Assembly: GCA_035948415.1 (NCBI GenBank)
Contig: DASZJD010000067.1
Span: forward strand, 1 to 38,527
Origin: Acidimicrobiia bacterium
Lineage (GTDB): Bacteria > Actinomycetota > Acidimicrobiia > IMCC26256 > PALSA-555
Length of the DNA stretch: 38,527 nt
Direction of reading: 5' to 3'
In this document: in pieces, positions 1 through 38,527 of the stretch
Layout: each line of letters begins with the position of its first letter
Position numbering within the stretch: position 1 is the first letter of the stretch
Made by a program: the position numbers and the translations under genes
Notes under the pieces: generated by a model
What the model was told of the DNA's origin: nothing
The model's input: the letters and a program-made list of their open reading frames with translations, nothing else
Databases searched by the model: none

Positions 1-1
1 G

Positions 2-511
2 GAGGAGTCGGTAGGCGAGCAGCAGCGCGGCGACGCTCGTCAGGGCGGCGAGGGTCTCCGACATCAGGAGGCCGTCGTTCATCCACAGGTTCGGGTAGAC
101 GGCGGCGACGCCGCCGGCGACGAGCCCGAGGCGGGCGCCGCGGACTTCTCGGCCGAGCAGTGCGACCAGAGCGACGACCGCCGTCCCGAGCAGCGCCATC
201 GTGAACCGCATCCACAGCTGGCTGTCGCCCGGGAGCTCCGCGGCGGGGACGAGGACGAGCGTCGTGAGCGGGGGGTGGTCGGCCGCGGGCTGGCCGCCCA
301 CGGAGGCGGGCAGGGGGTAGACGAAGCCGCGGCCGTCCGCCACCGTGTTCGCCTCGAGCCGGTAGAAGACGGCGTCGTAGAACCCGTGGTCGTACCGGGT
401 GACGCTGAGCACGTAGGCGACGCGCACCGCGAGGGCGCAGAGGACGATGAGGAGGAGGACGCGTGCGAAGCTGGGCCTCGGCCGGGACACGGGCGCGGTC
501 GAAGTCGTCAT
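2..511 (-). CDS. GT39-like membrane glycosyltransferase, N-terminal part (runs off window)
   Basis: Translating the minus strand from the ATG at 511 gives an uninterrupted 170-residue start that runs off the left edge. A short basic N-terminus is followed by a membrane segment at about residues 18-38 (LLLIVLCALAVRVAYVLSV). A loop with Tyr/Asp/Arg residues follows (YDAVFYRLEANTVADGRGF), then a second hydrophobic segment (MALLGTAVVALVALLGREV), then YPNLWMNDGLLMSETL. This pattern is typical of ArnT/PMT-type (GT39) transferases that use polyprenyl-phosphate sugars at the outer face of the membrane; the early acidic loop is the usual catalytic region. Acceptor and donor cannot be told. It sits upstream of other glycan genes, which fits cell-envelope glycosylation. 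The C-terminal two thirds are not visible. Confidence 0.75.
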   Translation of the reverse strand, partial: MTTSTAPVSRPRPSFARVLLLIVLCALAVRVAYVLSVTRYDHGFYDAVFYRLEANTVADGRGFVYPLPASVGGQPAADHPPLTTLVLVPAAELPGDSQLWMRFTMALLGTAVVALVALLGREVRGARLGLVAGGVAAVYPNLWMNDGLLMSETLAALTSVAALLLAYRLL

Positions 512-719
512 CGGGCTGGGCGCTCGGATCGCGGCCTCAGCCCGGCGGCGGGACCCTCCCCGGACGGCGCGCCCCGCGTGCGATCACGGTCGTCCAGCAC
601 GGCTCGCAGCGCCTCTCCCCATCGGCGGGCGGCAGCCTAGCGAGCGACCGGTCGGCGACCCGGGCCAGACGCCGGTCCGGCGGTCGACGTCGACTCGGCG
701 CGTGCGTGCGACGGGACCG
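512..719. other. Intergenic region before the GT39-like gene
   Basis: About 200 bases lie between the start of the GT39-like gene and the stop of the GGDEF-EAL gene. The stretch should carry the promoter of the GT39-like gene, but I see no clear -35/-10 pair. No gene is apparent on either strand. Confidence 0.4.
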
Positions 720-732
720 TCAGCGGTGACGG
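717..732. repeat. Hairpin across the stop codon of the GGDEF-EAL gene
   Basis: A perfect 6-bp inverted repeat, CCGTCA-GCGG-TGACGG, contains the TGA stop codon of the GGDEF-EAL gene (720-722). No T-tract follows, so it is not a canonical intrinsic terminator. It could still act as a weak transcript 3' end or be chance in GC-rich DNA. Confidence 0.35.
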
Positions 733-3512
733 AGCGGCGAGTCGATCGGGAACCGGAGGAGGTGGGACGCGACGGGCCTGCCGATGAGGTGGCCCTGGAG
801 GAAGTCGCAGCCGAGCTCCACCAGCCGTTTCGCTTGCTCCGGTCGCTCGACACCCTCGGCGATCGTCCGGAGGTGCAGCGACTGCGCGAGCCCGATGATC
901 GCCTGCACGATGGCCTCGGACTCGGACTCGCTCCCGAGGCCCTCCACGAACGAGCGGTCGATCTTCAGGGCCTCCACCGGGAAGCGCTTGAGGTAGGCGA
1001 GCGACGAGTAGCCGGTCCCGAAGTCGTCGATGGCGAAGTGGACGCCGACCGCTCGGAGGTCGGCGAGCGCCTTCGAGATGTAGTTGGCGTCCTCCAGGAA
1101 CACCGATTCCGTGACTTCGAGCCAGAGCCGATGGGCCGGGAGCTCGGTGGCCTCGAGGATGCTCGCGATCGTGGGGACGAGCCCGGGATCGACGAGCTGT
1201 CGAGGCGACAGGTTCACGTTCAGGGTCAGCTCGGCGGGGCCGTGCCGCGCCCGCTCCCAGCGGACCACGTCGGCGCAGGCGGTCTGGAGGATGTGGGTCC
1301 CGAGCGCGACCATCAGGCCGTTGTCCTCGGCGACCGGGATGAACTCGGTCGGGCTGATCTGACCCAGGGTGTGGTGCTCCCAGCGAGCCAGGGCCTCGAC
1401 GCCGCAGACGGTGCCGTCGGCGGTGACGATGGGCTGGTAGTGGGCGCAGATCTCGTGGGCGTCGACGGCGGACCGGAGGCCCTCGTTGATGAGCAGCCTC
1501 CGGGACACGACGGAGCGCAGCTCGTCGTCGAAGACCTCGATGCGCGCCCGCCCCAGGTCCTTGGCCCGGTACATCGCCACGTCGGCGTGCGACAGGGCGA
1601 CCTCCGGCGTTCCTTCGCCGGCACCGGCGTACGCGATGCCAACGCTCGCCGTCACCACCAGCTCCCGGCCCGACGGCAGGCGCAGCGGCTCGCGGACCGC
1701 TTCGCTGATCCGATCGGCGAGCTCCCGCACGTCGGCGGGGTCGGTGCCGGGGCAGACGACGACGAACTCGTCACCGGCGAGCCGCCCGAGCCGGCCGGTG
1801 TCGCCGACGACGGCCGCGATCCGGGTCCCGATGAGCTGGAGCACCCGGTCGCCCACGGCGTGGCCGAAGGTGTCGTTCACGATCTTGAACCGGTCGAGGT
1901 CGACCATGAGGACGGCACCGGCGCGGTTCCGGCTGCCGTTCCCCGCCGAGCTCGCGAGCGCCTCGAGCAGAAGGTCCCGATTCGGCAGGCGGGTGAGCGG
2001 GTCGTGGGTGGCCTGGAAGCCGAGCTCGTCCTCGACCCGCTTCCGGGCCGTGATCTCCGAGAACGAGCAGACGACCGCGTCGCCGTGCTTCCGCTGGTCG
2101 CGGGCGAGCGGCTGGGCGCTGACCGAGAACCATCGGGTGTCGTCGCCGGTCACGAGGCCGATCACGACCCGGCTCTGCGGGCGCTTGGTGCGGAGGGCGA
2201 TGGCGAGGGGATGGGAGGCCGACGGGAGCGGGACCCCCGTCTCCGCCACCATCGGCCAGCGGTCGAAGAGGTCGGTGGCCTGGAGGCCGACGTCGAGCCA
2301 GCTCCCGAGCATGGCCCGGGCCGACGAGTTCACCGAGACGATCGTCTGGTCCTGATCGACGACGATGACCCCCTCGTCGAGCGCCGCCACCACCGCGCTG
2401 TACCGGGCCTCGGCCGCCTGGAGCTCGAGGCGCTCGGTGAGGTCCGTGCACACCGCGACGGTCCCGGCGTCCTCGCCCATCTCGTCCCGGACCGGGGCGA
2501 CCGACACGAAGACGCTGAGCGACGAGCCGTCCGCCCGCCGGTGCTCGACCTCGCCGGCGCGAGTCCGGCCGGCGCCGTCGACCGCGCCCGGGCCGAGGAC
2601 CTCGCTGGCGGCCCGGCCGATGGCGTCGGTCGCGGGACGGCCGTAGAGGACCTCGGCGGCGGGGTTCCAGCCCCGCACGACCCCCTCGCCGTCGGACGCC
2701 ACGACCGCGTCCGACACGTGGGTGATGAGGCTGGCCCGGTAGCGGAGCGCGGCGTCGGCCCGGCGGCGCTCGGTGATGTTCCGGAGGATGACCTGGTAGG
2801 CGGGTCGCCCGTCCCACTCCGTCCGCACGCTGATCGACTCGATCACCGTGGGCTTGCCGTCCGGCCGGATGAGCATCGCCTCGGCCGGCTCGGACACCAT
2901 CCCGGGCTCGGTGAGCCGACCGATCCGCTCGAGGGTGTCGTCGAGCGACGACGGGTGGACGAAGTCCAGGATCGGGCGGTCGACGAGCTCGTCGAGGTTC
3001 CGGAGCCCGGCCATCTTCAGGCCGGCGGGGTTCATGAACCGCACCAGGCCGTCCTGGTGGACGACGATCGGGTCCGGGATGAGGTCGACGAGCCGGCGGT
3101 AGCGGTCGATGACGCCCCGGAGCGCCTGCTCGGTCCGGTGCTGCTCCGAGACGTCAGTGATGATGCCGACGAAGCCGGCGATGTCGCCGCTCGGGCCGCG
3201 CAGCAGCCGGGCCTGGACCCGCAGGTCGACGGGGTCGCCGGCGAGGTCCTCGAGGGTCCGATCGAGGTCGTAGTGCTCCCAGGGCGCCCCGTGTCGCACG
3301 GCGACGAGGATGGGCTCGAGCAGCGCCGCGGTGGCGTCCTCGGACAGGTTCAGGGCCGCCTTCGGCTCGTCGAACCAGTAGACGACGTCCTCGGCGACGT
3401 CGTACTCGAAGGTCGCCACCCGCCACAGGCGCGCGAAGGACTCGAGCTGGTCGAGCCCCGCGACCGGGCCCGCGTCGGCGGCGGTCAGTTCCGTGTGCGC
3501 CTCGATGCCCAT
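720..3512 (-). CDS. PAS-PAS-PAS-PAS-GGDEF-EAL cyclic-di-GMP signalling protein
   Basis: A 930-residue soluble protein. Four PAS-like modules occupy roughly residues 25-130, 135-255, 260-370 and 375-500, each ending in a PAC-type motif (GFVGIITDVSEQ, YQVILRNITERR, GTVAVCTDLTER, VVCSFSEITARK). A GGDEF domain follows (about 500-665) with the active loop RLAGDEF, an accepted A-GDEF variant, and no obvious RxxD inhibitory site. The EAL domain (about 680-925) keeps the metal and catalytic residues: EALAR, NVNLSPRQ, EVTES, DDFGTGYSSL, KIDRSF, AEGVER and LQGHLIGRP. Both cyclic-di-GMP synthesis and hydrolysis are therefore plausible, tuned by ligands or redox sensing at the PAS domains. No transmembrane segment is seen, so it is probably cytosolic. 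The start is the ATG at 3512; a weak GGCGGGGGG lies about 15 bases upstream. Transcribed alone. Confidence 0.93.
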   Translation of the reverse strand: MGIEAHTELTAADAGPVAGLDQLESFARLWRVATFEYDVAEDVVYWFDEPKAALNLSEDATAALLEPILVAVRHGAPWEHYDLDRTLEDLAGDPVDLRVQARLLRGPSGDIAGFVGIITDVSEQHRTEQALRGVIDRYRRLVDLIPDPIVVHQDGLVRFMNPAGLKMAGLRNLDELVDRPILDFVHPSSLDDTLERIGRLTEPGMVSEPAEAMLIRPDGKPTVIESISVRTEWDGRPAYQVILRNITERRRADAALRYRASLITHVSDAVVASDGEGVVRGWNPAAEVLYGRPATDAIGRAASEVLGPGAVDGAGRTRAGEVEHRRADGSSLSVFVSVAPVRDEMGEDAGTVAVCTDLTERLELQAAEARYSAVVAALDEGVIVVDQDQTIVSVNSSARAMLGSWLDVGLQATDLFDRWPMVAETGVPLPSASHPLAIALRTKRPQSRVVIGLVTGDDTRWFSVSAQPLARDQRKHGDAVVCSFSEITARKRVEDELGFQATHDPLTRLPNRDLLLEALASSAGNGSRNRAGAVLMVDLDRFKIVNDTFGHAVGDRVLQLIGTRIAAVVGDTGRLGRLAGDEFVVVCPGTDPADVRELADRISEAVREPLRLPSGRELVVTASVGIAYAGAGEGTPEVALSHADVAMYRAKDLGRARIEVFDDELRSVVSRRLLINEGLRSAVDAHEICAHYQPIVTADGTVCGVEALARWEHHTLGQISPTEFIPVAEDNGLMVALGTHILQTACADVVRWERARHGPAELTLNVNLSPRQLVDPGLVPTIASILEATELPAHRLWLEVTESVFLEDANYISKALADLRAVGVHFAIDDFGTGYSSLAYLKRFPVEALKIDRSFVEGLGSESESEAIVQAIIGLAQSLHLRTIAEGVERPEQAKRLVELGCDFLQGHLIGRPVASHLLRFPIDSPLRHR

Positions 3513-3533
3513 AGGACTCGACCAGGACCCCCC

Positions 3534-3550
3534 GCCGGTTAACAGCCGGC
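3534..3550. promoter_or_regulatory. Small inverted repeat upstream of the GGDEF-EAL gene
   Basis: GCCGG-ttaacag-CCGGC lies about 20 bases upstream of the ATG of the GGDEF-EAL gene, in its 5' leader or promoter. It contains the palindrome GTTAAC, unusual for this GC content. It may be an operator or leader hairpin; nothing else supports a specific role. Confidence 0.3.
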
Positions 3551-3630
3551 TTGGCCTGCTGAGTCACAGGAGCCTCACCGGCCCCAAGAGGGACGTCACC
3601 CTAGCACGGAGAGTGGGATGCCTCGCGCGC

Positions 3631-4812
3631 TCAGCAGCCGGGCTCGTCGAGGAGGACGGCGGTGTTGTAGCCGCCCATCCCGATCGAGGACTTGAAGGTG
3701 ATGCCCGGCTGCCGGGCCGTTGAGCCCGAGACCAGCCGCGGGTGCCCGGGGGCGACGGCGGGCGGGGCCGGGATGATCCCCCGCTCGTAGGAGAGGCACG
3801 AGATCGCCACCTCGACCGCGGCCGCGGCGGCCTGGCAGTGCCCGACGAGGGGCTTGAACGAGAAGATGCCGGCGGCGGACGGGAACAGCTCGTCGAAGAG
3901 GCTCGCCTCGGCTCGGTCGCACTGGCGGGTGCCGGGGCCGTGGGCGTTGAAGTAGACGACCTCGTCGGCGGCCACGCCGGCGTTCCCGAGGGCGGTCCGG
4001 TAGCACGACGCGATCTGGTCGGGCTTGCCCGCCAGCGAGATGGCGTGGTGGGCGTCGTGGCTCATGGCCCCGCCCCGCAGCCTCGCGTAGGCGCCGTCGG
4101 GGCGCCCGGAGACCACGAGCCCGACCGACGCCTCGCCGCCGACGAAGCCCCGGCTGCCCTCCTGGAACGGTCGGCAGGCGTCGAGCGGCGGCCGGTCCAC
4201 GACCACGACGCCGAGGTCGACGAAGGGGCGCGCGTTCTCGGGCGTCCCGGACACGTCGGTGGCGATGACGAGGACGTCGTCGACGACGCCGGCGTCGACC
4301 CACATCTTCGCCGTGAGGAGGGCGGCGTTGCCGGACGCGCACATGGCCACGACGTTCATGCAGGGCCCGTGGAACCCGTGCTCGATCATGAGGCTGGTGA
4401 TCGGCGTGGAGGGCATGAGGCGGATGTACTCGCGCCGGGACACCTTGCCGCCCCGGGGGCCGTAGAAGGAGCGCCAGAGCTCGACCTCGGACAGGACGAC
4501 GGCGTGGAGGAGCCCGACCGTCGGGCCGGGACGCCACCCCCGCTCGCGCGCGTCGTCGACCGCCTCGCGAGCGGCGGCGTGGAGGGCGCGGCTGAACTTG
4601 GTCTCGCCGGGAGTGGCGACGGGCTCCTCGGGGATCATGGCGAGCCAGATCTCGTCCTGGTCGAACGCCGAGCCGAAGCCGGGCTGGGGCCGCACCGCCG
4701 ACTCGCCGGTGACCAGCCCGTCCCAAAGGTGCTTCGCGCCCCAGCCGTACCCGGTGACCGCGCCGATGCCACAGATCACCGGAGACGACGGGACGGCGTC
4801 CCGGCGACTCAT
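3631..4812 (-). CDS. Stand-alone beta-ketoacyl-ACP synthase family protein (KAS II-like)
   Basis: A 393-394 residue thiolase-fold condensing enzyme. The full Cys-His-His set is visible: nucleophile Cys159 in VVAMCASGNAAL, His292 in FNAHGPGT and His326 in KPLVGHCQAAA, with the structural Lys five residues before it. The glycine-rich C-terminus (SSIGMGGYNTAVLL) is also typical. Numbering counts from the GTG at 4815. The family performs decarboxylative Claisen condensation of acyl-thioesters with malonyl-ACP in fatty acid or polyketide synthesis. No ACP, ketoreductase or acyltransferase gene is nearby, so the pathway is unknown; a role in a specialised lipid is inference. Two adjacent starts exist, GTG at 4815 and ATG at 4812. 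I prefer the ATG because AGGGAG then sits about five bases upstream. Confidence 0.85.
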   Translation of the reverse strand: MSRRDAVPSSPVICGIGAVTGYGWGAKHLWDGLVTGESAVRPQPGFGSAFDQDEIWLAMIPEEPVATPGETKFSRALHAAAREAVDDARERGWRPGPTVGLLHAVVLSEVELWRSFYGPRGGKVSRREYIRLMPSTPITSLMIEHGFHGPCMNVVAMCASGNAALLTAKMWVDAGVVDDVLVIATDVSGTPENARPFVDLGVVVVDRPPLDACRPFQEGSRGFVGGEASVGLVVSGRPDGAYARLRGGAMSHDAHHAISLAGKPDQIASCYRTALGNAGVAADEVVYFNAHGPGTRQCDRAEASLFDELFPSAAGIFSFKPLVGHCQAAAAAVEVAISCLSYERGIIPAPPAVAPGHPRLVSGSTARQPGITFKSSIGMGGYNTAVLLDEPGC

Positions 4813-4815
4813 CAC

Positions 4816-5060
4816 TGCTCCCTGCCTTCCCCACGTCCACGATTAGCAGACAAACGCCGCTCGTGCCACCACTCGGTCGTCACCGCGCGCCGCGACGACC
4901 GAGCCGGCCGCGACGCTCCGCGCGAACGTCCGGACCGCGGCGTTCCCGAGCTCCGCCCGTCGACGCGCGACCGAGCACCGCCGTGAGCGGGACGTGATGA
5001 CGCGGGCCGCCGTCGAGGCGGACTCGGGATCGCACCGGGCAGTCACTAACCTCACCGGCC
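4816..5060. other. Divergent intergenic region, ketosynthase / membrane protein
   Basis: About 245 bases separate the ketosynthase start (minus) from the start of the large membrane protein (plus). It should contain divergent promoters. The stretch is as GC-rich as the genes, and I could not identify a confident promoter, operator or small gene in it. Confidence 0.35.
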
Positions 5061-7202
5061 GTGGTTGGCACGGCGGCGGGGAGTGCACTCAGCGCGCGTG
5101 CGGGATTCGTGCAGATGCGGACTCGGTTCCGACGGGCAGCCGCGGCTGGCGGCCTCCTCGCCGCACCACTCTTCTATTGGGTTGCGACCGCGGGCCGGCT
5201 CGACCCGTTCCACGCCGAGCCGTTCGGCAACCTCTACGACATCCAGGCCCGCAGCCTGCTGCACGGGCGCTGGAGCGTGCCAAGGAACCAGGTGGCGTTC
5301 GAGGGCTTCCGCGTCCACGGGAAGACCTACCTCTACTTCGGCCCGGTGCCCGCGATCCTCCGGATGCCGATCCTGGCGATCACGCACAGCCTGGACGGGC
5401 GGCTCACCCAGATCTCGATGCTGGTCGCATTCGCGCTGGCGCTCGTCTTCTTCGCCCGCCTGAGCTGGCGGATCCGAGGGCTGGTTCGCGGTGCCGCGCC
5501 GGTGTCCACCCTCGAGCTCTGGGCCGTCGGCGCCTCGGTCTTCCTCATCGCGACGGGCTCGGTCGTGCTGTTCCTCGGCAGTCGAGCCGTCGTCTACCAC
5601 GAGGCCGAGCTCTGGGTGATCGCGTTCGCGCTCGGCGCCTACGACGCGGTGCTCGAGTTCCTCGACCGTCCGTCCCTCCGGGCCGTGGTGCTCGTGGCCG
5701 TCTGGAGCGGCCTGGCGTTCCTCACTCGCGGCTCGGTCGGAGCGGGACCGGTCCTGGCCCTCGGCCTCATCCTCACGGCCGTCGTGCTCCGCCACCTGGC
5801 GGCCGGGCTCAGCGCGGGGCGGCCGACGAGGCGCGCGCTGGAGGCCCCGGCCCGCGTCCTGGCCGTGCCGGAGGCGGCCGGACGCCCAGCCCTGCTCGCA
5901 CCCCTGGCGGGAGCCATCGCGGTCCCAGTGGCGCTCTACGTGTACGCGAACGAGGTCCGCCTCGGTACGCCGTTCAGCGTGCCATTCAGCAAGCAGATCT
6001 ACACCCAGGTCAGCGCCGTCCGACGCCACGCGTTGGCGGCGAACGGCGGGAGCCTGTTTGGGCTGAAGTTCGTCCCGACGCAGCTCCTCCAGATGCTGCG
6101 ACCCGACGCGCTCAGGTTCCAATCGCTCTTCCCCTGGGTCACCTTTCCACGGGCGGCGACGGTCGTGGGGCACGTCACGTTCGACACGCGGGACTGGTCG
6201 TCGAGCTTCCCGTCCTCCATGCCACTCCTCGCGGTGCTCACCGTGGTCGGAATCGGCGTGGTGGCCACCCATCGGCGGAACGACGGAAGGGCGGGAAGCA
6301 GTCCGGCCGCCCTCCGCGCGCTGCTGCTTGGCGCCCTCGTCGGCGGACTCATCACGGTCACGATCGCGTACGTCGCGAACCGGTACCTTGCCGACTTCCT
6401 GCCTGGGATCATCCTCGCCAGCCTCGTTGGGCTCTACTGGCTGCTCGACGTGGTGGCGCGGCGGCCGCGCCGTTCGTGGACGCGACCCGCGATCAGCAGT
6501 GTGCTCGTGCTCGCGGCCGTGGCGTCGCTGTGGATCAACTTCGCGCTCGCGATCGACTACCAGCGGCTCCTCTTCCCCGCGCAGGGCACCGAGCGGGTCG
6601 GGTTCATCGGGTTCCAGCAACACGTCGACCGATGGATCCCGGGCGGCCCGCGCGGGAAGGTCCGGACCGGTCGGGACCTGCCGGCCCGAGGGAGCTTCGC
6701 CGAGCTGTTCATCGTCGGTCGCTGTGGCGGCCTCTACTGGTCGGACAGCCGCCAGTGGTTCGCGATCGAGCGGGCGAATCCGACCGGTTTCTTCCGGCTC
6801 CGCGTGGTCTTCCCCTCGGCCCGTTTCCCGCCCGAGGAGCTGGCGAGCATCGGATCGGCGAGGGACCGGAACCGGCTGCTCGTCGAGCTGCTCACCCCGA
6901 CCCGAGCGCAGTTCTCGGTCGAGAGCGGCGGGTTGACCGCGCTCGTCAGCAAGCCCGTGGTCGTTCGCCCGGGGCGCGCCAACGTGGTGGACGCCGTGCT
7001 CGACTCCCGGCTGCGGGCGGCTCAAGTGAGCTTCAACGGGCACGTCCTGCTCGCGGCGCCGGCCACCCTCGTTCCCGGCGACGACCTCTCCGTCGGCGCG
7101 ACGCTTCCGGCGGCGGGCCCGGCGGGCGGCTTCGGGACGATCCGGTCCCGCCCGATCCACACGCCGCTCTGCGACGCGCTGCGGCGCCGCTCCCGGCCGT
7201 AG
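5061..7202 (+). CDS. Large polytopic membrane protein, GT-C glycosyltransferase-like
   Basis: A 713-residue protein with about ten hydrophobic segments between residues 20 and 520 (for example ISMLVAFALALVFFARL, ALLLGALVGGLITVTIAYV, FLPGIILASLVGLYWLLDV), then a soluble C-terminal part of about 170 residues with beta-rich character. The first extracytoplasmic loop (FGNLYDIQARSLLHGRW) resembles the acidic loop of actinobacterial GT-C family membrane glycosyltransferases. The exact sugar and acceptor are unknown. It lies beside the CDP-dideoxysugar operon (convergent, 35 bases apart), which suggests a role in surface glycan assembly; this is inference. The start is uncertain. GTG 5061 gives the longest form, while ATG 5115 (residue 19) begins with a basic cap MRTRFRRAAAAGG before the first membrane segment and is equally plausible. 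No strong ribosome-binding site decides between them. Confidence 0.75.
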   Translation: MVGTAAGSALSARAGFVQMRTRFRRAAAAGGLLAAPLFYWVATAGRLDPFHAEPFGNLYDIQARSLLHGRWSVPRNQVAFEGFRVHGKTYLYFGPVPAILRMPILAITHSLDGRLTQISMLVAFALALVFFARLSWRIRGLVRGAAPVSTLELWAVGASVFLIATGSVVLFLGSRAVVYHEAELWVIAFALGAYDAVLEFLDRPSLRAVVLVAVWSGLAFLTRGSVGAGPVLALGLILTAVVLRHLAAGLSAGRPTRRALEAPARVLAVPEAAGRPALLAPLAGAIAVPVALYVYANEVRLGTPFSVPFSKQIYTQVSAVRRHALAANGGSLFGLKFVPTQLLQMLRPDALRFQSLFPWVTFPRAATVVGHVTFDTRDWSSSFPSSMPLLAVLTVVGIGVVATHRRNDGRAGSSPAALRALLLGALVGGLITVTIAYVANRYLADFLPGIILASLVGLYWLLDVVARRPRRSWTRPAISSVLVLAAVASLWINFALAIDYQRLLFPAQGTERVGFIGFQQHVDRWIPGGPRGKVRTGRDLPARGSFAELFIVGRCGGLYWSDSRQWFAIERANPTGFFRLRVVFPSARFPPEELASIGSARDRNRLLVELLTPTRAQFSVESGGLTALVSKPVVVRPGRANVVDAVLDSRLRAAQVSFNGHVLLAAPATLVPGDDLSVGATLPAAGPAGGFGTIRSRPIHTPLCDALRRRSRP

Positions 7203-7237
7203 CCGGTGCGGGATCTCGAGTGCGCGGCGCGCCCGGT

Positions 7238-8191
7238 TCAGGCGGTCCGGCCCCCGTCGGCCCGGGCGGGCGAGGCGGCCCGCCGCTGGGCGACGGGTCC
7301 CGCGATGGCGGCCAGCGATCGCAGGCCCGCCGCGAGCGGGATGCGGGGGCTCCAGCCCGGCGGGCGCGTGGCGAACCGCCACGGCGTGAGCATCTCGCGC
7401 GGTCGGCTCGGCCGGGCGCCCCAACGCACCGGGATCGTGCAGCCCGTCGCCTCACCAAGCAGGTCGACCAGTCGTCGCACGGTGACCGGGGTGTCCGACT
7501 GCGCCGAGAACACCGCCGGCGACGCCCCGCCGGCGGCGAGGTACGCGGCGGCCGCGAGCAGGCACTCGACGGCGTCGTCGACGTGGAGCAGGTCGATCAG
7601 CTGCTCGCCGGAGGACAGGTCAACTGGCTGTCCGGTGCGCGCGGCCCGGAGGAGGGTCGGCACGAGCTTCGGCCTGGCGTCGTCGGGACCGTAGGTGTCG
7701 AAGAAGTTGACGGTGGCGACGGGCAGACCGTCGACCTCGGCGTAGAAGGCCAGGATGTCCTCGAGCGCTTGCTTGGTCGCGGCGTACAGGGAGGTGGGGC
7801 TGTAGGAGCGGCCCTCGAAGTGCTGCCAGGCGGTACCCGTGTACACGAGCGGGCACGGGTTGGCTCGGGTCACGGCTTCCGCGAGACGGGCGCCCATCGC
7901 GACGTTGGCCTCGATCATCGGGGTCACGTCGGCCGGCTCGTGCCGGGCCCGGAAGTCGGTGGCGAGGTGAAAGCACGCCGACGGCGCCAGGCTCCGCACC
8001 AGCCCGATCAGCTCCTCGGTGTCGACCGGCAGCGGGTGCCACTCGACGCCGTCGGCCGGCGGGGCGCCGGCCGCGCTGCGGACCAGCCCGTGGATCCTCC
8101 ATCCGTCCCCGCTGAGCCGGCGCACGAGCGTCCGCCCGATGAAGCCGGTCCCGCCGGTCACGAGCGCCGTCGGTCGGGGCTGCTCAGCCAT
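7238..8191 (-). CDS. NAD(P)-dependent SDR reductase/epimerase, probable CDP-4-keto-dideoxyhexose reductase
   Basis: A 317-residue extended short-chain dehydrogenase. The nucleotide-binding motif TGGTGFIG is at residues 12-19. The catalytic Ser/Thr region (YTGTAWQHF) is followed by YAATK (YxxxK), then HVDDAVECL as in sugar-nucleotide epimerases and reductases. It is the last gene of the minus-strand operon rfbF-rfbG-rfbH-epimerase-SDR; its ATG overlaps the end of the RmlC-like gene by eight bases. From this position it most likely performs the final C4 keto reduction of the CDP-3,6-dideoxyhexose (the role of abequose/paratose synthase or AscF), but sequence alone cannot fix the stereochemistry. 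An epimerase function remains possible. Confidence 0.8.
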   Translation of the reverse strand: MAEQPRPTALVTGGTGFIGRTLVRRLSGDGWRIHGLVRSAAGAPPADGVEWHPLPVDTEELIGLVRSLAPSACFHLATDFRARHEPADVTPMIEANVAMGARLAEAVTRANPCPLVYTGTAWQHFEGRSYSPTSLYAATKQALEDILAFYAEVDGLPVATVNFFDTYGPDDARPKLVPTLLRAARTGQPVDLSSGEQLIDLLHVDDAVECLLAAAAYLAAGGASPAVFSAQSDTPVTVRRLVDLLGEATGCTIPVRWGARPSRPREMLTPWRFATRPPGWSPRIPLAAGLRSLAAIAGPVAQRRAASPARADGGRTA

Positions 8192-8741
8192 GCTCTGGCT
8201 CGTATTGAAAGGGGCTCACCAGGTCGCCCACGGCCGGCAGCGACCGGTCACGAGCCGACACCACGGGGCCCGGCAGCGGCCACTCGACGCCGGCCGAGTC
8301 CCACCGGACGCCGCTGTCGTGGCTGGGCTCGTGCTCCGTCGAGACCAGGTAACCGACCAGGGTGTCGTCGGCCAAGGCCTGGAAGCCGTGGGCGCAGCCG
8401 GCGGGGACGTGGACGACCGATGGGGTGAGGGCGTCGAGCGAGAACGTGGCGTGCTGCGCGTAGGTGGGCGAGCCGACCCGAAGGTCGACGACGACGTCGA
8501 ACATCGAGCCGACGATGCAGACGACGGTCTTGGCGTGGTCGTGTGGCGGGCATTGAAAGTGCAGGCCGCGGATGACGCCCCTCGAGGAGCTCGAGTAATA
8601 GAACTCGGCCACCGTGTCCCGAAATCCCATCGCGTCGGCGACGCTGCGCTGGTACACCTTCACGAACGTGCCCCGCTCGTCGTCCGACCGTTCGAGCCGA
8701 ATGTGCGCGCACCCCGGGATGGACGTCGGGTCAGCCCGCAC
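8184..8741 (-). CDS. RmlC-like cupin sugar-nucleotide epimerase
   Basis: A 185-residue protein of the dTDP-4-dehydrorhamnose 3,5-epimerase (RmlC) family. It keeps the signature [10 protein letters not shown] with the catalytic-base His, the Lys in [25 protein letters not shown], the Tyr in GYLVS, and the terminal ARDRSLP element with its Asp. The second aromatic position of the usual (T/S)xYYxPxHE stretch reads STEHEPSHD, so the stacking tyrosine appears to be replaced. Embedded in a CDP-sugar operon, it probably epimerises the 4-keto-3,6-dideoxy sugar, as AscE does at C5 for ascarylose, rather than making rhamnose. The start is a GTG at 8741 that overlaps the upstream rfbH stop by 11 bases; no strong ribosome-binding site is seen. 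Confidence 0.82.
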
Positions 8742-10074
8742 GGAGGGTCCGGCGTCGGGCGAGCACCGGCGCGGCGACGAAGTCCCGGATCACCTCGATC
8801 ACGTAGTCGAGCATCGCGTCGCTCAGCCCGGGGAAGACACCGACCCAGAACGTCCGGTCCGCCACGAAGTCGGTGTTCGTGAGCGGCCCGACCAGCCGGC
8901 GCGGCTGGTCGACGTAAGCCGGCTGGCGGATGAGGTTCCCGCCGAACAGCAGCCGGGTAGCGATCCGACGGGACTCGAGGTGCTGGACCAGGTCGAAGCG
9001 GTCGAAGCCGGCATCCGGGTTGACGGAGATCGCGAACCCGAACCAGCTCGGGTCGCTCCCGGGCGTGGCCCGCGGCAGCAGGAGGGCGTCGAGACCCTCG
9101 AGGCCGTCGCGCAGGCGTCGCCAGTTGCGCCGCCGGGCGTCGATGAACTGCGTGAGCTTGTCGAGCTGCGCGACGCCCACCGCGGCCTGCATGTCGGTGA
9201 GCTTCATGTTGTATCCGATGTGCGTGTAGATGTACTTGTGGTCGTAGCCGTACGGAAGATCACCGAGCTTCCAGTCGAAACGACGGCCGCACGTGTTCAC
9301 CTTGCCGGGGTCGCACCAACAGGCACGACCCCAGTCACGGAACGACTCGACGAGCTTCTTCATCGTCACGCTCCGGACGAGCACGCAGCCGCCCTCCCCC
9401 ATCGTGACGTGGTGGGCAGGGTAGAAGCTCGTCGTCGCGACGTCTCCGAACGAGCCGGTGCGGCGCCCCCGGTACGTAGCCCCGACCGCGTCACAGTTGT
9501 CCTCGACGAGCCACAGGCCGTGCCGCGCCGCCGTCTGGCGCACCGCGTCGAGATCGAACGGGTTCCCGAGCGTGTGGGCGACCATGATGGCTTTGGTCCG
9601 GGGCCCGACCGCGGCCTCGAGGTCGCCAGCCTTGATGTTGTACGTGCCGAGCTCGACGTCGACGAACACCGGAACCAGCTGGTGCTGGTACAGGGGGTTG
9701 ACCGTGGTCGGGAAGCCCGACGCCAAGGTGATGACCTCGTCGCCCGGCACCAGGCGGCGGTCCCCCAGCTCGGGCGCCGTCAGGGCGCTGACGGCGAGGA
9801 GGTTGGCCGAGGAGCCTGAGTTGCAGAGCAGCGCGTGCGGCATCCCGATGAACTCGGCGAACCGGGCCTCAAACGAGTCCGCGAACCGACCCGTCGTCAG
9901 CCAGAAGTCGAGCGCCGCCTCAACGAGGAGCGTGAGCTCGCGGCTGTCGAAGACCTTGCCAGACACCGGAACGGGCGTGGTCCCCGGCTCGAACGCCTGG
10001 GCGGGGAAGGCCTCCTCGTAGTACCGGGCGACGAGCTCTGCGATCTGCGCGCGCAGGTCGCTCCCCTCGTTCAC
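8731..10074 (-). CDS. rfbH: CDP-6-deoxy-4-keto-glucose 3-dehydrase (PMP/2Fe-2S, E1)
   Basis: A 447-residue DegT/AHBA-fold protein, the size expected for E1 (AscC/DdhC/RfbH). Two diagnostic features are visible. The aminotransferase lysine is replaced by His in [13 protein letters not shown] (His221). The iron-sulfur cysteines occur with exactly the E1 spacing C-X57-C-X1-C-X7-C (Cys194, 252, 254, 262; local motifs EDNCDAVG and [12 protein letters not shown]). Known E1 enzymes use PMP plus a [2Fe-2S] cluster to remove the C3 hydroxyl of CDP-4-keto-6-deoxyglucose, with electrons supplied by a separate E3 reductase. No E3 gene is present in this window. Translation starts at GTG 10074 in a GTGA overlap with the rfbG stop, so the genes are probably translationally coupled. 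Confidence 0.95.
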
Positions 10075-11105
10075 GTCACGCCGGCTCTGCTCGGGCGCGC
10101 CCGTGATCCGGCACCGAAGTAGTCCCGATACCAGGCGACGGTGCGGCGAAGACCGTCGTTGAGACCGACGCGCGGGCTCCAGCCGAGTACCGACGCCGCC
10201 TTCCTCGCCGAGAGGTGTTGGTTGCGGATCTCGCCTGGAGCGTCGTCGAGGATCAGCGGCTCAATATCCCGGAACCCGGCGGCCTCGCAGACGGCCTCGT
10301 ACATCTCCATCACCGCCAGGGGCACCTCATCACTGAAGTTGAACACCTCGCCGGACAGGTCGCGCTCGAGCAACCCGTCCGCGATCTGCAGATACGCGTC
10401 CACCGCGTCGTCGACGAAGAGGTAGTCGCGCCGAAAGGTGCCGTCGCTCCGGATCACCGGTCGCTCGCCTCGAAGGAGCGAGCGGATGGTGCCGGGCACG
10501 AGCCTCGACCAGTTCAAGTCGCCGCCGCCGTAGATGTTGGCGAACCGCGTCGTCGCGACGGGCAGACCGTACGTCTCGGCAAAGGAGCGCGTGGCGAGGT
10601 CCGCGCACGCCTTCGACGCCTCGTAGGGCTGGCGACCGTTGAGGGGCATGTCCTCTCGGTACGGCAGCTCGGCCGCCTCGCCGTAGGCCTTGTCGCTCGA
10701 GGCGACGACGACGCGGCGCACGAGGTCCGAGTGACGCCGGCAGGCCTCGAGAACGTTCCAGGTACCCCGGACGTTCGTCTCGAACGTGGCGAGCGGCGAA
10801 CGCCGCGCGGCGGCGACGATCGTCTGCGCCCCGAGATGAAAGACGGTGTCGATCGAGTGACTGACGATGGCCCGTTCGAGGGTCGCCAGGTCCTCGAGGC
10901 AGCCGGAGACGACCGAGACCGAACGAACGGTCCCGCTCCGGTACAGCTCCGAGCGGGGATCGTCGTCCAGGACGAGGGCGGCCACGGTGGCGTCCGCGTC
11001 CACCAGGCGTCGGGTCAACCAGGACCCGACCATGCCCGTCGCGCCGGTCACGAGGACGGGCACGCCGGCCCAGGGGCTTGGCGCCGCCGCGCTTCCGTCG
11101 CTCAT
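10071..11105 (-). CDS. rfbG: CDP-glucose 4,6-dehydratase
   Basis: About 344 residues, extended SDR fold. From the N-terminus: [12 protein letters not shown] (NAD binding), [20 protein letters not shown] (typical of RfbG/DdhB), [16 protein letters not shown] (catalytic Tyr and Lys), [17 protein letters not shown] and [15 protein letters not shown]. The enzyme converts CDP-glucose to CDP-4-keto-6-deoxyglucose, the substrate for the downstream RfbH. I choose ATG 11105 over the longer GTG at 11123 because it forms an ATGA overlap with the rfbF stop (11102-11104), the usual coupling signal. It is the second gene of the operon. Confidence 0.93.
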
Positions 11106-11881
11106 CGCTTCCACACCGCCCACGGCGCGTCTCCGTTCGCCCAGAGCTCGTTCAGCAGCAGGAACTCGCGATAGGTGTCCATGGGGCGGAAGAACCCGCC
11201 GTGCTGGTACGCGACGAGCTCCTGGTCCCGGGCCAGCGCCTCCAGCGGCTCCCGCTCGAGCACCGAGTTCAGATCGAGGTAGTCGAGAAACTGCCGGTCA
11301 AAGACGAAGAAGCCCGAGTTCACCCACTCCTCGCTCTTGGGCTTCTCTCGGAAGCGCCGGACGACTCGCTCCTCGTCCAGATCCACGATGCCGAAGCGAG
11401 CGATCGGTCGCGTCGTGGTAACCGTCGCAATCTTCCCGTGTTCGGCGTGAAAGCTGCGGAGCTTCGAGATGTCGACGTCGGCGACCCCGTCCCCGTACGT
11501 GACCAGGAACGAGTCGCCGTCGAGGTAGGGCTCGACCAGTTTGACGCGAGCGCCCGTCGCGGTCTCCGTACCGGTGTCCACCACCGTCACGCGCCAGCCG
11601 GCCTCGGGATGCGACGTGTAGAACTCAACCGAGGAGTGGTCGCCCAGCGTGACCGTGAAGTCGCTGTTCCACGATTCGTAGTTGAGGAAGTAGTCCTTGA
11701 TCACCTGTCCCTTGTACCCGATGCACAGGATGAAATCCGTGAGGCCGTGGAACGCAAACAGCTTCATGATGTGCCACAGAATGGGCCGACCACCGATCTC
11801 GATCATCGGCTTGGGCCGGAACTCGGTCTCTTCCCTGAGACGCGTTCCCAGACCACCGCACAGGATCACTACCTTGGTCAT
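11102..11881 (-). CDS. rfbF: Glucose-1-phosphate cytidylyltransferase
   Basis: A 259-residue nucleotidyltransferase of normal length for RfbF/DdhA. It has the N-terminal signature LCGGLGTRLREETEFRPKPM, then IGGRPILWHIM, the nucleotide/metal-binding Asp in VTYGDGVADVD, VNSGFFVF and the C-terminal FFRPMDTYREFLLLNELW. It makes CDP-glucose from CTP and glucose-1-phosphate and is the entry step of the CDP-dideoxysugar pathway. It is the first gene of the minus-strand operon; its ATG lies about 160 bases from the divergent glycosyltransferase-methyltransferase gene, so the shared intergenic region should carry both promoters. GGTGAG immediately precedes the ATG. Confidence 0.95.
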   Translation of the reverse strand: MTKVVILCGGLGTRLREETEFRPKPMIEIGGRPILWHIMKLFAFHGLTDFILCIGYKGQVIKDYFLNYESWNSDFTVTLGDHSSVEFYTSHPEAGWRVTVVDTGTETATGARVKLVEPYLDGDSFLVTYGDGVADVDISKLRSFHAEHGKIATVTTTRPIARFGIVDLDEERVVRRFREKPKSEEWVNSGFFVFDRQFLDYLDLNSVLEREPLEALARDQELVAYQHGGFFRPMDTYREFLLLNELWANGDAPWAVWKR

Positions 11882-12042
11882 CTCACCGTGCAGTCGCGAG
11901 CGCTTCGACGAGCGGAGCCTACCGCGGAAATCCCGCGTGGCACTGACGATCGGGCCAGGGCGACCAGGTCATCGCGCGTTGAGTACCCTTCGTGGCTGGG
12001 AGCGGGGGCGCGTGGACGCCTCGAAGGCATGACGAACACCGC

Positions 12043-13515
12043 ATGACGGGCACAGATGCGATGACCACGAAGCGAATCGGGATCCTCGTCGTGGCCTACA
12101 ACGTCGCGTCCACGCTCGCTCAGGTGCTGGACCGGATTCCGTCGGAGTTCCGTCCACGCATCAGCGAGGTGCTCGTCTGCGACAACGCGAGCGAGGACTC
12201 CACCTATCTCGTCGGTCTCGGCTACAAGCAGCTCGCCGACGGCTTCCCGCTCACCGTCATTCGTCAGCCGCGCAACCTGGGCTACGGCGGGAACCAGAAG
12301 GCTGGCTATCAGTGGGCCATCGAGAACGACCTCGATATCGTCGTTCTGCTGCACGGTGACGGGCAGTACGCCCCGGAGTTCCTCCCACAGATCGTCGCCC
12401 CGCTCGAGCGCGATGAGTGTGACGCCGTGTTCGGCTCGCGCATGATGGAGCCTGGGGGTGCCCGGAGGGGCGGGATGCCCCTGTACAAGTTCGTGGGCAA
12501 CCGTGTTCTCACCCGCTTCGAGAACGCGGTCGTCGGCACCGAGCTCAGCGAGTGGCACAGCGGCTACCGCGCCTTCAAGGTCGAGGCCCTGCGCGACATA
12601 CCGTTCCTTCGCAACTCGGACGAGTACGACTTCGACAGCGAGATCATCGTCCAGCTGCACGAGGCGGGAAAACGGATCGTCGAACTCCCGATCCCCACCT
12701 ACTACGGCGACGAGGTCTCGTACGTCAACGGCTTCCGATACGCCAAGGACATCGTGCTGGACGTGCTCCGGTATCGAGCCCACAAGATGGGCCTCGGTTC
12801 GGGCGCGACCGCGTTCGCCGGCGACGCGTTCTCGCTGACGCAGCGCCTGGACACGTCCCACGGGCGAATCCAAGCCTGGCTCAGCGCGCGACGACCCTGC
12901 CGCATCCTTGACCTCGGATGCGGAAACGGTGAGTTCGGATCGACGCTTCGGGCGCAGGGTCACGAGGTGACTGGGATCGACATCGAAGAGCACCCCGGCG
13001 TCCGGGACCGTCTCGACCATTTCGTCCGAGCCGACCTCGACGACGGGGTCCCCGCGGAGGTGGGCACCGGGTACGACGTCGTTCTCGGTGCGGAGGTCCT
13101 CGCCTACGTTCGCCGGCCCGAGCTACTCCTCGTCAACGCCAGGGACTGCCTGCGCCCCGGTGGCTCCGTGGTCATCACGGTTCCGAACTTCGGGCACTGG
13201 TACCCGAGGCTGCGCGTCCTCTTCGGAGGGTTCGACTACGACCAGCGAGGAATCCTCGATCGCGGGCACGTGCGCTTCTTCACTCGGCGGAGCTTCGAAC
13301 GGCTCGCTTCGGCCCAGGGTTTCAAGACCCGCCGCCGCGAGGCGCTGGGCCTCCCCCTCGAGGTGCTGGAGCGGGGCCTGCCCGAGCGCAGGGACTCGGC
13401 CGAGCGCTCGGTCCATTTCGCCCAGCGACTCGACAGCGTGGGCCTTACGATTCGGCCCACGCTCTTTGCGTACCAGTTCCTCTACGAGCTGGAGCCCGTT
13501 CGTTCGCTCGACTGA
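12043..13515 (+). CDS. GT2 glycosyltransferase fused to a class I SAM methyltransferase
   Basis: A protein of about 490 residues with two clear domains. Residues 1-235 form a DPM1-like GT-A domain: IGILVVAYNVASTL, CDNASEDST, PRNLGYGGNQKAGYQWAI, the metal-binding LLHGDGQYAPE and GSRMMEPGGARRGGMP. Residues 265-480 form a SAM-dependent methyltransferase with RILDLGCGNGEFG at about 287, an acidic second strand (VTGIDIEEH) and GGSVVITVPNFGHWY. Such GT2 domains transfer sugars from nucleotide donors to polyprenyl phosphate or glycan acceptors. The fusion suggests coupled sugar transfer and O- or N-methylation; that coupling is inference. It is divergent from the CDP-dideoxysugar operon. In-frame ATGs at 12043 and 12061 are candidate starts with weak ribosome-binding sites; a longer GTG start at 11992 lacks support. 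Confidence 0.85.
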   Translation: MTGTDAMTTKRIGILVVAYNVASTLAQVLDRIPSEFRPRISEVLVCDNASEDSTYLVGLGYKQLADGFPLTVIRQPRNLGYGGNQKAGYQWAIENDLDIVVLLHGDGQYAPEFLPQIVAPLERDECDAVFGSRMMEPGGARRGGMPLYKFVGNRVLTRFENAVVGTELSEWHSGYRAFKVEALRDIPFLRNSDEYDFDSEIIVQLHEAGKRIVELPIPTYYGDEVSYVNGFRYAKDIVLDVLRYRAHKMGLGSGATAFAGDAFSLTQRLDTSHGRIQAWLSARRPCRILDLGCGNGEFGSTLRAQGHEVTGIDIEEHPGVRDRLDHFVRADLDDGVPAEVGTGYDVVLGAEVLAYVRRPELLLVNARDCLRPGGSVVITVPNFGHWYPRLRVLFGGFDYDQRGILDRGHVRFFTRRSFERLASAQGFKTRRREALGLPLEVLERGLPERRDSAERSVHFAQRLDSVGLTIRPTLFAYQFLYELEPVRSLD

Positions 13516-13662
13516 CGCGGCGCGTCCGGCTCGGCCGCGGGGTCAGGACGGGACGCACCGGCCCGGGGCGCACGGGCACGGTCCACCCAGGCTCATCCCG
13601 TGTGGCGGTGTCAGGCGCGCGCGCAACATCACCGAAGCCGATGGTCGACGCGTCCCGATCAC

Positions 13663-14337
13663 CTACGAACCACTCGGCACGGATCCCGGCCGGACCTCCC
13701 TCGCCTCGGCCTCTGCCATGACCCCGGCGACGAGGTCGCGGATCGCGCTCGGCGCCTTCGACGGTGATCCGGCGTCGTACGGGGGCTGGGGGTCGTACTC
13801 GATCCCCAGCTGGATCGCCTGCGCTACTTCTCGGCCGCCGAGACGACCGGCGAGCACCAGCGCGAGGTCGATGCCCGCCGAGACGCCGGCCGCAGTCACG
13901 ACCTTGCCGTCGGTCACGACTCGCTCCTCCGTCGGTTCCGCACCGTGGGCGCGCAGGTGCTCGTAGGCCAACCAGTGGGTCGTCGCCCGTCGGCCCTGGA
14001 GGAGCCCAGCGGCGCCGAGGAGGAGCGCGCCCGTGCAGACCGACGTGGTGTAGGTCGTCGTCGCGTGCGCGGCGCGGATCCACTCGACGATCGGTGTGCC
14101 GGCGGCAGCCAGCCGACGCGTGGCGAGTCCACCGGGAACGAGGAGCACATCGGGCGCGGGGACGTCGCCGAAGGTGCGGTCAATGTCGACGCGGAGCTGC
14201 CCATGCTCGTCGGTCAGCTGGCCGGTCCGCTCGGCGCAGAGCACGACCGATGCGCCCGGCAGGTTCGCGAGCACGGCATACGGGCCGACGGCGTCGAGCG
14301 CGGCAAACCCCGGATAGACGCCGATGGCGATCTGCAT
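13663..14337 (-). CDS. DJ-1/PfpI family protein (isonitrile hydratase-like)
   Basis: A 224-residue DJ-1/PfpI (class I glutamine amidotransferase-like) protein. The nucleophile elbow TTSVCTGALLLGAAGLL places the reactive Cys at residue 101. The N-terminal GVYPGFAALDAVGPY and the central DVLLVPGG are typical, as is TTHWLAYEHL shortly after the nucleophile. Relatives include isonitrile hydratase and other small hydrolases or chaperone-like proteins; the substrate here is unknown. It follows the GlxA-type regulator with a 12-base gap and a near-perfect AGGAGG four bases before the ATG, so the two are co-transcribed. Confidence 0.85.
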   Translation of the reverse strand: MQIAIGVYPGFAALDAVGPYAVLANLPGASVVLCAERTGQLTDEHGQLRVDIDRTFGDVPAPDVLLVPGGLATRRLAAAGTPIVEWIRAAHATTTYTTSVCTGALLLGAAGLLQGRRATTHWLAYEHLRAHGAEPTEERVVTDGKVVTAAGVSAGIDLALVLAGRLGGREVAQAIQLGIEYDPQPPYDAGSPSKAPSAIRDLVAGVMAEAEAREVRPGSVPSGS

Positions 14338-14349
14338 GGATCCTCCTGG

Positions 14350-15333
14350 TCACGAGGCTCGGCGGGCGAAGTGCCGCCGGTACTGGTCCGGGGTCGTCCC
14401 GCAGCGACGCCGGAACGCCCGGTGGAGCGTCTCGACGTGATGGATGCCCACCTGGCGGGCGACCGCGGCGAGGGTCAGGTCCGCGGTCTGGAGCAGGCGC
14501 TGCGCCGCTTCGACCCGGAGCTGCTCGACGAACGCCGCCGGCGTCGTGCCCGTCTCCAGGACGAAGCGTCGAGCGAAGGTCCGGGGGCTCATGGCGGTCC
14601 GGGCCGCCAGGACCTCGACGCTGAGATCCTCGGTGAGGTGGTCGGTCAGCCATCGCTGGAGCTCGGCGATGCTCGGTGTCGTTGCGGGCTGGGCACGAAG
14701 CTGAGCGCTGAACTGCGATTGGCCGCCGGGTCGGCGCGCGAAGACGACGAGCCACCCGGCGACCTGGTGGGCCAGCTCGCCGCCGTGGTCCTCCTCGACG
14801 ACGGCGAGGAAGAGGTCGAGGCCGGCGGTGACGCCGGCGGACGTCCAGCGGTCGCGGTCTCGGACGTAGATGCGATCGGCCAGCACCTGGACGGCGGGAT
14901 GGCGATCGGCGAGGGCGGGGCAGGACGCCCAGTGGGTCGTTGCCTCGTACCCGTCGAGCAGCCCCGCGGCGGCCAGCAGCCAGGAGCCGGTGCAGACCGA
15001 CGTCACCCGGCGCGCCCCTGCGGCGGCCGCGCCCAGATGGGCGAGGAGGCGCTCGTCGCGCCGGGCGGCCCGGGTGCCGGACCCGCCGACGACGACCAGG
15101 GTGTCCACGCGCTGGCGCCCGGCGGCAACGTCGGCGAGCGAGCAGTCGGCACCGACCTCGACGCCGCTCTCGGACCTGATTCGACTGCCGTCCGGGCTGG
15201 CGACGACGGTCTCGTACGGCGGCTCGGCTCCGAGGCGGGTCGCTGCACGCAGCACCTCGAGGGGACCGGCAAGGTCGAGGAGCTGGAAACCGTCGAAACC
15301 GACGAACACGACTCGGTGGGCGGCGCTGGCCAT
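14350..15333 (-). CDS. GlxA-type AraC family regulator with DJ-1/PfpI sensor domain
   Basis: A 327-residue protein. The N-terminal DJ-1/PfpI-like domain (about 1-200) includes FVGFDGFQLLDLAGPLEV, LVVVGGSGT and the nucleophile-elbow sequence VTSVCTGSWLLAAAGLL (Cys114). The C-terminal AraC DNA-binding domain (about 225-325) shows two helix-turn-helix units, LSVEVLAARTAMSPRTFAR and LAAVARQVGIHHVETLHRAF. Regulators of this class usually control an adjacent gene in response to a small metabolite; here the obvious target is the DJ-1 gene directly downstream. I choose ATG 15333 because homology to the fold begins there (MASAAHRVVFVGFDG). A longer in-frame start at 15468 would add about 45 low-complexity residues. 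An AT-rich patch with TCAT-tttc-ATGA lies 30-50 bases upstream. Confidence 0.88.
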   Translation of the reverse strand: MASAAHRVVFVGFDGFQLLDLAGPLEVLRAATRLGAEPPYETVVASPDGSRIRSESGVEVGADCSLADVAAGRQRVDTLVVVGGSGTRAARRDERLLAHLGAAAAGARRVTSVCTGSWLLAAAGLLDGYEATTHWASCPALADRHPAVQVLADRIYVRDRDRWTSAGVTAGLDLFLAVVEEDHGGELAHQVAGWLVVFARRPGGQSQFSAQLRAQPATTPSIAELQRWLTDHLTEDLSVEVLAARTAMSPRTFARRFVLETGTTPAAFVEQLRVEAAQRLLQTADLTLAAVARQVGIHHVETLHRAFRRRCGTTPDQYRRHFARRAS

Positions 15334-15614
15334 GGCCGCATCATCCGCGACCGGGCTGTTGGCAGCAATGTCATTTTCATGATGATTCCTGCCAAGCCGA
15401 GTCGGCGCGAGGCCGGGCCTGGCGCCAGGCCCCGCCGGCGGGTCGCCCGCCCCGGTGCGGGCCGTCACGGGTGGCCGCGGGTTCGGCTCCGAGACGGCGG
15501 TCTCTGCCCGCGGTGCGCCGAGCCGGTCGGCGACTTCCCCGTGCTCAGGAGCCGCGTCGGACTGCGCCGGATCGCGCCGGCAACGCCCACCCGTCGGGTC
15601 CGCGGCGGCCGGGC

Positions 15615-15953
15615 TCAGCCTTTGACGTACGACAGCTTCTCAGCCACCTTGCCGTCGCGAACTCGAAACAGATCGACGCCGCGGACGTGCCCGCTGCCCC
15701 ACGTGTACCGCCATCGCTGAACGACCCGATCGTCGAGCGCGAAGGTGTCCTCGGCCTCGAAGGTCGCGCTCTCATCGTCGAAGATCGGCTTCCACGCTCG
15801 ACGGATCTCGTCGGGTCCGACATGGCGGACGCCGTCCGGAGCCGGCCCGGTCGCCTCGAAGACGCAGTCGTCGGTTATGAGCGCCAGGGCCGCCTCGAGG
15901 TCGTGGTCGGACCACGCCTGGCCAAAGTCCCCGACGATTTCGATCACACCCAT
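15615..15953 (-). CDS. SnoaL-like / NTF2-fold small protein
   Basis: A 112-residue NTF2-like protein. The N-terminal helix (IVGDFGQAWSDHDLEAALAL) leads into the pattern ITDDCVFEATG, then VGPDEIRRAWKPIFDD, and the terminal strands VQRWRYTWGSGHVRGVDLF and VRDGKVAEKLSYVKG. The fold is used by SnoaL cyclases, limonene-epoxide hydrolase and many uncharacterised binding proteins, so no reaction can be assigned. It lies 15 bases after the cupin gene on the same strand and probably shares its transcript, which would place it under the divergent TetR regulator. Confidence 0.8.
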   Translation of the reverse strand: MGVIEIVGDFGQAWSDHDLEAALALITDDCVFEATGPAPDGVRHVGPDEIRRAWKPIFDDESATFEAEDTFALDDRVVQRWRYTWGSGHVRGVDLFRVRDGKVAEKLSYVKG

Positions 15954-15968
15954 GCCGATGCGCCGCCG

Positions 15969-16322
15969 CTACTTCGCGTAGTTGCTCGAGCCGAACCAGT
16001 CGACCACCACGACCGGCTCGTCGCCGACGACCCACGCGTCGTGCCCGCTGGGCAAGGAGGTGACGTCGCCAGGGCTCGCCACGAACTCGGTCCCATCGTC
16101 CATCCGGATCGCGAGTTGCCCGCTCACGTGGTACTGGAAGTGCGGGGCGGTGCAGCTCTCGGTCTTGGCGATGGGCTTCACGTCGTTGGACCAACGCCAA
16201 CCGGGCTGGAATACCAAGCGCCCGACCTCGCCACCGCCGATCTTCATGATCTCGGCGTGCCCGTTCGGGAACTCGCGGGTTTCGTCCGGAGCCCCAAAGC
16301 TCCGATGCTCGGTGTCCTGCAT
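15969..16322 (-). CDS. Cupin domain protein
   Basis: A 117-residue single cupin. The first motif is replaced by a divergent PHFQYHVSGQLAIRMDDG; the second half reads FVASPGDVTSLPSGHDAWVVGDEP. A full set of metal-binding histidines is not clear, so it may be a non-catalytic binding protein. The start at ATG 16322 is supported by GGGAGGA eight bases upstream. It is first in a two-gene unit with the SnoaL-like gene and is divergent from the TetR gene, sharing a 90-base promoter region with a perfect small palindrome. Confidence 0.8.
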   Translation of the reverse strand: MQDTEHRSFGAPDETREFPNGHAEIMKIGGGEVGRLVFQPGWRWSNDVKPIAKTESCTAPHFQYHVSGQLAIRMDDGTEFVASPGDVTSLPSGHDAWVVGDEPVVVVDWFGSSNYAK

Positions 16323-16370
16323 GCTCGGTCCTCCCCCTCGCTACCGGTCGAGCCCTTGCTCTTTTACCTA

Positions 16371-16381
16371 TTACTAAGTAA
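16371..16381. promoter_or_regulatory. Candidate TetR operator (TTACT-a-AGTAA)
   Basis: TTACTAAGTAA is a perfect 5-bp inverted repeat around one central base. It lies in the AT-rich middle of the 88-base gap between the divergent cupin and TetR genes. TetR-family proteins commonly bind such palindromes between their own gene and the target gene. Position and symmetry are direct observations; binding is inference. Confidence 0.55.
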
Positions 16382-16410
16382 GGTGTCAAGGGGAAGCTTG
16401 AGGGAGCGCG

Positions 16411-17097
16411 ATGCCGACCGGACGTCGAGTGGCCCAGGGCGAGACGTCGACGCAGATCTTGGACATCTCGGAGCGGCTGGTGCAGAACCGCGGCTTCAAC
16501 GGCTTCAGCTACGGCGACGTCGCGGCTGAGCTGCAGATCACGACCGCCGCCCTTCACTATCACTTCCCCGGAAAGGGCGAGCTCGGCGAGGCTCTCGTCG
16601 CGCGCTACGCGACGCGCTTCGCTGAGGCGCTGCTGGCGCTCGATGCCGAGCCCGACGCGAGGGCCAAGCTCGATGGCTACGCCAGCCTCTATCTCGACGT
16701 CCTGCAGCAGCGGCGCATGTGTCTGTGCGGAATGCTGGCGGCCGAGTACGAGACCCTGCCGGAGGCAATGCGCACCGCCTTGCTTCGCTTCTTCGACGAC
16801 AACGAGAGATGGCTTGAGGCGGTGCTCGAGCGGGGCCGAGAGGACGGAACCCTCCAGTTCTCTGGCGCACCGAGCGACGCGGCCCGCATGATCGTCGGTG
16901 CCCTCGAAGGAGCCATGCTCGTCGCTCGGCCCTACGGTGATGTCGCCCGCTTCAAGGATGCGGCGGCGCGCCTCATCGCCGGTCTGACCACCGCCTCGGC
17001 TGACCACGCACCCTCGTCGGCGCGACGCCGCCGCGGGCAGGCCGGATCGAAGGCCGCGACGGGCAGATCGCCGACGACGCCTCGGAGCCGGAGATAG
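16411..17097 (+). CDS. TetR/AcrR family transcriptional regulator
   Basis: A 228-residue regulator. Residues 10-60 form the DNA-binding domain (QILDISERLVQNRGFNGFSY, then GDVAAELQITTAALHYHF, then PGKGEL). The ligand-binding helical domain follows, with RMCLCGMLAAEYETLP as in the TetR_C subfamily around YcdC/AcrR-like proteins. The last 40 residues are basic and low in complexity, probably disordered. GAGGGAG about five bases before the ATG supports the start. It is divergent from the cupin/SnoaL pair and probably represses that pair and itself through the palindrome in the gap. Confidence 0.88.
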   Translation: MPTGRRVAQGETSTQILDISERLVQNRGFNGFSYGDVAAELQITTAALHYHFPGKGELGEALVARYATRFAEALLALDAEPDARAKLDGYASLYLDVLQQRRMCLCGMLAAEYETLPEAMRTALLRFFDDNERWLEAVLERGREDGTLQFSGAPSDAARMIVGALEGAMLVARPYGDVARFKDAAARLIAGLTTASADHAPSSARRRRGQAGSKAATGRSPTTPRSRR

Positions 17098-17297
17098 CGG
17101 CCCCGACCTCGGGGCCCGCCGGCGTGACCGCCCGAGGACGCCATCCCGGGCGTCGCCGCGTCGTGCGTCGACTTGCCTCACGAGCCCACGGGTACGACGA
17201 ACGAGGTAGTCGACGTCGGTGACCTACAACCCGAGGCGTCCACCGCGAATCAGCGCCTGGTCGACGACGGCTCCGACGAAACCGAGACAATCAGGGC

Positions 17298-17709
17298 ATG
17301 ACTCGTGCCCCGGCAATGTCCCATGACCGAAGCGTCGTCCACGGGATCGCGACGCTGATGATCATCGAGGGGGCGACGCTCGCGGTCGCGTCCATCCTGC
17401 ACCTCTCCGGCGACGTTCACGGCTCGGCACCGTTCGATGCCGACCATGCGGGGATCGCCGAGGCGGTCATCGGCATCGTCCTCGTCGGCGCCGCGATCAC
17501 GATGTTCCGGATGCCTGCCCGCGCCCGCGCCGTCGGGCTGGCTGGGAACGGCTTCGCGGTCGTCGGCTTCTTGGTCGGGCTTGAACTTCACCGCACCGGG
17601 CGGGGATCTTCCTGATGTCGCGTACCACCTCACGGTGCTGCCGTTCCTCATCGGCAGCCTGATCGTCCTCCTGCGGGCGCGGCCGCCGCGACTCGCACCC
17701 ACGGCGTGA
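17298..17709 (+). pseudogene. Small four-helix membrane protein broken by a single-base frameshift
   Basis: The first frame, from ATG 17298, encodes three hydrophobic helices (GIATLMIIEGATLAVASILH, AGIAEAVIGIVLVGAAITMF, AVGLAGNGFAVVGFLVGL). It then turns into a short non-hydrophobic tail and stops at 17615. The +1-shifted frame continues sensibly from about 17583 as GLNFTAPGGDLPDVAYHLTV and a fourth helix (LPFLIGSLIVLL) to a stop at 17709. Removing one T from the CTTGAAC near 17581-17587 would restore a single protein of about 137 residues. This is either a real inactivating frameshift or a sequencing error. No function can be assigned beyond a small integral membrane protein. Confidence 0.7.
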
Positions 17710-17931
17710 GCGCAGCGCGCCACCTCACTCGGCACGGCGGCCCGCCCGAAGGTGGTCTCGGGCACGAGCCCGCCGAAGATCGGGCCCAGCTCCGACCCGG
17801 ACCCCCATGCCGCGACGAGCCGCCGGTTCGGACGCCCCGGGCTCCGCGGTAGGGCCCTCTCGGGCGGCGGGCACAACCCCGGCGGCGTCACCGTCGGGAC
17901 AGTCGCCGCCAGATGGTGAGAGAATCGCGCC

Positions 17932-19578
17932 ATGCGCAAGGGTCGAGCCGAGGTCGACGCCGTCATCGTCGGTGCGGGCTTCGCGGGTCTGTATGCGCAC
18001 CACCGCCTGCGCCAGCTCGGGCTGACCCTGCAGGGCTACGAGGTGGCTCGCGACGTCGGCGGGACCTGGTGGTGGAACCGCTACCCGGGCGCGCGCTGCG
18101 ACGTCGAGTCGATGGACTACTGCTACTCGTTCTCGCCCGAGCTCGAACAGGAGTGGACCTGGTCGGAGCGCTACGCCACCCAGCCCGAGATCCTGCGCTA
18201 CATCGACCACGTGGCCGACCGCTTCGACCTGCGCCGCGACATCCAGTTCGAGACCCGGGTCACGGCGGCAGCGTGGGACGACCTCGCCCAGCGCTGGCAC
18301 GTCATGACCGAGCGCGGCGACACGGTGTCGGCCCAGTTCTGCGTCATGGCTGTCGGCTGCCTGTCAGCAGCCAAGCGACCCGAAGTCGACGGCATCGACG
18401 CCTTCCGGGGCCCGACCTTCCACACCGGTCAGTGGCCCCATGAGGGCGTCGACTTCGCAGGTCTGCGGGTCGGCGTCATCGGCACCGGCTCGTCGGGCAT
18501 CCAGTCGATCCCGCTCATTGCCGAGCAGGCTGCGCACGTCACGGTGTTCCAGCGGACCCCGAACTTCACGATGCCGGCCAAGAACGCTCCCCTCGATCCG
18601 GGAGCGGTCAACGCTCGCAAGACCCACTACCGGGAACACCGGCAGGCGATGCGCGAATCACGCGCCGGTGTCGTCGTGCCGATGCCTGAGGAGTCAGCGC
18701 TCGATGTCGACGCCGACGCGCGGCGCGCGAAGTTCGACGCGGCGTGGGAATCGGGGACGCTGTACGGCATGGTCTCGGCCTACAACGACCTCCTCGTCAA
18801 CCGCGACGCCAACAACACCGCGGCGGAGTTCGCGCGGTCGCGCATCCAGGACATCGTGAAGGACGCGGATGTCGCGGAGCGGCTGTCGCCACGGAACCAC
18901 CCGTTCGGGACCAAACGACCGTGCCTCGACTCCGGCTACTACTCGACGTACAACCGCGACGACGTGACGCTGGTCGACGTCCGGTCGACGCCGATCGTCG
19001 AGATCACCCCGAAGGGGATCCGCACTTCGACCGAGGAGTACGTCCTGGACGCCATCGTCTTCGCGACCGGGTTCGACGCGATGACGGGCCCGCTCCTCGG
19101 CCCCGAGATCACCGGCGTCGACGGGGTGGCGCTGCGAGACAAGTGGGCCGCCGGGCCCCGCACGTACCTCGGCATCATGACGGCCGGCTTCCCCAACCTC
19201 TTTGCGGTCACCGGGCCGGGGAGCCCGTCGGTGCTGGTCAACATGCTCGTCGCGATCGAGCAGCACGTCGACTGGGTGGCTGAGTGCATCGCCTACCTCC
19301 GCGATCGAGATCTGGGCTCGATCGATGCCACCGTCGAGGCGGAAGATGCGTGGGTCGATCACGTCAACGCGGTCGCGGGCCACACCCTGTTCCCAACGGC
19401 TGATTCCTGGTACATGGGCGCCAACGTGCCCGGGAAGCCACGCGTGTTCATGCCCTACATCGGTGGTTTTCCCCGCTACACCGAGATCTGCGACGGCGTC
19501 GCCGCGGACGGATACCGAGGCTTCGTGCTGACCCCGAAGACCGCATCGCGTCGAGAGCACTCCGCATCGTCGACCTGA
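17932..19578 (+). CDS. FAD-dependent Baeyer-Villiger-type monooxygenase
   Basis: A 548-residue class B flavin monooxygenase. It has the first Rossmann motif VIVGAGFAGLYAHH near the N-terminus, then GTWWWNRYPGARCDVESMDY. The Baeyer-Villiger fingerprint FxGxxxHxxxWP occurs as FRGPTFHTGQWP at about 158-169. The NADPH Rossmann motif GVIGTGSSGIQ follows at about 182, and ATGFD near the C-terminal third. The family inserts oxygen next to a ketone (cyclohexanone, cyclopentanone, phenylacetone or steroid monooxygenases); the substrate is not deducible. It is followed 31 bases later by a cupin gene on the same strand and is probably co-transcribed with it. The length matches the family. Confidence 0.92.
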   Translation: MRKGRAEVDAVIVGAGFAGLYAHHRLRQLGLTLQGYEVARDVGGTWWWNRYPGARCDVESMDYCYSFSPELEQEWTWSERYATQPEILRYIDHVADRFDLRRDIQFETRVTAAAWDDLAQRWHVMTERGDTVSAQFCVMAVGCLSAAKRPEVDGIDAFRGPTFHTGQWPHEGVDFAGLRVGVIGTGSSGIQSIPLIAEQAAHVTVFQRTPNFTMPAKNAPLDPGAVNARKTHYREHRQAMRESRAGVVVPMPEESALDVDADARRAKFDAAWESGTLYGMVSAYNDLLVNRDANNTAAEFARSRIQDIVKDADVAERLSPRNHPFGTKRPCLDSGYYSTYNRDDVTLVDVRSTPIVEITPKGIRTSTEEYVLDAIVFATGFDAMTGPLLGPEITGVDGVALRDKWAAGPRTYLGIMTAGFPNLFAVTGPGSPSVLVNMLVAIEQHVDWVAECIAYLRDRDLGSIDATVEAEDAWVDHVNAVAGHTLFPTADSWYMGANVPGKPRVFMPYIGGFPRYTEICDGVAADGYRGFVLTPKTASRREHSASST

Positions 19579-19609
19579 GCTGCACCTCGGATCACGGAAG
19601 GCCGATCGA

Positions 19610-19948
19610 ATGCCGTTCATCGAGGCCAACGAGATGCTCCACGGCGCGCCGCTCCACGGGTGGTCCGGGCGGTTCTTCCACTCCGCGAACATGACCTTCG
19701 CACTTTGGGACATCGCCGCGGACGCCGCTGCCCTCCACGAGCACGATCACACCCAAGAAGAAGTCTGGAACGTGATCGAAGGCGAGGTGATGCTCGTCGT
19801 CGGCGGCCAGGAGCGAAGGCTCGGCCCAGGCAGTGCCGCAGTCGTGCCGCCGAACACCCCGCATTCGGCCATGGCCGTCGGGGCCTGCCGCGTCATCGTG
19901 ACCGACTACCCCGTCCGCGACCAGCTCCCGGGAGCGCGCGACACCTAG
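19610..19948 (+). CDS. Cupin domain protein, metal-binding type
   Basis: A 112-residue single cupin with an intact first motif, HEHDHTQEEVWNVIEGE (pattern G(X)5HXH(X)3,4E(X)6G), and a second motif, PGSAAVVPPNTPHSAM with its His. Mono-metal binding is likely. It may be a small dioxygenase, isomerase or storage/sensor protein. GGAAGG nine bases before the ATG supports the start. It lies directly behind the Baeyer-Villiger-type monooxygenase and may act on the same pathway; this is inference from position. Confidence 0.83.
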   Translation: MPFIEANEMLHGAPLHGWSGRFFHSANMTFALWDIAADAAALHEHDHTQEEVWNVIEGEVMLVVGGQERRLGPGSAAVVPPNTPHSAMAVGACRVIVTDYPVRDQLPGARDT

Positions 19949-19951
19949 GTC

Positions 19952-19975
19952 CGGGACGCTCGGAGAGCCGTCCCG
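19952..19975. terminator. Hairpin terminator between convergent genes
   Basis: CGGGAC-GCTC-gga-GAGC-c-GTCCCG forms a ten-base-pair stem with a single bulged C and a three-base loop. It sits in the 37-base gap between the converging cupin and membrane-protein genes. No strong T-tract follows, but the stability and position fit a bidirectional transcript end. Confidence 0.6.
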
Positions 19976-19985
19976 ACCCGTTCGT

Positions 19986-20645
19986 TCAGCCGCCGCTCGT
20001 CGCGGCGGGAGCTCTCGCAGCCATCCGAAGTCGAGAGAGCAGCACGATGCACGTGACCAGCACCCAGATCAGCAGGAGAAGGAACGGGAAGAACAAGCCC
20101 GCCGCCAGCTGGAGCACCCCAACCACGAACCCGGCGATCGTCAGCCACCCGGGCAGCAGGCCGCTCCGACGGGCGAGGTACGACGTGGCGACGACGAACC
20201 CGCCGGCCGCGAGTGCACCCGCCACGAGCAAGAGGGCAAAGCCGACGTTGTCGAACTGACGGGCCAGGTCAGGGGAGGAAGGGATGGGCGTGTCGCCGAA
20301 CACCTTCCCGCCGGGAATCGCTGCTCGCACCAACGTCGAGACCAGGCCGAGGGCAACGAACACCGAGCCGAAGATCACCACGAGCCCGCCGCCCTCCAGT
20401 CGGTCCCGGAGGCTCGAGAGGAACCACAGGAACGCGATCAGACCGAGGACCATGAGGTACGCGCCGGCGACCGCGCCGGCGCGATGACCACTGTCGGACC
20501 ACCAGTGCTGCCACTTGGCGGTGTTCTTGTTGTCGCTCGGAGTCGAGAACACCGAGAAGCCCACCGAGAAAAGGGTCACGAAGACGATGCCCATCCACGT
20601 CCCGACCCGGCTCGATCGGATGCTCGCCGTCGTCGCTGCACTCAT
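19986..20645 (-). CDS. Integral membrane protein of unknown function
   Basis: About 219 residues with five to six predicted membrane helices (GTWMGIVFVTLFSVGFSVFS, AYLMVLGLIAFLWFLSSL, LVVIFGSVFVALGLVSTLV, VGFALLLVAGALAAGGFVVA, WLTIAGFVVGVLQLAAGLFF, LLLIWVLVTCIVLLSRL). I do not recognise a catalytic motif. A loop after helix 1 is rich in Asn/Lys/Trp (DNKNTAKWQHWWSDSG). The start ATG 20645 is backed by GGGAGG seven bases upstream; a longer reading from 20891 lacks membrane character. It stands alone and converges on the cupin gene. Confidence 0.75.
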   Translation of the reverse strand: MSAATTASIRSSRVGTWMGIVFVTLFSVGFSVFSTPSDNKNTAKWQHWWSDSGHRAGAVAGAYLMVLGLIAFLWFLSSLRDRLEGGGLVVIFGSVFVALGLVSTLVRAAIPGGKVFGDTPIPSSPDLARQFDNVGFALLLVAGALAAGGFVVATSYLARRSGLLPGWLTIAGFVVGVLQLAAGLFFPFLLLLIWVLVTCIVLLSRLRMAARAPAATSGG

Positions 20646-20981
20646 CTCCGAGCCTCCCGCCCTCGCGGCCGCCGCATAGCGGCCCTGAAAAACGCTAGAC
20701 GAGGCGCGCCCCAGCCAGGGGGAACCTCCTCGAGCCGGCGAGGCGACCCGAACCCGGGAAGCTCCTCTTGGCAGGGTGATCGGGGCCGCTCGCGACGCGT
20801 GCAGCCGTGGACGGGCCTCGGCGGCATCAGGAACGGTTGCGATCTGCCTTGCGAGACCGGCTAGGCGCTCGCTCCGACGGACCGAATCCAAGACCAGGCG
20901 CTGGAGGTCGCGCGTGGTCTGACGATCGGGTTCACCTGATAGCCCAGCCGACCCGGCGCATCACTTTCGACGCGATCGGTT
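20646..20981. other. Intergenic stretch without a recognisable gene
   Basis: About 336 bases lie between the start of the membrane-protein gene and the stop of the mannosidase gene. Reading frames here lack a ribosome-binding site or family resemblance. The promoter of the membrane protein should lie in the right-facing end; no clear elements are visible. Confidence 0.4.
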
Positions 20982-23900
20982 TCACCGCGCCCCGGCCAAC
21001 TCGAGCCGCACAGTCGTGAGCTCGAATGGCTCAATCGTGAGTGGGACGGTGCCCTCGTGGACCGGGAGCCGCTCGAGGTCTCGCTCGAGGAGGTCAGCTC
21101 GGTGCGCGCGCTCAATAACGTCCCAGAGGCGGAGTTGGACACGGGTCTGTCGCCCCCACACCTCGGCGAGCCGAACCACGACGCCAGGTGCGCGGTCGGC
21201 CGCCTTCACCGCTTCGATCAGCACACCGGGCTGACCGACGGTCACGAGCGATGCCGCGCTCGGACGCCGGCCAGGATGCGATCGTGCGGGAACTGCCCGC
21301 AGCGAGCCGTTCAGGTCGCGGGCGTGTTCAACGACGGCCCCAGCCCGGAGATCACCGCGGTGCGGAACGACCGCATACGTGAAATGGTGCGCGCCGCGAT
21401 CGGCCATGGGATCCGGCCAGGTGGGTGCGCGCAGTAGGGACAGACGGAGCACGTTGTCCAGTACGTCGTAGCCGTACTTGGAGTCGTTGAGCAGCGCGAC
21501 GCCGTAGTTCTCGTCCGACAGGTCTACCCATTGATGGCCCCACGCTTCGAACTTCGCGAGCTCCCAGCTCGTGCTCGGACGGGTCGGGCGGGTCAGGTGC
21601 CCGAACTGGATCTCGTAGGTGGCCGTGGGTGTCTCGACGGCGACGGGGAACGCGACCTTCAAGAGCTTGTGCGATTCGCGCCAGTCGACGTCGGTCTCGA
21701 ATTCGAGGACTGGCGAGTCGCGGGTGAGCGTGATCCGTTGGGTGATGCTGGACTGCCCGAAGCTGCGACGGAGGCGGAGGCTGACGCGGAGTGGGCCGCG
21801 TTCGAGGACGGCAAGGTCGTCGAGCGTCGTGAGGTCGGTCACTTGGTCGAACGCGAAGCGGTCGATGTCCCAGGCGTCGAAGAAGTTGGGGTAATCGGGG
21901 TGGAGCTGGAGGAGGTTGGCGGACCGGCCGGGGGCGACGACCTCGCGGTCAGCCGTCTTGTCGTAGATGGAGCTGAGGAGCCCATCGCTGTCAACGACGA
22001 CCCGTAGACGCTCGTTCTCGAGACGCCCGGCGTCGACGTGGAGGCCGGAGCGAGCAACGTGGGATCGGCTGGTGACGTCGTAGACGGCGTAGCCACAGGC
22101 GGGCGCCCACACCTGGGCGAGCACCGAGCCGTCGGGCGCGACCTGGAGCGGACTGCCGTCCCCGTCGGCACCGCGCACGACGAGGGTGGGAGCCTCGTCA
22201 GCGGCGACGTCAAGCGCCACGAGCCCGACCCGATCGTGGGACGCAGCGTTGAACACGACGATGGGTCGGCGACGGCCGCTGGTATCCACCTCGCCGGCCA
22301 GGCGGTCAAGGGCGCCACGAGTGATCCGCTCGGTCGTCTCGAGGACCGCGGCGTGGTGGCGGTTGGCGTCCTCGTACACCCAGCGGATGCCCGATCCCGG
22401 GATGATGTCGTGGAACTGCTGGACCAGCAGCGTCTTCCACGCCGACTCGAGCCCTGCGGCGGGGTACTCGTCCTCGCCGCCGGAGACGATCGTCGCCCAG
22501 AGCTCCGCGTCGTGGAGCGACCCTTCGGCCCGCCGGTTGTCGCGCTTGACGTCGGCGTGCGTCGTGTAGGTGCCGCGGTGTAGCTCGAGATAGAGCTCAC
22601 CGCTCCAGACTGGCCAGTCCACCGGTTCGGCGGCGGCAGCGGCGAAGAACTGCTCCGGTCCCTCGAGCTCGATATCCGGCAGTCCGTCGAGGCCGCGAAG
22701 TCGGCGGAGCGATTCGAGCATCTCGGCCGTCGGGCCGCCCCCACCGTCACCGTGACCGAACGGGTACAACGACCGACGCGTGAGGTCCGCGTCCTTGAAC
22801 CGGCGGACGCCCTCGATGAGCTCGTTCGGCGTGGCGTTGCCCGCGTACGTGTTCGTCGGCGGGAAGTGGGTGAAGACCCGCGACCCGTCGATGCCCTCCC
22901 ACACGAAGCTGTGGTGTGGCATCTCGTTGTACTGGTTCCAGGAGAGCTTCTGCGTGAAGAACCAGTCGACGCCCGCGCGCCGGAGTATCTGGGGAAGCGC
23001 CGGCGTGAAGCCGAACGTGTCCGGGAGCCACGCTCCCCGGGCCTCGATCCCGAACTCGTCCAGATAGAAGCGCTTGCCGTAGATGACTTGACGGACCAGG
23101 GATTCGCCGGACGGGAGATTGCAGTCCGGCTCGACCCACATGCAACCGGTCGGGACGAACCGACCCGCCGCCACCTGCTCCCGGACGGCGATCCACAGAT
23201 CCGGGTATTCGTCCTTCATCCACTGCAGGTGCACCGCCTGCGAGCACGCGAACCGATACTCCGGGTACTCGCCCATCAAGCGGACCGCGGTGCTGAACGT
23301 CCGGGCGCACTTCCGTACCGTCTCCCGCAACGGCCACAGCCATGCGGTATCGAGGTGTGCGTGCCCGACCGCACTCACCCGATGCCGCACGACTCGTTCG
23401 GCGGGCTCCTCCCACGCTGCGGCCAGGACCTGCCCGGCGGCGCGAAACGTGCCGCGGACGTCGTCGAGGTCGAGGACGCGACACGCCGCCTCAAGGGCGT
23501 CGCGATACCGCCGGCGGACCGGATCGTTGCGAGGCAACGACGCGAGTGTCTCGAAGACGATGCGGGCGTCGTGCCAGAAGGTGCGGAGGTCCGGATCGAC
23601 GACAGCCAGCTCGGCTCGGGCGAGCGTGAACTGGGCCGCACCGCCCGGATCGGGGAGCAGGTCAGGCCACGTTGGCGCGCCGAACGGCGGACGGGGGTTC
23701 GCCGCCGCCTCGACGTAGAGCTCCATCGACTCCCCGCCAGCCGCCGCGGTCGTGATCGGCACTTCCGTGTGGTTCGGTGACAGCCCCTGCAGGGGGCGGC
23801 GGTCCTGCCACACCAGGGCCTCGGCGCCGAAGCCGGTCTCGCCCGCGCCGCCCACCTCGAATCGCAGGACGACCTCGTGCCCGGCCCAGCCCTTCGGCAC

Positions 23901-24131
23901 CCGCCCCCGGAGCCGAAACCAGGTCGTTCCCCAGCGGGGGCCCCAGGCATCGCCGACCGCGAACGGCGAGTAGTCGGCGCGCATCGCCTCGGCCACCGGG
24001 ATCGGCTCCCCGGCGACGTGGTGCGCCACGATGTCGTCGAGCCCGGCCGACGGACCGTGGACAGCGGGTCGTACGAACTCGTACAAGACGCGTGCAACGT
24101 GGCCTTCGATGACCGAGGCGGCGTCGGGCAC
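20982..24131 (-). CDS. GH38 alpha-mannosidase
   Basis: A 1049-residue cytosolic-type alpha-mannosidase, the usual length for bacterial GH38. An N-terminal beta domain (about 1-240) precedes the catalytic domain. That opens with the zinc-binding motif GHAHLDTAWLWPLRETVRKC (about 254-273) and contains the nucleophile Asp371 in WLPDTFGFTPALPQILRRAG. It also contains HSFVWEGIDGSRVFTHFPPT and HRGTYTTHADVKRDNR. A helical middle domain (HDIIPGSGIRWVYEDA) and the long beta-rich C-terminal domain (about 640-1045) follow. The enzyme would trim alpha-linked mannose from glycans or oligosaccharides. No signal peptide is seen. No transporter or other glycosidase is adjacent, so the source of substrate is unclear. 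The start is GTG 24131, without a strong ribosome-binding site. Confidence 0.93.
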   Translation of the reverse strand: MPDAASVIEGHVARVLYEFVRPAVHGPSAGLDDIVAHHVAGEPIPVAEAMRADYSPFAVGDAWGPRWGTTWFRLRGRVPKGWAGHEVVLRFEVGGAGETGFGAEALVWQDRRPLQGLSPNHTEVPITTAAAGGESMELYVEAAANPRPPFGAPTWPDLLPDPGGAAQFTLARAELAVVDPDLRTFWHDARIVFETLASLPRNDPVRRRYRDALEAACRVLDLDDVRGTFRAAGQVLAAAWEEPAERVVRHRVSAVGHAHLDTAWLWPLRETVRKCARTFSTAVRLMGEYPEYRFACSQAVHLQWMKDEYPDLWIAVREQVAAGRFVPTGCMWVEPDCNLPSGESLVRQVIYGKRFYLDEFGIEARGAWLPDTFGFTPALPQILRRAGVDWFFTQKLSWNQYNEMPHHSFVWEGIDGSRVFTHFPPTNTYAGNATPNELIEGVRRFKDADLTRRSLYPFGHGDGGGGPTAEMLESLRRLRGLDGLPDIELEGPEQFFAAAAAEPVDWPVWSGELYLELHRGTYTTHADVKRDNRRAEGSLHDAELWATIVSGGEDEYPAAGLESAWKTLLVQQFHDIIPGSGIRWVYEDANRHHAAVLETTERITRGALDRLAGEVDTSGRRRPIVVFNAASHDRVGLVALDVAADEAPTLVVRGADGDGSPLQVAPDGSVLAQVWAPACGYAVYDVTSRSHVARSGLHVDAGRLENERLRVVVDSDGLLSSIYDKTADREVVAPGRSANLLQLHPDYPNFFDAWDIDRFAFDQVTDLTTLDDLAVLERGPLRVSLRLRRSFGQSSITQRITLTRDSPVLEFETDVDWRESHKLLKVAFPVAVETPTATYEIQFGHLTRPTRPSTSWELAKFEAWGHQWVDLSDENYGVALLNDSKYGYDVLDNVLRLSLLRAPTWPDPMADRGAHHFTYAVVPHRGDLRAGAVVEHARDLNGSLRAVPARSHPGRRPSAASLVTVGQPGVLIEAVKAADRAPGVVVRLAEVWGRQTRVQLRLWDVIERAHRADLLERDLERLPVHEGTVPLTIEPFELTTVRLELAGAR

Positions 24132-24275
24132 GGCGCGGAGCGTACGCCCGCTCCCCGACTGAGGATGTGAGCATCGGCGTCGAAATAGGCCCTGGGCGCC
24201 AGCCGATTGGGTGACGGTGACAGTGCCCTCACACGTGACGGGCGGGTGCCCCGCTCGAAGCTCGCGCGCGCGTGG

Positions 24276-24530
24276 TCAGATCGCGGCGTCAGCGAGCTCC
24301 GTCGCCTGCCGCTCGAGCTCCGTGAAGCCGTGGTCGGCGGCGGTCTGCTGCGCCTCCCGAGCGAGCTCGGCCGCCCGCAAGTGATTGGCGCCCGCGCCAC
24401 GCACTCCGAGCATGCGGGCCAGGCCGATCCGCTGAGCCGACCAGAACGGGACGCCCATACGATCGTCGACCGCCATGGAGTCGGCGAAGTGGCGCTCGAC
24501 GGTGCCGTAGCCGGCGAGCGCGGTCGTGCG
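24276..24530 (-). pseudogene. Remnant of the C-terminal TPR-like tail of a LuxR/cyclase-type regulator
   Basis: The last 85 codons of a minus-strand frame read like the end of the helical repeat domain found in large actinobacterial LuxR-type ATPase regulators and adenylate-cyclase-linked proteins. Visible pieces are GYGTVERHFADSMAVDDRMG, IGLARMLGVRGAG and AAELAREAQQTAADHGFTEL. Upstream of it the frame stays open but becomes Arg/Ser-rich with no homology, and no start or upstream domains (ATPase, HTH or cyclase) are present. I read it as a truncated remnant, not a working gene. It borders a region with other signs of rearrangement. Confidence 0.55.
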
Positions 24531-25103
24531 GAGGGCCCGGGTAGTGCGACACGCCTCTGCCGAGGCACTGGCCACCCCGACGTCGATGTCGTGGGTGAGC
24601 CGATGCTCGGTGGGGCGACGACGCTGAGCGCGGGAGCGGGATCGGCACTTATCTACCGAAGCTCGATGTGTGTCGGAGGGGCGACTCGCGGCTTGACCCC
24701 ACGCCCCCGGCTCATCCGCGAGGTACCGCTGGCCGCTTGAACTCTGAGGCTCGCCCGAGCCAAGCGACGCCGCTCTATGGATGGCAGCACGAACCTTCCC
24801 CCGTTCAGAGGCGACACAGTCCTCCTCGCCCTCGGTCAGCACGCCGCGCCTCGGAAAGGCGACTTCGCGAAGAAGGGTGGGCAGCAGGACATCTTTCGAA
24901 CGCTGAACTCGTCGAGCAGACTTGCCTCACCGGTGAGCTGACACCTCGCTGCTCCGGCAGGGCCTGTCGTCAGGGCAAGTCGACTTGGCGCAGTTATTCG
25001 CGTGGGCTAGAGCCGTACCCGAAAGAGGCTGGATCGACTTCTTTGCCGATGGTCTGTATCACGCCGCCTGTCCAGATCGGCCGTTCGTGCGCGGCAAGGC
25101 ACC
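24531..25103. other. Gene-poor stretch with fragmentary reading frames
   Basis: About 570 bases without a convincing gene. A plus-strand frame from about 24937 to the TGA at 25158 translates to a protein-like string (LSSGQVDLAQLFAWARAV, GWIDFFADGLYHAACPDRPF). It has no good start and runs into the antisense of the hydrolase gene; it may be a remnant. A tRNA-3'-end-like patch lies at 24671-24708. The composition is less regular than in flanking genes, as expected of decayed DNA. Confidence 0.35.
24671..24708 (-). repeat. tRNA-3'-end-like direct repeat, copy 1
   Basis: TGTCGGAGGGGCGACTCG here matches 27212-27229 at 17 of 18 positions in the same orientation. Read on the minus strand it resembles the 3' acceptor strand of a long-variable-arm tRNA such as tRNA-Leu (CCCCTCCGACAC). 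The following TTGACCCCACGCCCC resembles its T-arm and variable arm after a short insertion. No complete tRNA can be folded. A decayed att site is possible but unproven. Confidence 0.35.
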
Positions 25104-26363
25104 TCATTTGAAGCTGATCGGGATCAACACGGACGCCGACGGGTCGGTCGAGCCGCCCTGATTGACCACTACCAGGCACGTGGGCAGGCCGGGCTCGCAG
25201 GTGCCGCCAGCCGTTCCAACCGCGCCGGTGTGGACGCGCAGCGGAAGCGAGCCGAATCCGCCCGGGTCGGGCTGAAGCAAGCGGCCGGACTGCAGGTCGC
25301 AGTTCTCCGCGGAGCCGGTCGACTGGCTGCGGGCACACTCCACGACGTTGACGACAATGCCGGACTCGAAGCCGTCCCAGGTCACGGTGACCGTCTGCCC
25401 GTCGACTAGCCCTGTCGCAGGAGCGACGGTGGCGTGCAGCGACCGCGCCGGCGTGGTCGGCGTCGGGAGCGTCACGTTCGGCCCGGCCGAGCGGAACTGG
25501 AGAGACGCGCCTTGGACCGCAGTGTGGCGCCCCGCGAGGTAGTGGTCGAAGAACACGATCGTCGTCGTGGCCACCGGACCGTGGATGTCGACGGTGGACG
25601 CGTGGTTGCCGTGCCGTATGGTGAGGAGCCCCTTTGGTGGGAAAGCCTGGTTGAACGCCTCGACGCTCACCGGGTACGGGGCCATCTGGTCGGCATCCCC
25701 GTGGATCAGGAGCAGCGGCGGCGCGCCCCGGTAGTCGACCGAACCCCCTTGGAACCCGAGCGGTTCGGTGGACATGGCCACCGCGGCCTTGATCCGCCGA
25801 TCCCGGCAGCAGGTGTTGCCGACCAGTCCGAGGACCGTGACCGCGCCCAGCGAGTGGCCGGCGACGCCGATGCGCGACGGGTCGATGCCGCCGGACAGCG
25901 GGCCGGTTACGAGCTGGGTGATGACGAAGCTCACGTCGGCTGGTTGGTTGATGTAGTCGGCCAGGTTGGAGCCTCCCGGCGCGTCTGTTCGGGTGAAGGG
26001 GAACAGCACTCCGGCTACCTCGTACCCGGCCGCCGCCCACCGTCGAAGGAGGGGCGCCTCCTCCTCGAGCCCCGGTGTCTGCCCGTATCCCGGTGCGTAG
26101 ACGATCAGCGGCAGCTTGCGGTGAAGTCCCGACGCGCGGAAGAGCGTCGTGTCAATCCGGCGCGACCCCCGTTCGTAGGTGACGTGCGAGACGACGACCG
26201 CTCCGGCCGAGGGGCTGCGCGCTGCCGTTTCCGGCGAGGAGGTGCGGGCCCAACCGCTGAGCAAGCAGACGAGCACGGCGACGGCCGCGGCGGCGACAGC
26301 CCGCTTAGGCAGCGGCGTGGACGAACCAAGCCTGGTCGAAGGAGGTGAAGGTCGACGCCTCAC
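25104..26363 (-). CDS. Secreted alpha/beta-hydrolase with C-terminal neocarzinostatin-like domain
   Basis: About 419 residues from GTG 26363. A basic start and a hydrophobic segment (KRAVAAAAVAVLVCLLSGWA) form a signal peptide or anchor. The alpha/beta-hydrolase domain (about 55-290) has the nucleophile Ser171 in AGHSLGAV, the acid Asp223 or 225 in IHGDADQMAP and His254 in RHGNHAST. It resembles platelet-activating-factor acetylhydrolase/chlorophyllase-like lipases. The C-terminal 120 residues look like a neocarzinostatin/macromomycin immunoglobulin-like fold: VAPATGLVDGQTVTVTWDGF, VVECARSQSTGSAENC and GTCEPGLPTCLVVV give two short Cys pairs. Substrate unknown; esterase or lipase activity outside the cell is likely. 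A longer reading from 26537 would overlap the divergent TetR start, so I reject it. It is probably controlled by that TetR protein. Confidence 0.78.
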   Translation of the reverse strand: MRRRPSPPSTRLGSSTPLPKRAVAAAAVAVLVCLLSGWARTSSPETAARSPSAGAVVVSHVTYERGSRRIDTTLFRASGLHRKLPLIVYAPGYGQTPGLEEEAPLLRRWAAAGYEVAGVLFPFTRTDAPGGSNLADYINQPADVSFVITQLVTGPLSGGIDPSRIGVAGHSLGAVTVLGLVGNTCCRDRRIKAAVAMSTEPLGFQGGSVDYRGAPPLLLIHGDADQMAPYPVSVEAFNQAFPPKGLLTIRHGNHASTVDIHGPVATTTIVFFDHYLAGRHTAVQGASLQFRSAGPNVTLPTPTTPARSLHATVAPATGLVDGQTVTVTWDGFESGIVVNVVECARSQSTGSAENCDLQSGRLLQPDPGGFGSLPLRVHTGAVGTAGGTCEPGLPTCLVVVNQGGSTDPSASVLIPISFK

Positions 26364-26481
26364 ACCACGACCGTGTTCCGGGTTCGCTTGGTCAGTCCTC
26401 GGGCGTCGATCACCGGCGGACCCTCGGTCGCCGCTGAGTACGACCGCCTCCACGATCCCCCAGGCGGCCACAGAGATACAC

Positions 26482-26510
26482 ACTAAACTCAGATATATTG
26501 TGAATGTCAA
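26482..26510 (-). promoter_or_regulatory. Sigma-70-like promoter for the hydrolase gene
   Basis: On the minus strand, TTGACA (26510-26505) is followed 17 bases later by TTTAGT (26487-26482), a perfect -35 with a 4/6 match to the -10. Transcription would start near 26475, about 110 bases before the hydrolase GTG. The -35 lies within the first codons of the divergent TetR gene, so TetR binding there would directly block the promoter. The patch is strikingly AT-rich for this DNA. Confidence 0.55.
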
Positions 26511-27123
26511 GCAGACGCGTCGCCGACGACGTCTCACGCGGGCCGAGTCTCAGGCCGAAACCCGGCGCCGGCTGGTGGAAGCGGCGGTCACGGTCTTCGC
26601 CCGCCACGGCTACTACGCCGCCACGATCGAGGAGATCGTGGAGGAGGCCGGATACTCGCGAGGGGCCTTCTACGCCAACTTCGTCGACAAGGCCGAGTTG
26701 CTCCTGGCGGCCATCGAGTCCGAGCGGGAGCGGGACTTCGCCGACCTTGCCGGCATCCTCGACCCCATCATCGACAAAGAGGGCGAGATCCTTCCGGCGC
26801 TGTACGCCTGGTTCTCCAAGCGGCTCTCCGCGCCGCTGGACCGCGCGGCGGCAGAGTTCGAACTGGCTGCCGCGGACAATCCAGTCCATCGAAGACGGCT
26901 CGCCGAGAACAATGCCGCCGTCCGCCAGCTCGCGGCCTCCCTGGTGGAGCAGTACTGCCGTCGACACGGCGTGGAGCTCACAGTTGACCACCTCACCTTC
27001 GCCAGCATGGTCATCGCCGCCGTGGACGGCTTCGCCAGTCAACTGCGCCTAGACCCGGGCAGCGTTAGCCCCGACACGATGAGCCTTGCCCTAAGAGGTC
27101 TGTGGGCGGCAGTGACCGCCTAG
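26500..27123 (+). CDS. TetR/AcrR family transcriptional regulator
   Basis: About 207 residues. The N-terminal DNA-binding domain reads RRRLVEAAVTVFARHGYYAA, then TIEEIVEEAGYSRGAFYANF and VDKAELLLA, a classic TetR helix-turn-helix. The C-terminal helical domain (about 65-205) carries no recognisable ligand motif. The likely start is the GTG at 26500, preceded by an AT-rich stretch (AGATATATT) but no ribosome-binding site. It could be translated from a very short leader. It is divergent from the secreted hydrolase and its start overlaps that gene's promoter, which suggests it represses the hydrolase. Confidence 0.85.
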   Translation: MNVKQTRRRRRLTRAESQAETRRRLVEAAVTVFARHGYYAATIEEIVEEAGYSRGAFYANFVDKAELLLAAIESERERDFADLAGILDPIIDKEGEILPALYAWFSKRLSAPLDRAAAEFELAAADNPVHRRRLAENNAAVRQLAASLVEQYCRRHGVELTVDHLTFASMVIAAVDGFASQLRLDPGSVSPDTMSLALRGLWAAVTA

Positions 27124-27496
27124 GGGGGCGGTGGCCTTGCACGCCAAACCGGTCTACAACCCGTGAGCGCGACGAGACTCGCCTCGGCCCCGACCCGGTT
27201 GGCTCAAACGGTGTCGGAGGGGGGACTCGTCGAGCGGCGCTACGCGGTGCAACTGACTCGAACAGCCCGGCGAGCGGCTTGACGGCCCCAGGTCGGCCCT
27301 CGGGCACTCCACGATCCAACTCACGCTCGGACCGCTGCGGACACCTCTTCGGGGCCACGACGGGGCACTCCTCCAGGCCCTGGACGGCACCTACGAGGAA
27401 GCTCGTGCGTCCGATCCGTCTCCTCCGCCGGCGATCGCACCGTGGATACGAGCACCCGACCCCAGAAAGAGGCCGCCTGAGCTGGGGAAACGCTCG
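27124..27496. other. Gene-free stretch before the tRNA-Gly fragment
   Basis: About 370 bases with no supported gene. The plus-strand frame that crosses it ends in the antisense of the tRNA fragment and is not coding. It contains copy 2 of the tRNA-3'-like repeat. No promoter or hairpin stands out. Confidence 0.45.
27212..27229 (-). repeat. tRNA-3'-end-like direct repeat, copy 2
   Basis: TGTCGGAGGGGGGACTCG matches copy 1 at 24671-24688 with a single mismatch. On the minus strand it ends as ...GAGTCCCCCCTCCGACA, like the T-stem and acceptor end of a tRNA. The two copies enclose the hydrolase and TetR genes. No further tRNA arms can be folded here. Confidence 0.35.
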
Positions 27497-27539
27497 AGCG
27501 GACGACGGGACTCGAACCCGCGCCCCTCACCTTGGCAAG
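27497..27539 (-). other. 3' half of tRNA-Gly (GCC), putative attachment site
   Basis: The minus strand reads CTTGCCAAGGTG (anticodon loop with GCC), then AGGGG, the T-arm GCGGG-TTCGAGT-CCCGT and the acceptor 3' strand CGTCCGC plus discriminator T. The 5' half (acceptor 5' strand, D-arm, 5' anticodon stem) is absent from the upstream 40 bases. A tRNA 3' half without its 5' half is the usual scar of an element integrated into a tRNA gene. The orientation places chromosomal DNA to the left and the inserted element to the right, with the intact tRNA expected beyond its other end. CCA is not encoded. Confidence 0.7.
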
Positions 27540-27553
27540 TCGGTCCTGCCAAG
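27531..27553. repeat. Inverted repeat at the tRNA-Gly anticodon region (core-type site)
   Basis: CTTGGCA-agtcggtcc-TGCCAAG is a perfect 7-bp inverted repeat with a 9-bp spacer. One arm is the anticodon loop of the tRNA fragment. Tyrosine integrases bind such core-type repeats flanking a 6-8 bp crossover, commonly in anticodon loops. Supports the att-site reading. Confidence 0.55.
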
Positions 27554-27616
27554 TCTGGGATCAGGGTCGATCCGTCAAAAACCGCAAGTCAGCAGTCTGC
27601 GTGGTGACATCTGATC

Positions 27617-27666
27617 ATGCCTGGTGATGCCTGATCCTGGGTCGTTGTGGCACGAATGTGGCACGA
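27617..27666. repeat. Direct repeats next to the att-like site (arm-type candidates)
   Basis: TGTGGCACGA occurs twice (27646-27655 and 27657-27666) with an 11-bp period, about one DNA turn. ATGCCTG occurs twice just before (27617-27623, 27627-27633). Short phased direct repeats 60-130 bp from the core are typical of integrase arm-type or excisionase binding sites. No integrase gene is found in the following 400 bases. Confidence 0.45.
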
Positions 27667-27695
27667 CGTGCACGGGCCCGGCGCCATCCGTCGTC

Positions 27696-27944
27696 TCAGT
27701 GCATCTCCTCGCGCTTCCGCGCCACGTCGTGGGCGAGCCGCGTTTGCCGAAGTCCGAGGCGGCGAAGAGCTGAGAGCACGCCCCGTGGTCGCCACCAGCG
27801 TCGGGAAGTGTCGACGCCGAATTCCCCTCGGAGCTGAGCGCGCTCGTCCGCCCAGCCCTCGAGATGGGGGCGGGCGAGTTCGATGTCCTCGACGCCGATG
27901 TAGGGATGGGCCGGAAAGGTCGGCTTCGTGATCCCTGCCACCAA
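27696..27944 (-). CDS. Small hypothetical protein beside the att-like site
   Basis: An 82-residue frame with GTG start whose translation looks protein-like rather than shadow-like: HPYIGVEDIELARPHLEGWA, then DERAQLRGEFGVDTSRRWW and a basic tail. I recognise no family. No convincing ribosome-binding site precedes it. It could be a small gene of an integrated element or a fragment. The rest of 27540-28065 holds no other candidate gene. Confidence 0.3.
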   Translation of the reverse strand: MVAGITKPTFPAHPYIGVEDIELARPHLEGWADERAQLRGEFGVDTSRRWWRPRGVLSALRRLGLRQTRLAHDVARKREEMH

Positions 27945-28065
27945 CAGTTACGGGGGGAATGGCGCCGGACTCCAGGAGACGACGGACGCGGCGCGTTGGG
28001 CCACGGCTCACCGTATGAGCGTGTCAGCCCGGTACCGGGCGGCTAGAGATCCTCCTCGGTTGGAC

Positions 28066-29610
28066 TCAGCGGGACGTTGCGTTCGCCTTGAACGTCGACA
28101 GTTTGACGGCGCTAAAGAACGCGCTCCGGTCGCCGGGCCGGTAGTCGGCCCAGGCAATGAACGCGTAGCTGCCACTGAGGCTCAAGAACGAGAAGTCGTC
28201 CCCGACCCCGAAGGGGAGGAACTCCTGCGGCGCCGGCGATTCGGCCTTGCTGATCTGCAGTGGCGCGTTGAAGGTCGCGCCTCCGTCATCGGATGTTGCC
28301 GCCCACACGTTGTAGGGAGACGGTGGCCCCGCCGCTTGGTCGGCGACCTCGCCTGCCGCCTCTCGGGGCGGTACCGCGGGCAAGCCGCCTGACGCGGTGG
28401 GTCCGCGCGTCACGTTCGTCTGCCACATGAGACCCAGGACGCCTGTCGGTGAGTAGGTGAGCCACGGATGGAAGTGGGTCTTGGTCGCATCCTCGGCGAC
28501 GATGGTCGGCCCGGTCCACGTCGTTCCGGCGTCACGCGTCTGGTACACGACGAACTGCGTCCCCGTGGGGTTCAGCCCGGCGACGGCGAAATGCCCCGAC
28601 GTCGAGGGATCGGCCGCCACCAGCGGCGCACTGGTGGATCCGGCCGCAACCGGGAGCACATGGCGTGACCATGTCGCGGCCGCATCGGTCGTCGTCTGGA
28701 AAACGGTGCACGACGCCCTGCCACCGCACAGGCCGGCGTTCGTCGTCGCGAACGCAGTCGCGAAGACGCCGCGGGCGGCGGAGACGAAGGTCCCCGGCGG
28801 GAACGCGGCAACGCCGCCGAAGGGCTTCGGATCCGACCAGTGCCGGCCGTCGCGCGACGCGACGAGCCACCGGTCGTTCCCGGGACCCCCGATCGGCGAG
28901 GGCGGGAGGTTCTGATCGGCCTTCGAGTTCGCTCCGAGCGCTCCCGTGCTCGTCTCGTAGATCATGCCGGTCGAGAGGTCGGCGGCGAAGAACGGTCGAT
29001 CGACCGGTGTGCCAGTCAGCACCGGCTTGCTCCAGGTCCGGCCGCCATCGGTCGACTTGCTCACCGCGATGCCAGCGTCGCGGATGATGGTGGTGGGCAG
29101 GTTGGCGAAGTGGATGTCGTCCCACGCGAGGTAGAAGGTTCCATCGGGGCCGGCGGTGATGAGCGGGTCGCCCCGCTCGACCAGGTCCGTGTGGCCCGGC
29201 GGGAAGGCGGGAACGTCGGCGGACCGACGCCATGTCTTGCCCCGGTCGAGCGACACGTAGACCCGCACCTGAGAGAAGGCCGGGACATCGTCGATGAGAC
29301 CCCGCGGCTGGGGCGCGTAGGCCGTGTTCACCCCCTGACATGCGGGACGGTTCGCTCGCTGGCATGCGTAGGTCGTCCCCATCGTCAGGACCGCGTAGAC
29401 GAGGTGGTTCGGGTTCTTCGGGTCGATCGCGATCTCGGGCTCGCCGTAGCGATGCGCCGGGTCGTTGCTGACGTTGACTTCGGTCGGCGACCCCGCCGCC
29501 CCTGACGTCGGCGACGCGCCGACTGGTGCCGAGGACGCGACGACCGGCACGGTTACGGCGAGCGCGGCGACCAACGTGACCCAACGACCGACACTGCGAG
29601 GCATTGACAT
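28066..29610 (-). CDS. Secreted BNR-repeat (sialidase-like fold) protein
   Basis: 514 residues with a signal peptide (basic start, hydrophobic LVAALAVTVPVVASSAPVGA) and a six-bladed beta-propeller marked by Asp-box repeats: SLDRGKTW, STDGGRTW, TRDAGTTW and SDDGGATF, at intervals typical of BNR proteins. Sialidase-like exo-hydrolases share this architecture, but the arginine triad of true sialidases is not evident, so it may be a non-enzymatic or different glycan-binding propeller. It acts outside the cell. It is the rightmost-to-left transcription unit downstream of a TetR gene; the 93-base gap contains two overlapping palindromes and tandem octamers, suggesting its own regulated promoter. 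Confidence 0.82.
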   Translation of the reverse strand: MSMPRSVGRWVTLVAALAVTVPVVASSAPVGASPTSGAAGSPTEVNVSNDPAHRYGEPEIAIDPKNPNHLVYAVLTMGTTYACQRANRPACQGVNTAYAPQPRGLIDDVPAFSQVRVYVSLDRGKTWRRSADVPAFPPGHTDLVERGDPLITAGPDGTFYLAWDDIHFANLPTTIIRDAGIAVSKSTDGGRTWSKPVLTGTPVDRPFFAADLSTGMIYETSTGALGANSKADQNLPPSPIGGPGNDRWLVASRDGRHWSDPKPFGGVAAFPPGTFVSAARGVFATAFATTNAGLCGGRASCTVFQTTTDAAATWSRHVLPVAAGSTSAPLVAADPSTSGHFAVAGLNPTGTQFVVYQTRDAGTTWTGPTIVAEDATKTHFHPWLTYSPTGVLGLMWQTNVTRGPTASGGLPAVPPREAAGEVADQAAGPPSPYNVWAATSDDGGATFNAPLQISKAESPAPQEFLPFGVGDDFSFLSLSGSYAFIAWADYRPGDRSAFFSAVKLSTFKANATSR

Positions 29611-29655
29611 GACCGCTCGCCCCCTGGCTCCAACGCGCCGCCGCTCCGCGGCGCC

Positions 29656-29701
29656 GCGGTGTCGCGGTGTCGCGGTATCACGGATACCGTATCGACGATA
29701 C
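29656..29701. promoter_or_regulatory. Tandem octamers and overlapping palindromes upstream of the BNR gene
   Basis: CGCGGTGT-CGCGGTGT-CGCGGTAT forms a tandem octamer series. It runs into the perfect palindrome CGGTAT-cacgg-ATACCG (29673-29689), which overlaps another, GTATC-gac-GATAC (29689-29701). All lie 50-90 bases upstream of the BNR gene start and directly behind the TetR gene stop. This is a strong candidate operator, probably for the adjacent TetR protein; binding is inference. Confidence 0.5.
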
Positions 29702-29703
29702 TG

Positions 29704-30297
29704 TCAGCCGTCGACTGCGGGCGTCAACCGATTCGCTGCGAGCTCGTTGTTCGTCGTGAGGCGGAACAGCGTCCGCTCGAGGATCGGCAGGACATCGACG
29801 AAGGCGATCTCACCGTCTGCGAACCGCGCGATCACTGCTCGAACAACGTGCCCGTGGATCAGCTCCACATCTTGCAGGTACTCCGGGTTCGCCTCGGGCA
29901 GTGCTGCCTCCATGATCGGCTTGACGATCGCCAAGCCGTGGGCCACCAATCGGTCGCCACTCGCGCTCGTCATCGCCCGGTGGTAGGCCTCCAACATGCG
30001 CGGGTGTCGTTTCCACGGCTCGAACACCGTGCGGAGGACGCGCACCATCGTCTCGTACGGCGTCTCGTCGGGCTCGGGCATCGTGAGCCCCGAATAGGCA
30101 TTGGCGTCCATCCATCGCTCCATCGCCGCGACGATGAGTTGGTCGCGCGTCCCGAACAGCTTGTAGATGGTGGCGAGCGAAACCCGCGCCCGACTGGCCA
30201 CGGCGCGCACCTGGACCGCGTCGTACCCGTCGGATTCCAGCAGATCCAGGACCACGCCGATGATCGTGTCCGCCCGGTCCTCGGAAGGTTGTCTCAT
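29704..30297 (-). CDS. TetR family transcriptional regulator
   Basis: A 197-residue regulator. The helix-turn-helix region reads DTIIGVVLDLLESDGYDAVQ, then VRAVASRARVSLATIYKLFG and TRDQLIVAAMERWM. This YKLFGTRDQL pattern resembles the KstR group of lipid/steroid-responsive regulators in actinobacteria, but the resemblance is not enough to name it. The C-terminal domain (about 70-190) carries EPWKRHPRMLEAYHRAM. It is the third gene after the PPOX and crotonase genes (47-base gap), so it is likely part of that unit, and may control it and the flanking BNR and HyuB genes. Confidence 0.85.
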   Translation of the reverse strand: MRQPSEDRADTIIGVVLDLLESDGYDAVQVRAVASRARVSLATIYKLFGTRDQLIVAAMERWMDANAYSGLTMPEPDETPYETMVRVLRTVFEPWKRHPRMLEAYHRAMTSASGDRLVAHGLAIVKPIMEAALPEANPEYLQDVELIHGHVVRAVIARFADGEIAFVDVLPILERTLFRLTTNNELAANRLTPAVDG

Positions 30298-30344
30298 CCG
30301 GCAGCCACGCTACTCAGAGCCGGACATCCACCCGCGACTCGAAG

Positions 30345-31061
30345 TCAGTCGTCGCGCGCGTCCCGCCACTCGTCGGCTGCCTGGCGTTCGAGTGCGAGGG
30401 CATCCTCGAAGGTGAGGCCGTTGGCGCGGCGGTAGAGGGCGGCCTGACGTCGTACGACTGCCTGGTCGTGCACCCGGATGGTCTGTGCGAGCTCGTACGT
30501 CCGCGCTAACAAGTCGTCGTGCGGTACGAGGTGGTTGACGAGTCCGATGCGTGAGGCCTCGTCGGCGTCGATGAAGGTGCCGGTCAACGACAGCTCGACC
30601 GCCTTGCGGCGTCCGACGGCCGTGGGGAGCGCGGCGCTCATGCCCCAGCCGGGCATGAGTCCAGCCTTGGCGTGCGTGTCGGCGAACCGGGCCTGGTCGG
30701 AGGCGACAATGATGTCGCAGGCGAGCGCGATCTCGAGCCCCCCCGTGATGCACACGCCGTTCACGGCCGCGATCGTTGGCTTCACGCAATCGCGCACTGC
30801 CACCGCAGGGTTCACGCGCTTCGGAGGCCCGCTCGGCGACTGGATCTCCTTGAGGTCCACGCCGGCGGAGAAGCTGGGGTCGGCGCCCGTGATGACGACG
30901 ATGTCGATGGCGTCGTCGTCGCTCGCGCTGGTGAATCCGTCCCTGATCCGTTCGCGCATCACGAGGGACATCGCGTTGCGGACCTCGGGCCGGTCGATCG
31001 TGATCGTACGGATGCCGTCGGCATCGCCGATCCTGACCGTGTCGATCGCCTCGTCGCTCAT
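30345..31061 (-). CDS. Enoyl-CoA hydratase/isomerase family protein (crotonase fold)
   Basis: About 238 residues. The oxyanion-hole segments are present: FSAGVDLKEI and AAVNGVCITGGLEIALACDI, the latter with the first catalytic Glu. The position of the second hydratase Glu reads FADTHAKAGLMPGWG, with His at the expected place, a variant seen in many actinobacterial crotonases whose reaction is unproven. Isomerase, hydrolase or hydratase chemistry on an acyl-CoA is therefore open. I choose ATG 31061 because it makes an ATGA overlap with the upstream PPOX gene; a longer in-frame start at 31088 exists. It probably works with the divergent acyl-CoA genes. Confidence 0.87.
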   Translation of the reverse strand: MSDEAIDTVRIGDADGIRTITIDRPEVRNAMSLVMRERIRDGFTSASDDDAIDIVVITGADPSFSAGVDLKEIQSPSGPPKRVNPAVAVRDCVKPTIAAVNGVCITGGLEIALACDIIVASDQARFADTHAKAGLMPGWGMSAALPTAVGRRKAVELSLTGTFIDADEASRIGLVNHLVPHDDLLARTYELAQTIRVHDQAVVRRQAALYRRANGLTFEDALALERQAADEWRDARDD

Positions 31062-31516
31062 GACAGCTCGACTCTCGCGTTGTCCCACGTGAGGATGCGG
31101 TCGTCGGGCACGACCTCGAACGTCACGCGCCCCGGTGAGTCGTAGGCGGATCGGGTCTTCTCAGGCATGTTCGAATGCTTGGTTCGGTACCGGTCGTACT
31201 TGGCATCGAGGGCTTCACGTACCCGGCGCTTCGTGTCTTCGTCGGTCACCTCGCGCGCGCTTCCTGTCACGAGGACTGCTTTGAGCTCGCGCCAGTACGT
31301 CCCTGACTCGACGAGGAAGGAGCAGCGTGGGTTTCGGCGCAGGCGCGTGATCTTCTTCGTACGGGCCGGCGCGCTGAAGTAGATGCGCGCGTCGAAGGTC
31401 ACGAACCACATCGGCAGTGTGATCGGCGTCCCGTCGGCCTTCAGGCTGGTGAAGATCCCGGTGTGCGCGCCCGCGAGCTCGTCCCAGGCCTCTTCTCTCG
31501 AGAGCCGGATGCTCAC
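31058..31516 (-). CDS. PPOX-class flavin/F420-dependent oxidoreductase
   Basis: A 152-residue split-barrel protein of the pyridoxamine-phosphate-oxidase-like class: GIFTSLKADGTPITLPMWFV, IYFSAPARTKKITRLRRNPR, CSFLVESG, LKAVLVTGSAREV and a C-terminal VTFEVVPDDRILTWD. Many actinobacterial members bind F420 or FMN and reduce small substrates. The Lys-rich TKKITRLRRNPR matches the cofactor-phosphate region. First gene of the minus-strand unit PPOX-crotonase-TetR, translationally coupled to the crotonase by ATGA. Confidence 0.83.
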   Translation of the reverse strand: MSIRLSREEAWDELAGAHTGIFTSLKADGTPITLPMWFVTFDARIYFSAPARTKKITRLRRNPRCSFLVESGTYWRELKAVLVTGSAREVTDEDTKRRVREALDAKYDRYRTKHSNMPEKTRSAYDSPGRVTFEVVPDDRILTWDNARVELS

Positions 31517-31570
31517 GCCGCCCCCTCGTCCTCAGCGCCCTCCACTTCCAGTATCCACGCTACCCTTGGG

Positions 31571-31584
31571 TGACACGAGTGTTA
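31571..31584. promoter_or_regulatory. Candidate operator in the PPOX/HyuB divergent region
   Basis: TGACAC-ga-GTGTTA is a near-perfect inverted repeat in the 117-base gap between the divergent PPOX and HyuB-like genes, with ACCC-tt-GGGT just beside it. The location suggests a shared control site for both arms of the acyl-CoA module, perhaps for the TetR protein encoded in the left arm. Confidence 0.45.
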
Positions 31585-31633
31585 GTCTCGGATCGGTCGC
31601 CTCGGGGACCACCGCGCCGCTCCAGGGGGAACG

Positions 31634-33454
31634 ATGACGTACGTCGACATGGTCCGCCTCGCCGGAAGCCGGGGCCGCCTGAACGAGCAGCCCACCGTCG
31701 ACCCCGTCACCGCCGAGGTCGTCCGCGGCGCGATGGAGACGATCTGCTTCGAGATGGCGGAGTACGTGTCCCGCACCGCGACGAGCCCCATGATGAACCA
31801 GAGCAACGAGCGGAACGCGACGATCCTCGACGCCCAGGGGCGCCTGGCGGCGTTGTCGGTCGGGATCCCGCAGTTCATGCTCACGTCGACCCTGCCGGTG
31901 CGGTTTGCACTCGAGTTCTTCGGCGACGAGTTCCACGAGGGCGACGTGTTCGTGGCGAACGACCCGTACCACGGTGGTGGCCACCTGCCCGACTACAACG
32001 CGTTCGCGCCGATCTTCGCCGACGACGGCAACGGGGGACGGCGCATGGTGCTGATCGCCAGCATCCAGTGCCACCACGGAGACACGGGTGGCGCCGTTCC
32101 GGGCGGTTACAACGTGACCGCGACCGACATCTGGGGTGAGGGCGTGCGCTGGCCAGCCGTGAAGGTCGTCGACCGTGGCGTCGTGCGCCGGGATGTGCTG
32201 TACGCGCTCCAGACCAACAACCGCGCTCCGGACTATATCGGTGACCTGCGCGCCCAGATCGGGGCGGCGCAACTCGCCGCGCAGCGACTCAGCGATGTCA
32301 TCGAGCGTTACGGCAGCAAGATCGTCGAGGAATCGGTCGACTTCATGATCGACTACGCCGCGAGGCGCTTCCGGGAGGAGGTCGCCAGCTGGCCGGATGG
32401 CATCTACCAGGCGGACGCCTACGTCGACCACGATCCGCTCGGCAACCCCGACGTGCACCTGCACGTCCAGATCACCGTCGACGGCGCGAACCTCACCATT
32501 GACTTCACCGGCTCCGACACCCGCCAGGACCTCCAGGCATGGTCGACGTTTGGGAACACACGCGGCTACACCGTGGGGCAAATCGCCGCCATGATGGACC
32601 CCGAAATCCCGAAGAACGAAGGCTTCTTCGACCAGATCAAGCTCGTCGTGCCCCAGGGATGCGTACTCAACCCGACACCGGGCAAGCCGGTGAGCGCGGG
32701 AACCCATCACCCGGGGGCCGATGTCGGTGAGGTGATTGCGCTCGCATTGGAGGAAGTGCTGCCGGACAAGGCCGTCCCGCAGGTGTACAAGACGGGGATA
32801 CCCACGATCATCGTTGGCGTCGACCCGCGAAGCGGTGAGACGTTCACCGACCACTCGGCCGAGGTGTACGCGGGCTGGTGCAACGCGGCCAAGGGCATGG
32901 ACGCCTGGGGCGCGCAGGCCGCTGCGTTCGGGAACCTGTGGAAGGCAACCGCGGAGATCAACGAGTGCCTCTACCCGCACATCCAGTGGTCGCGCGATTA
33001 CCGGATCGACTCCGGGGGGCCCGGCCAGTGGCGGGGCCTCTGCGGTAGCCACTACGAGAAAGAGGTGCTCGTCGACGCGAAGGTCTACACCTACGTCGTC
33101 GGCATGAAGTACCCCATGTCGGGGATCTGTGGGGGGAAGCCAGGGGCACCCAATGAGCTGGTCATCCGCTACGGCTCCGACGATCCGTATCGCGTGCAGC
33201 ACACTGCCGACTGGGTCCCGATCGGGGCCGGGCAGCGGGTGATGTACGACTACGGCGGTGGCGGCGGTTGGGGGGACCCGCTGGCGCGTGACCCGCACGC
33301 AGTGCTCGACGACGTGCTCGACGAGTACGTCAGCGTCGAGGCCGCCGAACGCGACTACGGCGTCGTGCTCACCGGGTCGCTCGAGGACCTCACCCTTGCC
33401 GTCGACCCGGAGGCCACGCGAGCGCGGCGCCTCCGCCGTGACGCCACCGCCTGA
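31634..33454 (+). CDS. Hydantoinase B/oxoprolinase family protein (HyuB-like)
   Basis: A 606-residue HyuB-type protein. Visible family blocks are VDPVTAEVVRGAMETICFEM near the N-terminus, SVGIPQFMLTS, FVANDPYHGGGHLPDYNAFA, the His-rich CHHGDTGG, IDFTGSD, and near the C-terminus RIDSGGPGQWRGLCG and YDYGGGGGWGDP. The family forms the B subunit of ATP-dependent hydantoinases, oxoprolinases and acetone/acetophenone carboxylases, normally beside HyuA. No HyuA gene is adjacent here, so the enzyme must find its partner elsewhere or act differently. GGGGGA three bases before the ATG is close but usable. First gene of an operon with acyl-CoA dehydrogenase and acyl-CoA synthetase genes, 27 bases apart. 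Confidence 0.9.
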   Translation: MTYVDMVRLAGSRGRLNEQPTVDPVTAEVVRGAMETICFEMAEYVSRTATSPMMNQSNERNATILDAQGRLAALSVGIPQFMLTSTLPVRFALEFFGDEFHEGDVFVANDPYHGGGHLPDYNAFAPIFADDGNGGRRMVLIASIQCHHGDTGGAVPGGYNVTATDIWGEGVRWPAVKVVDRGVVRRDVLYALQTNNRAPDYIGDLRAQIGAAQLAAQRLSDVIERYGSKIVEESVDFMIDYAARRFREEVASWPDGIYQADAYVDHDPLGNPDVHLHVQITVDGANLTIDFTGSDTRQDLQAWSTFGNTRGYTVGQIAAMMDPEIPKNEGFFDQIKLVVPQGCVLNPTPGKPVSAGTHHPGADVGEVIALALEEVLPDKAVPQVYKTGIPTIIVGVDPRSGETFTDHSAEVYAGWCNAAKGMDAWGAQAAAFGNLWKATAEINECLYPHIQWSRDYRIDSGGPGQWRGLCGSHYEKEVLVDAKVYTYVVGMKYPMSGICGGKPGAPNELVIRYGSDDPYRVQHTADWVPIGAGQRVMYDYGGGGGWGDPLARDPHAVLDDVLDEYVSVEAAERDYGVVLTGSLEDLTLAVDPEATRARRLRRDATA

Positions 33455-33481
33455 CCTGCGTTTCCTCAACCGCCCGTCTCC

Positions 33482-34645
33482 ATGGACCTGAGCCTCTCTC
33501 CCGAGGAGCGGGCCTTCGCGGCTGAGATCCGCTCGTGGCTCGACGCCAACCTCGAACTCCCGCCGCCGTTCGCGTCGCTCGGCGAGGAGATCGAGTGGGG
33601 TCGCGCGTGGCAGGCGAAGCTCGCGCGTGACCGCTGGGTCGCGATCCACTGGCCGGTGGAGTTCGGCGGCCGGAGCGCGTCGCCGGTCCAGGTCGCCGTC
33701 TTCAACATGGAGTACGCCCGCTCACGGGCGCTCCAGCCCGTGAACCGCAACGGGATCAACCTGGCCGGTCCAACGCTGCTCGCCCACGGCACCGACGAGC
33801 AGAAGCGTCGCTGGCTGCCACCGATCCTCGACGCGCGCGAGATCTGGTGCCAGCTCTTCAGCGAGCCCGGGGCCGGTTCCGACCTCGCGGGGCTGTCCAC
33901 CCGTGCCGTGCCCGTCGAGGGAGGCTGGCTCCTGTCGGGCCAGATGGTGTGGACGAGCTACGCGCAGTTCGCCCGCTGGGGGATCTGCCTGGCGCGGACC
34001 GATCCGGATCTGCCGAAACACCGGGGCCTCTCTTACCTCATCGTCGACATGCACGCCGACGGCCTCGAGATTCGGCCGCTCACCTCAATCACGGGCGAAG
34101 CGGAGTTCAACGAGATCTTCCTCGACGAGGTGTTCGTCCCCGCCGATCACCTCGTCGGCGCGCTGAACCAGGGTTGGGCGGTCGCCAACACGACCCTCGC
34201 GCACGAGCGCGGCACGGCGTTCCCGTTCAAGGAGCAGGTCGTCCACGAGGTGTACCTCGACGAGCTGTACTCGCTCGCCGACCGGAGAGGCATGCTGGAC
34301 GACGTCGCAACCACCGATGCTCTCACCCAGGCTTTTGTCGAACTGCGCGTGCTTCGGCTGCACAACTGGCGCACGCTGTCGCGGCTCGCCCGGGGCGAGC
34401 AGCCCGGCGCGGAGTCGTCGTGGGTGAAGCTCGCCTGGACCGACATGACCCAGCACCTCTCCGAGGCCGGTCTCGAGCTCACCGGCGAGGCGTCGCCGCT
34501 GTGGCACGGTGCGGACGGGCTTTCCGCTGGCGGCCGGTGGCAGCGGCAGTGGCTGTGGAGCAAGGCGGCCTCGATCGCCGGCGGCACCTCCGAGATCCAG
34601 CGCAACATCATCTCCGAGCGGATCCTCGGGCTCCCCCGGAGCTGA
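33482..34645 (+). CDS. Acyl-CoA dehydrogenase
   Basis: A 387-residue FAD enzyme of normal length. The FAD/substrate signature QLFSEPGAGSDLAGLSTRAV lies at about 124-143, followed by WTSYAQFARWGICLARTDP. The C-terminal flavin signature GGTSEIQRNIISERILGLPR ends the protein. It introduces a 2,3-double bond into an acyl-CoA and passes electrons to ETF. The FadE-like sequence (LARGEQPGAESSWVKL, DMTQHLSEAGLELTG) resembles actinobacterial forms acting on side-chain or unusual acyl-CoAs; the specific substrate is unknown. Second gene of the HyuB-ACAD-synthetase operon. Confidence 0.92.
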   Translation: MDLSLSPEERAFAAEIRSWLDANLELPPPFASLGEEIEWGRAWQAKLARDRWVAIHWPVEFGGRSASPVQVAVFNMEYARSRALQPVNRNGINLAGPTLLAHGTDEQKRRWLPPILDAREIWCQLFSEPGAGSDLAGLSTRAVPVEGGWLLSGQMVWTSYAQFARWGICLARTDPDLPKHRGLSYLIVDMHADGLEIRPLTSITGEAEFNEIFLDEVFVPADHLVGALNQGWAVANTTLAHERGTAFPFKEQVVHEVYLDELYSLADRRGMLDDVATTDALTQAFVELRVLRLHNWRTLSRLARGEQPGAESSWVKLAWTDMTQHLSEAGLELTGEASPLWHGADGLSAGGRWQRQWLWSKAASIAGGTSEIQRNIISERILGLPRS

Positions 34646-34664
34646 CGGCCGCGCGCTTGCGCCG

Positions 34665-36182
34665 ATGACACGCCACCTCCGAGCGACCTACCGGCACCCC
34701 GACGCTCGTGCGTACCGCGCTCCCGGTGCGCCGTGGGACGTCCCGTCGCTTGACGCGCTGCTGACGACCGCAGCGGCCGGCGCTTCCGGGCCGCTCGTCG
34801 GTGACGACACGACCGACGCAGCGCTCGGGGGAGCCGCGCTCGAAGACCAGGTGGCGGCGGTCGCGGGCGGGTTACGGACCGAGGGGGTCCGACGGGGTGA
34901 CGTGGTCGCGTGGCAGGCGCCGAACCGCTCCGAGGTCGTGCTCCTCTACCGCGCCTGCTGGCGTCTGGGCGCAGTCGCCGCGCCGCTGCACCACCAAGCC
35001 GGTTCGTCCGACGTCGATCGGATGCTCGGGGTGCTGACGCCACGGCTCTGGCTGCCCCTCGACGAGGTCACGGCACGGGTCTCCGCGTTCGCGGCCGGAA
35101 GCGACTCGGTTCGGGTCTCGGCCGCGCGGCCGTCGGACCTCGCCGTCGCCCTGTTCACCTCCGGCTCGACGGGTGAACCCAAGGCTGTACTGCACACCCA
35201 CCGCGCCCTCTCCTACAAGGCGAGAACGATGGCCGCGGTGCACGGGCTCACACGCGCCGACGCGGTGCTCATGCCGGCACCGATGGCCCACATCTCGGGT
35301 CTGTTGAACGGGGTGCTGGTCCCCGGAGCCGTGCCAATGTCTGCGCGGTTCATGACGAGGTGGGACCCGGAGCAGGGGCTCAAGCTCATCGAGCACGACC
35401 GCATCACCTTCATGATCGGCCCGAGCACTCTGTTCGTATCCCTACTCGACGCCCCTCGCTTCACCACTGAGCGCGTGGAGAGCCTTCGTCTCGTGTCGAG
35501 CGGCACCGCCGGCGTTTCACCCGCGTTCATCGATGACGCAAGCGCGCGACTGGGTGCCTTTGTCAAGCGATCGTACGGGTCGACCGAGGCGCCGACCGTG
35601 ACGACCACCCACGCCGGAGACCCCGCCGGGCGAGGCCGTGACACCGACGGGCGATCCACTGGCGCGGCGCAGCTCCGGATCGCCGATCCGGTGACGGGAC
35701 GCGAGCAAGCACCGAACGATGTCGGTGAGGTCTGGCTGCGCGGTCCCGAGCTCTTCGCGGGCTACGCCGACGTCCAGCAGACCCGCGCTTCCGTGGCCGG
35801 CGGCTGGCTCCGAAGCGGGGATCTCGGCACCGTCGACGCGGCGGGCTGGCTCACGATCGTGGGACGCATCAAGGACGTGATCATCCGCGGCGGTGAGAAC
35901 ATCGCTGCGCGCGAGGTCGAGGCCATCCTCGAGGCGCATCCGGACGTGCGCCACGCCGTCGCGGTCGGCAAGCCCGATGGGCGGCTCGGTGAGCTGGTGT
36001 GCGTCTTTGTGGTGGCGAGCCAGCCCTTCGACCTCGATGACTGCCGGCGTTGGTTCGAGCAGCGCGGCGTCGCCCGCTACAAGACACCCGAACGGCTGGT
36101 GCAGGTCACCCACTTGCCGCTGCTCGCCGCGGGCAAGGCCGACCGCGCCGCGCTCCGCGATCGCGCCGCCGCACTCGGATGA
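34665..36182 (+). CDS. AMP-forming acyl-CoA synthetase
   Basis: A 505-residue ANL-superfamily adenylating enzyme. The motifs appear in order: the P-loop LFTSGSTGEPKAVLHTH (about 163-179), KRSYGSTEAPT, GEVWLRGPELFAGY, WLRSGDLGTVD, VGRIKDVIIRGGENI, and the catalytic Lys491 in LLAAGKADRAALR. It activates a carboxylic acid to its CoA thioester, feeding the acyl-CoA dehydrogenase and crotonase next to it. I choose ATG 34665, 19 bases after the dehydrogenase stop; an upstream in-frame start lies inside that gene. The substrate class is not deducible. Confidence 0.91.
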   Translation: MTRHLRATYRHPDARAYRAPGAPWDVPSLDALLTTAAAGASGPLVGDDTTDAALGGAALEDQVAAVAGGLRTEGVRRGDVVAWQAPNRSEVVLLYRACWRLGAVAAPLHHQAGSSDVDRMLGVLTPRLWLPLDEVTARVSAFAAGSDSVRVSAARPSDLAVALFTSGSTGEPKAVLHTHRALSYKARTMAAVHGLTRADAVLMPAPMAHISGLLNGVLVPGAVPMSARFMTRWDPEQGLKLIEHDRITFMIGPSTLFVSLLDAPRFTTERVESLRLVSSGTAGVSPAFIDDASARLGAFVKRSYGSTEAPTVTTTHAGDPAGRGRDTDGRSTGAAQLRIADPVTGREQAPNDVGEVWLRGPELFAGYADVQQTRASVAGGWLRSGDLGTVDAAGWLTIVGRIKDVIIRGGENIAAREVEAILEAHPDVRHAVAVGKPDGRLGELVCVFVVASQPFDLDDCRRWFEQRGVARYKTPERLVQVTHLPLLAAGKADRAALRDRAAALG

Positions 36183-36228
36183 CGCTCCCATAGGCCGAGG
36201 TGCGTTGGAAGTGGAAGGACATCTGAGG

Positions 36229-36315
36229 ATGGACGTGCCAATGACCATCAGCGTCGACGATCACGTCGTTTAGCCACCCCATGTGTGGCAGACGTCGCTC
36301 CCAGCGATGTACCGG
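36229..36315 (+). pseudogene. Remnant of an amidohydrolase gene with in-frame TAG
   Basis: From ATG 36229/36241 the frame reads MTISVDDHVV, TAG, PPHVWQTSLPAMYR. Amidohydrolase-family (amidohydrolase-2, TIM-barrel) proteins of actinobacteria commonly begin ISVDDHVVEPPxxW...LPxxYR, so the TAG at 36271 stands where the conserved Glu (GAG) belongs. After MYR the resemblance ends, and no barrel domain follows in any frame. It is the same strand as, and 46 bases behind, the acyl-CoA synthetase, so a working amidohydrolase probably once ended this operon and was lost by a point mutation plus deletion. The remaining DNA to 36475 shows no gene. Confidence 0.6.
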
Positions 36316-36475
36316 GTACGAAATTCTCGCCCTGCAAGGGAGGGCGGAACGTTCGGCACGTGTGGGGCGCGGCCGCATTCGTCGCAAACTGAGGTCTTCG
36401 ACCACGCCGTTGCGTTTCACCGCGTAAGACAGAGCACCCGGTTTGTCGGATGATCCCGCGATCGGGGACGAAGGT

Positions 36476-36892
36476 TCAGCTGTCCGGTCGGTCGTGCAAC
36501 GACGGGGTGTAGCAGACGGCGACCAGCAGGCCCTCCGGGCTCAACAGCCGAGCGGTGACTTGAGCCCATGGCTCCGTGCGGGCCTCGTGGATGAGCCGGT
36601 AGCCCTTGGAGGTGAGCTCGGCGGCGGCGGCCGCGACGTCAGCGACCTCGAACTCGATGCTGGCCTGCGGGACCGCGATGTCGGCGGGCCATTCGCTGCG
36701 GCCGAAACAGGCGCCAGCCGCCTCCGAGAGGGGCCACAGCCCGAAGTGCTTCGCCCCTTCCAGCTGGTGGGTAAATACGTAGTCGCCCTCTTGGCCCTCA
36801 AACGACAGACCCAAGGCGTCCCGGTAGAACAAGCGAGCCGCGTCAGTGTCTCGCACGATCGGGGCAACGCTGGCTATGAACTGGACATCCAT
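36476..36892 (-). CDS. VOC (glyoxalase/bleomycin-resistance) family protein
   Basis: A 138-residue vicinal-oxygen-chelate protein: FIASVAPIVRDTDAARLFYR, DALGLSF and HQLEGAKHFGLWPL in the first beta-alpha-beta module, then ASIEFEVADVAAAAAEL and LLSPEGLLVAVCYTP in the second. Metal ligands are not unambiguous. The family includes glyoxalases, dioxygenases and resistance-type binding proteins; function here is open. The start at ATG 36892 is supported by GGAGG about nine bases upstream; a longer reading from 36991 is rejected. It is divergent from an AraC-type regulator, its probable controller. Confidence 0.82.
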   Translation of the reverse strand: MDVQFIASVAPIVRDTDAARLFYRDALGLSFEGQEGDYVFTHQLEGAKHFGLWPLSEAAGACFGRSEWPADIAVPQASIEFEVADVAAAAAELTSKGYRLIHEARTEPWAQVTARLLSPEGLLVAVCYTPSLHDRPDS

Positions 36893-37065
36893 CGGCTTCC
36901 ACCTCCGGGTGCTCTTGTTTCGCGGGTTTATCTTGTGATATCGGCGGTGACCATCGCTGGCCACCCAAAGACGGGTGCCAGGCCAGGCCATCCACGCAGG
37001 AGCAGGTCGCCGCAGAGGTCCTCGACTCGGACGGTCGAGATGCTCGCGGGCTGTTCCATGATCGA

Positions 37066-37791
37066 ATGATCCTGCGCGAGGCTGGAGTGGTCTTGAACGA
37101 ATCGGACATCTACTGGGAGTGGGCTCCGCCGGAGGCGTGGCGCGAGGTGGTGGCTTGTTGCTGGGAGCAGCGCGTTCACGCCGACCGGGTACAGCGCGTG
37201 CTGCCAGATGGTCACGCCGATGTGCTCCTCTTCGGATCGGGTGCAGTGGAGCTGGTTGGCGTCTACGACCATGTGGCGTTGCCGGTGCTGCCGCGTGGGA
37301 CCTTGATCCGTGGCATCAGGTTGCGACCCGAGGCCATCGCGTCCGCCTTTCGTCTCGAAGCATCCGAGCTGCGCAACGTCACCGTGCCCGCCGAGGATGT
37401 GATGGGGCCGCGGGATGCACGACGCCTGCGAGACAGCCACGCCGTAGACGCGTGGATCCGCTCAATCACACCCGACCGGCGTACCGCCGCGGCCATCGAG
37501 CTGCTCCAATCGGAATCGGTGGAAGGCGCCGCCCGACAGCTCGGCATCTCGCCGCGACAACTGCAACGCGACATGGTGGCCAACGTTGGGCTGACTCCAA
37601 AGGTGCTGCAACGTGTGATGCGTATGCAACGCTTCCTTGACCTCGCAGGCCATCGGGGTGAGCTCGCTGCGGCTTCAGCCGATGCCGGCTACGCCGATCA
37701 GTCGCACTTGACCCGCGAGGTGCGCGCCCTGAGCGGGCTCACCCCAGCGCGCCTGCTCGCCGACCGAGCTCGTCCGACACGCTCGAATTAG
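37066..37791 (+). CDS. AraC family transcriptional regulator
   Basis: A 241-residue regulator. The N-terminal part (about 1-115) begins YWEWAPPEAWREVVACCWEQ and includes VLPDGHADVLLFGSG and RGIRLRPEAIASAF, the sensor type often found in front of AraC domains. The C-terminal AraC domain (about 140-235) contains VEGAARQLGISPRQLQRDM and AASADAGYADQSHLTREV, the two helix-turn-helix units. It probably controls the divergent VOC gene. The start is uncertain: ATG 37066, or GTG 37087, which has GAGG five bases before it and loses only MILREAG. Confidence 0.87.
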   Translation: MILREAGVVLNESDIYWEWAPPEAWREVVACCWEQRVHADRVQRVLPDGHADVLLFGSGAVELVGVYDHVALPVLPRGTLIRGIRLRPEAIASAFRLEASELRNVTVPAEDVMGPRDARRLRDSHAVDAWIRSITPDRRTAAAIELLQSESVEGAARQLGISPRQLQRDMVANVGLTPKVLQRVMRMQRFLDLAGHRGELAAASADAGYADQSHLTREVRALSGLTPARLLADRARPTRSN

Positions 37792-38085
37792 CACGCGAAT
37801 TCGTACGTCCTCCGGTGCGTCGCCTGCGACCCGCACCAACAATGGCGGACCGGCACTGATCACACCCAGATTCACCGGGTAGCACCGCTGCCCGATCCTG
37901 GAGTGCAGCGTGCCGAGGTGGCACTTCTCCACCCAGGCGTGCAAGGACACCCGACCTCCTCACTACAAGCGGCAGCGCCCGATCACCTGGCGATCACAGC
38001 CACGAGAACGACGCTGCCCCTCGCTAGCTGGCTCCGTATCCTTATCGTCGCTCGCCGAGTGGCATTTCCGACCTGGAGGCACGCG
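37792..38085. other. Intergenic stretch before the last VOC gene
   Basis: About 290 bases without a supported gene. A minus-strand frame across it (HLGTLHSRIGQRCYPVNLG and neighbours) is protein-like in places but overlaps the AraC gene's 3' end and has no ribosome-binding site; I could not assign it. The promoter of the downstream VOC gene should lie near its right end. Confidence 0.35.
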
Positions 38086-38451
38086 ATGGGACACAAGGCA
38101 AGCGTGGAGCTCGTGCTCGACTGTGCAGAGCCGAAGAGGCTCGTGAAGTTCTGGCGCGAGGCGCTCGGCTATCACGACTACTACACGGATGCGAATTTGG
38201 CTGTGCTCGTTCCCAAAGAAGGGGTCGCTTCACCGCTCCTTCTTCAGGGCGTACCCGAACCCAAAGCCGGCAAGAACCGCATGCACCTCGACATTGTGGT
38301 CGACGACATCGAAGCCGAGATCCACCGGCTGCAGGGACTCGGCGCTCATCGCATCGACGAAGGCGTGCAGAGCTTCGGGGAAACCCGATGGGTCAGAATG
38401 TCGGACCCCGAGCAGAATGAATTCTGCGTCTCCACCGGAGTCGAGTGGTAA
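38086..38451 (+). CDS. VOC family (glyoxalase-like) protein
   Basis: A 121-residue protein of the glyoxalase-like domain: VELVLDCAEPKRLVKFWREA, LGYHDYYTDANLAVLVP, then MHLDIVVDDIEAEIHRL, LGAHRI, RWVRMSDPEQNEFCVST. The histidine and glutamate pattern (HLDIVV and EFCV) fits the actinobacterial glyoxalase-like subgroup of unknown substrate. GGAGG six bases before ATG 38086 decides the start; longer in-frame readings from 37903 have no support. It stands alone at the right end; the last 76 bases of the window hold nothing I can identify. Confidence 0.85.
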   Translation: MGHKASVELVLDCAEPKRLVKFWREALGYHDYYTDANLAVLVPKEGVASPLLLQGVPEPKAGKNRMHLDIVVDDIEAEIHRLQGLGAHRIDEGVQSFGETRWVRMSDPEQNEFCVSTGVEW

Positions 38452-38527
38452 AGGCTTGATGCTGCGGGCACCATCCAAGGCTCCGCTGCCTCCCGTCTTC
38501 CGGTGAAGCGCCCCCCGCGAACGGCGA

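Follow-up and report, generated by a model that had tools for sequence, protein, structure and literature searches.

Remnant of a probable integrase-less metabolic island at the anticodon-loop site of tRNA-Gly(GCC) in an actinobacterial genome

Introduction

The insertion of foreign DNA into tRNA genes is a well-known kind of event; mycobacteriophage L5, for instance, integrates at tRNA-Gly. The tRNA fragments left by integration are well documented (PMC9897764), and the tDNA-island signature used by Islander combines an intact tDNA and a displaced fragment in the same orientation with a required integrase (PMC4383910). The DNA analysed here, termed the window, is a stretch of 38,527 nt that represents the entire contig C67 of a 3.4-Mb Acidimicrobiia genome assembled into 133 contigs. 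It contains half of a tRNA-Gly(GCC) gene accompanied by short repeats, an arrangement that an initial annotation had interpreted as one end of an integrated island. Does this half mark the boundary of an inserted element and, if so, where is the second boundary, what lies in between and what became of the integrase?

The half tRNA and its intact counterpart

Both ends of an insertion are present, one in the window and one just beyond it:

27494..27539, minus strand: 3' half of tRNA-Gly(GCC), anticodon loop through CCA position; putative attR core and displaced piece of the original chromosomal tRNA gene
27540..38527, no strand: the part of the putative element inside the window, which ends at joined coordinate 38682, adjoining the intact tRNA-Gly
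38387..38527, no strand: assembler overlap of 141 bp with the beginning of contig C121, without mismatches; it puts the intact tRNA-Gly 156 bp to the right of the window's end

As initially annotated, only the 3' half of the gene is present (CTTGCCAAGGTGAGGGGCGCGGGTTCGAGTCCCGTCGTCCGCTCGA, 27494-27539 on the minus strand), but the start given at 27497 left out the CCA, and the true start is 27494. The half is identical at 44 of 46 positions to the intact tRNA-Gly(GCC) at C121:297-372, which is the sole intact copy of the genome, and the two mismatches are a T to G change in the variable loop and a C to G change in the encoded CCA. ARAGORN detected no intact tRNA in the window, a BLAST search of the own genome with the half gave 76-89 bits at two other places, and a search of the window and the local region against Rfam returned just one chance match to sX13.

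The overlap with C121 places the intact tRNA-Gly at joined coordinates 38683-38758 on the minus strand. An intact minus-strand copy to the right of the window and an identical 40-bp repeat had been proposed as a check on the island; the former is thus present, while the latter takes the form of a correctly oriented direct repeat of 46 bp that is near-identical rather than identical. The interval between the intact tRNA and the half measures 11,142 bp and has a GC content of 67.6%, compared with 70.1% to its left and 72.5% to its right. The position and orientation of the intact tRNA, together with the cargo inside the interval, support the original placement of the element to the right of the half. 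As the assembler broke at this point, the graph must have branched, and the 141-bp overlap might join strain variants whose true right end is elsewhere; this is very unlikely, since in the whole assembly the 141-mer occurs only at the ends of C67 and C121 and the join places the intact tRNA in the predicted position and orientation. At the other extremity, the window shares its positions 1-141 exactly with the beginning of contig C63 (reversed), and C63, C67 and C121 appear to be consecutive.

Comparison with relatives concerned both flanks. The genes of C121 upstream of the intact tRNA follow the same order as those on contig C115 of one same-genus genome (G001), with most proteins at ~71-88% amino acid identity, and this flank is conserved chromosome. 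Downstream of tRNA-Gly, different genes are found in every relative compared. The left flank is loosely collinear with another contig of the same-genus genome (G001:C105; GH38 at 65%), and the idea that it corresponds to the region downstream of the relatives' tRNA-Gly was not supported by comparison. The one same-genus genome compared did not provide an empty site with matching flanks. Two observations had been named that would speak against an island: a gene order running across 27.5 kb in close relatives, or the lack of a second copy of the 3' half downstream. Neither turned up, as no uninterrupted relative was found and the downstream copy exists beyond the window.

Repeats at the left end

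Two kinds of repeats accompany the half tRNA:

27531..27553, no strand: inverted repeat CTTGGCA/TGCCAAG, 9 bp apart; putative left core-type site plus anticodon-loop half, with a left side, CTTGGCAGGAYCGA, that is conserved in L141, an independent element
27646..27666, minus strand: pair of putative arm-type integrase sites with a period of 11, reading TCGTGCCACA on the minus strand and located to the element side of the core; they recur in other elements, and in the viral attP of L143 such pairs flank the same core on both sides

The inverted repeat lies where it had been described, with CTTGGCA at 27531-27537 and TGCCAAG at 27547-27553. Its significance on its own was rejected because 7 bp is too short, and its support as a left core site comes from conservation, since the left core sequence recurs in the independent element L141 as CTTGGCAGGAYCGANTTGCCAAGG. 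The phased direct repeats TGTGGCACGA were likewise found as annotated, at 27646-27655 and 27657-27666, with a period of 11 and a distance of 107-127 bp from the half tRNA.

Tandem repeats of this kind occur beside tRNA-Gly halves more often than expected by chance. A repeat of at least 9 bp with a period of 10-13, located -150 to -60 from the core, accompanies 5 of 15 halves and 0.75% of random stretches; the corresponding binomial value of 6e-8 is overstated, given the partial relatedness of the halves to one another and the GC-rich sequence of one of the five pairs. Halves in relatives repeatedly show such pairs at a distance of 94-132 bp from the core, with differing repeat sequences and a period of 11-12 bp, and in a set of viral contigs period-12 pairs accompany 7/20 halves, mostly at -105.

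A search for the specific pattern, two GTGCCAC units followed by the tRNA-Gly core, identified a second actinobacterial genome (L141) and a virus contig of 26 kb (L143; G061, IMGVR_UViG_3300036791_000625). Because the pattern is absent from all 394 other genomes of the class (0/394), this arm type is rare. Further matches, in Rhodobacteraceae, Prevotella and Bacteroidaceae, were disregarded as probably due to chance; the one in Rhodobacteraceae has no tRNA core after TTGCCAAGG. The virus contig carries a complete tRNA-Gly(GCC) attP, the core of which is flanked on both sides by a GGTGCCAC pair, and an integrase nearby. Integrase matches are located at both ends of this contig, as would result from a circular genome opened within the gene. 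Among 31 viral contigs with the core, the start of an integrase gene is often located 17-150 bp beyond it, and at viral attP sites integrases usually lie at this distance on the side that ends up adjacent to the intact tRNA.

Since the same arm-plus-core arrangement is present in L141 and L143, the TGTGGCACGA repeats are read as probable integrase arm sites and 27540-27666 as the likely element end (attR). Paired 11-bp arm repeats have been described at the attP sites of actinobacteriophages (PMC3203893), and the window shares such pairs with Cluster K phages. In contrast to these phages, which carry an integrase and arms on both sides, it has one armed end and no phage genes. Paired direct repeats of ~11-12 bp are seen on the P side (27646-27666), whereas the P' side, adjoining the intact tRNA, has no matching arm repeat, so the two ends possibly do not stem from one insertion.

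Gene content of the interval

The 11.1 kb between the half and the intact tRNA contain the following genes:

27696..27944, minus strand: 82-aa ORF adjoining the arm sites, without matches in Pfam or PHROG
28066..29610, minus strand: BNR/sialidase-like repeat protein (putative cargo), Pfam BNR_2
29704..30297, minus strand: TetR-family regulator (putative cargo)
30345..31088, minus strand: enoyl-CoA hydratase/isomerase (crotonase)
31058..31516, minus strand: PNPOx-like flavin protein
31634..33454, plus strand: hydantoinase B (HyuB), an additional copy that stands alone, with no HyuA
33482..34645, plus strand: acyl-CoA dehydrogenase
34509..36182, plus strand: AMP-binding acyl-CoA ligase, the true start of which probably lies downstream of 34639
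36476..36991, minus strand: glyoxalase-superfamily protein
37066..37791, plus strand: AraC-type regulator (HTH_18, DUF6597)
37903..38451, plus strand: glyoxalase-like protein, final gene before the intact tRNA

The BNR, crotonase, HyuB, dehydrogenase and synthetase genes that had been proposed as island cargo all lie inside the bracketed interval. The native hyuB-hyuA locus is located on contig C80 in an order conserved with G001, and in a HyuB tree the C80 and G001 proteins are sisters (97/95) with the island copy outside. In the relatives examined, HyuB, the dehydrogenase and the ligase have their best matches at separate locations, and the crotonase and PNPOx-like pair also occurs at another location in G007, with 70-72% amino acid identity.

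A whole-genome search for tyrosine integrases (PF00589) found none on C67 or C121, and no other recombinase, excisionase, relaxase or phage gene was present among the Pfam and PHROG matches of the 11.1 kb. When six interval ORFs and one left-flank ORF were compared with PHROGs, the TetR gene alone gave weak matches, to families of unknown function; the remaining interval genes have metabolic or regulatory Pfam matches. The initial observation that no integrase is visible thus extends to the whole interval including its far end. Of the two explanations offered for it, decay is favoured, as the far end, where viral attP sites usually have the integrase, carries just the glyoxalase gene, with neither an integrase nor arm sites.

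A recombinase-free interval would also fit a half tRNA that arose by chance or gene conversion beside ordinary chromosomal genes. This explanation is scarcely tenable in view of the exact anticodon-loop boundary, the correct orientation relative to the intact copy, the lower GC content and a HyuB copy that is not sister to the native one, and it is already contradicted by the arm-plus-core arrangement shared with viral and other actinobacterial attachment sites.

As in the anticodon-site (A) class of Islander (PMC4383910), the interval is bracketed in the same orientation by an intact tDNA and a displaced 3' fragment, its length of 11,142 bp falls within 2-200 kb, the putative crossover is in the anticodon loop and attP/attB identity starts there, but it contains no tyrosine integrase and would be rejected by Islander's integrase filter. 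Actinobacterial integrative and conjugative elements (AICEs) carry Int, Rep/Prim-Pol and FtsK-like Tra (PMC3218068), whereas the interval has no such domain according to Pfam; the structural or replication genes of a prophage are likewise missing from it.

Origin of the island

Our preferred reading, to which we assign a probability of roughly 0.88, is that 27494-27666 represents the attR end of a tyrosine-integrase element at the tRNA-Gly(GCC) anticodon-loop site, now a fixed, integrase-less metabolic island. A tyrosine integrase would have inserted the element into the anticodon-loop site, with strand exchange probably occurring in the 7-bp loop TTGCCAA, so that the 3' half of the gene was replaced by the element's own copy. 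An intact tRNA-Gly would thereby have been restored at 38683-38758, and the original 3' half would have ended up 11.1 kb away, at 27494-27539. The integrase may have contacted the TGTGGCACGA pair through its N-terminal arm domain, with CTTGGCA serving as the left core-type site. Subsequent loss of the integrase and of the tRNA-side arm sites, either through a deletion or because a second element at the same tRNA took their place, would have left a fixed island whose metabolic cargo plausibly arrived with the element. We read the island as decayed and possibly composite: it is called a remnant, rather than an intact island, because the tRNA-side end is without arms and no tyrosine integrase is present on either contig. 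The reading marks out 11 kb of metabolic genes, apparently gained by horizontal transfer, in an actinobacterial genome that is otherwise unannotated. An element end can still be recognised after integrase loss by tandem 11-12-bp repeats near a tRNA half, and this helps to find islands missed by integrase-based searches.

Insertions at tRNA-Gly(GCC) in the order

In the order to which the genome belongs, tRNA-Gly(GCC) is a recurrent insertion hotspot. A search that excluded intact tRNAs detected 11 halves in 9 of 58 genomes, a count that by design misses about one quarter of halves, and also those with core mismatches or a longer remnant of the anticodon stem; the halves already known on the window's contig and in G001 were among those missed. 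In relatives, the halves begin at the same loop base or close to it, and six relatives have integrases beside tRNA-Gly or its halves (G003, G005, G019, G039, G045 and G052). In G019, a whole element of ~9.5 kb is located between the intact tRNA and a half; it contains an integrase and a long ORF that, by eye, resembles a MobF-type relaxase. Positions 2522-4103 of locus L129 (G005:C23) carry two tRNA-Gly halves ~1.5 kb apart with an integrase between them, which corresponds to a minimal element. Actinobacterial ICEs are known to form tandem arrays (PMC3218068).

These insertions bear on how the two ends of the island came together. The genome contains a second tRNA-Gly(GCC) 3' half at C57:27005-27060 (L002), with an adjoining element end that matches halves on contigs C23 and C49 of G005, a genome of another genus, at 86-96% over ~100 bp. 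This half and the G005 ends share the tRNA-Gly(GCC) site and the anticodon-loop boundary with the window, but they belong to a different element family, their end sequence matching each other and not the window. At least two insertions have thus occurred. Moreover, stacked halves exist in G019, G039 and G005. Together with the missing arm repeat at the tRNA side, this makes it a real possibility, somewhat short of even odds, that successive elements entered the same tRNA-Gly and that a deletion between them removed the inner half and all integrases, leaving an older left end and a younger tRNA-side end. Against it, no third core remnant is found within the 11.1 kb; such a history would be a special case of the preferred reading and not a contradiction of it.

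Intervals between tRNA and half, or between two halves, also occur without a detected integrase in three other genomes of the order (loci L054, L056 and L055), with lengths of ~2.1 kb in G015, ~2.7 kb in G029 and ~1.3 kb in G039. They, and the intact arm sites of the left end, would be expected if the element had never needed its own integrase and was mobilised in trans by that of another tRNA-Gly element or a phage. A usable element as a rule needs arms at both ends, however, and here the right end has none, the half tRNA carries two mutations and the same cargo was not found at tRNA-Gly elsewhere. Mobilisation in trans is possible but less likely than decay, and we consider it unlikely that this island was such a satellite. 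A whole class of integrase-free metabolic satellites in the order, keeping arm and core sites and moved by unrelated tRNA-Gly elements or phages, is distinctly improbable.

An integrase was also sought elsewhere in the own genome. The G019 tRNA-Gly integrase gave no match when used as a probe, and the own-genome integrases were set aside as candidates: those on C132 and C42 look like XerC/D, those on C39 and C133 were not seen near tRNA-Gly, and the one on C81 lies at tRNA-Met. The latter (L018) is a phage-type tyrosine integrase at 1147-2118 that ends ~20 bp from a convergent intact tRNA-Met(cat) at 2137-2210 and probably represents another island in the same genome.
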